Below, in pieces: positions 1 through 64,000 of a stretch of 64,000 nucleotides of DNA (position 1 is its first letter; every line of letters starts with the position of its first letter). The position numbers were made by a program, and so were the translations under genes. The notes beneath the pieces are model-generated. The model had not been told where the DNA came from and made no database searches. It worked only from the letters and a program-made list of their open reading frames with translations. Origin of the DNA: Natrinema caseinilyticum (GTDB lineage: Archaea > Halobacteriota > Halobacteria > Halobacteriales > Natrialbaceae); NCBI RefSeq assembly GCF_024227435.1, contig NZ_CP100445.1, positions 2,043,369 to 2,107,368 on the forward strand, in the 5' to 3' direction.

Positions 1-170
1 CGGTACCCGAGCCACGGGAGAAGAGACGTCGAGCTCCAGACGGCGACCCAGGGAAGTGTCAATGCCAGTGCGACCGAGATGGGGGCGAGCGCTCGTCGTC
101 TCATGGAGATCTCTGGAGATGCGTACCGGCCGAATGGCAATACATGATGCGATGCGACGCAGGTATCCGA

Positions 171-839
171 CTACTGCTGCGGCGCGAGTTCCTCGTACGG
201 CTGGACGACCACGAACCCGTCGGAGCCCGAGAAATCGAGCTGATAGGTCTCGTCGGAGGACGAGCCGATCATGTTCGAGAGGCTCTTGTCGACGTAGTTG
301 CCCGGGGAAAGATTCCCGCTCCACGCGACGGTCGCGCTGGGGTCCGTTCGAACCGGGGGCTGCAAGACCAGCGGCTCACCGTGGGTGGTGATCGCGACGG
401 AACCCGGCCCGGAGAGGAAGACGTTCGTCATTCCGCCGGCCGAGAACCCGGCGATGCTCTTCATCGTCCGAATCTCGTAGTTTACGCTCGACTCGAACGC
501 GAGGACGTCGTTGCCGTTGACCGAGATCTCGTCTCCCGCGTCGAGTTCGATGAGCTGGATCTTCTTTTCCTGGTCGGCGACGTAGAGGTGACCGGTACCG
601 GTCGCTTCCATCACGTCCGTCCCTTCACCCGTCGCCTTCTCCTTTAAGAATCCCGTAATCCCACCCTCCGCGGAGGACTTGCCTTCGAACGAGATGTCTC
701 CGCTGTAGGCGACCATCGATCCGGTCTTCGTGGTTACGGATCCGTCGAGATCGATGTCGAGGAGTTTTCCGTTCTCGAGTTGAAACGATTCGCCGCCTTC
801 TTTCGGTTCGTTTGCGTTGACAAATTCGTCGACATTCAT
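171..839 (-). CDS. AIM24 family protein
   Basis: A 222-aa soluble protein with no signal peptide or membrane segment. The Gly-rich beta pattern (SMVAYSGDISFEGKSS, then a TGTGHLYVAD strand and a late VFLSGPGSVAITTHG strand) resembles the AIM24/TIGR00266 beta-sandwich family. The biochemical role of prokaryotic members is not established, although the yeast namesake is mitochondrial. The gene is monocistronic, divergent from nothing nearby and followed by about 170 bp without a gene at the window edge. The start is the first ATG and the length fits the family. Family assignment rests on my reading of the pattern. Confidence 0.85.
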   Translation of the reverse strand: MNVDEFVNANEPKEGGESFQLENGKLLDIDLDGSVTTKTGSMVAYSGDISFEGKSSAEGGITGFLKEKATGEGTDVMEATGTGHLYVADQEKKIQLIELDAGDEISVNGNDVLAFESSVNYEIRTMKSIAGFSAGGMTNVFLSGPGSVAITTHGEPLVLQPPVRTDPSATVAWSGNLSPGNYVDKSLSNMIGSSSDETYQLDFSGSDGFVVVQPYEELAPQQ

Positions 840-942
840 GATATACCGAGCCGGAGAACGGCTCTATCGGGCCGGTTGGGAGGGAGGTATCAAATAAGTA
901 CGCATAGATAACATTTCACCACCTGAAATTGTCGGGTATCGA

Positions 943-2538
943 TCACGCTTCGTTCCGGATGAAATCCGCCGCCTTCTCGGCGATCATCGTCGTCGGCGCG
1001 TCCGTGTTTCCGCTGGTGATCGTCGGCATCACCGACGCGTCGACGACGCGCAGCCCCTCGAGCCCGTGGACGCGGAGTCGGTCGTCGACGACGGCCACGT
1101 CGTCGTCGCCCATTTTACACGTGCCGACGGGATGGTACAACGTCTCGGCCGTCTCGCGGATGTGTTCGATCAACTCGTCGTCACTCTGGACGGCCGGTCC
1201 CGGAAGCAGTTCTTCCCCGCGATACTCGTCGAACGGATCGGCCTGCATGATATCGCGACCCAGTTTGAGCCCGGCGAGCAACACCTCGAGGTCGGCGCCC
1301 TCGGTCAGATACTGCGGGTCGATCACGGGATCGTCGAAGGGATCGGAAGAGCGAAGCGTAATCCGGCCACGGCTCTCGGGTCGAAGCTGAAGCGCGTTCA
1401 GGGAGAACCCGTGGCCCTCTGGGTTCTCGAACCCGTGTTCGACGAAGTGTGCGGGAGCGAAGTGAAACTGAACGTCCGGGGTGGTGGCGTCCTCAGTGAC
1501 GGTCGCGAACCCGCCGGCTTCCCCCACGTTCGACGTCAGCGGTCCGCTCTTTAGTACCACGAATTTGAGAAGGTTCAACAGCGAATCCGCGTCGTCGAGG
1601 GTGATCGGTTTCTCGCATTCGTAGTCGACGCCCGCCTGCAGGTGATCCTGCAGATTTCGGCCGACACCGGGGAGGTCCGTGACGACGGTGATATCGTGGT
1701 CGGCGAGGTGGTCGGCCGGACCGACGCCGGAGAGCAAGAGGAGCTGCGGTGAGTTGATCGCCCCGGCCGACAGGACGACTTCCTCGGTCGCGTCGACCGT
1801 CGCGGAGCTGTCGGCGCCGCCGTCGCGCGCGTACGCGACGCCGACGGCCTCCCGCCCGTCGAACCGAATCCGCGTCACTCGCGCGCCGGTCACCGCAGTC
1901 AGGTTGGGCCGATCCAATACCGGTTTCAGGTACGCGTCAGCAGCACTGTGGCGACTGCCGTCCGCCTGTGTGACCTGGTAGAATCCGACCCCCTCCTGAT
2001 CGCCCGCGTTGAAATCCTCGTTGCGTGGCAGTCCCACGACGTGCCCGGCCTCGACGAACGCTTCGCTGAGTTCGTTGCGCGACTGGTGGTCGGCGACGTT
2101 CCTGGGACCGCTAATAGCGTGGTAGTCCGAGATGCCGCGCTCGTTGTTTTCCGCCCGCATGAAGTACGGCAACACGTCCTCGTACCCCCAGCCCTCGTTT
2201 CCTACCTCGGCCCAGTGATCGTAGTCCGCGGGCTGACCCCGGATGTATATCATCGCGTTCATCGAACTCGAGCCCCCGAGGGTCTTCCCGCGCGGCCAGT
2301 AGAGTTCTCGGTCGCACAGCTCCGACTGAGGGGCTGTGTGATAGTTCCAGTCGACCCCCGACTCGAACAGTTCCGAGAACGCCGCCGGAACGCCGATTTC
2401 GCGCTTCTCGTCGGGCTCCCCCGCCTCGAGCAACAGCACCTCGGTCTCGGCGTCGGCCGACAATCTGTTCGCGAGAACGCACCCCGCCGGTCCCGCACCC
2501 ACGATGACGTAATCGTACGATCGCCCGTCCCCCGACAT
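943..2538 (-). CDS. GMC family FAD-dependent oxidoreductase (choline dehydrogenase-like)
   Basis: A 531-aa flavoprotein that would oxidise an alcohol group of an unidentified substrate. The N-terminal dinucleotide fold YVIVGAGPAGCVLANRL is followed by LLLEAGE, the GMC signature region GGSSSMNAMIYIRG, a second signature with GAINSPQLLLLSGVG, and a C-terminal catalytic-His segment YHPVGTCKMG. Length is typical. Two in-frame ATGs lie at 2553 and 2538. I chose 2538 because the TATA box at 2567-2574 puts the transcript start near 2541-2544, downstream of the first ATG. There is no betaine aldehyde dehydrogenase neighbour, so choline as substrate is not supported. Confidence 0.93.
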   Translation of the reverse strand: MSGDGRSYDYVIVGAGPAGCVLANRLSADAETEVLLLEAGEPDEKREIGVPAAFSELFESGVDWNYHTAPQSELCDRELYWPRGKTLGGSSSMNAMIYIRGQPADYDHWAEVGNEGWGYEDVLPYFMRAENNERGISDYHAISGPRNVADHQSRNELSEAFVEAGHVVGLPRNEDFNAGDQEGVGFYQVTQADGSRHSAADAYLKPVLDRPNLTAVTGARVTRIRFDGREAVGVAYARDGGADSSATVDATEEVVLSAGAINSPQLLLLSGVGPADHLADHDITVVTDLPGVGRNLQDHLQAGVDYECEKPITLDDADSLLNLLKFVVLKSGPLTSNVGEAGGFATVTEDATTPDVQFHFAPAHFVEHGFENPEGHGFSLNALQLRPESRGRITLRSSDPFDDPVIDPQYLTEGADLEVLLAGLKLGRDIMQADPFDEYRGEELLPGPAVQSDDELIEHIRETAETLYHPVGTCKMGDDDVAVVDDRLRVHGLEGLRVVDASVMPTITSGNTDAPTTMIAEKAADFIRNEA

Positions 2539-2566
2539 GATAATAGATGACATAGTTACGGATCGT

Positions 2567-2574
2567 TATAATAG
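2567..2574 (-). promoter_or_regulatory. TATA box of the GMC oxidoreductase gene
   Basis: AT-rich TATTATAA (minus-strand reading) in G+C-rich DNA. It lies 29-36 nt from the ATG at 2538, which implies a leaderless or nearly leaderless transcript and decides between the two possible starts. Confidence 0.5.
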
Positions 2575-2859
2575 TTCGTTTCACAGTACGAGGTCACGAC
2601 GAGTATCGACCGATCGCCGGAGTCGACCGCGGGAAACGCCGGCGACCGTTCCCGCCGAACGCCGACGTTCGTCCCGTGTCTCGGAACGAGACGAGTCGAC
2701 TGCGACACGATTCTCGCGGACGGACGGGAACGGACTGACCCGGAGACGGTCGTCGATACTCGCAATTCCGACGGGACACGCACGAACGGTGACCCGTACT
2801 TCAACAGCCTGAACGTGTAACGCGACGGCGGAACGTCGGTCGAATGGAAACTGTCGTAG

Positions 2860-3882
2860 ATGGTTCGTCACAGCACGTGGCTGGTGATGTTCGTCGTCGT
2901 CACGCTGATCGGTGCCACCGCGGCCTACGGCGTTCTCGCAGTGGGTCGGCCGCAGGTCGAATCGGTCGACAACGAGTGGGGGATCGTCACGACCGAACGG
3001 ACCGAAGTCGAAACGCGGATCGCCGTCGACGATCCCCTGTTGCTCCGTCTCGGCGATTCTGCGGCGGACGTATCGTATACGGTTTCGATGAACGATATCG
3101 AGGTCGCGACGGAGCGGGAAAATCGCGTCCAACTCGGCGGCAACGATAGTACCGTCAGCCTCTCGACGTGGCTGGACAACGACGATATCCCGGCCTGGTG
3201 GGCCTCTCACGTCAACAGAAACGAGACGACGACGGTCCGAGTCGACCCCGAGGTCGGCATCACCTATGCCGGACTCCGACTCCCGGCAACGGGGTTGACC
3301 CGGACACGAACCGTTCGGACGAATCTACTCGAGCCCCTGCGGACGAACGAGAGCCGACAGGTTCGGGCCGGCGGTCGGACGGTGTTCGTCGTCGACGAGA
3401 CGGCCGCGCAGTGGGCCAGGGCCACGGTCGACCGGTCGCCGATCGACGCGTCGGCGACGGTCACGAACCCGACGTCGGTTCCGGTGCCGGTCACCGAGAT
3501 CGGGTACACGGTTCGGCTGAACGGTATCGTCGTCGGTCAGGGCGTCGCCGCCCGACGAACGGTGATTCCACCGGGCAGTACACGAACGCTCGATGCGAAC
3601 GCGACGATCGACACTTCCAGGCTCGACGAGTGGTGGATTACACACGTCCGGAACGACGAAACGTCGACGCTGTCGGTCGAGTTCGACGCGACCCTCGAGT
3701 ACGGCGGCGTGACGCGGACGCTCCCGCTCGACGTTCTCTCGTACGAGCGGACGTTCGAGACGGATCTGCTCGGCGACGAGACCGACGAGACGGGGGATTC
3801 GTCTCGAAACCGGGAGTCGACTCGGAACCGATCCCGGACCGCACGGGACGAGCCGCCGTTCGGCCGGAGACGTCCCGCGTAG
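2860..3882 (+). CDS. Exported or membrane-anchored protein with two WHy/LEA14-like domains
   Basis: A 340-aa protein with one N-terminal hydrophobic segment (about residues 7-27), so probably anchored with the rest outside. Two similar beta modules follow, about residues 35-145 and 180-295. Both contain the same landmark, WWASHVNRNETTTVRV in the first and WWITHVRNDETSTLSV in the second, followed by a Tyr-x-Gly strand. This matches the tandem LEA14-like (water stress and hypersensitive response) proteins of haloarchaea. The tail, from about residue 305, is rich in Arg, Ser and Glu and probably disordered. Function beyond a general protective role is unknown. Confidence 0.75.
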   Translation: MVRHSTWLVMFVVVTLIGATAAYGVLAVGRPQVESVDNEWGIVTTERTEVETRIAVDDPLLLRLGDSAADVSYTVSMNDIEVATERENRVQLGGNDSTVSLSTWLDNDDIPAWWASHVNRNETTTVRVDPEVGITYAGLRLPATGLTRTRTVRTNLLEPLRTNESRQVRAGGRTVFVVDETAAQWARATVDRSPIDASATVTNPTSVPVPVTEIGYTVRLNGIVVGQGVAARRTVIPPGSTRTLDANATIDTSRLDEWWITHVRNDETSTLSVEFDATLEYGGVTRTLPLDVLSYERTFETDLLGDETDETGDSSRNRESTRNRSRTARDEPPFGRRRPA

Positions 3883-3908
3883 CCACGCGGGTACGGTTTC
3901 ACGTCACC

Positions 3909-4383
3909 TCACAGAAACAGTGCGAGGGAGGGATCGGCGATCACCAGGTACGAAGCGAACGCGATGGCAGGGTGCCACAGCGAACGCGTCCGTTCGAACC
4001 CGGTCCCGGCAGCGGCCGCGACGACCGTGATGCCGAGGACCGAAGAGACGAATATCAGCGAATAGGACTGGATCGCGGCCACACAGAGCAGCGGAAGCGC
4101 GACGGCGGTGCCGCCGAACGAAGCCGCCACGACGGGTGTCAGTTCGATCCCGAGCGACCGCGTATACCGTCGCGAGCGTTCCCCCGATGAGCGTCGCGTA
4201 GACCACCGACCCACCGACCAGCGGACCCAGCTCCGCGACCCGATCGGACATCGGCTCGAGGGATCTCAGCGCCTGTCCCTGCAGGAACAGCGATGCGAAC
4301 AACAGCAAAAATGCGAGCCCGTACTCTCGCATCCCGGGCCGATCGGGAACGATACCAGACCATCGGAGGGGCTGATTGGCCAT
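3909..4383 (-). pseudogene. Small polytopic membrane protein gene interrupted by one frameshift
   Basis: The reading frame from 4383 encodes MREYGLAFLLLFASLFLQG (after a short leader), then GGSVVYATLIGGTLATVYAVARDR, and turns Arg-rich and shadow-like after about 4150. A second frame takes over exactly there with IELTPVVAASFGG, ALPLLCVAAIQSYSLIFVSS and ASYLVIADPSLALFL, ending at 3909. Joined, the product is a coherent protein of about 155 aa with four or five membrane segments. The switch lies around 4145-4156, beside a GGG run. It is either a real lesion or an indel error. I do not recognise the family. It is convergent with the LEA14-like gene. Confidence 0.6.
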
Positions 4384-4548
4384 ACATATTCAAGTACTCT
4401 AAAAATGTGATAACATTACTATTTTATGGAGAAAAATATAATAGCTCGATAGTTTCCCAGAAGAATCGGACGAACAGACACACCCTCTCGAGACGAGAGG
4501 GTGGCCCGATACTCGAGCTATTTCGTCCTCGACGGCGAAGGACCGATC

Positions 4549-5013
4549 ATGACCGAATTCCGCGGCGCCTGGACCGAGGACGAAGTCGAGACGTTCCTCC
4601 GGGAGACGACCGTTCCGATCCGGATCGCCACCAACCGGCCCGACGGGTCGCTGTGGCTCGTCGCGCTGTGGTATCGCTACCGCGACGGGGTGTTCGAGTG
4701 TGCGACCGGGGCGAACGCGACCCTGGTCCGATTTCTCCGCCGTGACCCCGGAATCGCGTTCGAGGTTTCGACGAACGACGTCCCCTACCGCGGAATCAGG
4801 GGCAGCGGGACTGCCGCGGTGACGGCCGATCGCGACAAGGCCGTTCTCCGGGCTCTCATCGAGCGCTATCTCAACGGGACGGATACCCCGCTGGCCCGGT
4901 GGTTACTCGGCGACGACCGGGAAGAGGTTCGCATCGAGATCGAACCGCGAGAGATCTACAGCTGGGATTACGCCAGTCGGATGGGCGCGGCCTCGAGCGA
5001 ACCGAACGCGTAG
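4549..5013 (+). CDS. Pyridoxamine 5'-phosphate oxidase-fold (PPOX) family protein, copy 1
   Basis: A 154-aa split-barrel flavin-type protein. An upstream in-frame GTG at 4501 exists, but the ATG at 4549 aligns with the start of its paralogue at 41513-41974 (GAWTE follows in both), so I use it. Shared landmarks are WLVALWYRYRDGVFECATGANA, VSTNDVPYRGIRGSGTAA, LIERYLNGTD and a C-terminal IYSWDYASRM. Such proteins bind FMN, F420 or heme, and which one cannot be told here. An AT-rich stretch at 4384-4450 upstream is probably the promoter region. Confidence 0.85.
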   Translation: MTEFRGAWTEDEVETFLRETTVPIRIATNRPDGSLWLVALWYRYRDGVFECATGANATLVRFLRRDPGIAFEVSTNDVPYRGIRGSGTAAVTADRDKAVLRALIERYLNGTDTPLARWLLGDDREEVRIEIEPREIYSWDYASRMGAASSEPNA

Positions 5014-5094
5014 CGGTGGGAGAGCGCCAGATGCTCGAGACCGGGTCCCTGTCCCCGACAGGACGGACTCCAGCGAATCGTGACAGCGACGCCG

Positions 5095-6453
5095 TTACGC
5101 TCTCGGAGACGGCTCGGCGTGTTCCATCCGCTCGGCCCGGCGCTTGATACCCCGGAGCATTCCCCGCTCCATGACGAAGTGGGCGGGTTCCCAGAAAAGG
5201 TAGTTCGCCACCCGCTGGAGCGCCGGAACCGACGCGAACGGACCGATCGTGGATCGCCGCGGGTTCGAGCGCATGCGGGCCAGCAGCCGCGTCGTCCCTT
5301 CGTCGACCGACTCGAGGACGAACGCCCACGTCCAGGCCGGCGACTCGCCCGGCGGTCTGAGGACGAGCGCGCGCCCGGACTCGAGCAGGGCGACTTCCGG
5401 CGCCGATTCGGGCGAACTGCCGGGATAGTCCTCGGGTGCTAACCTGACGATGTCACCCTCCACCAGGTCCTGATACTCCGGAACGATTCGATCCGCGTTG
5501 TGGATGTCGGCACCGACCGCGTTCTCGAGCCAGTCGTAGCTGTAAAAGCCGCCTCGGTCCTGTCCGAGCTGGACGAGCCACGGCCAGACCGCCTCGGCGG
5601 ACGCGTCGATCTCGATGGCGTGGGTCACCTGATCCGTCGCGTCCGGAAGGAGGTCGTCGCCCGGAAGCGCCGCCCTGGCTTCCCCGTCGGTGGTCCCCCA
5701 GCGGCGGTGCAAGGGTCGGAGGACGAAGTGATACGTCCCGGCGAGGACCAGGGCGACTGCCGCACCGAGACGTCGGCGGAACGCACTCGACCGGCCCCCG
5801 ACCCGATCACGTTCCCGCTTCGACGACCGGCGCGTGATCGCCTCGGCGTCGGCCGCGATCCGCTCGAGCGCGCGGGACATCACGTACCCCGCGAAGGGGC
5901 CGACGAGCCGCCAGTACCACCGGAAGTTTCTGCGGGCGCGCTCGCTCGTCGTCGCCGTGCGCGCATCGTACGTCAGAAGCGTCCGTCGCTCGCCGTACGG
6001 TCGAACGGAGAGGCCGATCGCGAGTTTCGCGTATCCCGGCTCGTCGAACGCCGCGAACTCCTCGGGACCCACGCGGCGCCACTCGATAGCGGGCCGCCAG
6101 AGCGTCCCGACGGCGCCGAAGACGAACTCCTCGCCCGGCCGGTCTGCGAGTCGCGTCCACTCCTCGGTCTCGGTCACGTCGGCGAATCGCAGCCGCTCGA
6201 GCGGCGGGGTCGCCGGATTCCCGCCGAGCGAGCGCGAGAGGGTCGTCGGAACGTCCCGCAGTCGGGAAAGCGCACGCACGAGCGGTCCGGTGTCGGTCAG
6301 GTCGGCCGCGAGCATCGCGTCGTACGTCGTCTCGGGATCGGCCTCGACGACGACGTGGCGAACGACCGTCCGGTCGCAGTCGGGCAGGTACCGGTCGATG
6401 AGCATCGACGAGTCGTTTCCGACCGGGCCCCTGCTCGCAAACGGATGTCGCAT
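5095..6453 (-). CDS. Two-domain SRPBCC (START-like) protein, fused DUF2867-type and polyketide-cyclase-type modules
   Basis: A 452-aa protein made of two lipid/ligand-binding helix-grip modules. The first (about residues 17-215) begins with IDRYLPDCDRTVVRHVVVEADPETTYD and has EEFVFGAVGTLWRP. A linker with one hydrophobic helix (AAVALVLAGTYHFVL, about residue 232) follows. The second module (about 270-445) has THAIEIDASAEAVWPWLVQ and GGFYSYDWLEN and ends with EPAHFVMERGMLRGIKRRAE. A TTTTAC element at 6477-6483 is about 27 nt from the ATG at 6453, which favours this start over an internal ATG at 6405. The ligand is unknown, and the single helix may tether it to the membrane. Confidence 0.8.
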   Translation of the reverse strand: MRHPFASRGPVGNDSSMLIDRYLPDCDRTVVRHVVVEADPETTYDAMLAADLTDTGPLVRALSRLRDVPTTLSRSLGGNPATPPLERLRFADVTETEEWTRLADRPGEEFVFGAVGTLWRPAIEWRRVGPEEFAAFDEPGYAKLAIGLSVRPYGERRTLLTYDARTATTSERARRNFRWYWRLVGPFAGYVMSRALERIAADAEAITRRSSKRERDRVGGRSSAFRRRLGAAVALVLAGTYHFVLRPLHRRWGTTDGEARAALPGDDLLPDATDQVTHAIEIDASAEAVWPWLVQLGQDRGGFYSYDWLENAVGADIHNADRIVPEYQDLVEGDIVRLAPEDYPGSSPESAPEVALLESGRALVLRPPGESPAWTWAFVLESVDEGTTRLLARMRSNPRRSTIGPFASVPALQRVANYLFWEPAHFVMERGMLRGIKRRAERMEHAEPSPRA

Positions 6454-6546
6454 CGGGTCTCTCGACGACGGCCACGGTAAAAGAAGGGAGGCGCCGCACG
6501 TGCCGGTTCGACGGCTCGTTCGCGGGAGCCGACTCGGGTCGGCTGC

Positions 6547-7386
6547 TCACTCTCGAGAGTCGAACTCCTGGTAGATGACGTGGCCGCACGCCTTGCAGTG
6601 GGACGCATCCGAGTCGTGATACGACAGGCCGCAGTTCGGACAGGTGACGGCGACCTTCCCCCGGTGGCTCCACTCGCGGACGATCTTGCTCGCCTGCCAC
6701 GGGATGACGATGATGCCCGCGAGGATCGCGGCTACCGTGACCCACCGCCCGCCGGCCGTCACCGGGACGACGTCCCCGAATCCGACGGTCGACAGCGCCA
6801 CCACGACGTAGTAGAACGCGTCGCCGAACGTGTCGACCGCGGGATTGGCCGCGTGTTCCGCGCTGTAAAACAGTCCCGCGGAGACGAAAAAGAGGACCAG
6901 GACCGTCAACAACAGTTTCAGTGCGCGCAAGGCGTTGTCCGAAATCGTCCCGAAAAAGAACTCCGCGTCCTGCGTAAAGCGGTAGAACCGAAGGACGCGA
7001 ACGACCCGGATCACGCGGAGGAATCCCACGCTAGCGACCGTCGCCGCCCCCGGCCAGACGACCACGAGCAGCGTCGGCAGGATCGCGATCAGATCGATCG
7101 CGGAGTAGACGTTGAGCGCCTCCGCGAGACGGTTTTCGGCGCCGTAGAGCCGCAGGACGTACTCCAGCAGAAACACCACGGCGATGGCGACCTCGGCGTT
7201 CCACAGGACGGTTCTGACGGACGAAGAGAGCGGATACGTCTCCGCGACCAGGATGGCGACGAAGACGAGGTTCAGTCCCAACAGCGCGATGTCGATCCCC
7301 TTTCCCAGCCACGTGCGGTGGTCCAGCAGGTAGAAGCGAACGAGCGCTCGAGTATCGCGACTCCGGAGCGACGGGTCGGCCGGCAT
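6547..7386 (-). CDS. Voltage-gated-type potassium channel with a C-terminal zinc ribbon
   Basis: A 279-aa six-helix ion channel. Helices S1-S3 lie in about residues 20-110. An S4-like segment GFLRVIRVVRVLRFYRF carries regularly spaced Arg, the S5 helix is LLLTVLVLFFVSAGLFY, and the pore loop has the K+ selectivity filter TVGFGD. S6 is VAAILAGIIVIPWQASKIV. The C-terminus carries CPNCGLSYHDSDASHCKACG, a four-Cys zinc ribbon. The longer reading frame starts at 7497, but a TATA-like element at 7411-7418 predicts a leaderless start at the ATG at 7386. Function as a K+ channel is inferred from the filter. Confidence 0.9.
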   Translation of the reverse strand: MPADPSLRSRDTRALVRFYLLDHRTWLGKGIDIALLGLNLVFVAILVAETYPLSSSVRTVLWNAEVAIAVVFLLEYVLRLYGAENRLAEALNVYSAIDLIAILPTLLVVVWPGAATVASVGFLRVIRVVRVLRFYRFTQDAEFFFGTISDNALRALKLLLTVLVLFFVSAGLFYSAEHAANPAVDTFGDAFYYVVVALSTVGFGDVVPVTAGGRWVTVAAILAGIIVIPWQASKIVREWSHRGKVAVTCPNCGLSYHDSDASHCKACGHVIYQEFDSRE

Positions 7387-7555
7387 TCGACAGCAACACT
7401 TCGGGATCGAAATACGTAGACCCTCGGATCCGACAGAGAACGGTCCGTTCGACGACGAGAGGGACCGCGGTCCGAGAGAAGCGATCCGGACAGCCACGAC
7501 GGCTTCGAAACGGCAATGTCACGGTGGCAGCGACCGATTTCGGCGCGGTCGGGAC

Positions 7556-7987
7556 TCACGAACGCTCGGCAGCAGCGGCGGCGTCTAACAGCCGAGCGAC
7601 CGTCGGGTCTTCGTCGATCAACACGACCACGCCGTCGCTGTATTCGACGAGGCCGTTCGCGCGCAGCGGCGGGAGCGCGAGGTGATGCAGGTTGGTGACG
7701 GCCCGCTCGAGTGCGTCGGTCGGGACTTCGTCGGGGTCACAGTCGAGTTTCCTGGCTGCGACGTGACGGGCGAGTGCGCTCCGCTGGACGGCGGCGTCTA
7801 CTCGTCGGAGGTAATCGAGGACGTGGCGTCGGGTGGGATCCGCCAGGAGCGAGAACGCCTCGTCGGTGGAAAGCGACGAGTTACCGCCGTCGGCGCAGAG
7901 AGACGGGGCACCACCGTCGGTGGGACGGTCGGCGGAGACGGTCTGCGTCGAACGCGTCCGCAACGTGCTCGGCCGATTTCGCGTCAT
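7556..7987 (-). CDS. Winged-helix DNA-binding protein (DUF7344-type)
   Basis: A 143-aa protein with an N-terminal disordered stretch of about 35 residues. It then has the winged-helix pattern EAFSLLADPTRRHVLDYLRR, LARHVAARK, AVTNLHHLALPPLRANGLVEY, and a wing YSDGVVVLI. This is the compact HTH type abundant in haloarchaea (DUF7344), presumed transcription regulators of unknown targets. A TATA-like element at about 8008-8018 sits 27 nt from the ATG, so the gene is leaderless. It is transcribed in the same direction as the channel gene with about 170 bp between, so a link is possible but not shown. Confidence 0.85.
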   Translation of the reverse strand: MTRNRPSTLRTRSTQTVSADRPTDGGAPSLCADGGNSSLSTDEAFSLLADPTRRHVLDYLRRVDAAVQRSALARHVAARKLDCDPDEVPTDALERAVTNLHHLALPPLRANGLVEYSDGVVVLIDEDPTVARLLDAAAAAERS

Positions 7988-8047
7988 CTTATGGTCCCAC
8001 GACGGTACAAAAACTAAGGCCCGCGGCTTGCGGTCGCGAGACGAGTC

Positions 8048-8277
8048 TCACTCGTCCGACGGCTGGCGGTCCGCGGGCGACTCGATGACGATCCGACCCT
8101 CGGTAACCGTTACGTCGTATTCGTGGATGCGAATCGTGACGCTCCCCGTCGAATCGCCGTTCGTCTCGGCGGCCTCGACCGCGTCGACCAGCAGATCGAG
8201 GTCGACGCTCGCTTAAATCCATAGCCAGCGACTGCAGCCGAGCCCGATCGACCTTCGTTTTCGAACGCAACTCGACC
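8048..8277 (-). pseudogene. Possible small acidic protein gene with a frameshift
   Basis: In one minus frame the segment RVELRSKTKVDRARLQSLAMDL reads like protein up to about 8218. A second frame then continues with VDLDLLVDAVEAAETNG, SVTIRIHEYDVTVTEG and a stop at 8048-8050, and has typical haloarchaeal codon use. Joined, they give about 75 aa with a helical then beta pattern. No upstream ATG is obvious in the first frame, so the 5' end is uncertain. Either a broken gene, a sequencing indel, or coincidence of frames; I lean to a damaged gene. The family is not recognised. Confidence 0.3.
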
Positions 8278-8658
8278 CGCGCCGTGCGATCGGCACCGTC
8301 GCGTTCGGACCGTCCGTCTCGAGATCGGTTCCGTTCGGTGCAATCGTCGCTCCGGCCCGGTCGCGGTCCCCTCGCCGTTCGAGGCGGTCGACACGCCGGA
8401 GCGTCGCCTGGGACTCGGGACTCGTCGATCCGGATGCGACCCGCTGGGTACGGAACGAGCACACGGCTCTGGAGGTCGATAGCCGAGACTCCGCGGGACC
8501 GAAATCGGCGTCGAGGGGTCCCGCGGGACACCGCGGGCGTTCGGTACACGCGCCGACCGCGGGAGGGGGACCGGTGGTCCCGGGCCCCGAGAGCGATTCC
8601 GAAGCCGGCCGGACCGGTCGGCCCAACCGGCGGCGACTGGGTACCGGTGCCAGCGGCC

Positions 8659-8898
8659 TCAGTTGCTCAGATAGCCGAGCGACTCGAGGCGGCTCTCGAC
8701 TTCGTCCTGGTCGACGGCGTCGTAGTTCGCGTCCTCGCCATCCGAGACCGCAGCCAGTACCTCCTCGACGACGAACTCGATGTAGGCGCTCGCGTCCTCG
8801 AAATCGGTGTACGCGAGACGCTGTTCGACGTCGTCGACGAGGCTGGACGGGAGTTCGACGGTGGCGACGTCTTCCGTCGCGATATCGGAGTGTGACAT
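8659..8898 (-). CDS. Small ribbon-helix-helix-like protein next to the sulfatase-like gene
   Basis: A 79-aa acidic protein. Residues 11-50 (VATVELPSSLVDDVEQRL then ASAYIEFVVEEVLAAV) have the beta-helix-helix pattern of RHH/CopG-like domains. The last residues (VESRLESLGYLSN) resemble the short C-terminal tail common at the end of bacterial and archaeal sulfatases (leu-x-x-leu-gly-tyr). It is divergent from the sulfatase-like gene at 9016, sharing a 117-bp promoter region. A role as regulator or as a partner of the enzyme is possible. The fold assignment is inference. Confidence 0.65.
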   Translation of the reverse strand: MSHSDIATEDVATVELPSSLVDDVEQRLAYTDFEDASAYIEFVVEEVLAAVSDGEDANYDAVDQDEVESRLESLGYLSN

Positions 8899-9015
8899 AG
8901 GGGACAGAACCCCGTACTAGCGTAAAAAGGCCGTTATCGTTTACACGATTCACGCACACGGCAGTCGTGCTTACCATCTTAATAATAACGCTCACTCTCG
9001 AACTCTGGTCGGCCT

Positions 9016-10263
9016 ATGCCCGACGGCAAGAGCGTGGTCCTCGTTACGATCGACAGTTTCCGTACCGACTACTGCGGCGTTGCTGCGGACGAACGCGACA
9101 CGATGCCCACGCTCGCGTCCTACGCGGAAGACGGGTTGGTGTTCGAAAACGCGATCGCGCCAGGTGCCGCGACGTTCGAATCGGCGACGTCCTTTCTGAC
9201 CGGGATGGACCCCGTCGAACGACCGGGCGCGGACCGCGGGAGTCGCGAGGAGATGAAAAAGCACGTCCGCAAACACATGACCGCGCGGCGGAGCATCGCC
9301 GAGGAATTCTCCGAGCGGGGATACGAGACGGCCGCGTTTACCGCGAACCCCTGGACCTCGCGGTACTTCGGCTTCGACGCGGGGTTCGATCACTTCGAGG
9401 ACTTCATGGAAGAAGACGCCTCGAGGGGCCTCCTCGAAGGGGGCGAACAGAAGAGTACCGTCGGGAAGCTGGTAATGAACGCCGCCAACTGGTGGCAAGG
9501 CCAGGACATGTTCATGTCCTGGGAGGCGCTCGCGGACGAAATTACTGAGTGGACGGCCGACGCAGACGAGCCGTATTTCCTGTGGGTCTTTCTCGTCGAC
9601 AGTCACTTGCCTTACCTCCCGCCGGCACAGTACCGGACGCAATCCCGACTGAAAACCTACCCCGCGAACATGGGCCTGTTTCTCGGCCGGGACCTCCCGT
9701 TCGAATCCGTGCTCCACGACGTGTTGACGACGGCCTACGAGAACACCCTGAAGTATACGGACGAGTTCCTCTCCCATCTCACCGAAGCGGTCGGCGAGGA
9801 CCCGCTGTTCGTCGTCCACGGCGATCACGGCGAGGCCTTCGGTGAACACGGCATGTACGGCCACGGCAGGCAACTGTACGACCCGATCGTGAACGTCCCG
9901 CTCGTCGTCCGCAACGGGCCGTCGGGGCACATCGAGGAGCCGTTCTCCCTCCGTCGGCTGCCGGCCCTGTTGACAGGCCTCGCACGCGGTGACGAGACGG
10001 TTCCGGACCGACTCACCGAGCCCTACGTGTTCTCCTCGACGCGCATGCCGAACGTCTCCGTCCGCGGGAAAGACTGGAAATACATCTGGTCGCCGGACGA
10101 GCGCGAGCTATACGACCTCACCGACGGCGAGGACACCGAACTCGACAACGACGACCTCCGTGCGGCCGGACAGGACCTCGTCGAGTTCTGGCAGGGGTCC
10201 CAGTCCGAGAAGGAACGCGTCATCGCCGCCGCGGCCGATCTCGCAGAAAGCGGCCTCGTGTAG
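9016..10263 (+). CDS. Sulfatase-like hydrolase/transferase (alkaline phosphatase superfamily)
   Basis: A 415-aa cytoplasmic enzyme without a signal peptide. The N-terminus VVLVTIDSFRTDYCG supplies a metal-binding Asp. ATFESATSFLTG aligns with the sulfatase signature C-x-P-S-R-x-x-L-x-T-G, but the formylglycine Cys is replaced by Thr (about residue 53), as in phosphotransferase-type members such as LtaS and EptA. The metal site HGDHGEAFGEHGMYGHG follows near residue 275. The substrate is unknown. Sulfatase activity is unlikely without the Cys, and a phospho- or sulfo-transferase or diesterase fits better. AT-rich TTAATAATA at about 8983-8991 is the likely promoter. Confidence 0.85.
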   Translation: MPDGKSVVLVTIDSFRTDYCGVAADERDTMPTLASYAEDGLVFENAIAPGAATFESATSFLTGMDPVERPGADRGSREEMKKHVRKHMTARRSIAEEFSERGYETAAFTANPWTSRYFGFDAGFDHFEDFMEEDASRGLLEGGEQKSTVGKLVMNAANWWQGQDMFMSWEALADEITEWTADADEPYFLWVFLVDSHLPYLPPAQYRTQSRLKTYPANMGLFLGRDLPFESVLHDVLTTAYENTLKYTDEFLSHLTEAVGEDPLFVVHGDHGEAFGEHGMYGHGRQLYDPIVNVPLVVRNGPSGHIEEPFSLRRLPALLTGLARGDETVPDRLTEPYVFSSTRMPNVSVRGKDWKYIWSPDERELYDLTDGEDTELDNDDLRAAGQDLVEFWQGSQSEKERVIAAAADLAESGLV

Positions 10264-10540
10264 CCGCTCGACCAGTCAGCGTCGGAACGAACCCGCTGAA
10301 CGGCGGTCCGGTGGTCGGAGACGGCGCTCGCTGGGAGCGTTCGCGGTCGGGCCTGCGCTTGCGGGAGCTACCGAGAACGAACCGCGTGGTGGACGCCGGG
10401 ACGGAGCCACGACGGGACGATACGATGAATTCTCGAGTGGGACGTCCGTCAGTGCCAAGACCGGCCGCGGAACCGACGGTCGACGCTGCGTGGACGCCTG
10501 TGTGCGAGGTCGACACCCCCGCGTCGGAGACCTGCCCGCG

Positions 10541-10693
10541 TTACTCGTCGGCCGCGTCCGCCGGCGGTGCGGGCAGCCGACAGCCGCAGGGCCAGGCAAA
10601 CGGCCCGAGGTCTCTCGAGTCGAAGCGGAACGCGATGGCGATAGCGCGGCCGCAGCCGGGACAGGGACCGAGGAGTGACTCGTCGGCGGTCAT
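10541..10693 (-). CDS. 50-residue zinc-ribbon protein
   Basis: This short frame starts with ATG at 10693 and stops with TAA at 10541. It has two Cys pairs, CPGCG near residue 11 and PCGCR near residue 38, separated by AIAIAFRFDSRDLGPFAW. The spacing suits a single treble-clef or zinc-ribbon knuckle. Codon third positions are strongly G/C. The opposite frames look like shadow. Similar tiny Cys-rich proteins are common in haloarchaea and mostly uncharacterised; some affect biofilm and motility. Convergent with the sulfatase-like gene. Confidence 0.65.
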   Translation of the reverse strand: MTADESLLGPCPGCGRAIAIAFRFDSRDLGPFAWPCGCRLPAPPADAADE

Positions 10694-10843
10694 CGTCGGC
10701 GATAGTGCTGGTAGCCCCGAGGTCGGTGTGGTGACGGTGGGACGCGACCGTGGCGTGACGGCGGTTCGCGGCCGTGCAGTCGCTCGAGGGACGTGCCGCA
10801 GGCGAAGCTAATCGGGTACGAACGCTGTGCGTGGCGTGCGAGA

Positions 10844-10851
10844 CTTTTATG
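10844..10851 (+). promoter_or_regulatory. TATA-like box for a candidate non-coding RNA
   Basis: ACTTTTAT in otherwise G+C-rich sequence, 25-32 nt upstream of the first base of a strong hairpin at 10876. The spacing is that of a haloarchaeal promoter to its transcript start. Confidence 0.4.
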
Positions 10852-10872
10852 TCTCGGTAGACAGTATGGAAT

Positions 10873-10990
10873 CATGCTTGCAAACCGCGTGGGTTTGGAA
10901 GCGCACTCGGGTGTTAGAGCACCCGGGTCTTTCGTGCGGACCCCGTGGAGCTGTGCTTCCACTTCGTGAGACGACAGCACAATACTTATA
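10873..10990 (+). ncRNA. Candidate structured small RNA with three consecutive hairpins
   Basis: Three stems follow each other. First, GCTTGCAAACC (10876-10886) pairs with GGTTTGGAAGC (10892-10902), 11 positions with one mismatch. Second, ACTCGGGTG (10905-10913) pairs with CACCCGGGT (10920-10928), nine pairs including one G-U. Third, TGTGCT (10952-10957) pairs with AGCACA (10976-10981). A TATA-like box precedes the first stem at promoter distance, and an AT-rich segment follows the third. The only + frame is a 31-codon ORF without protein character. It does not fold as a tRNA, and I do not recognise it as a known RNA family. The 3' end is a guess. Confidence 0.4.
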
Positions 10991-11177
10991 ATTATTGGAA
11001 TTAGGTGTGAGATATACCGAGTGGGGCGACGGAGGGACGTCCGAACTCGTTCGAACCACCAGTGCGGCAGTCCCGACAGAACGGGGGACTACTGATCAGA
11101 ATTTCGTGGTAGCCTCGAAGCCCGATAGGGGTTCGGGAATCGACGGGCACGGCCTCACGACTCGAGATTGATCCGCC

Positions 11178-11472
11178 TCAGTACGTCTCGACATCGACAC
11201 CGAGGGCGTCGAAGTGCTCGACATTCGGCCGTGGTTCGTCAATTCCGTTCTCTCGTGACCTGTGTCCGTTTCGGCACAGCGGGTGCCCATCTGATCGTGG
11301 CACTGATTTCCGTCGTACAGACGGCGATCGACAAGTCCGGCAACCTCGAGGTGTTTTGCCGACGCGTGCTCGAGGGCTTCCCCGCGGGACTGGCAGAGGA
11401 ATCGACCGTCGGGTACACCTGTTCGCCCTCGAACCAGTAGAGAGGGGCGCGTCCTCCGTCACCCGTAGACAT
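11178..11472 (-). pseudogene. Possible small protein gene disrupted by a frameshift
   Basis: From the ATG at 11472 one frame gives about 75 residues (APLYWFEGEQVYPTVDSSAS, then LPDLSIAVCTTEISATIRW and VPKRTQVTRE) and stops at 11239. An adjacent frame continues smoothly at about 11240 with NGIDEPRPNVEHFDALGVDVETY and a stop at 11178. The joined product of about 97 aa reads like a compact conserved protein. I cannot name the family. Either a damaged gene or an indel error near a GAGAGAAC stretch. Coding status itself is uncertain. Confidence 0.35.
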
Positions 11473-11500
11473 AAGTCATCGACTACGGTTCTCTCCGTCG

Positions 11501-12283
11501 ATGAGACAGGAATTCGAGACCATCCAGTGGTCGTTCGACGAATCGCGCGGCGTCGGCCGGATCGTGCTCGATCGACCGGACTCGCTGAACGCGCTCTCGG
11601 GGACGATCAGGCGAGAGATCATCGAGGGCTTCGCCGAGTTCGAGCGCCTCGACGAAGCGGCGGACGGCGTCGCGGTCCGTGCCGTCGTCGTCTCGGGAGC
11701 GGGGGACGCGTTCTGTGCGGGCGCGGACGTAACCGAGTTCGCCGAGGGCACCGAACTCACGCACCCCGAACTGGTCTACGAGGCACCGAGCGAGTTCGCC
11801 GGTCCCGTGGTCGCCGAGATCGACGGGTACTGTCTGGGCGGCGGACTCGTGTTCGCACTGCACTGCGATATCCGACTCGCGAGCGAGCGCAGCGAGTTCG
11901 GCCTGCCGGAGGTCGATCTCGGAATACCGGCCATCGGGGGTGGGCTCGGTGCGTTGCGAGCCACGGTCGGGCCGGGGCGCGCCAAACGCCTCGCCGTAAC
12001 CGGCGAGCGGGTCGACGCCGAGCAGGCAGCAACCGACGGGATCGTCGACGAGGTGTACTCCCGGGAGACGCTCTCTGCGGCGGTCGACGAACTCGTCGAC
12101 ACCATCGCCTCGAAACCGCCGCTCGCCGTCCGGTCGTCGCTCGACATCGTCGACGCCTACAGGAGCGCCCCGCCCGAGCAGTTCGAACGACGAGAGTCCC
12201 AGCGACTCCGAGAGTCCGAAGACTACCGCGAGGCCGTCGCCGCCTTCCGGGAAGATCGCGAGCCGGAGTTCACCGGCCAGTGA
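11501..12283 (+). CDS. Enoyl-CoA hydratase/isomerase family protein
   Basis: A 260-aa crotonase-fold enzyme acting on acyl-CoA thioesters in fatty-acid or related carbon catabolism. Visible are IVLDRPDSLNALSG near the N-terminus, the CoA/oxyanion-hole segment AFCAGADVTEFAEG (about residues 70-83) and CLGGGLVFALHCDIRLASE (about 108-126), then FGLPEVDLGIPAIGGG, typical of the superfamily. Length is standard. No thiolase or acyl-CoA dehydrogenase is next to it, so the substrate cannot be deduced. It stands alone between two sparse regions. Confidence 0.92.
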   Translation: MRQEFETIQWSFDESRGVGRIVLDRPDSLNALSGTIRREIIEGFAEFERLDEAADGVAVRAVVVSGAGDAFCAGADVTEFAEGTELTHPELVYEAPSEFAGPVVAEIDGYCLGGGLVFALHCDIRLASERSEFGLPEVDLGIPAIGGGLGALRATVGPGRAKRLAVTGERVDAEQAATDGIVDEVYSRETLSAAVDELVDTIASKPPLAVRSSLDIVDAYRSAPPEQFERRESQRLRESEDYREAVAAFREDREPEFTGQ

Positions 12284-12734
12284 GACTGCCGGACGCCCCC
12301 GAATCGGTCCGTCAAGCGGTACGAGTACTCGAGCCATCCCGGATAGTCGGCTGTCGAGGCCACTCTCAGTCAGTGCGACTCGAGTTCGACTCCGAGCGCC
12401 TCGAACTCGGCACCGGTAGCGGGGAGGACGGTTCGTCGCCGTGATCCGCCATCACGGCGCCCATCGACGTGATTTACCGATGTTCGACCAGTTCATCCCC
12501 GAAAATGTCTGGGCAGAAAGCTGGCCTCGGCACTCATAGGGCTCGTCACCACCGGGTGCCGAGTCCGGTTCGGAGCAGGTGCGTCGTCATCGGCCAGGCG
12601 AGACTACGCGGGTCGCTTCAATGACGGTTTGGGTTCCCGTCGAATCCCGGTCGGTACTCGAATCTCTCGACCCGCCGACCACAGGAATCCCTCGAGAGCG
12701 ACCACAATCTCAAAAACGCACTCGAGAAAACTCC
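12284..12734 (+). other. Intergenic stretch without a convincing gene
   Basis: About 450 bp downstream of the enoyl-CoA hydratase. Reading frames here are Arg-rich shadows with poor third-position bias. I see no hairpin or repeat of note. Confidence 0.5.
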
Positions 12735-12956
12735 TTACGCCGCTTCGTCCGAGTTGCCGGTCGCAAAGGCCGCGTTCCACTCGTCGATCAGGTTCTCGAG
12801 TCGGGCCCGGTTCCGGTGTGAGAACGTCTGTGGAGCGCGGTCGGTCGCAGTCCGCGTGTCCTCGGCGACGGACCTTGAGGGGGTCGTTCGCGTTCGTGTC
12901 TGCGTTCGATTCGGCGTCGGTTCGGGTTCGGGTTGGGAGAGGTGTTGTGTGCTCAT
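12735..12956 (-). CDS. Short hypothetical protein
   Basis: A 73-aa frame starting with ATG. The first half is low-complexity (repeated Glu-Pro, Thr-Arg), and the second half (HRNRARLENLIDEWNAAFA) forms one plausible amphipathic helix with acidic termini. It ends on DEAA, a usual haloarchaeal tail. There is no recognised family, no neighbour within 300 bp on either side and no clear promoter, so it may be a chance frame. Confidence 0.35.
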   Translation of the reverse strand: MSTQHLSQPEPEPTPNRTQTRTRTTPSRSVAEDTRTATDRAPQTFSHRNRARLENLIDEWNAAFATGNSDEAA

Positions 12957-13238
12957 GTCGGTCGGGTGGTGGAGATCGTCGAAAATCGGTACTCGTCGTC
13001 GGCGACGGACTCAGGCTACTACGTGTACGACCGACATCTCTACTCACCCCGTTCCCGCCCCATAGTAATAAAAGTTCATGATGTATATCGCCTCCTGGGA
13101 CTATTTCATGAAAGGAACTACCACGGTCACGGCTGGCACGATTCAGGGCGGTCGACCCCTCTGACTACAGCGGCCGCCCCATCTGATCACAGCGACCGTC
13201 CCGTCCGATCACCGGCGAACCGGGCGGTCAGAACGGCG

Positions 13239-13252
13239 AACTATCGATAGTT
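13239..13252. promoter_or_regulatory. 14-bp perfect palindrome upstream of the glycosyltransferase
   Basis: AACTATCGATAGTT reads the same on both strands and lies 37 nt before the glycosyltransferase ATG, overlapping where a TATA box would be expected. It could be the operator of a dimeric regulator. Confidence 0.35.
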
Positions 13253-13288
13253 TGAGAAACCGTCCCTGCGTCTCCCCCGCATAACAGG

Positions 13289-13975
13289 ATGGCGAGCGAT
13301 GATCGAGACGGCGCGGCCGACGTCGACGTCAGCTTCGTGGTGCCCGCGCGAAACGAGGGCGACTACCTCGAGGCGACCCTCGCGAGCATCGCGGCGCTTG
13401 ACACCGACTACGCGTTCGAGGTGATCGTCGTCGACGGCGACTCCCGCGACGAGACCGTCGCGATCGCCCGCGACTACGGCGCGACGGTCTGCCAGGAAGG
13501 CGGCTCGAGCATCGCGGCGGCGCGGAACCTCGGCGCCGACCGCGCGAGCGGGGAGTGGCTCGCTTTCGTCGACGCGGACACGCGAGTCCGGCCGACCTAC
13601 CTGACCGAGCTGCTCGGCTTCGTCGAAGCCAACGGGCTCGCGGCCGCGAGTTCCCACTGTCGGATCACCGGCCCGCTGCGTGCCAAACTGATGGAGGCGA
13701 CGATCAATCACGTCTTCTCGCGGCTCGAACGCCCCGTCCTGCCGGGGTTCAACTGCTTCGTCCACCGGCACGCCTTCGCGGAGAGCGGCGGCTTTCCCGC
13801 GGTGGCGAACGAAGATACGGCGTTCAGCCGGTCGCTCTCGAGGGGGCTGCCGACGGCGTACTGTCCGTCAGTGCTGGTCGAGAGTTCCGGCCGCCGGATC
13901 GCCGAGTCCGGGCTCACCGGAACGCTGTGGCACTACGCGCGACTGGACGTCGAACGCCTTCGGGCCGTCGGGTGA
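13289..13975 (+). CDS. Family 2 glycosyltransferase
   Basis: A 228-aa GT-A fold enzyme transferring a sugar from a nucleotide donor. N-terminal VDVSFVVPARNEGDYLEATL and FEVIVVDGDSRDET bind the nucleotide, and FVDADTRVRP supplies the DxD metal motif near residue 95. GFNCFVHRHAFAESGGFP and NEDTAF are acceptor-side motifs. No membrane helices are present, so it is soluble or peripheral. It is short for the family but complete. No polysaccharide cluster surrounds it, so the acceptor is unknown. Confidence 0.9.
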   Translation: MASDDRDGAADVDVSFVVPARNEGDYLEATLASIAALDTDYAFEVIVVDGDSRDETVAIARDYGATVCQEGGSSIAAARNLGADRASGEWLAFVDADTRVRPTYLTELLGFVEANGLAAASSHCRITGPLRAKLMEATINHVFSRLERPVLPGFNCFVHRHAFAESGGFPAVANEDTAFSRSLSRGLPTAYCPSVLVESSGRRIAESGLTGTLWHYARLDVERLRAVG

Positions 13976-14094
13976 ACGCCGAGGCTCGAGTGGCACCGGG
14001 CGGTCGAGCGATGGAGCGATGGAGCGGCGGATCGGCGGAGCCATCGGCCCCGGCATACCAGCCTCTTTTCGTACTCGCCGTCGACGGTGGGACC

Positions 14095-14481
14095 GTGTCG
14101 ACCCTTCCAACGGAGGCGGAACGGCTGCTCGAGAGCGAGCCGGTGATGGCCCACCTGGGGACCTGCGTCGAGGGACGCCCTCACGTCGCGCCGGTCTGGT
14201 ACCGATACGCGGACGGGACCGTCGAGATCGTCACGACGGGTCGGAAGCTGGCGAACATCAGGCGGAACCCGCGCGTGTCCCTGTCGATTCAGAAGGACGA
14301 CGCGGGCCGAACCCGCTGGATGGTGTCCCTGCTGGGGACGGCCGCGGTGATCGAAGACGAAGCCGAGACGACCGCGGCCCGCCGTCGGATCAACGAGAAG
14401 TACGGTGCCGGTCCCGACGCCTACGCCGACAACACGCTGGTTCGGATCGACGTCGGCTCGGCGACGTACCGGACGTACTGA
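14095..14481 (+). CDS. Pyridoxamine 5'-phosphate oxidase-fold protein
   Basis: A 128-aa split-barrel protein. GRPHVAPVWYRYADGTVEIVT and NIRRNPRVSLSIQKDD are the classic PPOX strands, and it ends with LVRIDVGSATYRTY. The frame is open far upstream, but only from GTG at 14095 does the sequence look like protein, and a TATA-like TTTTCGTA centred near 14067 places the transcript start at this codon. It is more distant from the other two PPOX genes in the window than they are from each other. FMN or F420 binding is possible. Confidence 0.85.
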   Translation: MSTLPTEAERLLESEPVMAHLGTCVEGRPHVAPVWYRYADGTVEIVTTGRKLANIRRNPRVSLSIQKDDAGRTRWMVSLLGTAAVIEDEAETTAARRRINEKYGAGPDAYADNTLVRIDVGSATYRTY

Positions 14482-14532
14482 CGTCATTTCGGTACCGACG
14501 TCGGGTCGGTCCGGTTGAGGCACCGTCCGGAG

Positions 14533-15129
14533 TCAGCGTCGAAAGAGAGTCCCAGGGAGTTCTCCGAACCCGCCACCATCGTAGCGGGACGCGGCCCACC
14601 CGGCGTTCGTCGCCCCATCGACGTCGGCGTCGCTGTCTCCGACCAGTCCGTGCCGATCCGCCGGGAGTCGGTCCTCGAGCAGCCGATACGGTGGCGCATC
14701 CGGCTTGTGCGCACCCACCTCGTAGGAGGCGACGACGGCGTCGAAGTACGTCTCGAGGCCGTGTGCCCGGAGCTTCGCCAGTTGCCAGTCGCGGACGCCG
14801 TTCGTGAGTACGCCGAGGGCGTACGTCTCGGCCAACCGATCGAGATCCTCGTGCGCGTTCCGCGGCGGCGACAGCGACTCGATCTCGCGTTCGAGGAGGG
14901 CGTTCGCGTACGGTTCGGGATCGGCGCAGTCGTCGATTCGAGCGAACGCCCGCCGAACCGGGTCCGGTTCGAGTGCCGAAAACTGTTCGAAGAACGCCTC
15001 GTCGTACGCTGTGAGCCACTCCTGGGGTGCATCTCCCCGGACGTCGGCGATTGCGTCGGCAAGGACGTCACGGTAGTCTCGACTCGTGCGAAGCAACGTT
15101 CCATCGAGATCGAACACGATCGCCGTCAT
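14533..15129 (-). CDS. HAD superfamily hydrolase (phosphoglycolate phosphatase-like)
   Basis: A 198-aa phosphatase. Motif I is IVFDLDGTLL at residue 4 with the nucleophilic Asp. Motif II is LGVLTNG, motif III a Lys in GAHKPDAPP, and motif IV LVGDSDADVDGATNAG. The helical cap lies between motifs I and II (subclass I). The substrate is unknown, probably a small sugar or glycolate phosphate. A TATA-like element at about 15153-15161 gives a leaderless start at 15129. Confidence 0.92.
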   Translation of the reverse strand: MTAIVFDLDGTLLRTSRDYRDVLADAIADVRGDAPQEWLTAYDEAFFEQFSALEPDPVRRAFARIDDCADPEPYANALLEREIESLSPPRNAHEDLDRLAETYALGVLTNGVRDWQLAKLRAHGLETYFDAVVASYEVGAHKPDAPPYRLLEDRLPADRHGLVGDSDADVDGATNAGWAASRYDGGGFGELPGTLFRR

Positions 15130-15313
15130 GGCGGGACGTTCTCGACCGCATGTGAAAAACGACGGTATCGAGCCGGATCACTCGTCACCCACCGTTCGAT
15201 CCGCGACGACTCTCCGCGCGAGTCGCGACGAAAGGCCGGTTCTCGCGAAGCGATCCGTCACACCCGCTCCTGGTACCCGTTCCTGGCCGGACGCTCGCTC
15301 TCCCGAGCGCTCG

Positions 15314-16453
15314 TTATCCCTCGAGTCGCTCGCGCGCGGCCGCGACCACGAGCGGGAGCGTGATCGTCGCGTCTGCGTAGACGGAGACGTTCTCGGCGTT
15401 CTTCTCGAGTTTGCCCCACGAGCGGGCTTCGTCGAGGGTCGCGCCAGAGAGGCCGCCGGTCTGTTTGGGGTCCATCGTCAGCTGGACGGCGTAGTCGTAG
15501 GCGCCGGGGGTGACGAGCATCGTCTGGAGGGTGAAGTTCTTGGGTACGCCGCCGCCGACGACGAACGCGCCGGCCTCGTCGGCGTCGAACGCGATGTCGG
15601 TCAGCGGCGTCATGTCGGCCAGCGCGTCCAGCGAGAACGCGGAGGTCTGGGAGTACATCCACGCCTGGAGCCCGAGGACGGAGTCCTGGACGGCGGGACA
15701 GTAGATCGGCACGTCGTTCTCGTACGCGGCGGCGGCGATGCCGGGGTTCTCGTCGACGTCCTCGCGCACGTTGATTTCGGCGTTGGCCCGCCCGAGTTCT
15801 TCGGTGAGCCGCTGAATGGAGACCGCCCCCTCTTCCTCGCAGTCCGCCTCGAGGACCGGAAAGACCTCCTCGCGGAGGTGGGATTCGAAGGTCGCGAAGA
15901 ATTCCTGGGGAAGGTAGACGTTGTAGATGCGGTCGACGCCCTCGTCGCGCAGCGTCTCGTCGTGTTCGCGTTCGGTCTTGCCTTCCGCGTGGACCTCGCC
16001 GTGGTGGTGTTTGCCGCCGATTGCCTCGATGGCGTCGTGAGTGAGGTTCGCCCCGGTCGTAACGAGGACGTCGATGTAGCCGTCGCGGATCAGGTCGGCG
16101 ACGATCGCCCGCATTCCCGTCGGTACCATCGCACCCGCCAGGCTGAAGAAGACGGTCACGTCGTCGTCGAACATCGCCTCCGTCACGTCGACCGCCTCGT
16201 GGAGGGTCGCCGCACCGACCCCAGCGTTGCCGTACTCGTCCGCGAGGTCGCCGACCGTCATGCCCGCGCGGACCTCGGCGTGACCGATCGGGTCGTGCGA
16301 AAACGTGTGGCGCTCGGGCTCGTGGTGGTCTACTCCCCCGTCGTCGCCGTGATTTGGCTCCTCGCTCCCGTGATCGTGTTCCTCGCCGTCGGTACCGTGG
16401 TCCTCGCCGTCGGTATCGCGTTTCTCGCTCCCGCTATCGGAGTCGTCGCTCAT
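15314..16453 (-). CDS. Deoxyhypusine synthase
   Basis: A 379-aa enzyme that transfers the aminobutyl group of spermidine (or an agmatine route in archaea) to a Lys of translation factor aIF5A. Visible are SLAGAMVPTGMRAIVADLI, VLVTTGANLTHD, GAAVSIQRL-type helices, and VVGGGVPKNFTLQ with the catalytic Lys near the C-terminus, then DPKQTGGLSGATLDEARSWGK. The first 55 residues form an acidic, His-rich extension (EDHGTDGEEHDHGSEEPNHG), probably disordered and possibly metal-binding. The frame extends to 16558, but ATG at 16453 is the natural start. Confidence 0.95.
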   Translation of the reverse strand: MSDDSDSGSEKRDTDGEDHGTDGEEHDHGSEEPNHGDDGGVDHHEPERHTFSHDPIGHAEVRAGMTVGDLADEYGNAGVGAATLHEAVDVTEAMFDDDVTVFFSLAGAMVPTGMRAIVADLIRDGYIDVLVTTGANLTHDAIEAIGGKHHHGEVHAEGKTEREHDETLRDEGVDRIYNVYLPQEFFATFESHLREEVFPVLEADCEEEGAVSIQRLTEELGRANAEINVREDVDENPGIAAAAYENDVPIYCPAVQDSVLGLQAWMYSQTSAFSLDALADMTPLTDIAFDADEAGAFVVGGGVPKNFTLQTMLVTPGAYDYAVQLTMDPKQTGGLSGATLDEARSWGKLEKNAENVSVYADATITLPLVVAAARERLEG

Positions 16454-16536
16454 GTCCTCGGCTCCGCGAGCCACCGGTTTGAACGTCGCGGTCTCGCTTC
16501 TCCAGCCCGTCCCGTCGCCGTGCCGAGCGCCGGTAC

Positions 16537-17382
16537 CTACCGTCCTCGACGCAACCACCAGACCGGAATCGGACAGGAGACGGCGCCCGCGCTCGAGGCA
16601 GCAGCGATCCGCTCGTCGCCCGCGAACAGATCGACGCAGACGGTCCCGTCGCCGCCGGCTGCGATGAAACAGCGCGTCCCGTTCGCGGGCACGCGCAGTT
16701 CGTTGCGGTCGTCTTCGCCGCCGATGCAGGCGGTTGCACTCCGTTCGGTCCCCGTCGTTTCGCCGGCGGAAGTGGTGGACGCGGTCGTCTCACCCGCGGC
16801 GCTCCCGGACGCGGCGTCGACGATTCCGCCGAAGAACTCCTCCTGACACGCATCGTACGCCGGATTGTCGGCCGAGATATCGCCGCCGTAGGGGACGACC
16901 GGGGTCCCCTCACGGAACGCATCGGTCCGCTTGATAATCGAGTTCTCGGGAATGTCGGCTACCTCGGCGATGTTGAATGTCGCACACCCGTCGACGGGCC
17001 CGAACTCCCAGAAGACGTTGCCGATGCCGCTCTCGGTGTCGAACGTCGCGTCGACCATCACCTCGGCGAAGTCGCCGACGACGCGGATCGTCTGGCAATC
17101 CAGGTACTCGATACGCTCGTCTCCGGTGACGGTCTGCCACTCGAGGTGGGCCGCTCGATCGGAGTCGTTTTCGACGCAGAACAGCGCGGCCCCGTGCTCC
17201 GTATCGGCACAGACCGCTTCGAGGTCGATCTGTGCGGGGTCGACTGTCGTCGAGTCCTGACGGGCGGACTCGTTTTCGGCACTGACACTCGAGACGCCGA
17301 CGATGCCCCCGCCGACGACGGCTCCGGCGGTAGAGAGCGCCCGAAGGCAGTCTCGTCGAGTCTGTGAATCGTTCGTTGTCAT
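16537..17382 (-). CDS. Tat-exported protein with two Cys-containing beta domains and a Thr/Ser-rich linker
   Basis: A 281-aa protein. The N-terminus TRRDCLRALSTAGAVVGGG is a twin-arginine signal. The mature part begins with VDPAQIDLEAVCADTEHGA, a short beta module with VEN and Cys residues, then a middle domain FWEFGPVDGCATFNI. A low-complexity linker near residues 195-225 is rich in Thr, Ser and Gly. A C-terminal beta domain (RCFIAAGGDGTVCVDLFAG) has four Cys in this part. The first module resembles the first module of the protein at 27400-28758. No function is known; probably a surface protein. It lies 84 bp upstream of deoxyhypusine synthase. Confidence 0.75.
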   Translation of the reverse strand: MTTNDSQTRRDCLRALSTAGAVVGGGIVGVSSVSAENESARQDSTTVDPAQIDLEAVCADTEHGAALFCVENDSDRAAHLEWQTVTGDERIEYLDCQTIRVVGDFAEVMVDATFDTESGIGNVFWEFGPVDGCATFNIAEVADIPENSIIKRTDAFREGTPVVPYGGDISADNPAYDACQEEFFGGIVDAASGSAAGETTASTTSAGETTGTERSATACIGGEDDRNELRVPANGTRCFIAAGGDGTVCVDLFAGDERIAAASSAGAVSCPIPVWWLRRGR

Positions 17383-17580
17383 GGCTGGGGCCCGGAATCG
17401 GATCCGGGCGTCGACAGACAGTCAGCGAACGACGACTATTGTTATCGGCCGACTGTCCGTCGGCCACGACTGTCGGAGGCGATTGACGTGACTGAAACGA
17501 TCGGTCGAACGCGCGTAAACGACCCTCTACTCGCTCACTTCGCCTCGCCCCTCCTCGCTCTCTTCTCCCGAGCGCTTCGC

Positions 17581-17596
17581 GCCCGTTCGAACGGGC
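17581..17596. repeat. 16-bp perfect palindrome in an intergenic region
   Basis: GCCCGTTCGAACGGGC is a perfect inverted repeat between two minus-strand genes. It could be a regulatory site or simply part of a 3'-UTR structure. Confidence 0.4.
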
Positions 17597-17682
17597 AGAG
17601 GGCCGCCGGTCCTCTCGACTCGAGGCCAGGGCTCCACCTCGAATTCCGCTGCCCGACCCCACCGGCGGGCTCGGCGACCGAT

Positions 17683-17699
17683 TCAGCCCGTCGGGCTGA
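17683..17699 (-). terminator. Hairpin just after the Nif3-like gene
   Basis: TCAGCCC pairs with GGGCTGA around a 3-nt loop, 7 nt past the stop codon at 17706. There is no U-run after it, so it is a stable 3' structure or weak terminator. Confidence 0.4.
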
Positions 17700-17705
17700 G
17701 CACCG

Positions 17706-18473
17706 CTACAGTCCGGTCGGAACCTCGAGATAAGTCGTCTCGAGACCCCACTTCTCGACCACGTCCTGGACCGAGCGCACGCCGAAGGTCTCGGTGGCGT
17801 AATGACCCCCGAGGACGACGGTGAGACCGGCCTCCCGTGCTTCGTGGTAGACCTGCTGTTTGCTCTCGCCGGTCACCAGGACGTCCGCATCCGTCGCGAC
17901 GGCCTCGTCGAGCCAGTCGGTCCCGCTGCCGGTGACGATCGCCACGTCTTCGATCTCGTCGGGACCGAACGCGAGCAGCCGAACGGACTGGCCGCCGGTC
18001 TCGAGGGACGATGCGAGGCGCTCGCGCAACTCATCGGGTGTGAACGGTTCGGGCGTCGACCCGCGCTGTCCGACGTACTCGGGACCGAGTTCGCCGAAGG
18101 GGGATCGGTCTTCGAGTTCGAGCAGGTCGGCGACGCCGGCGGCGTTGCCGAGTTCCTGGTGGCCGTCCAACGGAAGGTGAGAGACGTACAGCGCGACGTC
18201 GTTCTCGATCAGCGGCGCGATCCGGTCGTACGTTCGGCCCGTGACGCGGTCGAAACCGTCCCAGAAAAGCCCGTGGTGAACGACGAGTAGATCCGCGTCG
18301 GCCTCGATCGCGCGCTCGGCCGTCTCGCGAACGCCGTCGACGGCGAACGCGACGCGCTCGACCGTGGCCTCGTCCGGACCGACCTGCAAGCCGTTGGCGC
18401 TGGCGTCGATGTCGGCGTAGTCGGCGGTTCGCAGTCTCTGGTCGAGTCGGTCGACGACGCTCGAGAGTTTCAT
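17706..18473 (-). CDS. Nif3-like dinuclear metal-centre protein (DUF34)
   Basis: A 255-aa cytoplasmic protein of the NIF3/YbgI family, toroidal hexamers with a two-metal site. The metal ligands appear in LLVVHHGLFWDGF near residue 65, LYVSHLPLDGH near 98, and HYATETFGV near the end, with GTDWLDEAVATDADVLVTGE in between. Some relatives are annotated as GTP cyclohydrolase 1 type 2, but their true reaction is unsettled. Length and start are normal. No functional neighbour is evident. Confidence 0.92.
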   Translation of the reverse strand: MKLSSVVDRLDQRLRTADYADIDASANGLQVGPDEATVERVAFAVDGVRETAERAIEADADLLVVHHGLFWDGFDRVTGRTYDRIAPLIENDVALYVSHLPLDGHQELGNAAGVADLLELEDRSPFGELGPEYVGQRGSTPEPFTPDELRERLASSLETGGQSVRLLAFGPDEIEDVAIVTGSGTDWLDEAVATDADVLVTGESKQQVYHEAREAGLTVVLGGHYATETFGVRSVQDVVEKWGLETTYLEVPTGL

Positions 18474-18621
18474 ACCGACTCGTTCGGGAAGAGTCTCCTT
18501 GTAGTCGGGTGGTTTCGACCGTCGCGGCGACAGACGGTCACGGCTACTCGCGGAACCGCATCTCGGGTTCGGAACGCAACGCGAAATCGAAAACCGACGG
18601 TCGAATCCGCCGCCTATCGCG

Positions 18622-21102
18622 CTAGATCAGGTAGAACAGCGGGAAGAGGAACACCCAGACGATGTCGACGAAGTGCCAGTAGAGCCCGAAGTACTCGACC
18701 GGGCGGTCGTCCTCGAGGTAGGCGTCGACGGTCACGACCCGGTAGATCATGAACAGGGCGATCAACAGCCCGAGGATGACGTGCAGCGCGTGCAGGCCCG
18801 TCGTCACGAAGTACATCGAGTACTCGAGGTCGGTGAACCAGTAGATGTCGTGTGCGAACTCCTGGCTCCACTCGAAGCCCTTGACGGAGAGGAACGTGAG
18901 CCCGAGCAACACCGTCGCACCCATCGACGCCAGTAGCCCGCGTCTGTTCCCGCGTTCGGCCATCACCAGCGCCAGGACGACCGTGAAACTCGAAGTGATG
19001 AGAACGTAGGTGTTGACCAGACCGACGAACGCCGAGGGCGGCACGGTCTCGACCTCGCCCCAGCCGGTGTGAAGCCGCATGAAGATGTACGCGCCGATGA
19101 CGGCGCCGAAGACGACGACGTCCGACGCCAGGAAGAACCAGACGCCGGTTTTCGTCGTCCCGACCCCCTCGAACGGCCAGCGCTCGGCGATCGCCATCTC
19201 GGGTGCGTGAAACCGTTCGCGTCCGTACTGGAACAGCGTGTACCCGAGGATACCGACGCCGAGGATCGAGACGACGGGGTAGAGGATGTTAGGGCCACCC
19301 GGCGGCTGGGACCCGGCGAACTCCAGCCCGCGATTCGTGGCGAAGGCGGCGACCCAGGACGTCATTCCCGACAGCCCGAGGAACGTGACGAACATCCCGA
19401 ACCCGATTCCGAACGGCCAGATACTCGCGTGATCTTCGTGGCCCGCCTCGAGGGCATCGACGTGGTTGGCTCGCTCGTGGGTCGCAGCACCACCGTCGGT
19501 CGCAGTCGAGGACCGGTCGTCGACGAACTCGAGCGATCCGCTGGCGTAGCTGGGCCGGTCAGGCCAGTTCCCGAGCGGGGGCGGTGAGGTCGTCGCCCAC
19601 TCGGCCGTTCGGGAGAACTGCCACGGATTGTCGGGTGCGTCGGGGCCGTCCACGAGGCTCTTTGCGAGCGTGACGAACACGAGGAGGAACCCGAGTGCGA
19701 GGACGAAGGCCCCGATCGTCGCGGCCTGGTGGTACAGTTGCGTTCCCTCGAAGTAATTGAAAACGCGCCGCGGCGTCTCCCAGGCGAGGAACATCGGGAA
19801 GTAAAGCAGGTTGAACCCGACGAAGTAGACGGCGAAGCTGAGTTTCCCGAGCGTCTCGGAGTACATCTTGCCGGTGATCTTGGGCCACCAGTAGTAGAGG
19901 CCGCCGATCAGCGCCGTGACGCCCGAGACCATCACGTAGTGGAAGTGGGCGACGACCCAGTAGGTGCCCCGGAACTCGTAGTCGAGGACGACGGCACCCA
20001 GGAAGACGCCCGTAATCCCGCCCAGGATGAACAGCAAGAGCGCGCCGAGGTTGAAGAGAAACGGTGTCGTGAATCGGACGCGTCCCTTGACCATCGTGTA
20101 GATCAGCGAGAAGACCATCAGGTCGAACGGCAGCGAGATCCCGATCGTCGTCGCCATGAACAGCGTCTTGATCTCGAGGTTGATCGTCGTCAGGAACATG
20201 TGGTGCATCCAGACGAGGAACGACTGGACCGCGACGAGGACCATCGCGATGATGACCCACTTGCGGCCGACGAGTCGGCGGCCGCAAAAGGTCTGGAACG
20301 CCTCGAAGATGATCCCGAGCGCGGGGAAGAAGACGATGTACACCTCCGGATGGCCGAAGAACCAGAACAGGTGCCCCCACAGGAGGCTCGCCCCCTCTCC
20401 CGTCGAGGAGTAGTACTGGGTGAGCAGGATGCGATCGGTGAGCATGAGAATCAGGGCGGCAAGCAGCGCCGCGAAGGCGAACAGCATCATCCAGACCGTC
20501 AGCAGCGTCCCCCACGTGAACAACGGCATGTTCCAGGTCCCCATCCCCTCCGCGCGGCAGGTGTGGATCGTCGTCAGGAAATTCACCGACCCGAGCGTGA
20601 CCGACATGACGAACAGGGTCAAAGCGAGGATGGTCGTATTTCCGCCCATCGTCAGCGTGTAGCCGGGGTTGTAGATCGGCACGTTCAGCGGGGCGTACAT
20701 GTACCAGCCGTTCGCCCACGACGTCCCCTGAAAGAACGACAGCAGGACGAGGATCCCCGAAAACAGGTAAAACCAGTAACTCAGGGCGTTCAGACGGGGA
20801 AACGCCAGATCCTTCGCACCGATCTGTAACGGCACGACGTAGTTTGCGAGGCCGAATCCGAACGGCGAGATGAACCAGAACACCATCAGCAGTCCGTGGA
20901 TCGAAACCGCCTGATTGTATTCGGTGTTCGTGAGGAATCCGGTTCCGCCGGCTTCCCACAGTTGAATGCGAAAGAGCAAGGCGAGAACGCCGCCGGCGAC
21001 GAGCAGGAAAAGCGAGGTCACCAGATAGAGGATCCCGATGTCCTTGTGATTCGTCGTGACTAGCCACCGCTTGACGGTCCGGCGCGGCGGAAAATCACTC
21101 AT
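18622..21102 (-). CDS. coxAC: Cytochrome c oxidase, subunits I and III fused
   Basis: An 826-aa heme-copper terminal oxidase core. Residues 1 to about 520 are subunit I. TTNHKDIGILYL opens it, IHGLLMVFWF holds a low-spin heme ligand, and FFGHPEVYIVFFPALGI has the CuB His and cross-linked Tyr. MHHMFL holds two further CuB ligands, and HFHYVMVSG the heme a/a3 His pair. A charged linker of about 90 residues leads to two helices and then the subunit III part (from about residue 615) ending HFVDIVWVFLFPLFYLI. I+III fusions occur in haloarchaea and other prokaryotes. Subunit II is not adjacent on either side. Confidence 0.95.
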   Translation of the reverse strand: MSDFPPRRTVKRWLVTTNHKDIGILYLVTSLFLLVAGGVLALLFRIQLWEAGGTGFLTNTEYNQAVSIHGLLMVFWFISPFGFGLANYVVPLQIGAKDLAFPRLNALSYWFYLFSGILVLLSFFQGTSWANGWYMYAPLNVPIYNPGYTLTMGGNTTILALTLFVMSVTLGSVNFLTTIHTCRAEGMGTWNMPLFTWGTLLTVWMMLFAFAALLAALILMLTDRILLTQYYSSTGEGASLLWGHLFWFFGHPEVYIVFFPALGIIFEAFQTFCGRRLVGRKWVIIAMVLVAVQSFLVWMHHMFLTTINLEIKTLFMATTIGISLPFDLMVFSLIYTMVKGRVRFTTPFLFNLGALLLFILGGITGVFLGAVVLDYEFRGTYWVVAHFHYVMVSGVTALIGGLYYWWPKITGKMYSETLGKLSFAVYFVGFNLLYFPMFLAWETPRRVFNYFEGTQLYHQAATIGAFVLALGFLLVFVTLAKSLVDGPDAPDNPWQFSRTAEWATTSPPPLGNWPDRPSYASGSLEFVDDRSSTATDGGAATHERANHVDALEAGHEDHASIWPFGIGFGMFVTFLGLSGMTSWVAAFATNRGLEFAGSQPPGGPNILYPVVSILGVGILGYTLFQYGRERFHAPEMAIAERWPFEGVGTTKTGVWFFLASDVVVFGAVIGAYIFMRLHTGWGEVETVPPSAFVGLVNTYVLITSSFTVVLALVMAERGNRRGLLASMGATVLLGLTFLSVKGFEWSQEFAHDIYWFTDLEYSMYFVTTGLHALHVILGLLIALFMIYRVVTVDAYLEDDRPVEYFGLYWHFVDIVWVFLFPLFYLI

Positions 21103-21223
21103 CCGGGTCCACCTCGCTGTCGAAATTCAGACGAGAGTCGAAGTCGGCGACCGGTACTGTCGAATCGGCGGGGTCCTCAGACCGACAGTCGAGACGTCTC
21201 CTCGAGTGAACGACGGAAAGCAT
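21095..21223 (-). CDS. Possible 42-residue ORF overlapping the start of the oxidase gene
   Basis: ATG at 21223 opens a frame whose stop TGA (21095-21097) overlaps the oxidase start region in the +1 frame. The second half (VPVADFDSRLNFDSEVDPDE) has acidic haloarchaeal character, the first half does not. The overlap would permit translational coupling. It is unverified and may be chance. Confidence 0.25.
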   Translation of the reverse strand: MLSVVHSRRRLDCRSEDPADSTVPVADFDSRLNFDSEVDPDE

Positions 21224-21379
21224 AATCAACAGATGTTGTCCACGATTCGCCGTATCAAGGTGTCCGGTGCGTTTGCAGGGGATACTTGACGTGCGTGAGT
21301 CGATCAGGACCCGGTTCCGCGGATTCGAAGCCGTCAGTGGCCCGCGAGGGCCCGATAGCGGGCGCTCCGCGTCCGGTCG

Positions 21380-22210
21380 CTATCGCTCGCTCGAGTATCC
21401 ACTCAGTCCGGGATAGTCGGCGACGATGCCGTCGACGCCCGCCGCGGCGAGTTCGTCGAACTGGATCCAGTTCGTCGCCGTCCAGACGTTGACCGTCCGC
21501 CCCTCCGCGTGTGCCGTCTCGAGGACGTCTCGCTCGAGTCCCGAACCCGAGACCCCTGCGTAGTCCGTCCCGGCCAGTTCCGTCCCTTCGATCGCGTTTC
21601 GTGGCGGATGGATCGCCTCGCAGTCGTAGCGACGCGCGATCGACAGGCCGGCCTCGAGGTCGTCCCAGATCAGCGGGGCGGCGGGATAGTCTGCGGTCTC
21701 GCGCAGCGCCGCGATCGCACCCTCGCAGAACGACGAAAAGAGGAGGTCCCCACCGAATGTCCTGCAGTCGGTGACGACCCGTTCGACGAACGATTGCCAG
21801 ACGTCACGGCGTCGATCGCGTTCGGCCGGCGAAAGCGATTCACCGACCCGCAGGTCCCGGCGTCCCGGATTCTTCAGTTCGACGTTCACGCCGATCGTCT
21901 CGGGGACGGCCGCGAGCAGATCCGCCAGCGACGGGATGGTCGCCTCGGTGCCGAGGACGCGCGCCTCCTCTATATCTGCGAGCGGCGTCTCCCAGACGAG
22001 GCCGGTCGCGTCCGTCAACGGGCGGCCGTCGCGGGTCCCCTCGAGGCGCTCGTCGTGGACGACGACCGGCGTCCCGCACGCCGCCGGCTGAACGTCGATC
22101 TCGAGCATCGCGGTCTCGTCGTGTTCGGCCGCGCGTTCGACGGCTTCGATCGTGTTCTCGGGCGCGGTCCCTGCGTATCCGCGGTGGGCGATGACGGCGG
22201 GCCGTGTCAT
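21380..22210 (-). CDS. Glycerophosphodiester phosphodiesterase
   Basis: A 276-aa TIM-barrel phosphodiesterase that splits glycerophosphodiesters into glycerol 3-phosphate (or glycerol 1-phosphate in archaeal lipids) and an alcohol. AVIAHRGYAGTAPENT supplies the His-Arg and Glu-Asn motif, and MLEIDVQPA and VVVHDERLEGT the metal-binding Glu/Asp and catalytic His. VNVELKN and VDGIVADYPG close the barrel. The frame extends upstream, but ATG at 22210 starts the conserved fold. No signal peptide, so cytoplasmic. Confidence 0.93.
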   Translation of the reverse strand: MTRPAVIAHRGYAGTAPENTIEAVERAAEHDETAMLEIDVQPAACGTPVVVHDERLEGTRDGRPLTDATGLVWETPLADIEEARVLGTEATIPSLADLLAAVPETIGVNVELKNPGRRDLRVGESLSPAERDRRRDVWQSFVERVVTDCRTFGGDLLFSSFCEGAIAALRETADYPAAPLIWDDLEAGLSIARRYDCEAIHPPRNAIEGTELAGTDYAGVSGSGLERDVLETAHAEGRTVNVWTATNWIQFDELAAAGVDGIVADYPGLSGYSSER

Positions 22211-22315
22211 ACCGGATCGACGGGTGGCCGGGTAATGGAAGCTGTGGCGCGGCGTTCGTGTCGCCGTGGCACGTCCCGGCCCGTCTTTGATCCGTTCGCT
22301 CGACGGACACCCGCT

Positions 22316-22572
22316 ATGACCGAGACCACGCTCGCGGACGCCGAACGCGCGCTCGCTCGGGCGACCGACCTCGAGACCGAAGACGCCGTCGCGGTGTTGC
22401 GAACGGCCCGACGGAACTCCGGGACGAACGAGACGACCCCGACGTCGACGATGTGCGACGAGAAGAACTCGAGACTCGACTCGAGCAGCGCATTCGGGCG
22501 GTGACCGAACGCGACGCGTACGACGGCGGGCTCGGATCCGCGATGAACCCGACGGAGGAGGACGCACCGTAG
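22316..22572 (+). pseudogene. Small conserved acidic protein gene with a one-base frameshift
   Basis: From the ATG at 22316 the frame reads MTETTLADAERALARATDLE then DAVAVLRTARR. At 22413-22414 it loses sense. The neighbouring frame then reads ELRDERDDPDVDDVRREELE, RLEQRIRAVTERDAYDGGLG and SAMNPTEEDAP with a stop at 22570-22572. Restoring one G in the GG pair at 22413-22414 makes one 85-aa helical protein rich in Asp, Glu and Arg. A single deletion there, real or an assembly error, explains everything. I do not recognise the family. Confidence 0.65.
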
Positions 22573-22708
22573 GAGTCGCGACCGGGGCACCGAAGCGGTC
22601 GAAATCGAGGCGCCGGTGCGGGGGGAGTGCGGATCGAACGCCCCGGAGGAGGGTCCGTCTCGTCCGAGGTGTGTCCGAGAATCCGGCGAGATCGACCGAC
22701 GTTCGGCC

Positions 22709-22716
22709 CTTTTATC
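22709..22716 (+). promoter_or_regulatory. TATA box of the F420-dependent NADP reductase gene
   Basis: CTTTTATC in G+C-rich DNA, about 25-32 nt upstream of the ATG at 22741, so the transcript has almost no leader. Confidence 0.5.
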
Positions 22717-22740
22717 CGGTTGCCCTCCAGAGAGATTCGT

Positions 22741-23409
22741 ATGCGAATTGCACTACTGGGCGGCACCGGCGATATCGGCGAAGGACTCGCACTGCGATTT
22801 GCCCGGGATACGGACCACGAAATCCTCATCGGCTCGAGAGACCCCGAGAAGGCGCGCGATGCGGTCGCAGAGTACGAAAACGAACTCGCGGACCGCGGTG
22901 CCGAAGCCGACGTCAAAGGCTTCGCCAACGAGATGGCGGCCGACCGGGCCGACGTCGTCGTCTTGAGCGTCCCGCCGTACTACGTCGGTGACACCGTCGA
23001 AGGGGTCGCGGACAGCCTCGACTCGGACACGGTGCTCGTCACGCCTGCCGTCGGCATGCAAGGCGACGAAGACGGGCTGCACTACCACCCGCCGAGTGCC
23101 GGAAGCGTCACCGAACTCGTCGCCCAGCGGGCCCCCGACGAGGTTCCCGTCGTCGGCGCGTTCCACAACCTGGCCGCCGACGCGCTGGCGAACCTCGACA
23201 ACGAACTCGACCTCGATACGCTGGTCGTCGCCGACGACGAAGCCGCCGGCGACACCGTCCGGACGCTCGCAAACGAGATTGTCGGCCTGCGCGCGCTCGA
23301 GGCCGGTCCCCTCGCGAACGCCGCAGAAGTCGAGAGCGTCACGCCGCTGGTCATCAACATCGCGAAGTACAACGAGGACATGCACGACGTCGGCGTGAAG
23401 TGGATCTAG
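22741..23409 (+). CDS. npdG: F420-dependent NADP reductase
   Basis: A 222-aa enzyme exchanging hydride between reduced coenzyme F420 and NADP. The N-terminus RIALLGGTGDIGEGLALRFA is the Rossmann dinucleotide site, and IGSRDPEKA the NADP-phosphate-binding segment. VVVLSVPPYYVGDTVEGV, VGAFHNLAADALAN and the C-terminal NAAEVESVTPLVINIAKYN are characteristic of the family. Length is normal. It fits the F420-dependent genes cofE and mer at about 47 kb. Confidence 0.93.
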   Translation: MRIALLGGTGDIGEGLALRFARDTDHEILIGSRDPEKARDAVAEYENELADRGAEADVKGFANEMAADRADVVVLSVPPYYVGDTVEGVADSLDSDTVLVTPAVGMQGDEDGLHYHPPSAGSVTELVAQRAPDEVPVVGAFHNLAADALANLDNELDLDTLVVADDEAAGDTVRTLANEIVGLRALEAGPLANAAEVESVTPLVINIAKYNEDMHDVGVKWI

Positions 23410-23504
23410 GCGACGATTCGTGCTTCGAGAAGCGACGGCACGGGACGCGAGCGAGCGCGGCCGCTCGTCGGACGGAAAACGGAGAGAACTGGCGGATCGT
23501 TTCC

Positions 23505-23774
23505 CTACGCGCCGGCGGATTCGAGGGCGTCTTCGATGTCGTCGCGCTGGGTGACGCCGACGAAGCGTTCGACGATGCCGTCGTCGTTTTCGATAATGAG
23601 CGTCGGCAGCGAGCGAACCTGATACTCGTTGGCGATGTCTTGCTGTTCGTCGACGTTGACTTTCTCGACTTCGAATCGGCCTTCCCAGTCGTCCTCGATG
23701 TCCTCGAGGATCGGATCCTGAGTCTTGCACGGGCCACACCAGTCCGCGTAGAAGTCCTTGAGAGTGACAGTCAT
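23505..23774 (-). CDS. Thioredoxin
   Basis: An 89-aa small thiol-disulfide oxidoreductase. The active site WCGPC is at residues 12-16 within KDFYADWCGPCKTQDPILED. VEKVNVDEQQDIANEYQVRS and the cis-Pro loop LPTLII follow. The frame continues upstream, but ATG at 23774 is placed 27 nt from a TATA-like element (23800-23807). It lacks the first beta strand of E. coli thioredoxin, as many archaeal ones do. Confidence 0.93.
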   Translation of the reverse strand: MTVTLKDFYADWCGPCKTQDPILEDIEDDWEGRFEVEKVNVDEQQDIANEYQVRSLPTLIIENDDGIVERFVGVTQRDDIEDALESAGA

Positions 23775-23891
23775 GCGGTCAGCGTTAGTTACGCCGCGGC
23801 GCGCATAAGGGTTTCCCACGGCCACCGCATTGCCGTCATCGGCGACGACGCCGGTCGAAAGGTTTAGTTCGGGGGCGTCGTAGAAATGGGT

Positions 23892-24053
23892 ATGGATAAA
23901 GGACAGAACACCGGCGGACTGATGTCCAGTGCTGGCCTCGTCCGGTACTTCGACTCGGAGGACTCGAACGCGATCCGTATCGACCCCAAAACGGTCATCG
24001 CGTTCGGCGTCATGCTGGGCGTGCTCGTCCAGTTGCTGACGTTCGTCTCGTGA
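23892..24053 (+). CDS. secG: Preprotein translocase subunit Sec61-beta (SecG)
   Basis: A 53-aa single-pass membrane protein of the Sec translocon. [20 protein letters not shown] precedes one helix, [18 protein letters not shown]. The sequence matches the conserved archaeal Sec61-beta. An in-frame ATG at 23886 would add two residues. TTTAG at 23863-23867 supports a start at 23886-23892. It is divergent from the thioredoxin gene. Confidence 0.93.
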
Positions 24054-24267
24054 TACGGACGGTCGTCGCGTAACGCGACTCGCTCGAGACCCTTTTATTC
24101 GGCCCGCCGCCGGCCGTGCCATCGTCGCCTCGAGGGGCGCCGCCGCTCTGGCTCGACGTGGCTCCACTCGGACCGATAGTAGCAGGCGCGCCGGATCGAC
24201 GATAACTGTCGAGCGGATTCGATCGATCGGCGGGCCGGTCGTGGGACTGGCGTTCTGGACCGACGAG

Positions 24268-25302
24268 TCATCGCTGCGAGTCGCGGAGTATGAGCGGCTC
24301 TATCGCGAGCGTTCGCTTTGCGATCGTGACGATTCGGAGGACGTACGCCGTGAACAACAGAAACGGCACGAGCGTGATGGTAAACGCGAGGCCGATCGCC
24401 CACGTCATGTTCGTCACGCCGAACGTACTTCCGGGGAAGGTACCCGCGTCGACGACCGTGAGCATGATGCCGGCGACGACCAGCGCCGGGACCGCCGCGT
24501 AGAGGATCATCTGCGAGAGCGATACGAGCGCCCACTCGAAGTACAGCGTCTTGACGTGTTCCCGCGCCGGGCCGAACAGGCTCAGGGCGGTCTTCAGGTC
24601 GTCGAACAGTTCCATCTCGTCGGGAGAGAGGTCGTTTTCGTACTCGTTCGCGATTCGTTCGACCTGGAAGATTTTCCACCCGTAGTTGAAATTGAGGGCG
24701 GCGAACAGCACGTCGAACGTCCCGAACGACGCGCCCGCGAGCTGCTCGCGGACGGTTTCGGAGTTTCCGACGAGGCTGTCGGTGAACTCGTCGATTTCCC
24801 CGCGGAGTTGCTCGTTTTCGTTCTCGGAGAGATCCTCCCGGATCGTCTCGGCGCGACGCTGAGCGACGACGAGGATTTCGCGGAGGAACGTCGACGGATC
24901 GGCCGGACTGGGCGATCCGATCAACTCCTCGGTGTAATCCCGGAAGTCCATCGAGTTCTCCATTCGAGCCCGCTGTTCGCCGAGCGGCCCGTTCTCCTGA
25001 GAGAGGACGAGCTGGCCGATCGTGACCACGAGCGTGGTGCCGGTGATGATGGCGCCGATCATCGTCGAGAACATCGTCTCGATCGTGTCGCCGGAGCGGA
25101 GTTGGGGCATCAACGGCTCCGGGAGAAAGGTAACGGCCGCCACGAAGCCGACGAACACGAAAAGTGCCAGGAACGCGGTCACCTGAAGACGGTTCGCGCC
25201 GAGGAGGAGCCAGATTTTGAGTCGGCTCTCGCCCGCGCGCTCGCGCATCGTGTTCGCCGTCCCGATGTCGGAAGACGCGTCAGTGCCGTTGTTCACGTCC
25301 AT
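24268..25302 (-). CDS. Haloarchaeal membrane protein of unknown function
   Basis: A 344-aa protein with about four hydrophobic helices. Two come early (VTAFLALFVFVGFVAAVTFL near residue 41, IGAIITGTTLVVTIGQLVL near 83). A soluble acidic helical region (about residues 100-240) follows, then two late helices (AAVPALVVAGIMLTVV and LAFTITLVPFLLFTAYVL). Not a transporter I recognise. It starts directly after the stop of the gene at 25303-25524, so the two form an operon. Confidence 0.8.
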   Translation of the reverse strand: MDVNNGTDASSDIGTANTMRERAGESRLKIWLLLGANRLQVTAFLALFVFVGFVAAVTFLPEPLMPQLRSGDTIETMFSTMIGAIITGTTLVVTIGQLVLSQENGPLGEQRARMENSMDFRDYTEELIGSPSPADPSTFLREILVVAQRRAETIREDLSENENEQLRGEIDEFTDSLVGNSETVREQLAGASFGTFDVLFAALNFNYGWKIFQVERIANEYENDLSPDEMELFDDLKTALSLFGPAREHVKTLYFEWALVSLSQMILYAAVPALVVAGIMLTVVDAGTFPGSTFGVTNMTWAIGLAFTITLVPFLLFTAYVLRIVTIAKRTLAIEPLILRDSQR

Positions 25303-25524
25303 TCACTCCTCGCTGGCACCGTCGACGGTCTCGGCCGGACGTTTGAAAACGAGGAACTTCGTCCCGCCACCCGTATAGTCGATCGTTTCGACGAGTTCCC
25401 AGCCGTCTTCGCCGTGATCGTTCAACTGCGTTTCCGGGTCCTCGGCCTCTTTTTTCGTTTCGCCACGAGACGGTCTAACGGTCTTGTATTCCCATCGACG
25501 CGCACTGACTCGGCTCACGGTCAC
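25303..25524 (-). CDS. DUF4177-like small protein
   Basis: A 73-aa protein with the DUF4177 look: WEYKTVRPSRGETKKEAEDP, then LNDHGEDGWELVETIDYTGG and TKFLVFKRP. The fold is a small alpha-beta domain of unknown function. The start at GTG 25524 is not certain; another GTG lies at 25518. Its TGA is immediately followed by the ATG of the membrane-protein gene, so the two are almost surely co-translated and may work together. Confidence 0.7.
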   Translation of the reverse strand: MTVSRVSARRWEYKTVRPSRGETKKEAEDPETQLNDHGEDGWELVETIDYTGGGTKFLVFKRPAETVDGASEE

Positions 25525-25755
25525 GGTACGTCTTCGATCGCACTAAACGTAGGGGACCACCAACCGTCCGGCGACTGTACACACTCGAGCCGTGGCACGA
25601 TTCGGGCCACTCGAACGTCCTCGAGGCGTCTCCGTCGGACCGCCGTCCGCCGATCGGCGGTTCGCCGATGGCTTCCGGCAGCCCCTGCGAGGACCCCCAT
25701 CGACACAGGCGGCGATGGCGCGACGCTTTTGACGGCACCGTCCGTACCCGCAGTC

Positions 25756-26373
25756 ATGTCACTGACTGCAGGCGTCGTCGCGGTCCAGGGCGACGTGTCG
25801 GAACACGCGGCCGCCATCGAACGGGCGGCGACGGACCACGGCCGCGAGGTCACCGTCCGCGAGATCCGTGAATCGGGACTCGTCCCCGAGTGCGACCTGC
25901 TCGCGATGCCCGGCGGGGAGTCGACGACCATCTCCCGGCTGATCCACAGCGACGGGATCGCATCCGAGATCCGGGATCACGTCGCGGCCGGAAAACCGCT
26001 TCTCGCGACCTGTGCCGGGCTAATAGTCGCCTCGAGCGACGCCGGAGACGACCGGGTCGACGAACTCGGCGTGATCGACGTACGCGTCGAGCGCAACGCG
26101 TTCGGCCGCCAAAAGGATAGTTTCGAAGCGCCGCTCGCGATCGCGGGGCTCGACGACCCGTACCCGGCGGTTTTCATCCGCGCGCCCGCGATCGACGCAG
26201 TCGGCGAGGCCGACGTGCTGGCGACGTGGGACGGTCGGCCGGTCGCGGTCCGGGACGGACCGGTCGTCGGCACCTCGTTCCACCCGGAGCTGACCCCGGA
26301 CAGTCGGATTCACGGCCTCGCCTTTTTCGAAAACGAGGCGGCGGCAGTGCCGGCGCTCGAGGACGTCCAGTAA
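25756..26373 (+). CDS. pdxT: Pyridoxal 5'-phosphate synthase, glutaminase subunit
   Basis: A 205-aa glutaminase that supplies ammonia to PdxS for vitamin B6 synthesis. LLAMPGGESTTISRL and LLATCAGLIVAS (catalytic Cys) and the late GTSFHPELTPD (His-x-Glu) form the class I amidotransferase triad. VERNAFGRQKDSFEAPL is family-specific. pdxS is not in the window. A TATA-like CTTTTGAC 27 nt upstream supports ATG at 25756. It is upstream of the nuclease and hisE genes on the same strand. Confidence 0.95.
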   Translation: MSLTAGVVAVQGDVSEHAAAIERAATDHGREVTVREIRESGLVPECDLLAMPGGESTTISRLIHSDGIASEIRDHVAAGKPLLATCAGLIVASSDAGDDRVDELGVIDVRVERNAFGRQKDSFEAPLAIAGLDDPYPAVFIRAPAIDAVGEADVLATWDGRPVAVRDGPVVGTSFHPELTPDSRIHGLAFFENEAAAVPALEDVQ

Positions 26374-26464
26374 CGCCACTCGGTGCGATCGAGACCCCGT
26401 GGCTCGGGCAGTGCATGCATTCGCGACCGGACCTGTTTTCTCCCTCCCCCGCGACGGTCTGGAT

Positions 26465-26932
26465 ATGCAGGCATCTATCGACGCGGTCCGCGTCGCGGGG
26501 ACTCCGCAGGGACCGGTCCCGGTCGTCGTCCTCTCCGTCGACGGAGAAGACGACGTCGTGCCGATTTTCATCGGGTTCAACGAGGCGACGAGCATCGCCC
26601 GCGGACTCGAGGCCGAAGACATCGGACGGCCACTGACACACGACCTCTTGCTCGACGTCATGGAAGAACTCGGGAGCCGAATCGATCACGTCGTCGTCAA
26701 CGAGATCAAAGAGCGAAGCGACGGCCAGGGAGGGACCTACATCGCCGACATCCACCTGGCGACGCCCCGCGGCGAGACCGTCATCGATGCTCGTCCGAGC
26801 GATTCGCTCGCGCTGGCCGCCCGAACGAACGCCTCGATCGAGATCACCGATGACGTCTTCGAGGACGGCCGAGACGAACGCGAGAAGTTCGACGAACTCG
26901 AGGACATCAGAAACGTATCGGGTGAGCGGTGA
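26465..26932 (+). CDS. Bifunctional nuclease family protein (DUF151)
   Basis: A 155-aa protein. VVVLSVDGEDDVVPIFIG, EATSIARGLE, RPLTHDLLLDVMEELG and the later HLATPRGETVIDARPSDSLA with LALAARTNASI are standard DUF151/Bfn landmarks. Plant and some bacterial members show DNase/RNase activity; the archaeal role is unproven. The stop overlaps the hisE ATG by one base (TGATG), so the two are co-translated. Confidence 0.92.
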   Translation: MQASIDAVRVAGTPQGPVPVVVLSVDGEDDVVPIFIGFNEATSIARGLEAEDIGRPLTHDLLLDVMEELGSRIDHVVVNEIKERSDGQGGTYIADIHLATPRGETVIDARPSDSLALAARTNASIEITDDVFEDGRDEREKFDELEDIRNVSGER

Positions 26933-27216
26933 TGGACGAGGTACTCGCGGACCTGTTCGCCGTTATCGAAGCCCGGAAGGAAACGTTGCCCGAAGACTCC
27001 TACACCGCCTCGCTGTTCACACACGAAAAAGGCGAAAACGCGGTCCTGGAGAAACTCGGGGAGGAGACCACGGAACTCGTACTGGCCGCGAAAGACGACG
27101 ACTACGAGGAGATCGCCCACGAGAGCGCGGACATCGTCTACCATCTTCTCGTCCTGCTCGCGATGAAGGACATGGACGTCGCGGACCTCGAGGCGGAACT
27201 CGAGGCCCGCCGCTGA
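26932..27216 (+). CDS. hisE: Phosphoribosyl-ATP diphosphatase
   Basis: A 94-aa enzyme for the second step of histidine biosynthesis, phosphoribosyl-ATP to phosphoribosyl-AMP. Landmarks are LFAVIEARKETLPEDSYTAS, EKLGEETTELVLAAK with the metal-binding EE..E pattern, HESADIVYHLLVLLA, and the terminal helix. GTG at 26929 is in frame, but the ATG at 26932 overlapping the preceding stop is the natural start. Other his genes are not in the window. Confidence 0.95.
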   Translation: MDEVLADLFAVIEARKETLPEDSYTASLFTHEKGENAVLEKLGEETTELVLAAKDDDYEEIAHESADIVYHLLVLLAMKDMDVADLEAELEARR

Positions 27217-27399
27217 GCGATCGTCTCGGTGATATTTCAGAACGAACTGGCGAACCGTGTGCGGGTCCACGGGGAAGAGAGCGATCCGAACGCCGCGACC
27301 GGTCTCCGCAGTGAATAAAAGTACGGGTCAACGGCGCTCGCGGAATCAGTGCCGTTGACGGTCTATCGTCCGTGGAAGCGAGTTGAGGGGCGGGTACCG

Positions 27400-28758
27400 C
27401 TAACAGGCCGATTCCTGTCCGCAGTAGGAGTCCTGCTCGTCGTAGTCGATAGATGCCTCTGCGACCGTCTCGCCGTCCAGGGTGAGCGTCACGGTGGCCG
27501 TACAGTCCGGCTCGAGTTCGGTCCTGAACTCGGTCGAACTGTTCGCGCCGACGGTCAGTCCGCCGGTGGAACCGCCGTTCGAGCCATCACCGCCCGTGTC
27601 GCCGCTACCGTCGCCCGTGTCGGCGTCTGCGATGAGTTGGTTGATCTTTTCGACCTTGTCGGCGGCGTTGTTCAGCGCGTTCGCCGCTTTCTCGATGCCG
27701 ATCCGGTCGGCTTCCGCGCGTGCCTCTTCGGGCGTGCTAACCGGGTTGGCGATGTCCGCACCGATCTTTTCCTGTGCCTGTGCGTTGATCTCCGCGACGA
27801 CCTGCGTGAAGATCTCTTCTTGCAGATTGCTGGCCGTGTTCGGTCCGATCGAGTCGATCGTGCCGACCGGCTCGACGTTCTTGAGTTTCTCGTTGATCCC
27901 CGAGATTATCGAGTTGATCTCGTCGATCGCCGCCTGATTACCGCCACTGCCGGATCCGCCGTCGCCACTGCTGTCGGAGTTGCTTCCCTCGTCGCTAGTG
28001 GAAGCAGCGCTGGCTTTACTGCTTCCGCCACTTGCGTTCGCATCGCTGATGATCTGGTTGATCTTTTCGACCTTGTCGGCGGCGTTGTTCAGCGCGTTCG
28101 CCGCTTTCTCGATGCCGATCCGGTCGGCTTCCGCGCGTGCCTCTTCGGGCGTGCTAACCGGGTTGGCGATGTCCATACCGATCTTTTTCTGCGCCTGTGC
28201 GTTGATCTCGGCGACGACCTGCGTGAAGATCTCTTCCTGCACACTGCTAGCCGTGTTCGGGCCGATCGAGTCGATCGTGCCGACCGGCTCGACGTTCTTG
28301 AGTTTCTCGTTGATCCCCGAGATTATCGAGTTGACCTTCTGGATGGCCTCTTCGTTTCCTCCACCGGAGCCGCCGTCGTTTCCGGAGTCGTCGTCGTTTC
28401 CGGAGTCGCCGTCACTTCCGGAGTCGCCGTCGTTGCCCGATCCGCCCGAGTTGTACAGCGGCGTTCCTTCGTTTGCGAGCGTGACCGCCTGGCCGGCGCT
28501 GTTTTCGACGCGGAACGTTGCGTACTCGCGGGCGGCGTCGACACATTCGGCGACGAGCGAAATCGCGCTCGGATCGATGTCGGCTGGTTGGGTATCGTCT
28601 GATTGGGCCGTGGGAGCCACCGATTCGGATCCGTTATTTCCGACCGTTGCAGAAACGCCGAGGGCGCCACTTCCGAGCAACGCGCCGCTTGTCGCGATCA
28701 TCTTCAAACTATTCCGTCGTGAGAGTGGGGTTCCGTCTACCATGTTTTTCTGCCCCAA
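27400..28758 (-). CDS. Tat-exported protein with an internal near-identical 103-residue duplication
   Basis: A 452-aa exported protein. SRRNSLKMIATSGALLGSG is a twin-arginine signal. Residues 59-102 form a short beta module (PADIDPSAISLVAECVDAAR). Two Gly/Ser/Asp-rich linkers flank helical modules at residues 138-240 and 277-379, identical at 94 of 103 positions, each with NSIISGINEKLKNVEPVG and GIEKAANALNNAADKVEKIN. The C-terminus is another small domain with Cys near residues 419, 446 and 452. The repeats look like paired helical bundles. No known family; a surface or secreted role is likely. A TATA-like element at 28803-28811 precedes the gene. Confidence 0.8.
   Translation of the reverse strand: MGQKNMVDGTPLSRRNSLKMIATSGALLGSGALGVSATVGNNGSESVAPTAQSDDTQPADIDPSAISLVAECVDAAREYATFRVENSAGQAVTLANEGTPLYNSGGSGNDGDSGSDGDSGNDDDSGNDGGSGGGNEEAIQKVNSIISGINEKLKNVEPVGTIDSIGPNTASSVQEEIFTQVVAEINAQAQKKIGMDIANPVSTPEEARAEADRIGIEKAANALNNAADKVEKINQIISDANASGGSSKASAASTSDEGSNSDSSGDGGSGSGGNQAAIDEINSIISGINEKLKNVEPVGTIDSIGPNTASNLQEEIFTQVVAEINAQAQEKIGADIANPVSTPEEARAEADRIGIEKAANALNNAADKVEKINQLIADADTGDGSGDTGGDGSNGGSTGGLTVGANSSTEFRTELEPDCTATVTLTLDGETVAEASIDYDEQDSYCGQESAC
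27622..27930 (-). repeat. Second copy of the duplicated 309-bp module
   Basis: Encodes residues 277-379 of the exported protein. It is nearly identical at the DNA level to the copy at 28039-28347, with a period of 417 bp (139 codons), indicating recent duplication or gene conversion. Confidence 0.9.
28039..28347 (-). repeat. First copy of the duplicated 309-bp module
   Basis: Encodes residues 138-240. Against the second copy it differs at nine residues, mostly conservative (for example Gln-Lys-Val against Asp-Glu-Ile at the start). Confidence 0.9.
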
Positions 28759-28859
28759 CTGGAACGTCGGCCGCCACCCAGTCAGGGTAAGAAGCGATCA
28801 GGACTTTTATTATCATTATTATTCGAGCATTAAACAGTTGTAGAGTTGTACGTTTTGTG

Positions 28860-29874
28860 AGACGCAGGCATTAATTAGATATTTCAACCGACTATAGTCC
28901 TAATTATTGTAAAAACCGCGCAGGAATTGAAAACGCGAATAGAGAACTCGCGCGAGCGCCCCCCAGAGAGCGGTCCGGGCGAAGGGGCTGACGAGCCGAA
29001 TGCCATCGAATCCGCCACGTGTCGTCCCGATGTGCTGAAATACCCCGCAAATTCACAGCGAGAACTCGTCCGGGCGACCGGCGACGGTGCGTTTTTTCGC
29101 CGAATGAAACGAGACCCCACGAGGCGAGTGTCTCCGCCGTTCGATGCCCACTCGCGTCGATTCGCGACTGGCCCCCGCACCGTATTCAGCACGAACGGCC
29201 ACGGGTCACGGGCCACGGGGACGGAATCCGGTAGCACCGACACACCCACCGACGGAGATGAAGAGACGGGGGACGCCCTGTTCGGCCGGTTCGAGGGATG
29301 TGAACGGAAGAAATGAAGGAAGCTGATCGAATGCGATCGGCGCCAGGGAGGCCGTAGTCGGGCGACGGATGCCTTCGGACGAAAGAAAGCGATCCGGAGC
29401 CGAGAGGGAACCGAGTCGGAACTGTTCTGACCACCAAAACAGCGTCGATGAATCCGCATCGACGGTCACGGCATCACGACGTCTTCGGCGCCGACAACCG
29501 CTCCGTATCCAGTAAACGGGAGGTACGGCGGACCATCGTTTCCGCCGGCGAACTCGGCGTTCGCAAGCCGTGCTTGCCCGAGGGCCCCGCCACGGTTTTC
29601 CGTGTTGCAACGATTGAACAGAATGGAATAACGCGAGTGACAGCCGACGCGTTCGTACTCACCGTCGACAACCGTGACGACCGCAGCCGATCACACCCGC
29701 CGGGGGCGAGTTTCACGACTCGACGGCGATCAGTGATGCTCACGGAGGATCGATCGGAGTCGGCGGACGACCCCAGGTGGCGTCCGTGAGGAGCCCACCG
29801 ACACGCGATCCGCGGTCGAGACGACCGAGTGCCGGCAGACCGGGCGGACACGGGAAACACCACTCTGACGGCGA
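28860..29874 (+). other. About 1 kb without a convincing gene
   Basis: Frames of 60-190 codons exist on both strands but are rich in Arg, Ser and Pro and lack a domain-like pattern. There are no tRNA-like folds or long inverted repeats. The first 60 bp are AT-rich, as is usual for promoters. Confidence 0.5.
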
Positions 29875-30489
29875 TCACGTACGATCCGGGTCGAATATCG
29901 GTTCCTCGTGGGAGACTCGAGCAGCGTACCTCCCGATGACGCCGCCGATCGCACCGAACACCATCGGATAGAACGTCCCGGCGAATCCGATCGCCAGAAG
30001 GAAGTCGGGTTGCATCGGTCCCTTGCCGAGATCGATGGCGAATACGGTCGTGCCGAGAAGGACGAGGGGCAGGTAGCCGATCATGATGGTCGTTCCCGTG
30101 AGAGCGGCGTCCACAGTCGATACCAGATCGTGTCGCGCGTACATCGTGACCGACGCGCCAGCGACGAGCAAGATCAGTACCGGGATCACGTACAACAACA
30201 GAGTGCTGCCACCCTCGGCGGAGACGAAGTTGTGGTTTGGCTCGAGCGCCTGGAGGATGCTGTACTGTGGCACATCGATAGGGACGTTGTGAGCATTGTA
30301 GAACAGCATACCGATCATTTCGACGGAGAGAGAGTCGTCGGCCGCATACTCCAGCGCCTGGAACTGATCGCTCGACTGTACGTCACCGATCGCGGCGACG
30401 TAGGTGAGAATATAGCCGGCAATCCACGCGAGAGTACCAGTCAACGCACCGACAATCATCATGGCCTTCGATTCGGTATCAACCAACAT
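29875..30489 (-). CDS. Haloarchaeal multi-pass membrane protein (DUF7978-like)
   Basis: A 204-aa protein with about five membrane helices: MMIVGALTGTLAWIAGYILT, LLLYVIPVLILLVAGASV, TIMIGYLPLVLLGTTVFAI and two near GFAGTFYPMVFGAIGGVIG. The longer frame begins at 30516, but a TATA-like element centred near 30517 places the start at ATG 30489. Function unknown; I do not see transport motifs. The family name is a tentative guess. Confidence 0.75.
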   Translation of the reverse strand: MLVDTESKAMMIVGALTGTLAWIAGYILTYVAAIGDVQSSDQFQALEYAADDSLSVEMIGMLFYNAHNVPIDVPQYSILQALEPNHNFVSAEGGSTLLLYVIPVLILLVAGASVTMYARHDLVSTVDAALTGTTIMIGYLPLVLLGTTVFAIDLGKGPMQPDFLLAIGFAGTFYPMVFGAIGGVIGRYAARVSHEEPIFDPDRT

Positions 30490-30798
30490 GCGATGCAATA
30501 GCAATCCACAGTACAAAATAATTCCGAATTTTCAATGGATAATAATTACCTTCTATCCGAGGCCATTTATTGAAGTCCGGTTCGGCGCCACGGGTTCGAG
30601 ACGGATTCCACGGGTGACTGGGTCGTCGTCCGGTCCGATCAAAGCGGAGAACGCCAGTTCGGGATGGAGTGGCCGCTGGGTCATCCACGTCGGTCGCGTT
30701 CGGTCGTCGATCACGGCGAGGCGTATCGTCCGTTTCGCGTCGTCAGCCGTCCGCACTCGAGCGGCCGGTGTAAGCGAAGGCGGCCATACTCGTCAGAT

Positions 30799-31958
30799 TC
30801 ACCGGTCTTCGACGGGCGTCCACGTCCGGTCTCTCGCCCCGACGTACCGCGAGAGGGGGCGAACCAATCGATTGTCCGCTCGCTGCTCGAGCGCGTGGGC
30901 CATCCAGCCGGCGACTCGCGAGACCCCGAACGTCGCCGTGAACAGTTCTTTCGGAACCCCGACGCCCGCGAGAAGCACAGCGGTATAGAATTCGACGTTC
31001 GTGTCGAGGCGACGGTCAGGGGTGTGATCCGCCAGGGCCTCGACGGCGACGTCCTCGAACGTCTGAACGGTCTCGAAGAAGTCGGTGTCTGCCGTCACTC
31101 TGTACAGACGGTCCGCTGCCGACGAGAGAACCGCCGCTCTGGGGTCACGAGTGCGATAGACGCGATGGCCGAACCCCATCAGTCGGTCGCCGGCGGCCAA
31201 TCGCTCGGAGACGTATTCGGCGGGGTCGCCGGACTCGTGAACCGCTCGTAGCATCTCCAGGACGGGACGGGTGCCCCGCCGTGGAGCGGTCCCTTGAGTG
31301 AACCCACCGCGGCGGTCGCCGCGGAGACGAGGTCCGACTCGGTGGACACGACGGTCCTGGCGGTGAACGTCGAAGCGTTGATCCCGTGATCGATAACCGT
31401 ATTGAGGTAGGTCTCGAGCCCGCGAACCTCGGACTCGGTCGGCCCGTCGCCCGTCAGCATAACCAGGTAGTTCGCGGCGTGGCTCAGGTCTTCGCGCGGT
31501 TCGACCGGGTCCGTTCCGCGTCGATAGCGCCAGTACGTCGCGGCGATCGTCGGGAAAACCGCGACGACCCGTTCGGCGGCCGCTCGCGGGTCCGTCTCGT
31601 CGATCTCGAGCGTCGCCGTTGCGATTCCCATCCTGAGAGCGTCCATCGGATGGGAACCCTCGGTAGCGGCGCACTGGAGGAGGTCCCGAACCTCCGGACG
31701 GATCCCGCGTCAGCCCGCGAGATCCGACCGAAAGTCGGCGAGTTCCGACGCCGTCGGCAGCCGATCGTGAAAGAGGAGAAACACGCATTCCTCGTAGCTC
31801 GCTCGCGTGGCCAGTTCCGCGACCGGGTAGCCGCCGATGATCAGGTCGCCGTTCTCGCCGTCGATGTCGCTGAGCGACGTCTGTGTGACCGTGACGGACT
31901 CCAGTCGCGGATCGAAGACGGATGAAGGCACGACGATCGGGTGATCGAACGCGGCCAT
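30799..31958 (-). pseudogene. Citrate synthase-family gene broken by a stop codon and a frameshift
   Basis: The joined sequence is a complete citrate/methylcitrate synthase-type protein of about 386 aa. TSLSDIDGENGDLIIGGYPV and ASYEECVFLLFHDRLP open it. An in-frame TGA lies at 31710-31712 (SDLAG, stop, RGIRPEVRDLLQ). GINASTFTARTV (active-site His) and GSLKGPLHGGA follow. A one-base deletion in the GGCGGGGCAC stretch (31271-31280) then shifts to the frame with VLEMLRAVHESGDP, LMGFGHRVYRTRDPRA and the catalytic Asp region. Two independent lesions make a true pseudogene likely. A functional paralogue elsewhere is expected. Confidence 0.85.
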
Positions 31959-32189
31959 TGTAACGATTCCGCAGGAACCGGGTACATCGTCGACCGCGGC
32001 GACGGGCACAGGGCCGAAAACGGGGGGCCGGAGACGGGCCACTGGACGCGAGGCCGGGACACCTCGGTTACCGCCGGCGTTCTCGAATTATGCTCGTTCC
32101 ACCGGCCCGCAGCGAGGGAACAAGCTCGGAGGGCGAACCGAATCGCGGCGGACCGGGCGAGTCGAAGCGACTCGACGTCGCTTCCGGTA

Positions 32190-32561
32190 TCAGGTTCGGA
32201 CCGCAGCGCCGACCGCGCCGGCGACCGCGCTCTCGAGGGCCATGAGAAACGAAATCGCGACGGCGAGCGCGAAGATTCCGAGGCCGGCGGCGCCGGTGAT
32301 CGCGCCGCCGAGCGGGCCAAGTGCAATCCCCGCCAGGCCGACGGCGACGCCGACGAGCAGCCCGCCGATGATCCCGCCGAGCGAGCCGGCGAGGAGCCCG
32401 TGCCAGAAACCGCTTCCCAGGCCGCCGCCGGCCATGTAGCCGGCGACGAACCCGCCGATCAGTCCGGCGGCGAGCTGGCCGATGCCGGGAACGACGAGCC
32501 CGATAATTCCGAAGACGGTCGCGACGAGGAACCCGACGAAGACGGCGCGCCAGTCGGTCAT
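32190..32561 (-). CDS. DUF5518-like small membrane protein
   Basis: A 123-aa Gly-rich protein with four hydrophobic helices. It starts with MTDWRAVFVGFLVATVFGI, then AAGLIGGFVAGYMAGGGLGS and LLAGSLGGIIGGLLVGVAVG, and ends FLMALESAVAG. The pattern matches haloarchaeal DUF5518 proteins of unknown role. A GCTTATCC element about 27 nt upstream supports the start at 32561 over the long frame. It shares a short divergent promoter region with the Nog1-like gene. Confidence 0.8.
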   Translation of the reverse strand: MTDWRAVFVGFLVATVFGIIGLVVPGIGQLAAGLIGGFVAGYMAGGGLGSGFWHGLLAGSLGGIIGGLLVGVAVGLAGIALGPLGGAITGAAGLGIFALAVAISFLMALESAVAGAVGAAVRT

Positions 32562-32612
32562 ACTAGATCGGACGACGGCAAGGGGGATAAGCTCGCGGCG
32601 GACAACGAACGC

Positions 32613-32621
32613 CCTTTTATG
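32613..32621 (+). promoter_or_regulatory. TATA box of the Nog1-like GTPase gene
   Basis: CCTTTTATG, 23-31 nt upstream of the ATG at 32644, implying a leaderless mRNA. Confidence 0.5.
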
Positions 32622-32643
32622 AGCGCGCGTTCTACCTCTGACC

Positions 32644-33627
32644 ATGATTTTCGAAGACCTTCCGACCACGCCCACGTCGGAAGAGCTGATCGACAAGGCG
32701 TTTTCGCGGGCGGCGCGGGCCGGCAAGGCAAAGGGCGGCCTGGAGGCCCAGCAGTCGATGCTCCAGACGGCGGCGAACATCATCTCGGACAACTTAGAAA
32801 ACGTCGTGACGGCGTGGCCGGACTTCGAGTACGACGCACACCCGTTCTACTACGAGCTGGCGGACGCGATCGTCGACGTCGACAGGCTTCGTCAGAGCCT
32901 CTCCGAAGTGATGTGGGCCAGCCGGAAGACGCGGGAGATCCACGAGGAGTACCAGCCTCGGCTGCGCAAGACCGACGTCGACACGGCGCGCAAACACCGG
33001 AAACAGGCCTTCGCTCGGCTCGCGGACATTGTCGAGCAGATCGACGACGAACTGCTGTACATCAACGAGTCGCGCAACGACCTGCGCGACCTGCCCGACA
33101 TCGACCCGGACGCGCCGACGATCGTCGTTGCGGGCTACCCCAACGTCGGCAAGTCCTCGCTCGTCAACGACGTCACCAGCGCCCGCGGCGAAACCGCGTC
33201 GTACCCGTTCACGACGAAGGGAATCGGTCTCGGCCACTTCGAGCGCGACCACATCCGCTACCAGATCGTCGATACCCCCGGCCTGCTCGACCGGCCGCCG
33301 GCGGAGCGCAACGCGATCGAATCGCAGGCGGTCAGCGCGATCGAACACCTCGCAGACTGCATGCTCGTCATGGTCGATCCCACCGGCGAGTGCGGCTATC
33401 CGATCGGCTCGCAACTCGAGCTTCGGGACTCGATCGCGGCCCAGTTCGAGGACGTCCCCGTCTTCACGGTCGCGAACAAGGCGGATCGATTCGAGCCGGA
33501 CGAACTGGACGAGGCAGTGGCGGCCGACTACAGGATGAGCGTCGAAACGGGCGAGAACGTCGAAACCGTTCTCGAGGCGGCCGTCGAGGCGATCGACTAC
33601 GAACCAGAATTACCGTTCGAGGGCTGA
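32644..33627 (+). CDS. Nog1-family GTPase
   Basis: A 327-aa GTPase of the OBG-HflX superfamily involved in large ribosomal subunit maturation. The N-terminal helical bundle (residues 1-155) is followed by the G domain. G1 is GYPNVGKSSLVN, G2 TTKGIGLG, G3 VDTPGLLDRP and G4 ANKADRF. It ends with an acidic helix. It lacks the long C-terminal region of eukaryotic Nog1, as archaeal members do. It is divergent from the DUF5518-like gene. Confidence 0.93.
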   Translation: MIFEDLPTTPTSEELIDKAFSRAARAGKAKGGLEAQQSMLQTAANIISDNLENVVTAWPDFEYDAHPFYYELADAIVDVDRLRQSLSEVMWASRKTREIHEEYQPRLRKTDVDTARKHRKQAFARLADIVEQIDDELLYINESRNDLRDLPDIDPDAPTIVVAGYPNVGKSSLVNDVTSARGETASYPFTTKGIGLGHFERDHIRYQIVDTPGLLDRPPAERNAIESQAVSAIEHLADCMLVMVDPTGECGYPIGSQLELRDSIAAQFEDVPVFTVANKADRFEPDELDEAVAADYRMSVETGENVETVLEAAVEAIDYEPELPFEG

Positions 33628-33733
33628 GGGCACCACGATCGAACCGGGACCGGTCGACGGTCCGGACGGACGAATGATCGTTCAGCCGCCCCGTTTCCAC
33701 TGCCCGGGGTAGCGCGTCGCGTTGCCGGATATA

Positions 33734-33759
33734 TTAGTGTCGTGAGTGTGTGACACTAA
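33734..33759 (+). promoter_or_regulatory. Operator-like inverted repeat at the SDR gene start
   Basis: TTAGTGTC (33734-33741) and GACACTAA (33752-33759) are perfect inverted 8-mers around a 10-nt spacer. They directly follow a TATA-like GATATATTA and end 3 nt before the ATG at 33763. A repressor bound here would cover the transcription start. Confidence 0.5.
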
Positions 33760-33762
33760 CTG

Positions 33763-34626
33763 ATGATAGACAGGCCAAACCTGGCGGGGCAGACGGCATT
33801 TATCACCGGAACGACGCGGGGGATCGGAAAGCAACTGGCGCTCGCACTCGCCGAACAGGGGTGTAACATCGTCTCGACGGGGAAGACGGTCGACGATTCG
33901 GACTCCGACCTGGAGGGAACGATCCACAAAACGGCCGACGCGTGCGCCGAGAAGGGCGTCGACACGCACGCCGTCCAGTTAAACGTGCGAAACGAAGACG
34001 AGATCGACGCGGCCATCGAAGAGGCGATCGACGAACTGGGCGAGATCAACATCGTCATCAACAACGCATCGGCCATCCAGCTCGAGTCCGTCGAAGAGAT
34101 GCCGGCCAACCGGTACGACCTCATGAACGAGGTCAACGTGCGCGGTACCTACCTCGTCTCCCGGGGCTTCATCGATCACCTCAAGGGCGTCGAAGAGGAC
34201 GCCTGGATCCTGACGAACGCACCGCCGGCGAAAATCGATCGTGCGCCGGGGAGCGCCGCCTACTCCTGGTCGAAGATGGGCATGTCCTTCATTACCCTGT
34301 CGCTGGCCCAGGAACTGGCCGACTACGACATCGGCTGTAACTCCTTCTGGCCCGTCACCGCCATCGATACGCGCGCGACGCGGTACTTCGGAATGGGAAC
34401 CGAAGACGACTGGCGCACGCCGGACATCGTCTCGGACACGGTCCTCGAGATACTCAACCGAGACCCGACCGAATTCACCGGAAACGTCGTCTACGACGAA
34501 GACATCCTCCGCGAGGCCGGGATCGAGGACTTCTCCCGATACAACCTCACCGACGGCGACCCGGCACCACTGTCGGCACAGATCTTCGACCCGGACTATT
34601 CGCGACCCGAAGACGACGAGACGTAA
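33763..34626 (+). CDS. Short-chain dehydrogenase/reductase
   Basis: A 287-aa NAD(P)-dependent oxidoreductase. FITGTTRGIGKQLALALAEQ is the Gly-rich cofactor site, and NIVINNASAI the NNAG-type motif. AYSWSKMGM holds the catalytic Tyr-x-x-x-Lys near residue 165. The sequence resembles the HSDL2-type SDRs, with the extra acidic C-terminus YDEDILREAGIEDFS and a final acidic tail. The substrate is unknown. The 3' end overlaps the convergent FlaG-like frame by 80 bp. Confidence 0.93.
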   Translation: MIDRPNLAGQTAFITGTTRGIGKQLALALAEQGCNIVSTGKTVDDSDSDLEGTIHKTADACAEKGVDTHAVQLNVRNEDEIDAAIEEAIDELGEINIVINNASAIQLESVEEMPANRYDLMNEVNVRGTYLVSRGFIDHLKGVEEDAWILTNAPPAKIDRAPGSAAYSWSKMGMSFITLSLAQELADYDIGCNSFWPVTAIDTRATRYFGMGTEDDWRTPDIVSDTVLEILNRDPTEFTGNVVYDEDILREAGIEDFSRYNLTDGDPAPLSAQIFDPDYSRPEDDET

Positions 34627-35242
34627 GGTCCGCGACGGGGTGCAGAAACGGGAGACAGCTGCCGAAACGTGTCTCGAGCGGCGGTATGGTCCACGGATCC
34701 GGAACGGCGGCAGAGACCTCGAACCACCGGCCGCTCGAGTCGAATTCGGTGTCGGGATCGATCCCCGGAGCAATCGAAAACGGTAATCTGCCGGCGTCGA
34801 AGATCAGCCGGTCCCGAGCGGCGTGAATCTCGAGGACGGCACGGTGTTCACCGGTCCCGAGCGGCCGCTCGATCGTCACCTCGAGGACCGATCCGATCCG
34901 CCAGCTGTCGCCATCGGACCCGAGTACCCGCACGGAGCGATCGGCCGACGTGACGTACTGTCCGTCGAGGAGGACCTCGAGTGCAGCCGGCTCGAGCGTC
35001 TCGCCGCTGACGTTCTTGACGTACACCGTGACCCGTTCGTCGGCGTCGTCGTACGTTGCGCCGGCCGAGGGGTCGTTGATCACGGCGATTTCGGCGTCGA
35101 TCGCTGCGACCGCCCGATCGGTCCGGTCCGCCGTCGACTGGGCGTACAGCGACGATTCCGTGACGACCGTCCCGGCGAACGCGGTCGCGACGCTCACCGC
35201 AGCGATGAACAACACCACCTGGCCGAGGGCCGCTCGAACCAT
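34547..35242 (-). CDS. FlaG-like archaellum-type protein, orphan
   Basis: A 231-aa protein with an N-terminal hydrophobic helix (VLFIAAVSVATAFAGTVV, residues 9-26), a polar segment and then a beta domain. EIAVINDPSAGATYDDADER, VTVYVKNVSGETLEP and ALEVLLDGQYVTS match the FlaG/FlaF fold that forms the archaellum periplasmic stator. It is longer than usual, with about 80 extra residues of doubtful character at the end, which is also the part overlapping the SDR gene. No other archaellum genes are nearby, so it may be a free paralogue. Confidence 0.65.
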   Translation of the reverse strand: MVRAALGQVVLFIAAVSVATAFAGTVVTESSLYAQSTADRTDRAVAAIDAEIAVINDPSAGATYDDADERVTVYVKNVSGETLEPAALEVLLDGQYVTSADRSVRVLGSDGDSWRIGSVLEVTIERPLGTGEHRAVLEIHAARDRLIFDAGRLPFSIAPGIDPDTEFDSSGRWFEVSAAVPDPWTIPPLETRFGSCLPFLHPVADLTSRRLRVANSPGRRSVPTVVPGRRR

Positions 35243-35446
35243 CCTCTCTGTTGGAAAGGCAGCGTCGCAAACCGGCATACGCCTACCGGCCGATCCCCAT
35301 CGCCGCCGGCAGCGGCCCGTATCGCTTCCACGTATCCACAGCGGCCTCGATCGTCCACACGGTGTGTATCGTCCACAGCAGCGGAGATCATGCATCGCGG
35401 CGTCGAATTTCGCCGCTACGACGACGCGCTGCGGGACGCACTCGTA

Positions 35447-35482
35447 CGACGACGATACGGCCGGGCGACGACGATACGGCCG
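35447..35482. repeat. Two tandem 17-bp direct repeats
   Basis: CGACGACGATACGGCCG occurs at 35447-35463 and again at 35466-35482, directly downstream of the DUF389 stop codon. Probably a local slippage duplication in a 3' region. Confidence 0.6.
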
Positions 35483-35484
35483 AG

Positions 35485-36777
35485 CTATCGCTCGAGGACG
35501 ACGACGTATCTGACCTCCACCGTGACGGGGTGGTCGGCGTGGCTGCCGATCCGCTCGTCGAGGACGGTGGCCAGTTCGGGCGGCGATCCGTTCGGCGGGC
35601 CGCCGATCGTCACGACCACCCGTTCCGGATTTCGAAACGGGTAGTCGGTTCCCATCACGACTTCGAGTTCGAGTAACTGGTAGTCCTGGTATTCGTCCTG
35701 TGCGAGGACCGCCTCCACTTCCTCGCGGGCGTCCTGCTCGAAGGTACTGGCTTCGTAGGAGGCGTAGGTGATCCCACCGAGAAACACGGCGAAGACGAGG
35801 ACGACGATAACGAGTCCGACGATCCGCTGACGGAGCCGTCGCTCCGTTTCGCCGAGCTGGAACAGGTTCTCCGGCCGATACCCGGCGTACCACAACGTCA
35901 ACAGCCCGGCGAGGTTCACCGAGAGGAGGTTGACGAGAACGAGAACCGTCGCGCCGATCGCGGCCGACGGCTGGCCCCACGCGAGCGAGATACCCGCGAC
36001 GCCGGCGGGCGGGATCAGCGCTGCCGCGATCATGACGCCGACGAGCGCGACCGAGGTTCCGGTCGCGATGCTGACGACGCCCGCGACGCCCGCGCCGAGT
36101 GCGATCGCGAGCGAGAGCAGATCCGGCGCGAGACGCTCCGAAATTTCGCCGACGTTAGAGAGGACGAGCCCCGGCGGGACGATGTTCGTCATCCGGGCGA
36201 ACAGCGCGAAGATCGCAGCGGCTCCGATGGCGAGGACCACGCCGACGATCTGGAACGAGATACTCTCCGTGAACAACTCCTCGTCGTCGAGTACCGTCCC
36301 GACGCTGGCCCCCAGCGCCGGCCCGATCAGCGGCGCGATCACCATCGAACCCACGACGACCGCGGGCGAATCCAACAGGAGGCCCGCAGTGGCGACGATG
36401 GCGCTGATGATCGTCATCACCGCGTAGACGGGAAACGACGGCGTCAGATCCTCGGCTTGGGCCTGTAACTCGTGGCGGGAGATGCGCTCGGACTCGACGT
36501 TTCCGTCCTCGTACTCGTCTCGTAGGGACTGGAATCGTCGCGAGACGACCGTCTCCGCATCGACGACGACCGTGTAGGCGTCCTCGTCGATCCCTGCGTC
36601 CTGTAACTCGTCCAAGACCGGTTCGACGGCCGCATCGGGGAGCGGAAAGTAGACGACCGCCGTATACTCTCGAGTGCTGTTTTCGTCGGTCACGACGTAG
36701 TCGATCTTCCGCTCGTCGAGCGTCTCGAGGACCGCGTCCCGCTTTCCCATCGGCACCGTCAACTGTACGAGCCGCAC
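35485..36777 (-). CDS. DUF389 / TIGR00341 family membrane protein
   Basis: A 430-aa protein. Residues 1-85 form a soluble N-terminal domain (LVQLTVPMGKRDAVLETLDE, YTAVVYFPLPD). At least six helices follow, including VYAVMTIISAIVATAGLLLD, AVVVGSMVIAPLIGPALGA and VGVMIAAALIPPAGVAGISL, then a periplasmic or cytoplasmic alpha-beta tail. The Pro/Gly motif MVIAPLIGP is the family hallmark. Function is unknown, although a transport or sensor role is often suggested. Confidence 0.92.
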   Translation of the reverse strand: MRLVQLTVPMGKRDAVLETLDERKIDYVVTDENSTREYTAVVYFPLPDAAVEPVLDELQDAGIDEDAYTVVVDAETVVSRRFQSLRDEYEDGNVESERISRHELQAQAEDLTPSFPVYAVMTIISAIVATAGLLLDSPAVVVGSMVIAPLIGPALGASVGTVLDDEELFTESISFQIVGVVLAIGAAAIFALFARMTNIVPPGLVLSNVGEISERLAPDLLSLAIALGAGVAGVVSIATGTSVALVGVMIAAALIPPAGVAGISLAWGQPSAAIGATVLVLVNLLSVNLAGLLTLWYAGYRPENLFQLGETERRLRQRIVGLVIVVLVFAVFLGGITYASYEASTFEQDAREEVEAVLAQDEYQDYQLLELEVVMGTDYPFRNPERVVVTIGGPPNGSPPELATVLDERIGSHADHPVTVEVRYVVVLER

Positions 36778-36901
36778 GTCGAGGGGTGAGGCGCCCAGGG
36801 GTCATAACTCCGGGGCATTCTCCGATACGATCGGCCAGTGGCGGCCGGAACCGGTCGAGTCGTTCCGTCGTTTTCTTGTATTAACTGCCGTAACTAGGGA
36901 T

Positions 36902-37375
36902 ATGATCCGTCGTCTCGCCGCGGTGTTCGGTACGATCGTGCTCCTGTTCGCCATCAGCCTCCTCGTCGGTTTCGGGCGGTACGTGCTCATCGACCCGATC
37001 GCAGCCGCTGTCATCGGTGGCCTCGTCCTCGCATCACTGCTGTCGATCGTCGGCAGCGTCGCGGATTCGATCACCGTCGCCCGACGGACCGTCCCCTGGA
37101 ACGTCCTCGTCGGAACAGCGAACATCGTCCTTTCGGTCACCGTCGTTCTCCTGTGGATTCGAACCGCCGTCGTCACCAACAACGCGAGCTCGTGGCTCGT
37201 CGCCGCGGCGATGCTCACGAGCGGGGTTTCGGTCTCCTGGCAAGGGAGCCAGATCGCCCGGAACAGCCACCACGTCGACCTCAATTCGACCCCCTCGAGT
37301 CGCCGATTCGTCGCCATCGCCTTGCTCCTCGCGGGATCGATCGGATTCAGTCTGTTCGCGGTAGCGGGTGTGTAG
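36902..37375 (+). CDS. Membrane protein of unknown function
   Basis: A 157-aa protein with about five hydrophobic segments: AVFGTIVLLFAISLLVGF, AVIGGLVLASLLSIVGSV, IVLSVTVVLLWIRTAVV, WLVAAAMLTSGVSVSW and FVAIALLLAGSIGFSLF. No recognised motif. GTATTAAC about 24-30 nt upstream supports the ATG at 36902. It is divergent from the DUF389 gene across 124 bp. Confidence 0.7.
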   Translation: MIRRLAAVFGTIVLLFAISLLVGFGRYVLIDPIAAAVIGGLVLASLLSIVGSVADSITVARRTVPWNVLVGTANIVLSVTVVLLWIRTAVVTNNASSWLVAAAMLTSGVSVSWQGSQIARNSHHVDLNSTPSSRRFVAIALLLAGSIGFSLFAVAGV

Positions 37376-37490
37376 CGGTTCCGCCGCGTGGAAGCGACAT
37401 CGAGCGGAACGCGGGAGCTTGACTGCCCAGCGCGCGGTAACGACCGCCGAACGGCCGCGGTAGCGACCGGCGACGGAATCCTTCAGTGCG

Positions 37491-37498
37491 TATATACC
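37491..37498 (+). promoter_or_regulatory. TATA box of the EngB-like GTPase gene
   Basis: TATATACC, 23-30 nt before the ATG at 37521, giving a leaderless transcript. Confidence 0.55.
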
Positions 37499-37520
37499 AC
37501 CGAGACGTCTACACGAACGC

Positions 37521-38138
37521 ATGTTCGATACCCGCCCCGACCGGGAGGCCGAAGTCGTCCTCGTCGGCCGCTCGAACGTGGGCAAGTCGACGCTCATGCG
37601 CGAGCTGACCGGCCACAGTTTCGACACGGGTGGCAAACCCGGCGTCACCCGTTCGCCGAACCACTACGACTGGGCGCCCGAAGACTTCGTCATCACCGAT
37701 CTCCCCGGGTTCGGCTTCATGAGCGGCGTCGACGAGGACCACCGCGAACAGATCAAGACCGACATCGTTCGGTACCTCGAGGCGTACGCCGAGAACGTCC
37801 TCGTGGCGATTCTCGTCGTCGACGGCAAGAGCGTCATCGACATCATCGACCGCCACTCCGGACCCGATGAGATCCCCTACGACGTCGAGATGTTTCACTT
37901 CCTTCGCGACCTCGGAGTTCCGACGGTCGTCGCGGTCAACAAGATGGACAAAGTCGACGACCGCGACGAGCGCCTGAACGAGCTCTGCGATCGGCTCGGC
38001 CTCTATCCGCCGTGGAAACAGTGGCAAGAGACCATCGCCCCCATCAGCGCGAAACGGGGGCAACTCGGTCCGCTGAACGAAGCCGTTCGCGCCCACCTCC
38101 ACGAGCAGAACAGGGACGACCTGTTCAAGTTCTTCTAG
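37521..38138 (+). CDS. engB: EngB-type GTP-binding protein
   Basis: A 205-aa small GTPase of the YihA/EngB family, thought to help ribosome assembly. G1 is [12 protein letters not shown] near residue 15, G2 is in [13 protein letters not shown]3 [10 protein letters not shown]4 AVNKMDK and G5 PISAKRGQ. The standard length suggests a complete gene. It is convergent with the hydroxyacid dehydrogenase gene (58 bp apart). Confidence 0.94.
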
Positions 38139-38196
38139 CGAACGTTTCCGCTGCGGGGCTGCTTCGCCAGCTCTCGGGAAAAGAGCGACGAGCGGA

Positions 38197-39126
38197 TCAC
38201 ACGACCCGGTTCATCACGTCCTCGCCGGTCTCGAGTCGCGAGACGTTCTCGCGGACGATATCGCCGACGTCGCGGAAGTAGTCCCGCGTGTAGGCCGCAC
38301 AGTGTGGCGTGACGATCACCTCGTCCATCTCCCACAGCGGCGACTCCTCGGGAAGCGGTTCCTCCTCGAAGACGTCCAGGGCCGCCCCCGCGAGATCGCC
38401 GGCCTCGAGTGCGTCGATCAGCGCCGGTTCGTCGACGACCGAACCGCGGGCGACGTTGACGAAGTACGCGTCGGGTCGCATCGCCGCGAACGCCTCGGCG
38501 TCGAAGAGGTGGTGGGTTTCGTCGGTCAGCGGCACGGTGAGGATCACGAAATCGGCGTCGCCGATCGCCTCGAACAGATCGTCGGTCGCGAAGACGGCGT
38601 CGAATCCGGGGACCGGGTCGGCGGACCGGTGGACGCCGGTCACGCGAACGCCGAGCCCGCCGAGCGTTTCCGCGACGCCCTGACCGAGGGTCCCGGTGCC
38701 GACGACGCAAGCCGTCGATCCCGGGAGCGTGAACGCCTCGTCCCACTCCGGACGGTCCCATCGCCGCGCCTGCTGGTTCGCGACGTGATCGTGCAACCGC
38801 CGGGCGAACATGAGCAGGTAGCCCGCGACCATCTCGCCGACGGTCCGATCGTGGATGCCGGTACTGTTCGTGAGAACGACGTCGTGTTCGGAGAGCGTGT
38901 CGAACGAGAAGCGGTCGACGCCCGCCTGCGTCGAGTGAATCCAGTGCAGATCGAGAAAGGCCTCGCGGTCCTCGCGGGTGACGACCGCGTCGCACGCGGC
39001 GATTTCGTCGTCACCGATCACCGCGACCTCGAGCGGCAGGTCCGCGAGGTACTCGACGAGTTTCTCCGGCGGAAAGATGCTGCCGACGGTTTCGTGGACG
39101 CCGATTCGCTCGAGTTCTATTTGCAT
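38197..39126 (-). CDS. D-2-hydroxyacid dehydrogenase
   Basis: A 309-aa NAD-dependent enzyme interconverting 2-oxo and D-2-hydroxy acids. The cofactor motif is VVGTGTLGQGVAETLGGLG (about residue 135). Catalytic residues lie in FVNVARGSVVDEPAL (Arg), ALDVFEEEPLPEESPLW (Glu) and VIVTPHCAAYT (His). The frame begins at 39177, but ATG at 39126 starts the conserved domain and sits 27 nt from a TATA-like TTCAATC. The substrate cannot be told; relatives include glyoxylate/hydroxypyruvate reductases. Confidence 0.93.
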   Translation of the reverse strand: MQIELERIGVHETVGSIFPPEKLVEYLADLPLEVAVIGDDEIAACDAVVTREDREAFLDLHWIHSTQAGVDRFSFDTLSEHDVVLTNSTGIHDRTVGEMVAGYLLMFARRLHDHVANQQARRWDRPEWDEAFTLPGSTACVVGTGTLGQGVAETLGGLGVRVTGVHRSADPVPGFDAVFATDDLFEAIGDADFVILTVPLTDETHHLFDAEAFAAMRPDAYFVNVARGSVVDEPALIDALEAGDLAGAALDVFEEEPLPEESPLWEMDEVIVTPHCAAYTRDYFRDVGDIVRENVSRLETGEDVMNRVV

Positions 39127-39317
39127 GACTGTCGCTACAGAGGGCCCCGGATTGAAGGTTTCTACCTCCGCACACACCGCTCGAGTCCCCGTCGAAGTGG
39201 CGGCTCGGGAAAAATCCTCGTCACAAGGGGCTCAGAGGGGGTAACTCTTCGTCACGGCCGCCGTGTGTCCCTACTCTTTCGAGGGGTTTCGGTCTGTCGT
39301 TCCGGCGCCGTCGGCCC

Positions 39318-39430
39318 TATAGTAGTCTTTGAAACGATTTACTCACCGATCGCACTGAAGCGGCCAGCGAATCTTCGCTGGCCGCGAATTCGCGATCGGG
39401 GTGTGCATTGACTTTCAAAGACTACTATAG
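39318..39430. mobile_element. MITE-like element with 18-bp terminal inverted repeats
   Basis: CTATAGTAGTCTTTGAAA (39318-39335) is perfectly inverted at 39413-39430, 113 nt end to end. Inside is a perfect 12-bp stem, GCGGCCAGCGAA facing TTCGCTGGCCGC with a 2-nt loop. There is no coding capacity. A non-autonomous insertion element is the best explanation. The right arm forms the last codons and the TGA of the gene at 39415-40818, so the element has changed that protein's C-terminus. Confidence 0.75.
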
Positions 39431-40818
39431 TACTCGCGCCACTCCTCGAGCCCGCGCAGTTCCCCGGCCACCGCATCGATATCGGCCGGATCGAGCGCGC
39501 CGCGCTCGGTCACGACCTCGGTGACGCAGTCGGCGGGCGTCACGTCGAAGGTCGGATTGAGCACGTCGACTGGCGCGTCACCGTCGTAGACCGCGGCCCG
39601 GTCGCCGGACTCTATGTTCACGGCCTCGCGGGTCGAGATCTTGTCCGTGGCGGCCACGACCGAGACCGGGATCCCCTCGCGGTCGGCGGCGATCGAAAGC
39701 GCCCGCGTTCCGGTCTTGTTCACCACGGACCCGTCGGGCAGGACGGTATCCGCACCGACGACGACGCGGTCGATCGCCTCGTTCGCGAGGACGTGGGCGG
39801 CCGCGGCGTCGGTATGGACCGTCACCGCGCTGTCGGTCGTTTCGGCCAGCCGTTCCGCGACGTCGATGCCCTCGCGAGCGGGCCGCGATTCGGCGACGTA
39901 CGCACGCGACGGCTCTCCCTCGCGTACCGCCTCGAGGACCGTTCCCGACCGCGAGAGCGTCGCGATGCTCCCCTCGAGGCGCTCGGCCGCGTTGGTCGCG
40001 GCGTCCTCGTCGGCCGCCAGCGCGCGGTCGATCCCCGAGAGGGAGGCCTCGAGGACCGCCGGCGCGCCCACGTCCGGTCCGTCCGCGGCCGCCATCGTCC
40101 GATTGACGCGATTTCGGAGGACCGCCATGGACGGGCGTGCCTCGAGCAATCGTCCGGCCAGTTCGGCGAGTTCTTCCCACTCGTCCGCCGGATCGGGGGC
40201 CGTCTCGCGGGCCTTCGCTTCGCCGCTCGGTGTCGACGCCGTCGTCTCACCCTGGGCTCGTTCCGCGACGAGCAATCCGGCCCGATCGCGCAGGACCTCG
40301 AGCGCGCGCACGGAGAGAGACGCCGCGCCGTGTTCGTCGTCGGCCGTGATCGACCGAACGGTGGGCGCGACGCGCTCGTAAGCGGTCCAGAGCTCCGGCA
40401 CCGTCTCCCGGTCCCCGACCGACTCCAGCAGTTCCGTCGGCGGGACCCACTCGAAGGCGTCGTGTTCCTCGCTCAGATCGATCTCGCGAGTCTCGCAGTC
40501 GACGAGGTACGGATGGACGACCCACTCGCGCGCGAGCGCCGGGTCCTCGAACGCGACGGGGCGTCCGGACCGAACGAGCGAGACGGCGTCGGACTCGAGT
40601 CCCGTTTCCTCGCGGATTTCGGCGAAGACCTGTTCGTCCGGCCGTCCCTCCGCGAAGCCGGACACGCCACCCCACTGGCCCGCGTAGGTCCCGACCGAAT
40701 CGCTGCGACACAGCAGCAACACGGCGGCGCGATTTCGAAGGAAGGCGGTGACGACGTGACTCGCATCCGATTCGTCGCTCCCGTTCCCGTCGCGACCCGC
40801 GTCCGGTGCGTCGCTCAT
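39415..40818 (-). CDS. Nudix hydrolase fused to an eIF2B-alpha/beta/delta-like domain
   Basis: A 467-aa protein. Residues 20-155 form a Nudix domain (QWGGVSGFAEG, then FAEIREETGL, close to the Nudix box but with Ala in place of the first Arg). From about residue 215 it is an initiation factor 2B-like fold: NRVNRTMAAADGPDVGAP, VVVGADTVLPDGSVVNKTGT and FDVTPADCVTEVVTERG. In archaea such domains include ribose-1,5-bisphosphate isomerase, so a nucleotide or sugar-phosphate role is plausible. The last residues YYSSL are encoded by the MITE-like element. ATG at 40818 is chosen over the upstream frame. Confidence 0.85.
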   Translation of the reverse strand: MSDAPDAGRDGNGSDESDASHVVTAFLRNRAAVLLLCRSDSVGTYAGQWGGVSGFAEGRPDEQVFAEIREETGLESDAVSLVRSGRPVAFEDPALAREWVVHPYLVDCETREIDLSEEHDAFEWVPPTELLESVGDRETVPELWTAYERVAPTVRSITADDEHGAASLSVRALEVLRDRAGLLVAERAQGETTASTPSGEAKARETAPDPADEWEELAELAGRLLEARPSMAVLRNRVNRTMAAADGPDVGAPAVLEASLSGIDRALAADEDAATNAAERLEGSIATLSRSGTVLEAVREGEPSRAYVAESRPAREGIDVAERLAETTDSAVTVHTDAAAAHVLANEAIDRVVVGADTVLPDGSVVNKTGTRALSIAADREGIPVSVVAATDKISTREAVNIESGDRAAVYDGDAPVDVLNPTFDVTPADCVTEVVTERGALDPADIDAVAGELRGLEEWREYYSSL

Positions 40819-40878
40819 GTGTGAGGACACGACCGCCCGAGGGGAATCGCTTTCGGGACCGGGTCCTATTGCACCGCT

Positions 40879-41381
40879 ATGCAACGAATTGCGATCCTCT
40901 CTGACACGCACGTCCCCTCACGCGAACGCGCCGTCCCCGACTGGGTCGTCGCGGAACTCGAGCGGGCCGACCACGTCGTCCACGCGGGCGATTTCGACTC
41001 GAAGGGGACCTGCGACCGGATCGAATCGCTCGCGAATGGAGGTCTGACGGCCGTTCGCGGAAATACCGACCCGCCGACGATCGAGATGCCCTACATCGAT
41101 ACGCTCGCGGTCGATGGGGTGACGTTCGCCGTAACGCACGGGTCCGGTTCGCCGAACGGATGGGGACGGCGGGTCGCGGAGATCGCTCGATCCAGTGCAC
41201 CCGACGAGGATCCGATCGCCGTCGCTGGCCACACACACACGAGGTCGTCGACAGGACCGTCGAGGGGGTTCGAGTGCTGAATCCCGGCAGCGCGACCGGC
41301 GCGGCACCGGCCGACCGCGCGACGATGTACGTCGCGACCGTCGAGGACGGGGCCCTCTCGGTCGAACTCCGAACCGACTGA
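40879..41381 (+). pseudogene. Metallophosphoesterase (YfcE/MJ0936-like) gene with a CA-repeat frameshift
   Basis: The first frame has all upstream metal motifs: ILSDTHVPSRE, VVHAGDFDSKG, AVRGNTDPP and FAVTHGSGSP. It reaches VAGHTH and then derails to a stop at 41280. The next frame continues with HEVVDRTVEGVRVLNPGSAT, APADRATMYVATVEDGALSV and the natural stop at 41381. The shift coincides with the dinucleotide run CACACACACAC (41230-41240); removing one CA unit restores a 167-residue enzyme. Slippage, in vivo or in sequencing, is the likely cause. Confidence 0.8.
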
Positions 41382-41512
41382 CCGTCGTCGCTCGGACCCT
41401 GTATCGATGGTGGACCGATGCCGCCGACCGTCGGGCGGAACGGCAACTCGTCGGCCCGTTCTCGACGACCGATACGACCGGGGACAGCACCGAGAGGTGC
41501 CATCCAGACGCC

Positions 41513-41974
41513 TCAGGCGGTCGGACTCGAGAGGTCACGCATCCGGTCGGTGTAGTCCCAACTGTACATTTCGTTGGGCTGAATTCGAATGCGGATCTCG
41601 TCGCGCGCGTCGCGTAACAGCCACTCGGCGAGGGAGGAATCGGTTCCCCCGAGATAGCGTTCGATGAGGGCCCGCAGCGTCTCCTTGTTCCTGTCCGGGG
41701 ACATGGCGGCAGTGCCGTTCCCTCTGACGCCCCGATACGGCGGATGGTTCGTCGAAATTTCGAACGCGACCTCCGCGTCGCTTCGGAGGAAGCGGACGAC
41801 GTCGGCGTTCGCCCACGTCGCACACTCGAACGAACCGTCCCGATACTGATACCACAGCGCAACCATCCACATGGACCCGTCTCCCCGCTGTGTCGAGAGG
41901 CGAATCGGAATCCGTGACTCGTCGAGAAAGGCCTCGAGTTGGCGTTCGGTCCAGGCACCGGTGATCTTGGCCAT
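41513..41974 (-). CDS. Pyridoxamine 5'-phosphate oxidase-fold family protein, copy 2
   Basis: A 153-aa paralogue of the gene at 4549-5013. GAWTERQLEAFLDESRIPIR, VALWYQYRDGSFECATWANA, NHPPYRGVRGNGTAA and MYSWDYTDRM align throughout. ATG at 41974 is used because the upstream part is an unrelated repeat-derived reading. Cofactor and substrate unknown. It is divergent from the hyu operon. Confidence 0.85.
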   Translation of the reverse strand: MAKITGAWTERQLEAFLDESRIPIRLSTQRGDGSMWMVALWYQYRDGSFECATWANADVVRFLRSDAEVAFEISTNHPPYRGVRGNGTAAMSPDRNKETLRALIERYLGGTDSSLAEWLLRDARDEIRIRIQPNEMYSWDYTDRMRDLSSPTA

Positions 41975-42039
41975 ACGGTTCGTACGCGGGCCGCGGAGGA
42001 AAAGTCTCCACTGTGGATCCACTTCCGCCGCGAGGGACC

Positions 42040-42120
42040 GGCGAGTTCGTTCCCGTGTTCTGCACCGGCGAGTTCGTTCCTGTTTCTGCACACCGTGAGT
42101 TCGTTCCCGCATTCTATACG
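42040..42120. repeat. Three tandem imperfect 27-bp repeats
   Basis: Copies at 42040-42066, 42067-42093 and 42094-42120 share GAGTTCGTTCC followed by a TTCT segment. They lie between the PPOX gene start and the hyu promoter. They may be regulator-binding iterons, or a coding-like repeat (GEFVP in one frame) with no gene around it. Confidence 0.75.
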
Positions 42121-42189
42121 GCCGGTCGAGCGGGAACCGACCGATTCAGTGGCGACAACGTGGCGTACACGCCGCCGACGAGGCGTGAA

Positions 42190-42199
42190 CTATACCTAT
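42190..42199 (+). promoter_or_regulatory. TATA box of the hyu operon
   Basis: CTATACCTAT, 22-31 nt upstream of the mini-ORF ATG at 42221, so the mini-ORF, not hyuA, begins at the transcript 5' end. Confidence 0.5.
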
Positions 42200-42220
42200 C
42201 TCGGCCACCCCCGTGAGACC

Positions 42221-42298
42221 ATGACGCAGGACGAGACCGTATCGCTCGGCGAGGAATCGACCGCGGTCCGCGAGGTACCACGCGTCGATGACGGGTGA
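42221..42298 (+). CDS. 25-residue leader ORF upstream of hyuA
   Basis: ATG at 42221 opens MTQDETVSLGEESTAVREVP plus five residues and stops at 42296-42298, overlapping the hyuA ATG (42288) in another frame. Located at the predicted transcript start, it could couple or attenuate hyuA translation. Acidic composition suits a haloarchaeal peptide. Not verified. Confidence 0.4.
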   Translation: MTQDETVSLGEESTAVREVPRVDDG

Positions 42299-44384
42299 CG
42301 AACCGAGTGCCGACGGTGGCGGCGACGACGAGAGGCGAACCGGCGACGACGAAACGCGATCCGAGGGCGACGAAACGCGAATCGGCGTCGACGTCGGGGG
42401 AACGTTTACCGACGTGGCGCTTTCGGTCGACGATCGACTCGTCACCGCGAAGGTGCCGACGACCGACGACCAGCACGTCGGCGTCCTCGAGGGAATTCAC
42501 AAGGCGTGCGACCGCGCAGGCGTCGCGCCGGGAGCGATCGACGGCTTCGCCCACGCGATGACAGTTTCGGTCAACGCCCTCCTCGAGCGCGACGGCGCGA
42601 GGACGGCGCTCGTCACGACCGAGGGGTTCCGGGACGTCCTCGAGATCGGCCGCCAGAACCGGCCCGCGCTGTACGATCTCGCGGCCGAGAAACCCGAACC
42701 GCTGATTCCCCGCGGCCGTCGATTCGAGGTCGACGAACGGACGACGACCGACGGCGTCGAGCGCCCCGTCGACGCCGACGAGATCCGCGACCTCGCAGCG
42801 ACCCTTCGCGACCGTGACGTCGAAGCCGTCGCCGTCTGCCTGCTGTTCGCGTACGCCGACCCCGAAAACGAACGGGCCGTCGCCGAGACGCTGCGGGAGG
42901 AACTCGAGGTCCCGGTTTCGGCGTCCCACGAGGTGCTCGCGGAGTTTCGCGAGTTCGAACGGACGTCGACGACCGCCGTGGATGCCTACGTCCGACCCGC
43001 GATCGATCGCTACGTCGGCCGGCTGGCCGAGGCGGCCGACGACGCGGGACTCCCCGCACCGTGGATCATGCAGGCCAACGGCGGCATCGCCGACTCGGAG
43101 ACGGCTCGCGAACGCGCCGTGACGACCACGCTGTCGGGGCCCGCCGCGGGCGTCGTGGGTGCGGCGGCGACCGTCGACGACGCCGACGTGTCCGGGCTCA
43201 TCACGTTCGACATGGGCGGGACCTCGAGCGACGTGAGCCTCGTTCGCGACGGACACGTCGAGCGGACGACCGACGCCGAGGTGGACGGACTCCCGATCCG
43301 AACGCCGATGGTCGACGTCCACACCGTCGGCGCGGGAGGCGGCTCGATCGCCTGGGTCGATCCCGGCGGCGCGCTCCGGGTCGGCCCTCGGTCGGCGGGT
43401 GCGGAGCCCGGCCCGGCCTGCTACGGCCGAGGTGGAACGGAGCCGACCGTCACCGACGCCGCCGTCGTGCTCGGCTACATCGGTCCGGAGACGGCGCTGG
43501 GCGGCGAACTAACGCTCGAGGTCGACGCCGCCCGCGAGGCGCTCGAGCGGCTCGCCGACGAGGCCGGACTCGAGGGGGCGCTCGAGGCGGCCCGCGGCGT
43601 CTACCGCGTCGCGAACGCGACGATGACGCGAACGATCCGCGGGGTCACCGTCGAACGAGGCCACGATCCCCGCGAGTTCGCCCTGGTCGCGTTCGGCGGA
43701 GCGGGGCCGATGCACGCCACCGAACTGGCGGAGTCCCTCTCCGTGGACCGGGTCGTCGTCCCCCGGCCCAGCGGTGTCCTCTCCGCGTACGGACTGCTCG
43801 CTGCCGACGAGAGCTACGACGCCGCCCGGACCGTCGGCGTCGACCTGGCGGCCGCCGATCCGGACGGTCTCGAGGACAGTTACGACGAGCTCGTGTCGGC
43901 GGTCCTCGCCGACACATCTGACGCGGACGCGGCGCGCGTCGAACGAGCGGCGGACTGCCGATACGACGGACAGAGCTTCGAACTGACCGTCCCCGTCGGC
44001 GACGAGTTCGACGAGGAAACGGTCGCAACGCGGTTCCGCGAGGCCCACGAACGAGCCTACGGGTACGCCATGGACGAAGCGATCGAGGTCGTCACCCTCC
44101 GTGCGACGGCGACCGTGCCCGGGTCCGAACCGGCCGTCCGCCACGACGGACGGGGTGACGACATCGTCGGCACCCGAAACGCACACTTTCTCGGCGTCGG
44201 ACCGCGCACGGCGACCGTCTTCGACCGGGATCGGCTCGCGCCGGGGGCGACGGTATCCGGACCGGCGATCCTCGAACAAGCCGAGAGTACGACCGTCGTT
44301 CCGCCCGCGTGGTCGGGCGACGTCCTCGCGGACGGCACGCTGGTGTTGTCCCGAGAACGCGAACCCAGGGAGGGGGCGCCATGA
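42288..44384 (+). CDS. hyuA: Hydantoinase/oxoprolinase family protein, subunit A
   Basis: A 698-aa ASKHA-fold ATP-dependent amidohydrolase subunit. An acidic tail (about 28 residues) precedes RIGVDVGGTFTDVALSVDD, the phosphate-1 motif. Further landmarks are GFAHAMTVSVNALLER, VTTTLSGPAAGVVGAAATV, ITFDMGGTSSDVSLV (phosphate-2), VHTVGAGGGSIAWVD and GPMHATELAESL. With subunit B it opens hydantoins, 5-oxoproline or N-methylhydantoin-type rings using ATP. The substrate cannot be told from sequence. The stop overlaps hyuB (ATGA). Confidence 0.93.
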   Translation: MTGDEPSADGGGDDERRTGDDETRSEGDETRIGVDVGGTFTDVALSVDDRLVTAKVPTTDDQHVGVLEGIHKACDRAGVAPGAIDGFAHAMTVSVNALLERDGARTALVTTEGFRDVLEIGRQNRPALYDLAAEKPEPLIPRGRRFEVDERTTTDGVERPVDADEIRDLAATLRDRDVEAVAVCLLFAYADPENERAVAETLREELEVPVSASHEVLAEFREFERTSTTAVDAYVRPAIDRYVGRLAEAADDAGLPAPWIMQANGGIADSETARERAVTTTLSGPAAGVVGAAATVDDADVSGLITFDMGGTSSDVSLVRDGHVERTTDAEVDGLPIRTPMVDVHTVGAGGGSIAWVDPGGALRVGPRSAGAEPGPACYGRGGTEPTVTDAAVVLGYIGPETALGGELTLEVDAAREALERLADEAGLEGALEAARGVYRVANATMTRTIRGVTVERGHDPREFALVAFGGAGPMHATELAESLSVDRVVVPRPSGVLSAYGLLAADESYDAARTVGVDLAAADPDGLEDSYDELVSAVLADTSDADAARVERAADCRYDGQSFELTVPVGDEFDEETVATRFREAHERAYGYAMDEAIEVVTLRATATVPGSEPAVRHDGRGDDIVGTRNAHFLGVGPRTATVFDRDRLAPGATVSGPAILEQAESTTVVPPAWSGDVLADGTLVLSREREPREGAP

Positions 44385-46018
44385 CCGTGAACACTGACGA
44401 GACGACCGACACCGACGACAGGCGCATGGATCCCGTCACGCTCGAGGTGCTGCGCAACCAGCTCGAGGGGATCGCGGAAGAAATGGGCCAGACCCTGATC
44501 CGGGGAGCGTACTCGCCGAACATCAAGGAGCGCCGTGACTGTTCGACGGCGCTGTTCGACGCCGACGGCCGGATGATCGCCCAGGCCGAACACATCCCGG
44601 TCCACCTCGGTGCGATGCCGGCTGCGGTCGACGCCGTCCGCGAGTGCGATCCCGAGCCCGGCGACGTGTTCGTCCTCAACGACCCGTTCACCGGCGGGAC
44701 TCACCTGCCCGACGTGACGATGGTCTCGCCGCTCGCGCCCGGGAACGGACGGGACGGCGAGGGCGACGACGGCGACAGCGATCGAGGCGACCGCGACATC
44801 GTCGGCTATGCGGTCTCACGGGCCCACCACGCCGACGTCGGCGGAATGACCCCCGGCAGCATGCCGGCCGGTTCGCGAGAGATTCACCAGGAAGGACTCC
44901 GACTCCCACCCACGCGGCTCGTCGCCGGCGGGCGACTCAGGGACGACGTCCGCTCGCTCCTCCTCGCGAACGTCCGCAATCCCCGCGAGCGTCGAGCCGA
45001 TCTCCGCGCCCAGCAAGCGGCGAACGAACGCGCCGAGTCACGGCTCGCCGACCTCTTCGCCGAACACGGCCGCGAGATCGTCCGCAACGGGTTCGACGCC
45101 GTGATCGAGTACTCGCGCGAGCGCGTGGAACGCGAGATCGAAGCGCTGCCCGACGGCAGCTACGAGGCGACCGACGTTCTCGAGGGCGACGGCGTGACCG
45201 ACGACGACGTCGAGATCGCCGCGACGGTGACGATCGACGGGACCCGGATCGACGTGGACTTCTCGGGGACCGCGGGGCAGGTCGCGGGGAACCTGAACGC
45301 CCCGCTCGCGGTCGCGAAGAGCGCCGTCTACTTCGTCGTGCGCTGTCTCACCGATCCCGAGATACCCCCGAACCACGGCTGTTACGAGCCGGTGACGGTC
45401 AGCGCGCCCGACGGGTCGCTGCTGGATCCCCGGCCGCCCGCCGCGGTCGTCGGCGGCAACGTCGAGACCAGCCAGCGAGTCACCGACGTGGTGTTCACCG
45501 CGCTCGCGACGGCCGCACCGGAGCGGGTTCCGGCACAGGGCCAGGGAACCATGAACAACCTGACTATCGGCGCGCGCGACGGCTCGTTCACCTACTACGA
45601 GACGATCGGCGGCGGCTTCGGCGCGCGCCCCGACCGCGACGGGATGGACGGCGTCCAGGTCGGGATGACCAACACGCTCAACACGCCGATCGAATCCCTC
45701 GAGACCGAGTACCCGCTCCGGGTCGAGCGGTACGCACTCCGCGAGGGCAGCGGCGGCCGCGGCCGGTTCCGCGGAGGACTGGGCCTCGAGCGCTCCGTGA
45801 CCGTCGAGACGGACGCGACCGTGTCGCTGCTGACCGAGCGGCGACGCTACGCACCGAGGGGCGTCGCCGGCGGCGAGGACGGCGCGACCGGCGAAAACCT
45901 GATCGACGGCGAATCGGTGCCCGCGAAGACCACCGTCGACGTGCCGGCCGGGTCGACGATCACCGTCAGGACGCCCGGCGGCGGCGGGCACGGCGATCTT
46001 GACGAGCGAGAGGAGTAG
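44381..46018 (+). CDS. hyuB: Hydantoinase/oxoprolinase family protein, subunit B
   Basis: A 545-aa partner of HyuA. DPVTLEVLRNQLEGIAEEMG is the classic N-terminus, followed by GQTLIRGAYSPNIKERRDCS, VLNDPFTGGTHLPDVTMVSP, AVSRAHHADVGGMTPGSMPA, QGTMNNLTIGARDGSFTYYE, TNTLNTPIESLE and a terminal TVRTPGGGGHGD. An Asp/Gly-rich insertion near residue 130 is unusual. It overlaps hyuA by 4 nt, so the two are co-translated. The operon ends here. Confidence 0.94.
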   Translation: MTVNTDETTDTDDRRMDPVTLEVLRNQLEGIAEEMGQTLIRGAYSPNIKERRDCSTALFDADGRMIAQAEHIPVHLGAMPAAVDAVRECDPEPGDVFVLNDPFTGGTHLPDVTMVSPLAPGNGRDGEGDDGDSDRGDRDIVGYAVSRAHHADVGGMTPGSMPAGSREIHQEGLRLPPTRLVAGGRLRDDVRSLLLANVRNPRERRADLRAQQAANERAESRLADLFAEHGREIVRNGFDAVIEYSRERVEREIEALPDGSYEATDVLEGDGVTDDDVEIAATVTIDGTRIDVDFSGTAGQVAGNLNAPLAVAKSAVYFVVRCLTDPEIPPNHGCYEPVTVSAPDGSLLDPRPPAAVVGGNVETSQRVTDVVFTALATAAPERVPAQGQGTMNNLTIGARDGSFTYYETIGGGFGARPDRDGMDGVQVGMTNTLNTPIESLETEYPLRVERYALREGSGGRGRFRGGLGLERSVTVETDATVSLLTERRRYAPRGVAGGEDGATGENLIDGESVPAKTTVDVPAGSTITVRTPGGGGHGDLDEREE

Positions 46019-46082
46019 ACCGGGGACACGGGACCGAAGCTCCCGTCGAAACGGGAATCGATCGAGGAACCGATCCGTCCGG

Positions 46083-46451
46083 TCAGACGTCCCCCGAACC
46101 GACCTCCGGGACTCGAGGCTGGTTCGGACTCGAGACGCGCGTCCAGACGGCGCGGGTTCCGATCGCCGCCAGTGACGTGAGGATGAGGAACGAGCAGAAG
46201 TACCACGGCTTGTACTGGATCACCGCGAGTCCTCGCGCGGGAGCGGGCACGATGCCGATTGCGAGCACGTAGAACGCGGTCAGGGCGTAAAGCGAAAGCT
46301 CGCGATGACCGTGCCAGTAGAGAATGCCGACGAGAACGCCGGAGAGCAGGCCGAGCTGGCCGGAATGGAGTTCGGGAATCGTGCTGAAAATCGACGACAG
46401 GACGGTCTCGACGGTAGCCATGACTACCTCACTCTCGTTCGTGACCGGCAT
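46083..46451 (-). CDS. Small membrane protein of unknown function
   Basis: A 122-aa protein (or 112 aa from the second ATG at 46421) with three or four hydrophobic segments: LGLLSGVLVGILYWHG, LYALTAFYVLAIGIVPAP and YFCSFLILTSLAAIGTRAV. Short and with no recognised family; perhaps related to small haloarchaeal proteins of about 100 aa. A hairpin at 46460-46477 lies just upstream. Confidence 0.65.
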   Translation of the reverse strand: MPVTNESEVVMATVETVLSSIFSTIPELHSGQLGLLSGVLVGILYWHGHRELSLYALTAFYVLAIGIVPAPARGLAVIQYKPWYFCSFLILTSLAAIGTRAVWTRVSSPNQPRVPEVGSGDV

Positions 46452-46459
46452 ACGACTCC

Positions 46460-46477
46460 GCCTGCACTAATGCAGGC
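46460..46477. promoter_or_regulatory. Hairpin or operator upstream of the small membrane-protein gene
   Basis: GCCTGCA (46460-46466) and TGCAGGC (46471-46477) are perfectly inverted around CTAA, 9 nt before the ATG at 46451. This could be a 5' RNA hairpin or a protein-binding site. Confidence 0.4.
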
Positions 46478-46748
46478 AATATGCCACCCGCTCGCACGCA
46501 GCTACCGCGGGCCGAGTGGGAATGGAGACTCCATCGTCGCAGGTCACCGGTAAAGCGCGGCGCGCATCGGCCCCAGCGTATTTTCAACGACGGCTAGATT
46601 CGATCTCGAACGTCGCAGATCCCGTTTGTCGCTCCTGACCAGTAGAAGGGGTGAAAGCAGGTCTCGAGAGGGCGGGTGGAGCAAACGGGACACTGGCTCG
46701 ATTATCCGGTGACGGTGCGTTTTTGACGTCGCTTCCCCACCCTCGAGT

Positions 46749-47519
46749 ATGGAACTCAACGGTGTGGCGGGGCTGCCCGAGATCCGCCCCGGCGACGACA
46801 TCGCCGAACTCGTCGCGGATCGGGCCGCCCTCGAGCCAGGCGACGTGCTCACCGTCGCGAGCACCATCGTCTCGAAAGCCGAGGGTCGCACGGCCGACCT
46901 CGAGGAGTATCCCATCAGCGGTCGGGCGCAGGAAATCGCCGACCGCATCGCCGCGGTGGCCGGGGAGGAGAAAGATCCCCGGTTCGCGCAGGCCGTCCTC
47001 GAAGAGAGCACGGAACTGCTGATCGACGCGCCGTTCCTGCTGACCGAGACGCGATTCGGCCACATTTGCGTCAACGCGGGGATCGACCGCTCGAACGTGC
47101 CGGATCACGATCTGTTGCTCCTGCCGAAACGGCCGGGCGAGAGCGCCGAGCGGATCCGATCGGGGCTCGAGGAGCGCGGGATCGAGGACGTAGCGGTGAT
47201 CGTCACGGACACCTGCGGGCGCCCGTTCAGGCACGGCCAGCGCGGCGTCGCACTCGGCTGGGCCGGGATGCCCGCGAGCCGAGACTGGCGGGGCGAACTC
47301 GACCGCGACGGCCACGAACTCGGCGTTACGGTTCAATCGGTCGTCGACGAACTCGCCGCCGCCGCGAACCTCGTCACCGGCGAGGGGGCCGGCGGCACGC
47401 CTGCGGTCGTCGTCCGCGACTGGGAATTCGGCGATCACGAGGGCAGCGACGAACTGTTCCGGTCGGTCGAGGAGGACCTCGTGCGTCAGGCGCTGCGGGA
47501 GTGGAGGGTCGACGGATGA
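46749..47519 (+). CDS. cofE: Coenzyme F420-0:L-glutamate ligase
   Basis: A 256-aa enzyme that adds L-glutamates to F420-0 using GTP. The conserved runs are IRPGDDIAELVADRAALEPG, DVLTVASTIVSKAEGRT, ETRFGHICVNAGIDRSNVP, LLPKRPGESAERIRSGL, VIVTDTCGRPFRHGQRGVAL and DELAAAANLVTGEGAGG. A TTTTTGAC element about 27 nt upstream gives a leaderless start. The stop overlaps the ATG of the next gene (ATGA), a pair that makes sense for F420 metabolism. Confidence 0.95.
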   Translation: MELNGVAGLPEIRPGDDIAELVADRAALEPGDVLTVASTIVSKAEGRTADLEEYPISGRAQEIADRIAAVAGEEKDPRFAQAVLEESTELLIDAPFLLTETRFGHICVNAGIDRSNVPDHDLLLLPKRPGESAERIRSGLEERGIEDVAVIVTDTCGRPFRHGQRGVALGWAGMPASRDWRGELDRDGHELGVTVQSVVDELAAAANLVTGEGAGGTPAVVVRDWEFGDHEGSDELFRSVEEDLVRQALREWRVDG

Positions 47520-48544
47520 GTCGCGAGCCTCGAGCCGAGCGAGAACCTCGAAATCCGACCTGGGCCATCGAACTCACCCCCGAACACCCGCCCGATCGAA
47601 TGGGCAACCTGGCGGCACTCGCGGAAACCGAGGGGTTCGAGATCGCGTTCGCGAGCAGTCACTACTTCAATCGTGATCCGTTCGTCGTCTGCTCGCAAAT
47701 GGCCGCGGCGACCGACGAGATTCGGCTGGGGCCGGGCGTCGTAAACCCCTACGAGACCCATCCGGTGAAACTCGCCGCCCAGATGGCGACGATCGACGAG
47801 AGCAGCGACGGCCGGGCCGTCTTCGGCGTCGGTGCCGGCGATCGGTCCTCGTTGTCGAACCTCGGGATCGAACGCGAGAAACCGCTCCGTCGCGTCCTCG
47901 AGACGTTCACGCTCGCTCGCGACCTCTGGGCCGGCGAGACGGTCACCCACGAGGGGACGTTCACGGCACGGGACGCGTCCCTGAACCTCGAGCCGCCGTC
48001 CGACGGGCCCCCGGTATACGTCGGCGCGCAGGGCCCGCACATGCTCCGGATGAGCGCCAAGCACGCGGACGGCGTGCTGGTCAACGCCGCCCATCCGCGG
48101 GATCTCGAGTGGGCGGCGGGCGAGATCGATCTGGGGCTGGACGAACGCCCGGCGGAACGCGGTCCGTTCGAGTCGCTCGCGTTCGCGAGCGTCAGCGTCG
48201 CCGGCGACGAAGCCGAAGCGCGGGAGGCGGCCCGTCCGCCGGTCGCGTTCATCGTCGGCGGCGCCGCAGAGCCGGTCCTCGAGCGCCACGACATCGACCG
48301 CGAGGCGGCGACGGCGGTGAGCGACGCGTTAGAGCGCGGAGCGCTGACCGAGGCGTTCGACCGCGTTACCCCGTCGATGATCGACGCCTTCTGTATCGCC
48401 GGGACGACCGAAACGGTCGCCGACCGATTCGCGGCGGCACTCGAACACGTCGACGGAATCGTCGTCGGTTCGCCGCTCGGGCCGGACCTCGAGGATGCGG
48501 TCGAGCGCGCGAGCGAGGCGCTCGATCGTGCGACGTCGCGGTGA
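47516..48544 (+). CDS. mer: LLM-class F420-dependent oxidoreductase (methylene-H4MPT reductase-like)
   Basis: A 342-aa luciferase-like TIM barrel, related to 5,10-methylenetetrahydromethanopterin reductase. PTWAIELTPEHPPDRMGNLA opens the barrel, followed by FASSHYFNRDPFVVCSQMAA, IRLGPGVVNPYETHPVKLAA, GRAVFGVGAGDRSSL and PPVYVGAQGPHMLRMSAKHA, with DGVLVNAAHPRD later. In haloarchaea, which use folate, the true substrate is uncertain. The 4-nt overlap with cofE shows a translationally coupled operon. Confidence 0.88.
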   Translation: MSREPRAEREPRNPTWAIELTPEHPPDRMGNLAALAETEGFEIAFASSHYFNRDPFVVCSQMAAATDEIRLGPGVVNPYETHPVKLAAQMATIDESSDGRAVFGVGAGDRSSLSNLGIEREKPLRRVLETFTLARDLWAGETVTHEGTFTARDASLNLEPPSDGPPVYVGAQGPHMLRMSAKHADGVLVNAAHPRDLEWAAGEIDLGLDERPAERGPFESLAFASVSVAGDEAEAREAARPPVAFIVGGAAEPVLERHDIDREAATAVSDALERGALTEAFDRVTPSMIDAFCIAGTTETVADRFAAALEHVDGIVVGSPLGPDLEDAVERASEALDRATSR

Positions 48545-48649
48545 CCGGGAGCATCGGACTGGCCGATCGTGTGTATTCTGCGGCCAGCGGTGAACAGTGA
48601 GCGTGAGTCGTCGGCGACGTGCGGAGAGTAGCGATGGACGGAACGGGCC

Positions 48650-48844
48650 TCAGCTCGCGGTGAAGAGGCTGCCGACGGCACCGAGGGAGAGGATGCCGAA
48701 GACGCCCATCGTGAAGGTGACGAGCAGCGCACCGATCAGGATCAAAAGCGGCGCGAGCCCCGCACCCGTCGCCACGTCGCTGAAGAGGTCGGTCATTTCG
48801 ACGAGATTGTCCACGATGATGTTCATCGGTGTGAACGTGTCCAT
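48650..48844 (-). CDS. Small single-helix membrane protein
   Basis: A 64-aa protein. A polar N-terminus (about 28 residues) is followed by hydrophobic segments APLLILIGALLVTFTMGVFG and ILSLGAVGSLF. No family recognised. A modest TATA-like element lies about 27 nt upstream. It is divergent from the zinc-ribbon gene. Confidence 0.65.
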   Translation of the reverse strand: MDTFTPMNIIVDNLVEMTDLFSDVATGAGLAPLLILIGALLVTFTMGVFGILSLGAVGSLFTAS

Positions 48845-48930
48845 ATTCGGGGGTTGTGACCGGTCCTACTTGGCCGTGCCGGTCCCGCGTCGACGGAGCG
48901 ATTAAGCCGCTCCCGTTCGTATCTCGGTCC

Positions 48931-49188
48931 GTGACCGACGACGCGACGCTCTCGGATTTCGTCTCGAACACCGACGAGGAGACCGACAACGCGTCCGACG
49001 GATCGGACGATCGCGACGAATCGGCCGCCGACTCGAGCGCGTTCGACGATTCGCAGAACGGCCACGGCGACGTCGAGTGTTCGACGTTCGCGTCCGGCGA
49101 CTACCGGTGTGTTCGGTGCGACGAGACGACGGGCCGCGTCTGGCGCGAGGACGGTGAACTGGTCTGTCCGGAATGCAAAACGTGGTGA
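48931..49188 (+). CDS. Acidic protein with a C-terminal zinc ribbon (DUF7573-like)
   Basis: An 85-aa protein starting at GTG 48931, 27 nt from a GATTAAG promoter element. The first half is acidic and disordered. The last 40 residues hold DYRCVRCDETTGRVWREDG and ELVCPECKTW, a two-knuckle zinc ribbon (C-x2-C, C-x2-C). Probable DNA/RNA- or protein-binding role. The family name is tentative. Confidence 0.75.
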   Translation: MTDDATLSDFVSNTDEETDNASDGSDDRDESAADSSAFDDSQNGHGDVECSTFASGDYRCVRCDETTGRVWREDGELVCPECKTW

Positions 49189-49251
49189 ACCGTCCCCGGA
49201 GACGGTAATCGCGGGCTTTTCGAGGCGTCCCTGCGAGTGTACCCCCGAACA

Positions 49252-49260
49252 TTTATATTT
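49252..49260 (+). promoter_or_regulatory. TATA box of the cold-shock gene
   Basis: TTTATATTT, 25-33 nt upstream of the ATG at 49285. One of the strongest TATA boxes in the window. Confidence 0.6.
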
Positions 49261-49284
49261 GCGTCGTGGGTTTGTTTACCTGCA

Positions 49285-49479
49285 ATGGCGAAAGGTACGG
49301 TCGCATTCTTCAACGACACCGGCGGCTACGGATTCATCGAGACCGACGACGCGGACGAGGACGTGTTCTTCCACATGGAGGACATCGGCGGTCCTGATCT
49401 GGAGGAGGGTCAGGAACTGGAGTTCGAAATCGTCGAGGCCGAGAAGGGGCCACGCGCGACGAACGTCGAGCGTCTCTAG
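49285..49479 (+). CDS. cspA: Cold-shock domain protein
   Basis: A 64-aa OB-fold single-stranded nucleic-acid-binding protein. GTVAFFNDTGGYGFIETDDA contains RNP1-like aromatic residues, VFFHMEDIGG is RNP2-like, and EFEIVEAEKGPRATNV completes the barrel. Typical haloarchaeal length. Predicted mRNA leader only a few nt. Confidence 0.95.
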   Translation: MAKGTVAFFNDTGGYGFIETDDADEDVFFHMEDIGGPDLEEGQELEFEIVEAEKGPRATNVERL

Positions 49480-49724
49480 GCAATTCCGACAGGGGGCATC
49501 GTTTTCAGACCGCTAGTTCGAAAGCGACAGCGCTGCTGGCCGCCCCGGGAGCGCAGCGCGTCGTGACTCGATTCGGCCCGCGCGGTACACGGCGACTGGA
49601 GAGGCGACCGCGTCGGACAACTCGCCGCACCGGTAGTTCACATGACACAAAACATATGTTCCGCAGACACGGATTACGGAGCAACGACCGGGTCGCCCGG
49701 GCCCCCACCGATACCTTCGAGACT

Positions 49725-50705
49725 ATGACCAATGTCAACCCGACAGCGGATGCAGGTACTGCGTCGACGGCCGACGGCACGGCCCTTCAGATATCGACGG
49801 TCGAGCGACTGTGTGCCGATATCCAGGAAAACGTCGCGCGCGTGATCGTCGGCCACGAGGACGTGATCGAACACGTCGTGACCGCTATTCTCGGGCGCGG
49901 ACACGTTCTCCTCGACGACGTCCCCGGCGTCGGTAAAACCATGCTCGCGCGCTCTATCGCCAGATCGGTCGACTGCACGTTCAGCCGCGTCCAGTTCACG
50001 CCCGACCTCCTCCCGACCGACGTCACCGGCGTCAACGTATTCAACCAGAAGACCCGCGAATTCGAGTTCCAGTCCGGCCCCATTTTCGGCAACATCGTTC
50101 TCGGCGACGAGATCAACCGCGCCCCGCCGAAGACGCAGGCGGCGCTGCTCGAGGCCATGGAAGAAGGGCAGGTGACCGTCGACGGGACGACGCGGGCGCT
50201 TCCGACGCCATTTACGGTCATCGCGACCCAGAACGCCGTCGAACCGAACCGAACCTACGACCTGCCGTTCGCCGAAGTCGACCGGTTCATGAAGAAACTT
50301 CACCTGGGCTATCCCGATCCCGACCAGGAAGCGGAGTTGCTCGGCCGAACGGTCGGCGATCACCCCATCGAGTCGCTCGAGCCGGTGACCGACCGCGAGA
50401 CGCTCGTCGCCGCCCGCGAAACCGTCTCGACGATTCGGGTCGCCGAACCGGTCCGGAAATACGCGACGCGGCTGGCGGCGTACACCCGCGAAAACGCTCA
50501 CATCGGCGTCAGCCCCCGCGGGACGATCTCGCTGCTTCGCGCGGCCCAGGCGCGTGCCGTCACCGACGGCCGGGAGTACGTGATTCCCGACGACGTTCAG
50601 ATCGAGGCCCCCGTCGTGATGAGCCACCGGATCAAGACGACCGGCCGCGATCAGGACGGAACGGCGGTCGTCGAGGACGCACTCGAGCGCGTGTCCGTCG
50701 AATGA
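49725..50705 (+). CDS. MoxR-family AAA+ ATPase
   Basis: A 326-aa AAA+ chaperone-like ATPase. Walker A is DDVPGVGKTMLARSIA (about residue 66), Walker B IVLGDEINRAPPKTQ (about 126), sensor 1 FTVIATQNAVEPNRTYDLPF, and VSPRGTISLLRAAQARA the lid. It starts at ATG 49725; frames further upstream are unrelated. The stop overlaps the DUF58 ATG, beginning a three-gene operon. MoxR with DUF58 and a transglutaminase is a widespread module linked to protein maturation or stress at the cell envelope. Confidence 0.94.
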   Translation: MTNVNPTADAGTASTADGTALQISTVERLCADIQENVARVIVGHEDVIEHVVTAILGRGHVLLDDVPGVGKTMLARSIARSVDCTFSRVQFTPDLLPTDVTGVNVFNQKTREFEFQSGPIFGNIVLGDEINRAPPKTQAALLEAMEEGQVTVDGTTRALPTPFTVIATQNAVEPNRTYDLPFAEVDRFMKKLHLGYPDPDQEAELLGRTVGDHPIESLEPVTDRETLVAARETVSTIRVAEPVRKYATRLAAYTRENAHIGVSPRGTISLLRAAQARAVTDGREYVIPDDVQIEAPVVMSHRIKTTGRDQDGTAVVEDALERVSVE

Positions 50706-51805
50706 GGCCGAGACTGACGATCCGCGGCTGGACCGTCGTCGCCGTCATCCTCGCCGCCGTCGCGATGAGCTGGTGGTTCGGCCCCCGGGCGCTCAACGCG
50801 GTCGTCGTGCCGCTCGGTGTCGTCCTGCTGGCCGGCGTGGCCGCCGTCGTCCGTGCCGACCGGCCGCAGGTCCATCGCCACGCCGTTCCAGACGGGTTCA
50901 TCGGCGAGCAGCGGCGGGTCGAAGTCGCCATCGAGACCGACGGCCCTGTCGCCGCGACCGTCCGCGATACGGTCGGCGAGGGGGTCTCGGCCACCGACGA
51001 GCCGATCGCGGAGACGACGCTCGCGGGCGACGAGACCGTCGCGTACGACGTGCGACTCGAGCGACGAGGTAACAATCGGGTCGGCCCGCTGTCGATCGCA
51101 GTCCAGGACGTCCTCGGACTCGTAGCGCGGCCGTTCGAGTACGAGGAAACGACCCCCGTCCTCGTCTATCCGCACGTTCGCGACCTGGGCCGCGGGTCCG
51201 TCGCCGATCTCCGGACGCTCACCGGCCTCGCCGATCGACGCGATCAGCGGGAGTTCGACTACCTCCGGGAGTACCGCCGCGGCGACTCGCTTCGCGACGT
51301 CCACTGGAAGAGCGCCGCCAAACGCCCCGGCGACGAACTGACCGTCGTGGAGTACGCGGACGACGAGGACGGGACAGCCGTCACGGTGGCCGCCGAGTGT
51401 CCCCCGCGCGGATTCGACGGCGCCACCGACCGCGTCGACGAGATGGCCGCTGCTGCCGCCAGCGTCGCGACCTACCTCCTCGAGCGGGGCACGACGGTCG
51501 GGATCGCCCTCCCGAAGGCGTCTCGCCCGCCGGGAGCGGGTCGTACGCACCACCGGGAGTTGCTGCGGTTACTCGCCGTCGCCGAGCCCGGCGAACTTCC
51601 GGAGCGAACCCGCCGGGACGCGGACGTTCTGGTTCGAACCGAGGCGGACGGGACGACGATCGTCGTCGACGGTCGCGAGATTCCGTTCGACCGGCTCAGT
51701 GGCGGGGGCCGATCAGAGGGAGCGAGCCGAGTCCACCGAGAGCGGATCGAACGCGACGATCGAAGCGACCACCACACCGGCAGTTCGTCGGGGATGACCG
51801 CATGA
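50702..51805 (+). CDS. DUF58 family protein
   Basis: A 367-aa protein. Two hydrophobic segments (TVVAVILAAVAMSWWFGP and VVVPLGVVLLAGVAAVV) are followed by a vWA-like DUF58 domain whose hallmark is DRRDQREFDYLREYRRGDSL then RDVHWKSAAKRPGDELTV. The C-terminus is Arg/Asp-rich. It overlaps MoxR (ATGA) and the transglutaminase gene (ATGA), so all three are translationally coupled. Confidence 0.93.
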   Translation: MRPRLTIRGWTVVAVILAAVAMSWWFGPRALNAVVVPLGVVLLAGVAAVVRADRPQVHRHAVPDGFIGEQRRVEVAIETDGPVAATVRDTVGEGVSATDEPIAETTLAGDETVAYDVRLERRGNNRVGPLSIAVQDVLGLVARPFEYEETTPVLVYPHVRDLGRGSVADLRTLTGLADRRDQREFDYLREYRRGDSLRDVHWKSAAKRPGDELTVVEYADDEDGTAVTVAAECPPRGFDGATDRVDEMAAAAASVATYLLERGTTVGIALPKASRPPGAGRTHHRELLRLLAVAEPGELPERTRRDADVLVRTEADGTTIVVDGREIPFDRLSGGGRSEGASRVHRERIERDDRSDHHTGSSSGMTA

Positions 51806-54114
51806 GTACGGAGTCGTCCAGCCACGCGGGCGGTCGAACGGTTTCGGTCGAGACCGACGGGCCGCTCGGCGCCGACGCGATGCGCCGGCTCGCACTCGGC
51901 TGCGTGCTGATCCTGACGGCCTCGTACGTGAGCGTGCTCTACGACGTCACGCACGTCGTCGGTGGGACGCGGTCGCTGCTCTCGGTCGTCGGACTGATGC
52001 TCCTCGCGGCGACCGTCTGTGCCCGCACGATCCGCCCGCGGACGGCCGCCGTGCTCGCGCTGTCGGTGGCCGGGTTCGGATTCGCCTACTATCTCACGGC
52101 GGCCGGCGTCGAACTCGGTGTCGTCTTCAACTCGACCGACGCCATCGTCTCCGATACCGTGGCGCTCGCGACCGGCCTCCCGCTGCTCCGGATGGTTCAA
52201 GCCGGCATCTGGACGCTCGGATTCGCGCCCGCACCGGTCTTTCTCTCGTGGTATTTCGCCCTCCGGAGCCACTACGGCCCGAGCGTCGTTCTCGGCGGGG
52301 TCGCACTCGGATTTCTGGTCTTGACAGGCGACGCCGGGACGGTCGTCACACTGATCGGGACCCTCGCCGCGATCGGCGCCGTGGCGTTGGGCGAACTCGA
52401 GAAACGGGGAGGTTCGATCGCACAGGCGGACCTGCTGACCGTCCTCTTCGCGCTGGCAATCTGCCTCTCGCTTTCCGTGACGGCGGTTCCCGGCGAACCG
52501 GCCGGGCCGACCCACATCGTCCAGGGCGAAGCGGGCACGCTCGAAGCGACGATCGATTCCGCCCCCCAGCGGTCGGGAATCTCCGGTCAGGTCGATCTCT
52601 CGCCGGAAACCCGATTCACCGTCGAATCACCGACGCGATCGTACTGGCGGACGGGCGTATACGATCGATTCGCCGGCGACGAGTGGATCCGAACCGGTCA
52701 GAGCAGCCGGTACAACGGCGGTCAGATCAACGCCCCGCCCGGCGAGTACGAGACGGTCGAGCAGACGGTCACCGTCGAGACGAAACTGGGCATCATCCCC
52801 GTCGCGCCACAGCCGCTTTCGATCAAAGAAGATACCGGACAGCGAACGACCATTTCCAGACACGGCCAACCGCGGCCCGAGACACCGTTTCAAAAGGGCG
52901 ACAGCTTCACCGTCGAGAGCGCAATCGTCGATGCCGGTGCGAGCGAGCTCGCGGCAGCGGGGACGGACTACCCGGACGAGGTCACCGACCACTACCTCCA
53001 GACCCCCGAGGGGACCTCGAGCGAGTTCCGAGAGCGCACCGCGGAGATAACGGCGGGTGCGACCACTCCGTACGAGACCGCGGTCGCGATCGAACGGCAC
53101 CTCGAATCCTCGAAGGAGTACTCGCTCGACGTTTCCCAACCCGCCGGAAACGTTGCGGAGGGATTCTTGCTCGAGATGGACGAGGGCTACTGCGTCTACT
53201 TCGCGACGACGATGACGCAGATGCTCCGCGAGGAAGGGGTCCCGGCCCGGTACGTCACCGGCTACACGAGCGGTCAGCAGATCGACGACGACACGTATCT
53301 GGTCCGCGGGCTCGACGCCCACGCCTGGGTCGAGGTCTACTTCCCCGACCACGGCTGGGTTCGGTTCGACCCGACGCCCGGAGGCAGCCGCGACGAGGTC
53401 CACACCGAGCGTCTCAGGGAGGCCCGGGAGAACGGAAACGAGGACGCCGATACCGAGGAAAGCGAGGACGTCCCGCTCCCGGAACGGCCCGACGAGAATC
53501 CTGACGACACCGACGATTCGGAACCACCGCAGTCACCGCCCGACGAGCGCCCGAACGAATCGCCGTCCGATCCCGCTGCCCCCAACGAAAGCGATCCGCA
53601 GGACCCAGCGGCCGGGTCGAACGACAGCGCATCCGGCCCCGACGGACCGGGCGACACCACCACCACTGTCGGGACCTGGCTCGAGCGATTCGTCACGTTC
53701 ATGCGCGAGACCGGTGCGTTCGGACTGGTGCTGATCGTCGGACTCGCCGCGGGAGTCCGCCGAACTGCCGCGGCGACACGGTTCCGGCGCGAAGTCGGCG
53801 TGTACTGGCACGGGTTCCGGGCCGACCCCGACCGCGACGCCGAACGCGCATTCCGACGGCTCGAGCGGCTGCTTTCCCACCGGTACCGGCCACGTCGCCG
53901 ATCGGAATCCGCACGAGCGTATCTGCGGTCGATTTCGGAATCCGCCGACGCCGACGGTCGCGCGCCGATCGATCCGCGGACCGAACGGGTCTGCGAGTGT
54001 TACGAACGGGCGATCTACGGCGACGGCGTCAGCCGAGCGGACGCAGACGACGCGATTTCGATCGTCGACGACCTGGCTCGAGACCGACTGCCGGTGATCG
54101 GACGCATTCGATGA
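51802..54114 (+). CDS. Membrane transglutaminase-like protein (TgpA type)
   Basis: A 770-aa protein. The N-terminal half has several helices (LALGCVLILTASYVSVLYDV onward, up to about residue 230), then an extracellular part. The transglutaminase core has Cys in MDEGYCVYFATTMTQML (about residue 465), His in GLDAHAWVEVYF (about 505) and Asp in RFDPTPGGS (about 521). An acidic Pro/Asp/Glu-rich linker of about 80 residues and one final helix (FGLVLIVGLAAGV) precede a cytoplasmic DUF4129-like tail. It ends the MoxR-DUF58 operon. Confidence 0.92.
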   Translation: MSTESSSHAGGRTVSVETDGPLGADAMRRLALGCVLILTASYVSVLYDVTHVVGGTRSLLSVVGLMLLAATVCARTIRPRTAAVLALSVAGFGFAYYLTAAGVELGVVFNSTDAIVSDTVALATGLPLLRMVQAGIWTLGFAPAPVFLSWYFALRSHYGPSVVLGGVALGFLVLTGDAGTVVTLIGTLAAIGAVALGELEKRGGSIAQADLLTVLFALAICLSLSVTAVPGEPAGPTHIVQGEAGTLEATIDSAPQRSGISGQVDLSPETRFTVESPTRSYWRTGVYDRFAGDEWIRTGQSSRYNGGQINAPPGEYETVEQTVTVETKLGIIPVAPQPLSIKEDTGQRTTISRHGQPRPETPFQKGDSFTVESAIVDAGASELAAAGTDYPDEVTDHYLQTPEGTSSEFRERTAEITAGATTPYETAVAIERHLESSKEYSLDVSQPAGNVAEGFLLEMDEGYCVYFATTMTQMLREEGVPARYVTGYTSGQQIDDDTYLVRGLDAHAWVEVYFPDHGWVRFDPTPGGSRDEVHTERLREARENGNEDADTEESEDVPLPERPDENPDDTDDSEPPQSPPDERPNESPSDPAAPNESDPQDPAAGSNDSASGPDGPGDTTTTVGTWLERFVTFMRETGAFGLVLIVGLAAGVRRTAAATRFRREVGVYWHGFRADPDRDAERAFRRLERLLSHRYRPRRRSESARAYLRSISESADADGRAPIDPRTERVCECYERAIYGDGVSRADADDAISIVDDLARDRLPVIGRIR

Positions 54115-54428
54115 GCGAACACTGACGATCGGGTGCAGCGAGCCAGCGGCCGATGCTGATGACCGTCGATTGCGGCCGGCCACGGGTCGCGACTGGCCGG
54201 TCCCCGATCCGGGGAGACGGACCCGTGACTCCGCTCCCGGCCGGACCGTGCGCCGATCCGCGACTCGGATACCGACCCGCGACCGCCCACCGTCGGACGC
54301 ACGACGGGAGAGACACCCTCCCCCTGGGCATCCGTCCGCGGGGCGATCAGGTTCCGTACTTCTATGCACCGAAAATTCCCCTGAACACTCAAAAAGAACC
54401 AGGCGAGGGCATGCGGGTCCCGATAGTG
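54115..54428 (+). other. Intergenic stretch before aIF1
   Basis: About 310 bp with no persuasive frame. The terminal part is AT-enriched and includes the aIF1 promoter region. No hairpin of note. Confidence 0.4.
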
Positions 54429-54436
54429 TTTAATAT
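54429..54436 (+). promoter_or_regulatory. TATA box of the aIF1 gene
   Basis: TTTAATAT, 25-32 nt upstream of the ATG at 54461; leaderless mRNA predicted. Confidence 0.55.
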
Positions 54437-54460
54437 GCCCGTTTCATAGCTACGAACGTA

Positions 54461-54754
54461 ATGTCGGAAGTCTGCTCGACGTGCGGGCTGCCCCAGGAAC
54501 TCTGCGTCTGCGAGGACGTGGCCAAGGGCCAACAGCAACTCAACATCCGCATTGACGAGCGCAGATACGGGAAAGAGGTAACGATCGTCGAAGGATTCGA
54601 TCCGAAGGACGTCGATCTGGACAGTCTCTCGTCGGATCTCAAGTCCAAGTTCGCCTGTGGGGGGACCGTCGAAGACGACCACATCGAACTTCAGGGCAAT
54701 CACACCGGCCGCATCGAGGACTTCCTTCGGGATCGCGGCTTCAACGTCGCGTAA
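54461..54754 (+). CDS. Translation initiation factor aIF1 (SUI1 family)
   Basis: A 97-aa start-codon selection factor. A short zinc-binding N-terminus, [17 protein letters not shown], precedes the SUI1 fold: [37 protein letters not shown] and [20 protein letters not shown]. Length and domain order are those of archaeal aIF1. A housekeeping gene. Confidence 0.95.
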
Positions 54755-54909
54755 ATGCCCGCGATGCTCTGAGACGACTTCCGAACCCACGGACGTCGCC
54801 GGGGTCACGCCCGGTGGAATCGCGTTTCTGCATTATCCCGTCGCCGATGGTCGACCGTCGGCGACCGGGGAATTACGATCCTCGAGTCCGTAGACCGATG
54901 TGAACTCAA

Positions 54910-55641
54910 ATGGCGTCGTTTCTCGTCGTATTCGGAACCGATACCGGTCAGACGGCAGCCGTCGCCGAGTCCATCGGGTCCGTGATCGCTGACCGGGGCC
55001 ACGACGTAACGGCGAGACGGGTCGAAACCGTCTCGGAGTCGGCGGTCGGCGATTTCGATGCCGTTCTCGTCGGCTCGCCGGTCATCAACCGGGCACACCT
55101 GCCGGAGGTCGTCGCCTTCGTCGAACGGAACCGCGAGGCGCTGGCGGCGCGACCGACCGCGTTCTTCCAGTTGTCGTTCGCCGCCGCGATTCCGCGTCGC
55201 TGGGCTCGAGAGGGGGCGGCCGACTGGGTGGACGCGCTCGTCGACCGAACGGGCTGGCAACCCGATCGAATCGGGTCCTTCGCCGGCGCTGTCAAATACA
55301 CGCAGTACGGCCCAGCCACACGGTTGTTTTTCAAACTGTTCGCTGCGCTGACGACCGGCGATACGGACACCGCTCGCGATTACGAGTACACGAACTGGGA
55401 CGATGTCGAGGCGTTTGCGGCCGACTTCGCCGGGTTCGTCGAGCGCCAGGACGCCCGAGGCGGGCCCCAGAGTATCGGCCCCGAGTTCACGCGCGCCGTC
55501 ACCGGACTCGGATTCCTACTGGGCGTTTCGAGCCTCGTTTACTGGCTGGTCGTCCGTCGTCGGCAGACCGACGACGGCGATCGTCGCGGCGTCCCCGCTC
55601 GAGCGGACGAGGAACCGAGTGAGAGAGTCGACCGCCGATAG
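54910..55641 (+). CDS. Flavodoxin-domain protein with a C-terminal membrane helix
   Basis: A 243-aa FMN protein. FLVVFGTDTGQTAAVAESIG is the FMN phosphate loop. DAVLVGSPVINRAHLPEVV, FFQLSFAAAIPRRWA and FAGAVKYTQYGPATRLFF resemble HemG-type protoporphyrinogen oxidase/menaquinone-dependent members. A helix near the end (GLGFLLGVSSLVYWLVV, about residue 200) anchors it, with an acidic tail. HemG function is not proven. GAATTACGA about 27 nt upstream fits a leaderless start. Confidence 0.85.
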   Translation: MASFLVVFGTDTGQTAAVAESIGSVIADRGHDVTARRVETVSESAVGDFDAVLVGSPVINRAHLPEVVAFVERNREALAARPTAFFQLSFAAAIPRRWAREGAADWVDALVDRTGWQPDRIGSFAGAVKYTQYGPATRLFFKLFAALTTGDTDTARDYEYTNWDDVEAFAADFAGFVERQDARGGPQSIGPEFTRAVTGLGFLLGVSSLVYWLVVRRRQTDDGDRRGVPARADEEPSERVDRR

Positions 55642-55652
55642 CGCGGCGGTTC

Positions 55653-56018
55653 TCAAAAGGGCGATTCGGGATCGTCCGTCGGCGCTGTCGATTCCTCCTC
55701 GCGAACGAGACCGAACTTCATGCCGTACTTCTCGAGGCCGCCATCCATGCTCTCGACGTGGGCGTCCGCCGTCCCCTCGTAGGACCCGATGAGCTGTGCG
55801 GCCTGAACGCTGGCTTTGCCGTGGGGACAGACGGTAACGATGCGGTCGGCGTCCTCGAGTTCCTCGACGCGACCCGTGAGTTCGTGGAAGGGGATGTTCT
55901 CGCTGCCGGGGATGTGACTGTGTTCGAAGGCCCGCTCGTCGCGGATATCGACGATGCGAACGTCGGCGTCGTCCTCGAGAAGTTCCTTGACCTCGTCGGT
56001 GGAGATTTCGCCGTCCAT
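55653..56018 (-). CDS. Rhodanese-like domain protein
   Basis: A 121-aa single rhodanese domain. ISTDEVKELLEDDADVRIVD and IRDERAFEHSHIPGSENIPF open it. The catalytic-loop Cys is in RIVTVCPHGKASVQAAQLI, and the last structural piece is ESMDGGLEKYG. The Cys is present, so sulfurtransferase activity is plausible. It is convergent with the flavodoxin-domain gene (11 bp apart). Confidence 0.92.
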   Translation of the reverse strand: MDGEISTDEVKELLEDDADVRIVDIRDERAFEHSHIPGSENIPFHELTGRVEELEDADRIVTVCPHGKASVQAAQLIGSYEGTADAHVESMDGGLEKYGMKFGLVREEESTAPTDDPESPF

Positions 56019-56204
56019 TACCGGCGCGTTGGGCCGCAGGCCGAATAAGGGTGCGGGTCCGAAGACGGTCAGATACCGGCGGGCCGGTGGAATCGATCCG
56101 CTTGCGACGGGCCGTCCGGCGCAGTCTGCCCGTGTCGCACCGCCGCCGTTCATCCGAGTCGACAGTCTCTCACTCGAGAGACGACGAGGTGAGACGCGAC
56201 GACG

Positions 56205-56792
56205 TTACAGAAAGCCGTCCGCGTCGGCCAGCAACAGCGCCGACAGGGTCGAGTCGTTCGCCGGCGGCTCGCGGGCGCGGTCGAGCGCCTCGTCGACCGG
56301 CACCGTCGTCACCTCGAGGAACTCGTTGGTGTCCAGTTCGCGCTCGCCCGGTTCGAGTCCGTCGGCGTAGACGACGCCCCGGTCGTGTCGCAACACGCCC
56401 GTCGCGACCGCGTACTCCTGAAGCAGTGCGGCACTCGTCGGGCGAAACCCGGTCTCCTCCTCGAGTTCGCGAGTCGCCGCTTCCGTGTAGGACTCGCCGT
56501 CCTCGACGATCCCCGCGGGCAACTCGAGGTGCGTCTCGCGGATCGTGGGCCGGTACTGTTCGACGAACAGGAGCCGGTCGCCGTCACCGCTCGCGTCACC
56601 CCCGCCGTCCGTATTCGCGAGGACGTCCCCGTCGATCCGCGCGACGACGACGACCGCCGGCGGCAACTCCGCCCAGTAGTATCGCTTCTCGCTCCCGTCC
56701 GGCTGCTCGAGGCGGTCGTAGCCGCCGTCGTACCAGCCCGTTTCGTACTCGGTTCGCTCCTCGAGAAGTTCCCACTCGTCGGGCGCTGTCAT
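56205..56792 (-). CDS. Nudix hydrolase (ADP-ribose pyrophosphatase-like)
   Basis: A 195-aa protein. RLLFVEQYRPTIRETHLELP precedes the Nudix box GIVEDGESYTEAATRELEEE with TGF following. The YRP-x-I/V-RE layout is typical of ADP-ribose or NDP-sugar pyrophosphatases. A Gly/Asp insertion near residue 62 is low complexity. ATG at 56792 is chosen over the longer frame. Confidence 0.92.
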   Translation of the reverse strand: MTAPDEWELLEERTEYETGWYDGGYDRLEQPDGSEKRYYWAELPPAVVVVARIDGDVLANTDGGGDASGDGDRLLFVEQYRPTIRETHLELPAGIVEDGESYTEAATRELEEETGFRPTSAALLQEYAVATGVLRHDRGVVYADGLEPGERELDTNEFLEVTTVPVDEALDRAREPPANDSTLSALLLADADGFL

Positions 56793-56957
56793 CGCGTCAA
56801 AGTGGGTGCTCGAGGAGATAATAGCTGGTGATCGTGGGCGCGATCGCTGCACTCCGACGTCACCGGCCGTTCCCGACCGGATCCGTTACCTCGAGCCACT
56901 CGAGGTCTTCGCCGACGCGTCGGAGCCCAGTATCGTGAGCCTCTCGAGACGGAATCG

Positions 56958-57230
56958 TTAGTCGTCGGGAAGATCCGACGTCCAATCGGCTTTCAGGCCT
57001 TCCGGAGCATCCGTCGATGCGTCCGCGACCTTCGCCGCTTCGGTAATACTGCCCCGCATCGACCGAACGAACTCTTGGCGAGAGATTCGGGGACGAACGA
57101 CGACCGATCCGTTTTCCACGGTCACACGGACGCGTTGTCCCGTTTCGAGATTCGATCGGTTTCTGATGTGTTTCGGTATCGTGATTCGGTCTCTTTCATC
57201 GAGGCGCCGATCATCGTCGTCAGTATTCAT
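56958..57230 (-). CDS. AbrB/MazE/SpoVT-fold transcription factor
   Basis: A 90-aa protein with the swapped-hairpin AbrB pattern RRLDERDRITIPKHIRNRSN, then LETGQRVRVTVENGSVVVRP. The C-terminus (about 40 residues) is a helix and an acidic tail. ATG at 57230 is preferred to the GTG at 57239. It could be an antitoxin, but no toxin gene lies beside it; a stand-alone regulator is likelier. Confidence 0.85.
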   Translation of the reverse strand: MNTDDDDRRLDERDRITIPKHIRNRSNLETGQRVRVTVENGSVVVRPRISRQEFVRSMRGSITEAAKVADASTDAPEGLKADWTSDLPDD

Positions 57231-57268
57231 GGGCCTCACTACAGCGGGAACAGAAAAAGGCGGTTCGC

Positions 57269-57679
57269 CTACACGATTTCCCGATACAGCCTCCCGAACG
57301 CCTGCCGACGAAGCGTCGCGACCGCCGCATCCTCCTCGTCCTGGAACGTCGCCGCGACCGCATTACCGTCGGGGCCCGCGTGCCAGACGACGTGGTCGAC
57401 GCTCTCGTGGCCGACCGTCGTCACCTCGCCGTCGGCGGACTCGCGCCACTCCTCGAACTCCTCGCGGCTTCCGACGGTAACCTCGAGCATACTCGCGAAG
57501 AGGGCGTCTCGGGCGGTTTCGACGACGTCGCTCGTGACTCGGTCGTCGTACTCGTCGCGGTCGAATGCCATCGCCTTCGCGACCTCGCGGACGACCGTCT
57601 GGGCCGCGGAACCGGCCGCTTCGTAGCGTTCGCGGGCCGCTTCGATCGACGCCGGTGAGAACGTCCCAACCGTATGCAT
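57269..57679 (-). CDS. DUF5809-like protein
   Basis: A 136-aa acidic, alpha-beta protein. TFSPASIEAARERYEAAGSA, AQTVVREVAKAMAFDRDEYD and GHESVDHVVWHAGPDGNAVA are distinctive of the haloarchaeal DUF5809 family. Function is unknown. It lies 25 bp after the DUF5810-like gene on the same strand, the usual pairing. Confidence 0.8.
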   Translation of the reverse strand: MHTVGTFSPASIEAARERYEAAGSAAQTVVREVAKAMAFDRDEYDDRVTSDVVETARDALFASMLEVTVGSREEFEEWRESADGEVTTVGHESVDHVVWHAGPDGNAVAATFQDEEDAAVATLRRQAFGRLYREIV

Positions 57680-57704
57680 ACGCAAACAGTGGGCGGTCCG
57701 GCAG

Positions 57705-58145
57705 TTACGCGTTTTCGTTCTCGTCGGCGGCGCCACCCTCGGTTTCGGCGTTCGACGTCGATTCGTCGCTCGCGTCGCTCTCGGTCGAGGGGTGCATCTG
57801 CCGAGTCATCTCGGCGGCCTCCCGCAATACGGTCTCGGTCTCCGTCGTCATCGATCCGCGACCGGGGCTGCGGCTCTGACGAGCGAGTCCCTCCTCGAGC
57901 GATCCGGGCCGGCCGGGTTCGTGGCCGTGGTCGTGCCCCTCGAACGCCGGCGTGTCGATTTCCGTCGCGTGCGAACTGACGATCTCGCCGAGTTCCGCCG
58001 GGCCGCAGTCGCCCCAGTGGGGCGCGTACTCGTCGAGCCACGCGCGGTGATCCTCGCGACCGAGCGAGGCGGTGATCGCCAGGTGGTTCGCGAGGTGAGC
58101 GGCGTCGGCCTCTTCGGCGTCACAGACCGGACAGGCGTATCCCAT
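57705..58145 (-). CDS. DUF5810-like protein with an N-terminal zinc finger
   Basis: A 146-aa protein. GYACPVCDAEEADAAHLANH has a C2H2-like arrangement with later His and Cys, followed by WLDEYAPHWGDCGPAELGE. The rest is acidic and Ser/Glu-rich. This is the standard layout of haloarchaeal DUF5810. Unknown role, perhaps acting with the neighbour DUF5809. ATG at 58145 starts the conserved part. Confidence 0.82.
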   Translation of the reverse strand: MGYACPVCDAEEADAAHLANHLAITASLGREDHRAWLDEYAPHWGDCGPAELGEIVSSHATEIDTPAFEGHDHGHEPGRPGSLEEGLARQSRSPGRGSMTTETETVLREAAEMTRQMHPSTESDASDESTSNAETEGGAADENENA

Positions 58146-58203
58146 AGGCCCGTTTACGAACGCGAACGGTAAAACGTCCCGCACCCGAGATTGCAGTCAC
58201 ACG

Positions 58204-58692
58204 TTACGACCGGGCGGATCTGCCGAGTTTCCGAATCATCACGATCGCATCCTCGCCGTCACCGTAGTAGCCCGAAACCCGCCGGAGCGGTTCGAAACCG
58301 AACTCCCGGTAGAGGCCTCGCGCGTCGTCGTTCGAGCGCCGAACCTCGAGTTTCACCGACTCGGCACCGTGGGCCGCGAGGACGCCGAGCGACCGGGAGA
58401 GGAGCGCGGAGCCGACGCCCATCCCGCGCCGGTCGGGATGAACGGCGATGTCCTTTACGTGTCCGAGAGAGCGAGCGATCCCCTGCGTTACGTCGGCGAC
58501 GACGTACCCGGCGATCCGGCCGTTGGTTTCCGCGACGAGAAATCCCGGCTCGCCGAGGAACCGCTCGAAGGCATCGTACGGCCAGGGCTGGGAAAACGAC
58601 TCGTTCTCGATTCGAACGACCGCGAGCAGATCCGCACGCTCCGCGGGTCTGATCGACAGTTCGTCGCGTTCCTCTGGAGCGTGCGTCGTCAC
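58204..58692 (-). CDS. rimI: Ribosomal-protein-alanine N-acetyltransferase-like (RimI)
   Basis: A 162-aa GNAT acetyltransferase. RIENESFSQPWPYDAFERFL is the RimI N-terminal signature. AETNGRIAGYVVADV and HVKDIAVHPDRRGMGVGSAL carry the acetyl-CoA-binding R-x-x-G-x-G loop, then KLEVRRSNDDARGLYREFGF. Members acetylate N-termini of ribosomal or other proteins. Standard size. Confidence 0.92.
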   Translation of the reverse strand: MTTHAPEERDELSIRPAERADLLAVVRIENESFSQPWPYDAFERFLGEPGFLVAETNGRIAGYVVADVTQGIARSLGHVKDIAVHPDRRGMGVGSALLSRSLGVLAAHGAESVKLEVRRSNDDARGLYREFGFEPLRRVSGYYGDGEDAIVMIRKLGRSARS

Positions 58693-58793
58693 ACGTACGG
58701 ATACCGCACCGAGCAGTAAAAGCGGTACGCGTCTCGCGTCCCGTCGCGCGTGAGACGAACGGAGTCGGAAACGGTACCACGGGGCGGCGGCAT

Positions 58794-58913
58794 CTACTCG
58801 TCGGCGTCGCGCCCGTCGTCCGCCTCGTCGTCGATGTCGGTCGTCGGCTGCTCGTCTTCCGTGCCGCCGTACTGGGTCCGTTCGTCTTCGTCCTGATCGC
58901 GGTCCTCCGTCAT
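58794..58913 (-). CDS. 39-residue highly acidic protein downstream of the ferritin-like gene
   Basis: ATG at 58913, stop TAG at 58794. The translation begins MTEDRDQDEDERTQYGGTED and continues with more Asp and Glu; nearly half of the residues are acidic. It begins 5 bp after the DUF892 gene stop, in the same direction, so it is very likely in one operon. Too short for routine gene calling. It may be a disordered binding or stress peptide. Confidence 0.55.
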   Translation of the reverse strand: MTEDRDQDEDERTQYGGTEDEQPTTDIDDEADDGRDADE

Positions 58914-58918
58914 GCGAA

Positions 58919-59413
58919 TCACTCCGCCGGAATCGCGTCGACCTCGAACGTTTCGGTCAACTCTTTCAGTTCGTCGAGGGCCGATTGCTCCTCCCGGAGG
59001 TTTTCCTCGAGGAGATCGGCCGCGTCGTCCATCCCGAGGTGGTCGGCGAGGGGAATCAGGTTCCCGTATGCGGCGATCTCGTAGTGTTCGGTCTTCTCGG
59101 CGGCCGCCATGTTGTGGTAGTCCATCACGTCCTGAGCCGGCTCCATCGAGGTGAACTCCTCGTACTCCTCGAGCAGGCCCTCGACGCCCTCACATTCCTC
59201 TTTCTCGGGTGGTTCTCCGAACTCGTCGAAGACCTCCTCGAGGCGATCGATCTGGTCCTGGGTCTCCTCGCGGTGCTCGGCAAACGCACGGGAAATCTCC
59301 TCGCGTTCGGTGTTGGTCTCGAGGTGTTCGAGCGCATCGAGTAGCTGATGCTCCGCGTGGTAGATGTCCTCGAGGCCGTGTTCGAACAGGTCCTGAATCG
59401 TGTCCATACTCAT
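58919..59413 (-). CDS. DUF892 ferritin-like protein (YciE-type)
   Basis: A 164-aa four-helix-bundle stress protein. TIQDLFEHGLEDIYHAEHQL, EEISRAFAEHREETQDQIDR and DYHNMAAAEKTEHYEIAAYG show the Glu/His metal-ligand pattern of ferritin-like diiron proteins. It starts at ATG 59413 (MSMDT); a second ATG is two codons later. A TATA-like CTTTTTC lies about 30 nt upstream. Co-directional with the acidic mini-gene. Confidence 0.92.
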   Translation of the reverse strand: MSMDTIQDLFEHGLEDIYHAEHQLLDALEHLETNTEREEISRAFAEHREETQDQIDRLEEVFDEFGEPPEKEECEGVEGLLEEYEEFTSMEPAQDVMDYHNMAAAEKTEHYEIAAYGNLIPLADHLGMDDAADLLEENLREEQSALDELKELTETFEVDAIPAE

Positions 59414-60227
59414 GATGTAACCACCCGGTCGTTCACAAGCCGGGAGAAAAAGCCGCGCGCCTGCGACAGCAACGCCAGCGAACGGGCACCGCGTCACCGG
59501 TCGGCGGCGCAGTATACGGGTACGTCAGTTCGATTTTCCAACCTCGTTCGGCCGCGATGCCGTCTCGACCGACGTCGACCCGCCCGAGCGGCGGGTCGAC
59601 TCGACGGACAAGCAGTTCGGGACCGCGGACGGTCCGCACCACCGCCGGAGGATCGGTCGCCGATCGACCCGTATTGATACTCCATCCAATACCGGCTCCA
59701 GCACCCGGTCGATTTCGATAGGTCATTGGTACCACAACACATTGCCCTGAAAGAAGCGCCCTACTTACCGGCCACATTTACCCCTTCATTCACCGCTCCG
59801 CCACGGGGTGCATTCGGGACAGACCCGTGACTGGCGCCTCACCGACGGGTGTCGGGGTTCCGATACCGCTGACGACAACGGACGGCTCCCACTTCCCTCC
59901 GGCACGCGGCGCTTTTGGCCCCCTCTCACCACGAATAGACGTCGCCCAACGGGGCGCGTCGTCCGTTTCGGCGCCCACAGACGCCACTATTCGGCAGAAC
60001 AGAGGGCAACGGTCCGCCGTCCTCGAGCACATCAGACACTGGGTCGGTACAGCCGTACCGCTCACCCCAGTGACGGGCTGTACTCGGTCGTCCGCCCGAC
60101 GAGACCGCTCACGTCGGCCGATATCGATCCGATCCCGGCTGTCCGTGTGACGCTCCTCTCGGCCCCGATCGGATTGGACGGATCCGTCAGAGATAGCGGC
60201 ATAAAACGCCCATAAGACACAGCACGG
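59414..60227 (+). other. About 0.8 kb without a convincing gene
   Basis: Frames of 60-140 codons on both strands are Arg/Ser/Pro-rich shadows. No tRNA fold or long inverted repeat seen. Several runs of AT (for example near 59740-59790) are the only visible structure. Confidence 0.5.
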
Positions 60228-60252
60228 GTATCGCTTGCAGGCGAAGCGATAC
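60228..60252 (+). promoter_or_regulatory. 25-nt inverted repeat next to the TATA box of the 46-aa gene
   Basis: GTATCGCTT and AAGCGATAC are perfectly inverted around GCAGGCG. They abut the TATA-like CTTATCCC at 60252-60259 from upstream, at the position of the BRE element, so this is a candidate operator. Confidence 0.45.
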
Positions 60253-60281
60253 TTATCCCATCAGGGTTCGAACGACTGTCC

Positions 60282-60422
60282 ATGTCTGATGCAGCCGATT
60301 GCAATCCGAAGCCGGTCGAGCAGGAAGCAAGCGAGCGTGACGACACACACCTCGACGATATCGAAGAAGGGGCCGGCTGTACGGAAATCTGGGAGCACCT
60401 CGCAGAGCAGCGCGAGGAATAA
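60282..60422 (+). CDS. 46-residue haloarchaeal protein
   Basis: ATG at 60282, stop TAA at 60420-60422. The translation MSDAADCNPKPVEQEASERD is followed by acidic residues and ends with ACTEIWEHLAEQREE-like text (GCTEIWEHLAEQREE). Two Cys are 30 residues apart. The TATA-like box 27 nt before the ATG gives a leaderless start. No function is known. It sits upstream of the DUF7119-like gene, which has its own promoter. Confidence 0.6.
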   Translation: MSDAADCNPKPVEQEASERDDTHLDDIEEGAGCTEIWEHLAEQREE

Positions 60423-60479
60423 CTCGAGACCGATGTCCCAGTACGGACCTTTTTAACGACGTGCCCCCTACTGAAATTC

Positions 60480-61181
60480 ATGACCGACAACCGGCCCGGT
60501 GATCGGTCGCGCCGTCACGCCGCCTCCGATCGATCGATTCCGACGGACCGGGAATCGCCCGTCGGGGCGCCAGTAATCCGGGGCGACGAATCAGTCACCG
60601 GAACTCGTGCCCGCGAAGCCGTCATTTTCGACCCCGACGACCCCGAAAGCCTCGCAGACGCCGCCGAAACCGTTCGTCAGTTCGCCGCCGGTGTCGCCGA
60701 CGACGATCACCTGTACATGCTCCGCGGCGCGGCCGCCTGCGCCGCCCTCGTGCGCGGCGAAGGCTCCTACAAGGCCGCCGCCGAACGCACCGACGGCGAA
60801 GTGACCGTCTCGTTCATCCGCAAGTGGGCGCGCGTTCACGACCTCCCGCGATCGGTCCGCAAACAGGTTGCACTCGGACAAATCGCCCCCACCGCCGCCA
60901 AACACATCGCCCGCGTCGCCGGCGAAGCCCGATTACTTCTCGCCTGGGCCACCCTCGACGGCGACCTCACCGTCCGCGACGTCCGCAGCGTCGCAAGCGC
61001 CGTCAACAACGACACCCCCATCGACCAGGCACTCGCAGACCACGGCGTCACCCTCGGCACACTCGAACTCACACTCTCACCCGCCACCTACCGCGATCTC
61101 CGACGGCGCGCCTCCATCGACGACGTTCATCCCGGCCAGCTCGTCACCGACGCGCTCGACCAGTACTTCGAACGCGAGTGA
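60480..61181 (+). CDS. DUF7119-like protein with a ParB-like HTH region
   Basis: A 233-aa protein. A disordered basic N-terminus (about 55 residues) precedes VRQFAAGVADDDHLYMLRGA, then VSFIRKWARVHDLPRSVRKQ, IAPTAAKHIARVAGEARLLL and ILDGDLTVRDV-type text (TLDGDLTVRDVRSVASAV), which resembles the helix-turn-helix region of ParB. The C-terminus ends with a second helical set. A DNA-binding role is plausible. The TTTTTAA box 24-30 nt upstream gives a leaderless start. Confidence 0.75.
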   Translation: MTDNRPGDRSRRHAASDRSIPTDRESPVGAPVIRGDESVTGTRAREAVIFDPDDPESLADAAETVRQFAAGVADDDHLYMLRGAAACAALVRGEGSYKAAAERTDGEVTVSFIRKWARVHDLPRSVRKQVALGQIAPTAAKHIARVAGEARLLLAWATLDGDLTVRDVRSVASAVNNDTPIDQALADHGVTLGTLELTLSPATYRDLRRRASIDDVHPGQLVTDALDQYFERE

Positions 61182-61229
61182 CTCGGTCACACGGACTCTC
61201 GAGTCTTCGGCGCATCCGAGAAAGAAACG

Positions 61230-61235
61230 TTTAAC
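61230..61235 (+). promoter_or_regulatory. Promoter element of tRNA-Lys
   Basis: TTTAAC, 28-33 nt before the tRNA 5' end, the usual archaeal distance. Confidence 0.4.
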
Positions 61236-61262
61236 CGCTACTCACCGAAACAGGAAATCAGA

Positions 61263-61336
<74 letters not shown>

Positions 61337-61427
61337 CTCCTGCGAGGAATACGTTCGTGACGAGCGAAGCGGCTACCGCAATTTGAACGCAGAGAAATCG
61401 CGCGCAACGTGGTGAGCACATCCAACC

Positions 61428-61452
61428 GCGTGTTCGAATCGCTCCCCGCTCG
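61428..61452 (+). repeat. att-like partial copy of the tRNA-Lys 3' end
   Basis: GCGTGTTCGAATCGCTCCCC and the next five bases match 21 of 25 positions of the tRNA-Lys T-arm and acceptor 3' end (61312-61336). Such copies mark past integration into tRNA genes. Confidence 0.5.
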
Positions 61453-61554
61453 CGTTTTCAGGGATCTTCTTCCCACGCGAGAAGTCGGGATGGGCTCGAA
61501 TCGTCGTCTCGCTCGCGCATGCCAGAACTCGTGAAGTGACTGGTCGCATCTAAA

Positions 61555-61845
61555 GTGGGGGTGTACCACGAGCGCGAGCGCTACTTAGAAGCCGCGACCG
61601 TCTATCGCGCGCTGTTCGAGGAAATCGATGATAACGAAGTCCGCATCGACGCCGCGTACGACCACTACGCTAAAGCCTTGCAGTCCGCCCTCGACGGATA
61701 CGTCGAGTGCGTGCTCGCGGCCGATACTGACCGAGGCAAGTTCGAGAAGTACATCGGTGTGCTAGAAGACCAGGCGGCATCGGCGCATCCAGCTAACACC
61801 GAGCAGTTCTACCGTGCGATCGACGACCTCGAAGAACGACGATGA
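61555..61845 (+). pseudogene. C-terminal remnant of a SWIM zinc-finger protein
   Basis: A 96-codon frame starting at a GTG directly after a stop. RERYLEAATVYRALFEEIDD, NEVRIDAAYDHYAKALQSAL and DGYVECVLAADTDRGKFEKY match the C-terminal helical part of haloarchaeal SWIM zinc-finger family proteins as I remember them. The SWIM domain itself is missing, so the gene is 5'-truncated. It lies about 0.2 kb from tRNA-Lys, which fits rearrangement at an integration site. Confidence 0.6.
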
Positions 61846-61991
61846 CAGTCGAGTCCCCGCCCGAGAAAAGATTCGGTCACTCTCTACCGAACGAATCCTG
61901 GAGCAGGGAACCAACTACTGGAGTCAAAGTCGAGGTCGAGAGTTGACCATCGCTCCCGACGATTTATGCGTCTACCCGCGAACGAACCGCT

Positions 61992-62594
61992 ATGGGCGGT
62001 ATCGAGCTACGGAACGAGACACTCGTCGTCGAGCGTGAGTCGAATCAACTCGACGAGTTGGCCATCGGGTTCTCCGAGGTTCTCGGCCGATTCGACATTA
62101 AGCACGTCTACATCGCGGGGTACGTCTCCATACTCGCTGGTCGGGCACGCTCTACCGAAGACGTTGATATCCTCATCGAACGAATCGACGAGGAAACCGC
62201 CGACAGACTCGCCACGACGCTCGACGAGGAGGAATTCTGGGGACCGGCGATGCCACTCACGTCGATGTACGAGATGCTCGACAACGGCGACAATATCTGG
62301 GTCGCCCCGGAAGACCAGATTACGCCTCACCTCGAAGTCAAGTTCGCGCGCGACGAGTTCGATCGGGGATCTCTCGAAAACGCGATCACGGCCCGGATCG
62401 GTGGTAAGACGATTCCGATAGGCCCCTTAGAGCTCCAGATCGCGTATAAACTCTACCTCGGTGCGCAAAAGGACGTCGAGGATGCAGTCCACCTCTACAC
62501 GCTTTTCGAGGAAAGTCTTAGTGTGTCCCGCCTCGAAGAGTGGGTAACGCGACTCGACGTCGAAGCCGAATATGAGCGACTCAAACGCGCGTGA
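61992..62594 (+). CDS. Nucleotidyltransferase-fold protein (AbiEii/DUF6036-like)
   Basis: A 200-aa protein. HVYIAGYVSILAGRARSTED then VDILIE holds the Gly...Arg-x-x-x-Asp-x-Asp core of minimal nucleotidyltransferases. ITPHLEVKFARDEF gives the third acidic residue, and GPLELQIAYKLYLGAQKDVE a conserved Lys helix. Such proteins act as toxins or antitoxins in AbiE/MNT systems. The next gene overlaps its 3' end, a tight two-gene unit. Reading-frame quality and the start codon look good. Confidence 0.8.
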   Translation: MGGIELRNETLVVERESNQLDELAIGFSEVLGRFDIKHVYIAGYVSILAGRARSTEDVDILIERIDEETADRLATTLDEEEFWGPAMPLTSMYEMLDNGDNIWVAPEDQITPHLEVKFARDEFDRGSLENAITARIGGKTIPIGPLELQIAYKLYLGAQKDVEDAVHLYTLFEESLSVSRLEEWVTRLDVEAEYERLKRA

Positions 62595-62835
62595 ACACCT
62601 CGACACGAAGCACGAACGCAACCGTGAGCAGCGCATCGAGGGCATCAAACGCTGGGTCGAGTACATCGAGTCCGAACCGCCCGAGACGTGGGGGCCACAG
62701 CAGAACGCGGTCGTCAACGACCAACTCGGTGCGGCCCAAAGCGTACAGACGTCGGCGGATCACCAGCAGCACGTGGAAGACGTAGCAGCGGAGATCCTCG
62801 AAGTGAGCGACGAGTCCAACGCCGATTCGAAGTAA
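62572..62835 (+). CDS. Small helical partner of the nucleotidyltransferase
   Basis: An 87-aa protein whose ATG lies 23 nt inside the nucleotidyltransferase gene. EHLDTKHERNREQRIEGIKR, WVEYIESEPPETWGPQQNAV and DQLGAAQSVQTSADHQQHVE are helical, polar, and end acidic. No family recognised. Overlap implies co-translation and a joint function, for instance as cognate partner in a toxin-antitoxin-like or defence pair. The actual role is unknown. Confidence 0.7.
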   Translation: MSDSNAREHLDTKHERNREQRIEGIKRWVEYIESEPPETWGPQQNAVVNDQLGAAQSVQTSADHQQHVEDVAAEILEVSDESNADSK

Positions 62836-62934
62836 CACGGGTTTCTCGCGGCCTCACCCGAAACGAGGCCGTTCAAGGTAGCACCAGTTACTTCTACCAG
62901 CATCTATATATGAGACTATGGAAAAGTGGTGGAA

Positions 62935-62956
62935 CCCAAGACAACGTCGTCTTGGG
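62935..62956 (-). terminator. Terminator-like hairpin after the rRNA operon and tRNA-Cys
   Basis: CCCAAGAC (62935-62942) pairs with GTCTTGGG (62949-62956) around six bases, about 20 nt downstream of tRNA-Cys on the minus strand, followed by a short T-rich stretch in the direction of transcription. Confidence 0.6.
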
Positions 62957-62975
62957 CTTTAGGGTATCGTGTGAG

Positions 62976-63051
62976 AGCCAAGGGCCGGATTTGAACCGGC
63001 GGTGGGCGGCTCTGCAGGCCGCTGCGTTCGGCCGGACTCTGCCACCTTGGC
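62976..63051 (-). tRNA. tRNA-Cys (GCA)
   Basis: Minus-strand cloverleaf. Acceptor GCCAAGG pairs with CCTTGGC, the anticodon stem-loop GCGGCCTGCAGAGCCGC has anticodon GCA, and the T-arm contains GGTTCAAATCC. No intron seen. Its place behind 5S rRNA is the usual haloarchaeal arrangement. A TTAAAC-like element at 63080-63089 may serve as its own promoter. Confidence 0.93.
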
Positions 63052-63148
63052 GCAATATATCGTTGTTTCTGCGGTCGTTTAAGCATAGCGGTACGACGTA
63101 ACCGGAGAGGTATCGTTCCGCGATCTGGACGCTGGCAGCAATGCAAAA

Positions 63149-63190
63149 CGCCCCCGCGGGAGACCGCCGGTGCGGTCGCTCGTGGGGGCG
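63149..63190 (-). terminator. Long imperfect hairpin after the 5S rRNA
   Basis: CGCCCCC (63149-63155) pairs with GGGGGCG (63184-63190), and inside them GACCGC pairs with GCGGTC around CGGT. The middle is mostly paired with some G-U. Either a processing stem or a terminator between 5S and tRNA-Cys. Confidence 0.5.
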
Positions 63191-63209
63191 AAAGAGAGTA
63201 CGAGTATGA

Positions 63210-63334
63210 GTGGTCGGCGGCGAAACGGGGTTCCCAGAGGCTCGCGCACTCCAGTACTGGCCGTAACGCAGGCGAGCTTATCTTCCGTGTTCGGGATGGG
63301 TACGGGAGGTACCTCGCCGCTGTGGCCGCCGTAA
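63210..63334 (-). rRNA. rrf: 5S ribosomal RNA
   Basis: The minus-strand sequence contains the haloarchaeal 5S landmarks: TTACGGCGGCCACAGCGG at the 5' end, CCCGTACCCATCCCGAACAC in the middle and GCGCGAGCCTCTGGGAAC near the 3' end. The ends are approximate (within about 5 nt). It lies about 150 nt downstream of the 23S 3' end. Confidence 0.93.
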
Positions 63335-63486
63335 CGCCGATCGACGGAATCGAACCGCCGTCATGCCAATATCGGTGATACGGTGTCTGCGTGCTCGTGT
63401 CTGTGACCGTTGTGTATGTGTAGTCCAGTTTGCGTCCGGACCCGTTCGCGCGTCACGGATCCAATGCGATGATGTTGTAGTTATGA

Positions 63487-64000
<514 letters not shown>

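Follow-up and report, generated by a model that had tools for sequence, protein, structure and literature searches.

The question raised by this locus is what a run of three stable hairpins, lying between positions 10844 and 10990 of a stretch of 64,000 nucleotides from the genome of Natrinema caseinilyticum (the window), might do. The window is haloarchaeal DNA, as indicated by the archaeal LSU rRNA end, the 5S gene and the tRNA-Cys gene at its right edge. The original prediction, made from the letters alone, was a new small RNA with a promoter of its own. The three consecutive stems are indeed present (10876-10902, 10905-10928 and around 10939-10965). They had been thought unlikely to occur by chance, but the excess is modest: the plus-strand fold has a computed energy of -53.2 kcal/mol compared to a mean of -44.1 for shuffled sequences (z -2.29), with three of the 200 shuffles equally stable, and the minus strand has a z of -1.97. 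Guide RNA, tRNA, RNase P RNA and SRP RNA were each considered and dropped, the last three in agreement with the prediction, as none has a match at the locus in Rfam or ARAGORN. Nothing in Rfam 15 reaches its gathering score there; the best match, ST7-AS1_2, is implausible (21.7 bits vs a gathering score of 50). Elsewhere in the window, the C/D-box guide RNA sR-tMet is located at 12523-12595 on the minus strand (RF02163, 70.9 bits).

The locus had also been described as lacking any protein signal, and this proved to be incorrect. Two open reading frames, ORF1 and ORF2, are on the minus strand and share an ATGA overlap. Read in this direction, the order is TATAAG, arm a, hairpins P2 and P3, arm a', a loop, arm a2 and the ATG at 10875 (Table 1). 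In 93 of 100 copies, arm a begins 27-28 nt from the center of the TATA box, the distance expected of an archaeal promoter, and TATAAG is read as the TATA box of the minus-strand promoter. Judged from its sequence, the hairpin element forms the 5' leader of a predicted minus-strand mRNA that has two cistrons and no annotation. What stands of the original prediction is a conserved structured RNA without an Rfam family; a stand-alone plus-strand RNA with its own promoter does not.

Table 1. Parts of the leader and the reading frames that follow it, in window coordinates.
Feature	Position	Strand	Remarks
TATA box TATAAG	10985..10990	minus	within conserved CAGTAR-n-TATAAGT block; kept in aligned copies
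Predicted transcript start	~10961	minus	leader runs to 10876
Arm a GGAAGCAC	10953..10960	minus	predicted transcript 5' end; pairs with a' to form P1; covariation and G-U vs A-C test
Hairpin P2, GGGTC/GACCC	10925..10943	minus	GAAA in loop; compensating variants by inspection
Hairpin P3, GGGTG-CTCTAA-CACCC	10909..10924	minus	most conserved core; loop variable
Arm a' GCGCTTCC	10897..10904	minus	can pair with a (P1) or a2 (P4); three-way covariation
P4 upper stem, Natrialbaceae	10892-10897 / 10881-10886	minus	
Arm a2 GCAAGC	10876..10881	minus	abuts ORF1 start codon on its upstream side; pairs with a' to form P4
ORF1, 61 aa, N-terminus MIPYCLPRHKSLAR	10690..10875	minus	family consensus MIxYILPGYKRPAR
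Hairpin P5, CGAGAC-AUAAAA-GUCUCG	10839..10856	minus	inside ORF1 codons
ORF2, 50 aa, CPGCG...WPCGC	10541..10693	minus	predicted zinc-binding mini-protein; ATGA overlap with ORF1

The element is not confined to this locus. By DNA search, this genome has six copies, and 22 of the 61 genomes covered gave a match. A covariance model built on the minus strand (R1) raised the number in this genome to seven; within the genus it matched 27 of 29 genomes, with as many as 28 copies in one of them, and it matched 80 of 125 Natrialbaceae. The carrying Natrialbaceae genomes have from 1 to 32 copies; the highest number comes from a member of genus g38, which is probably Halovivax. The exact core pattern is present in named records that include Natrinema, Halovivax, Halostagnicola, Natrialba, Halopiger, Natronorubrum and Natronobiforma, and Natrialbaceae plasmid records also carry copies, with no annotated feature beneath the match. 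An order-wide model (R2), built from 34 sequences of several families and including the ATG, detects divergent homologues at E <= 1e-4 in 154 of 392 sampled Halobacteriales genomes, representing 59 of 95 genera; the matches in distant families have modest E-values. With the same model, 21 of the 295 genomes in a sample of the phylum were matched; all are of the same order, with none outside it among the matches listed. A virus-borne element was considered and rejected: two viral pattern scans gave none or three matches, the two examined resemble unrelated coding sequence, and no phage record matched the element. One contig (G225, C3) has leader pairs at 16263/158579 and 23452/165763, and their nearly equal spacing of ~142.3 kb indicates a duplication, either of a genome segment or in the assembly.

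The genes that follow the leader display a clear pattern in the Natrialbaceae. Arm a2 is followed directly by a start codon, the ORF1 stop and the ORF2 start overlap (-1, -5, -8 or -11) in 70 of 83 copies, and a small ORF with a CxxC...CxC motif comes next on the same strand in 72 of the 83. ORF2 has the consensus CPxCGxPVxxVTVxGPxxxxAxPCGC, and many of these proteins are smaller than 70 aa, with some reaching ~110. ORF2 is under purifying selection, judging by a dN/dS of 0.33 when 14 chosen pairs of related copies are compared; ORF1 has a dN/dS of 0.61-0.69, that is, weak constraint as a protein. Synonymous changes are scarce in the first 15 codons of ORF1 (0.057, compared to 0.274 for ORF2), which is consistent with an RNA constraint there. 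From its cysteine motifs only, ORF2 is probably a zinc finger. A Pfam/NCBIfam search with ORF2 gave nothing above the cut-off, and its AlphaFold model is of low confidence (pLDDT 63), too poor for a structure search. The numbers of RNA copies and of ORF2-type proteins vary in step from genome to genome (7/7, 28/28, 26/28, 1/1 and 0/0), and a minority of the copies are without a recognisable ORF2.

Outside of the Natrialbaceae, other, unrelated Cys-rich genes follow the same RNA. At 17 further R2 loci, the model ends on an ATG in 15 cases and on a GTG in two, which is partly by construction because R2 includes the ATG. The first or second ORF is Cys-rich at about 12 of the 17, including SWIM-like proteins, and a related SWIM protein downstream of a leader passes the Pfam cut-off. 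Clustering the neighbours of 114 loci revealed no universal neighbour gene. One family of neighbour ORFs recurs, with 33 ORFs at 14 element loci (L155, L163 and 12 others), e.g., ...LRPSPEQAAQLDRLIQTRGFEQVQRWGERGELPEG.... At five loci in families f5 and f7 (L310-L313 and L319), the leader closely precedes a Cys-containing ORF, with a second gene after it. The longer locus of this second gene, L328, has RAMP-like genes (weak Csm3/Cmr3 matches), and such loci are tentatively reminiscent of the HRAMP loci of haloarchaea, a CRISPR-derived system without an array (PMC8730458).

The central observation concerns arm a', which is complementary to both a (P1) and a2 (P4). The three arms a/a'/a2 are GGAAGCCAC/GTGGCTTCC/GAAGCC in most Natrialbaceae, GGAAACCGC/GCGGTTTCC/GAAACC in L097 (those of L068 are similar), GAAAGCCG/CGGCTTTC/GAAAGCC and GAAGAACGG/CCGGTCTTC/GAAGACC in family f17 and GAACGCCAG/CTGGGGTTC/GAATCCC in family f4. 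These triplets were extracted by selecting for pairing, and so the argument for covariation is carried by the alignment counts. P1 together with P3 is 86.8% paired and has a covariation score of 0.188 (0.107 when shuffled, 0/500 shuffles); P4 together with P3 scores 0.110 (0.055 shuffled, 0/500 shuffles); and in the Natrialbaceae set of 80 rows, pairing reaches 93.9% and 142 cells are double changes (0/500 shuffles). Shuffling leaves the relatedness of the sequences in place. The covariation of P4 is weaker than that of P1, with fewer double changes, and in one slid control double-change cells are more numerous. Judged by these alignments, all three arms co-vary across families, which is the kind of compensatory change in relatives that the original prediction had called for. 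P2 has the compensating variants GGGTC/GACCC, GGGAC/GTCCC and GGGGC/GCCCC by inspection. P5, which occurs in the Natrialbaceae and in one f7 copy (L130), also co-varies (G-C 42 / A-U 37 and C-G 34 / U-G 27 / U-A 15). The loop of P3 (window 10914-10919) has a peculiarity of its own: among 116 distinct loop sequences, 24 also occur as their reverse complement in a different copy, against a null mean of 5.4 (0/2000). The corresponding counts are 2 for the reverse and 0 for the complement, and this closure suggests recurrent inversion of the hairpin loop.

The two helices are also close in energy. Constrained folding of 116 copies, a set that leaves out copies with poor pairing in either helix, gives a median P1 minus P4 difference of -1.1 kcal/mol (10-90% range, -6.1 to +2.8). 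P4 is computed to be more stable than P1 in the window copy (-45.5 vs -42.6, or 2.9 kcal/mol), and P1 is the usual computed minimum in the distant families. Both of these competing helices co-vary in the sequences and have close computed energies, and P4 abuts the start codon.

We consider it likely, from these sequence features, that the leader is a translational RNA switch placed before genes that mostly encode zinc fingers. Transcription would begin at arm a. In the proposed ON state, a pairs with a' and P1 would close a junction containing P2 and P3, leaving a2 and the ORF1 AUG free. In the proposed OFF state, a' would pair with a2 instead, and since the resulting helix ends at the AUG, it should block ribosome loading. 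Translation of ORF1 would be coupled to that of ORF2 via the ATGA overlap, and therefore the switch would set the output of the ORF2 mini-protein; such overlapping genes are translationally coupled in Haloferax volcanii (PMC6728339). P2 and P3, which are kept across families, are the likely sensor of one shared signal, be it a metal, a protein or something else. The presence of several unrelated Cys-rich proteins downstream suggests that the signal is metal- or zinc-related or is a shared protein. A broader version, in which one RNA core responding to a single signal (e.g., zinc, another metal or a shared protein) controls the translation of small zinc-binding proteins, as many as dozens in one genome, as an order-wide, riboswitch-like regulon of haloarchaea, is possible but speculative.

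The best surviving alternative is that the leader is static. P1-P3 would then be a protein-binding or stability element, perhaps one bound by the ORF2 product in an autoregulatory manner, and the pairing of a' with a2 would be incidental. The co-occurrence of the RNA with ORF2-type proteins and the usual preference for P1 in the distant families both fit this explanation. However, a2 co-varies with a' across families, and each of the unrelated Cys-rich proteins found elsewhere would have had to evolve binding to the same core. We regard a static leader as unlikely.

Much less probable is an element that acts in trans, either as a stable RNA processed from the leader or as a multi-copy, toxin-antitoxin-like unit composed of the leader, ORF1 and ORF2. 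The many copies per genome, their sporadic presence, the plasmid copies and the minority of copies without a recognisable ORF2 fit such an element, but the adjacency to the start codon and the stop/start overlap favor control in cis. Furthermore, there is no antisense or tandem-repeat antitoxin anatomy and the downstream genes vary between families.

Equally improbable is an RNA from the other strand, i.e., a plus-strand small RNA made from the promoter of the original prediction or an RNA antisense to the leader. The TTTTATG box is present at the spacing that had been noted, and the plus-strand fold is the one with the z of -2.29. Wobbles can assign a helix to its strand, since the complement of G-U reads as A-C, which does not pair. 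In minus-strand RNA, P1 has 46 G-U pairs vs 4 A-C and P5 has 31 vs 9, which places both helices on the minus strand. The P3 extension (10905-10908 with 10925-10928) is the opposite, with 131 A-C vs 3 G-U in minus-strand RNA; its 131 cells pair via G-U on the plus strand only. P2 uses some of these bases in minus-strand RNA, which does not fully account for the regularity of the A-C cells. However, the box at 10844-10851 is the complement of the ORF1 codons CAT AAA AGT in the loop of P5, that is, coding sequence rather than a promoter; it is missing from most copies read outside the Natrialbaceae and is varied in L020 and L095, and it is the TATA of the minus strand that is retained. On the wobble counts and the coding nature of the box, a plus-strand small RNA with its own promoter was rejected.

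CreTA loci consist of a CRISPR-repeat-like sequence that guides Cascade and a toxin RNA gene located upstream in the same direction. Like them, this is a small multi-part haloarchaeal RNA locus, and P4 of some copies resembles a repeat tail (a weak CRISPR-DR31 match, E 6.3), but an origin from CreTA or ectopic CRISPR repeats (PMC9458426, PMC8501985) was rejected because the likeness is limited to some copies, the P4 sequence is not kept across families and the locus is one mRNA with ORFs.

The proposed switch resembles translational riboswitches in being a 5' leader, upstream of specific genes in a predicted transcript, that has a conserved core and alternative helices, with one of them next to the start codon. 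It differs in having no known ligand, no Shine-Dalgarno masking and no Rfam match and in its up to 32 copies per genome. The Halobacteria S15 leader (PMC7247131) is likewise a structured haloarchaeal leader upstream of genes that it possibly controls. Unlike the ribosomal-protein leaders described there, the present element, compared by gene context rather than by fold, precedes small Cys-rich genes, has many copies and matches no Rfam family. ORF2 is similar to the C(P)XCG zinc-finger mini-proteins of Haloferax in its very small size and paired cysteine motifs; about 49 of 400 H. volcanii mini-proteins have two C(P)XCG motifs (PMC11241148). It does not belong with proteins having two such motifs in less than 70 aa, however, since the first motif, CPxCG, is kept and the second is PCGC, and no Pfam or NCBIfam family recognises it.

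We found no earlier description of the leader element or of ORF1 in the open-licence papers searched, and one may exist elsewhere. Few archaeal cis-regulatory RNAs are known (PMC7247131), leaders are absent from 72% of the coding transcripts of H. volcanii and control of translation by a structured leader has been judged untypical for haloarchaea (PMC4983044), and at 5' UTRs haloarchaeal ribosomes do not depend on pairing with a Shine-Dalgarno sequence (PMC3986360). The leader element points to many unannotated small genes. If the proposed switch is real, it would represent a large layer of RNA-based control in the 59 of 95 sampled Halobacteriales genera, with up to 32 copies in a genome, and it would provide a defined system for learning how haloarchaeal ribosomes load onto, or stay off, a leadered mRNA.
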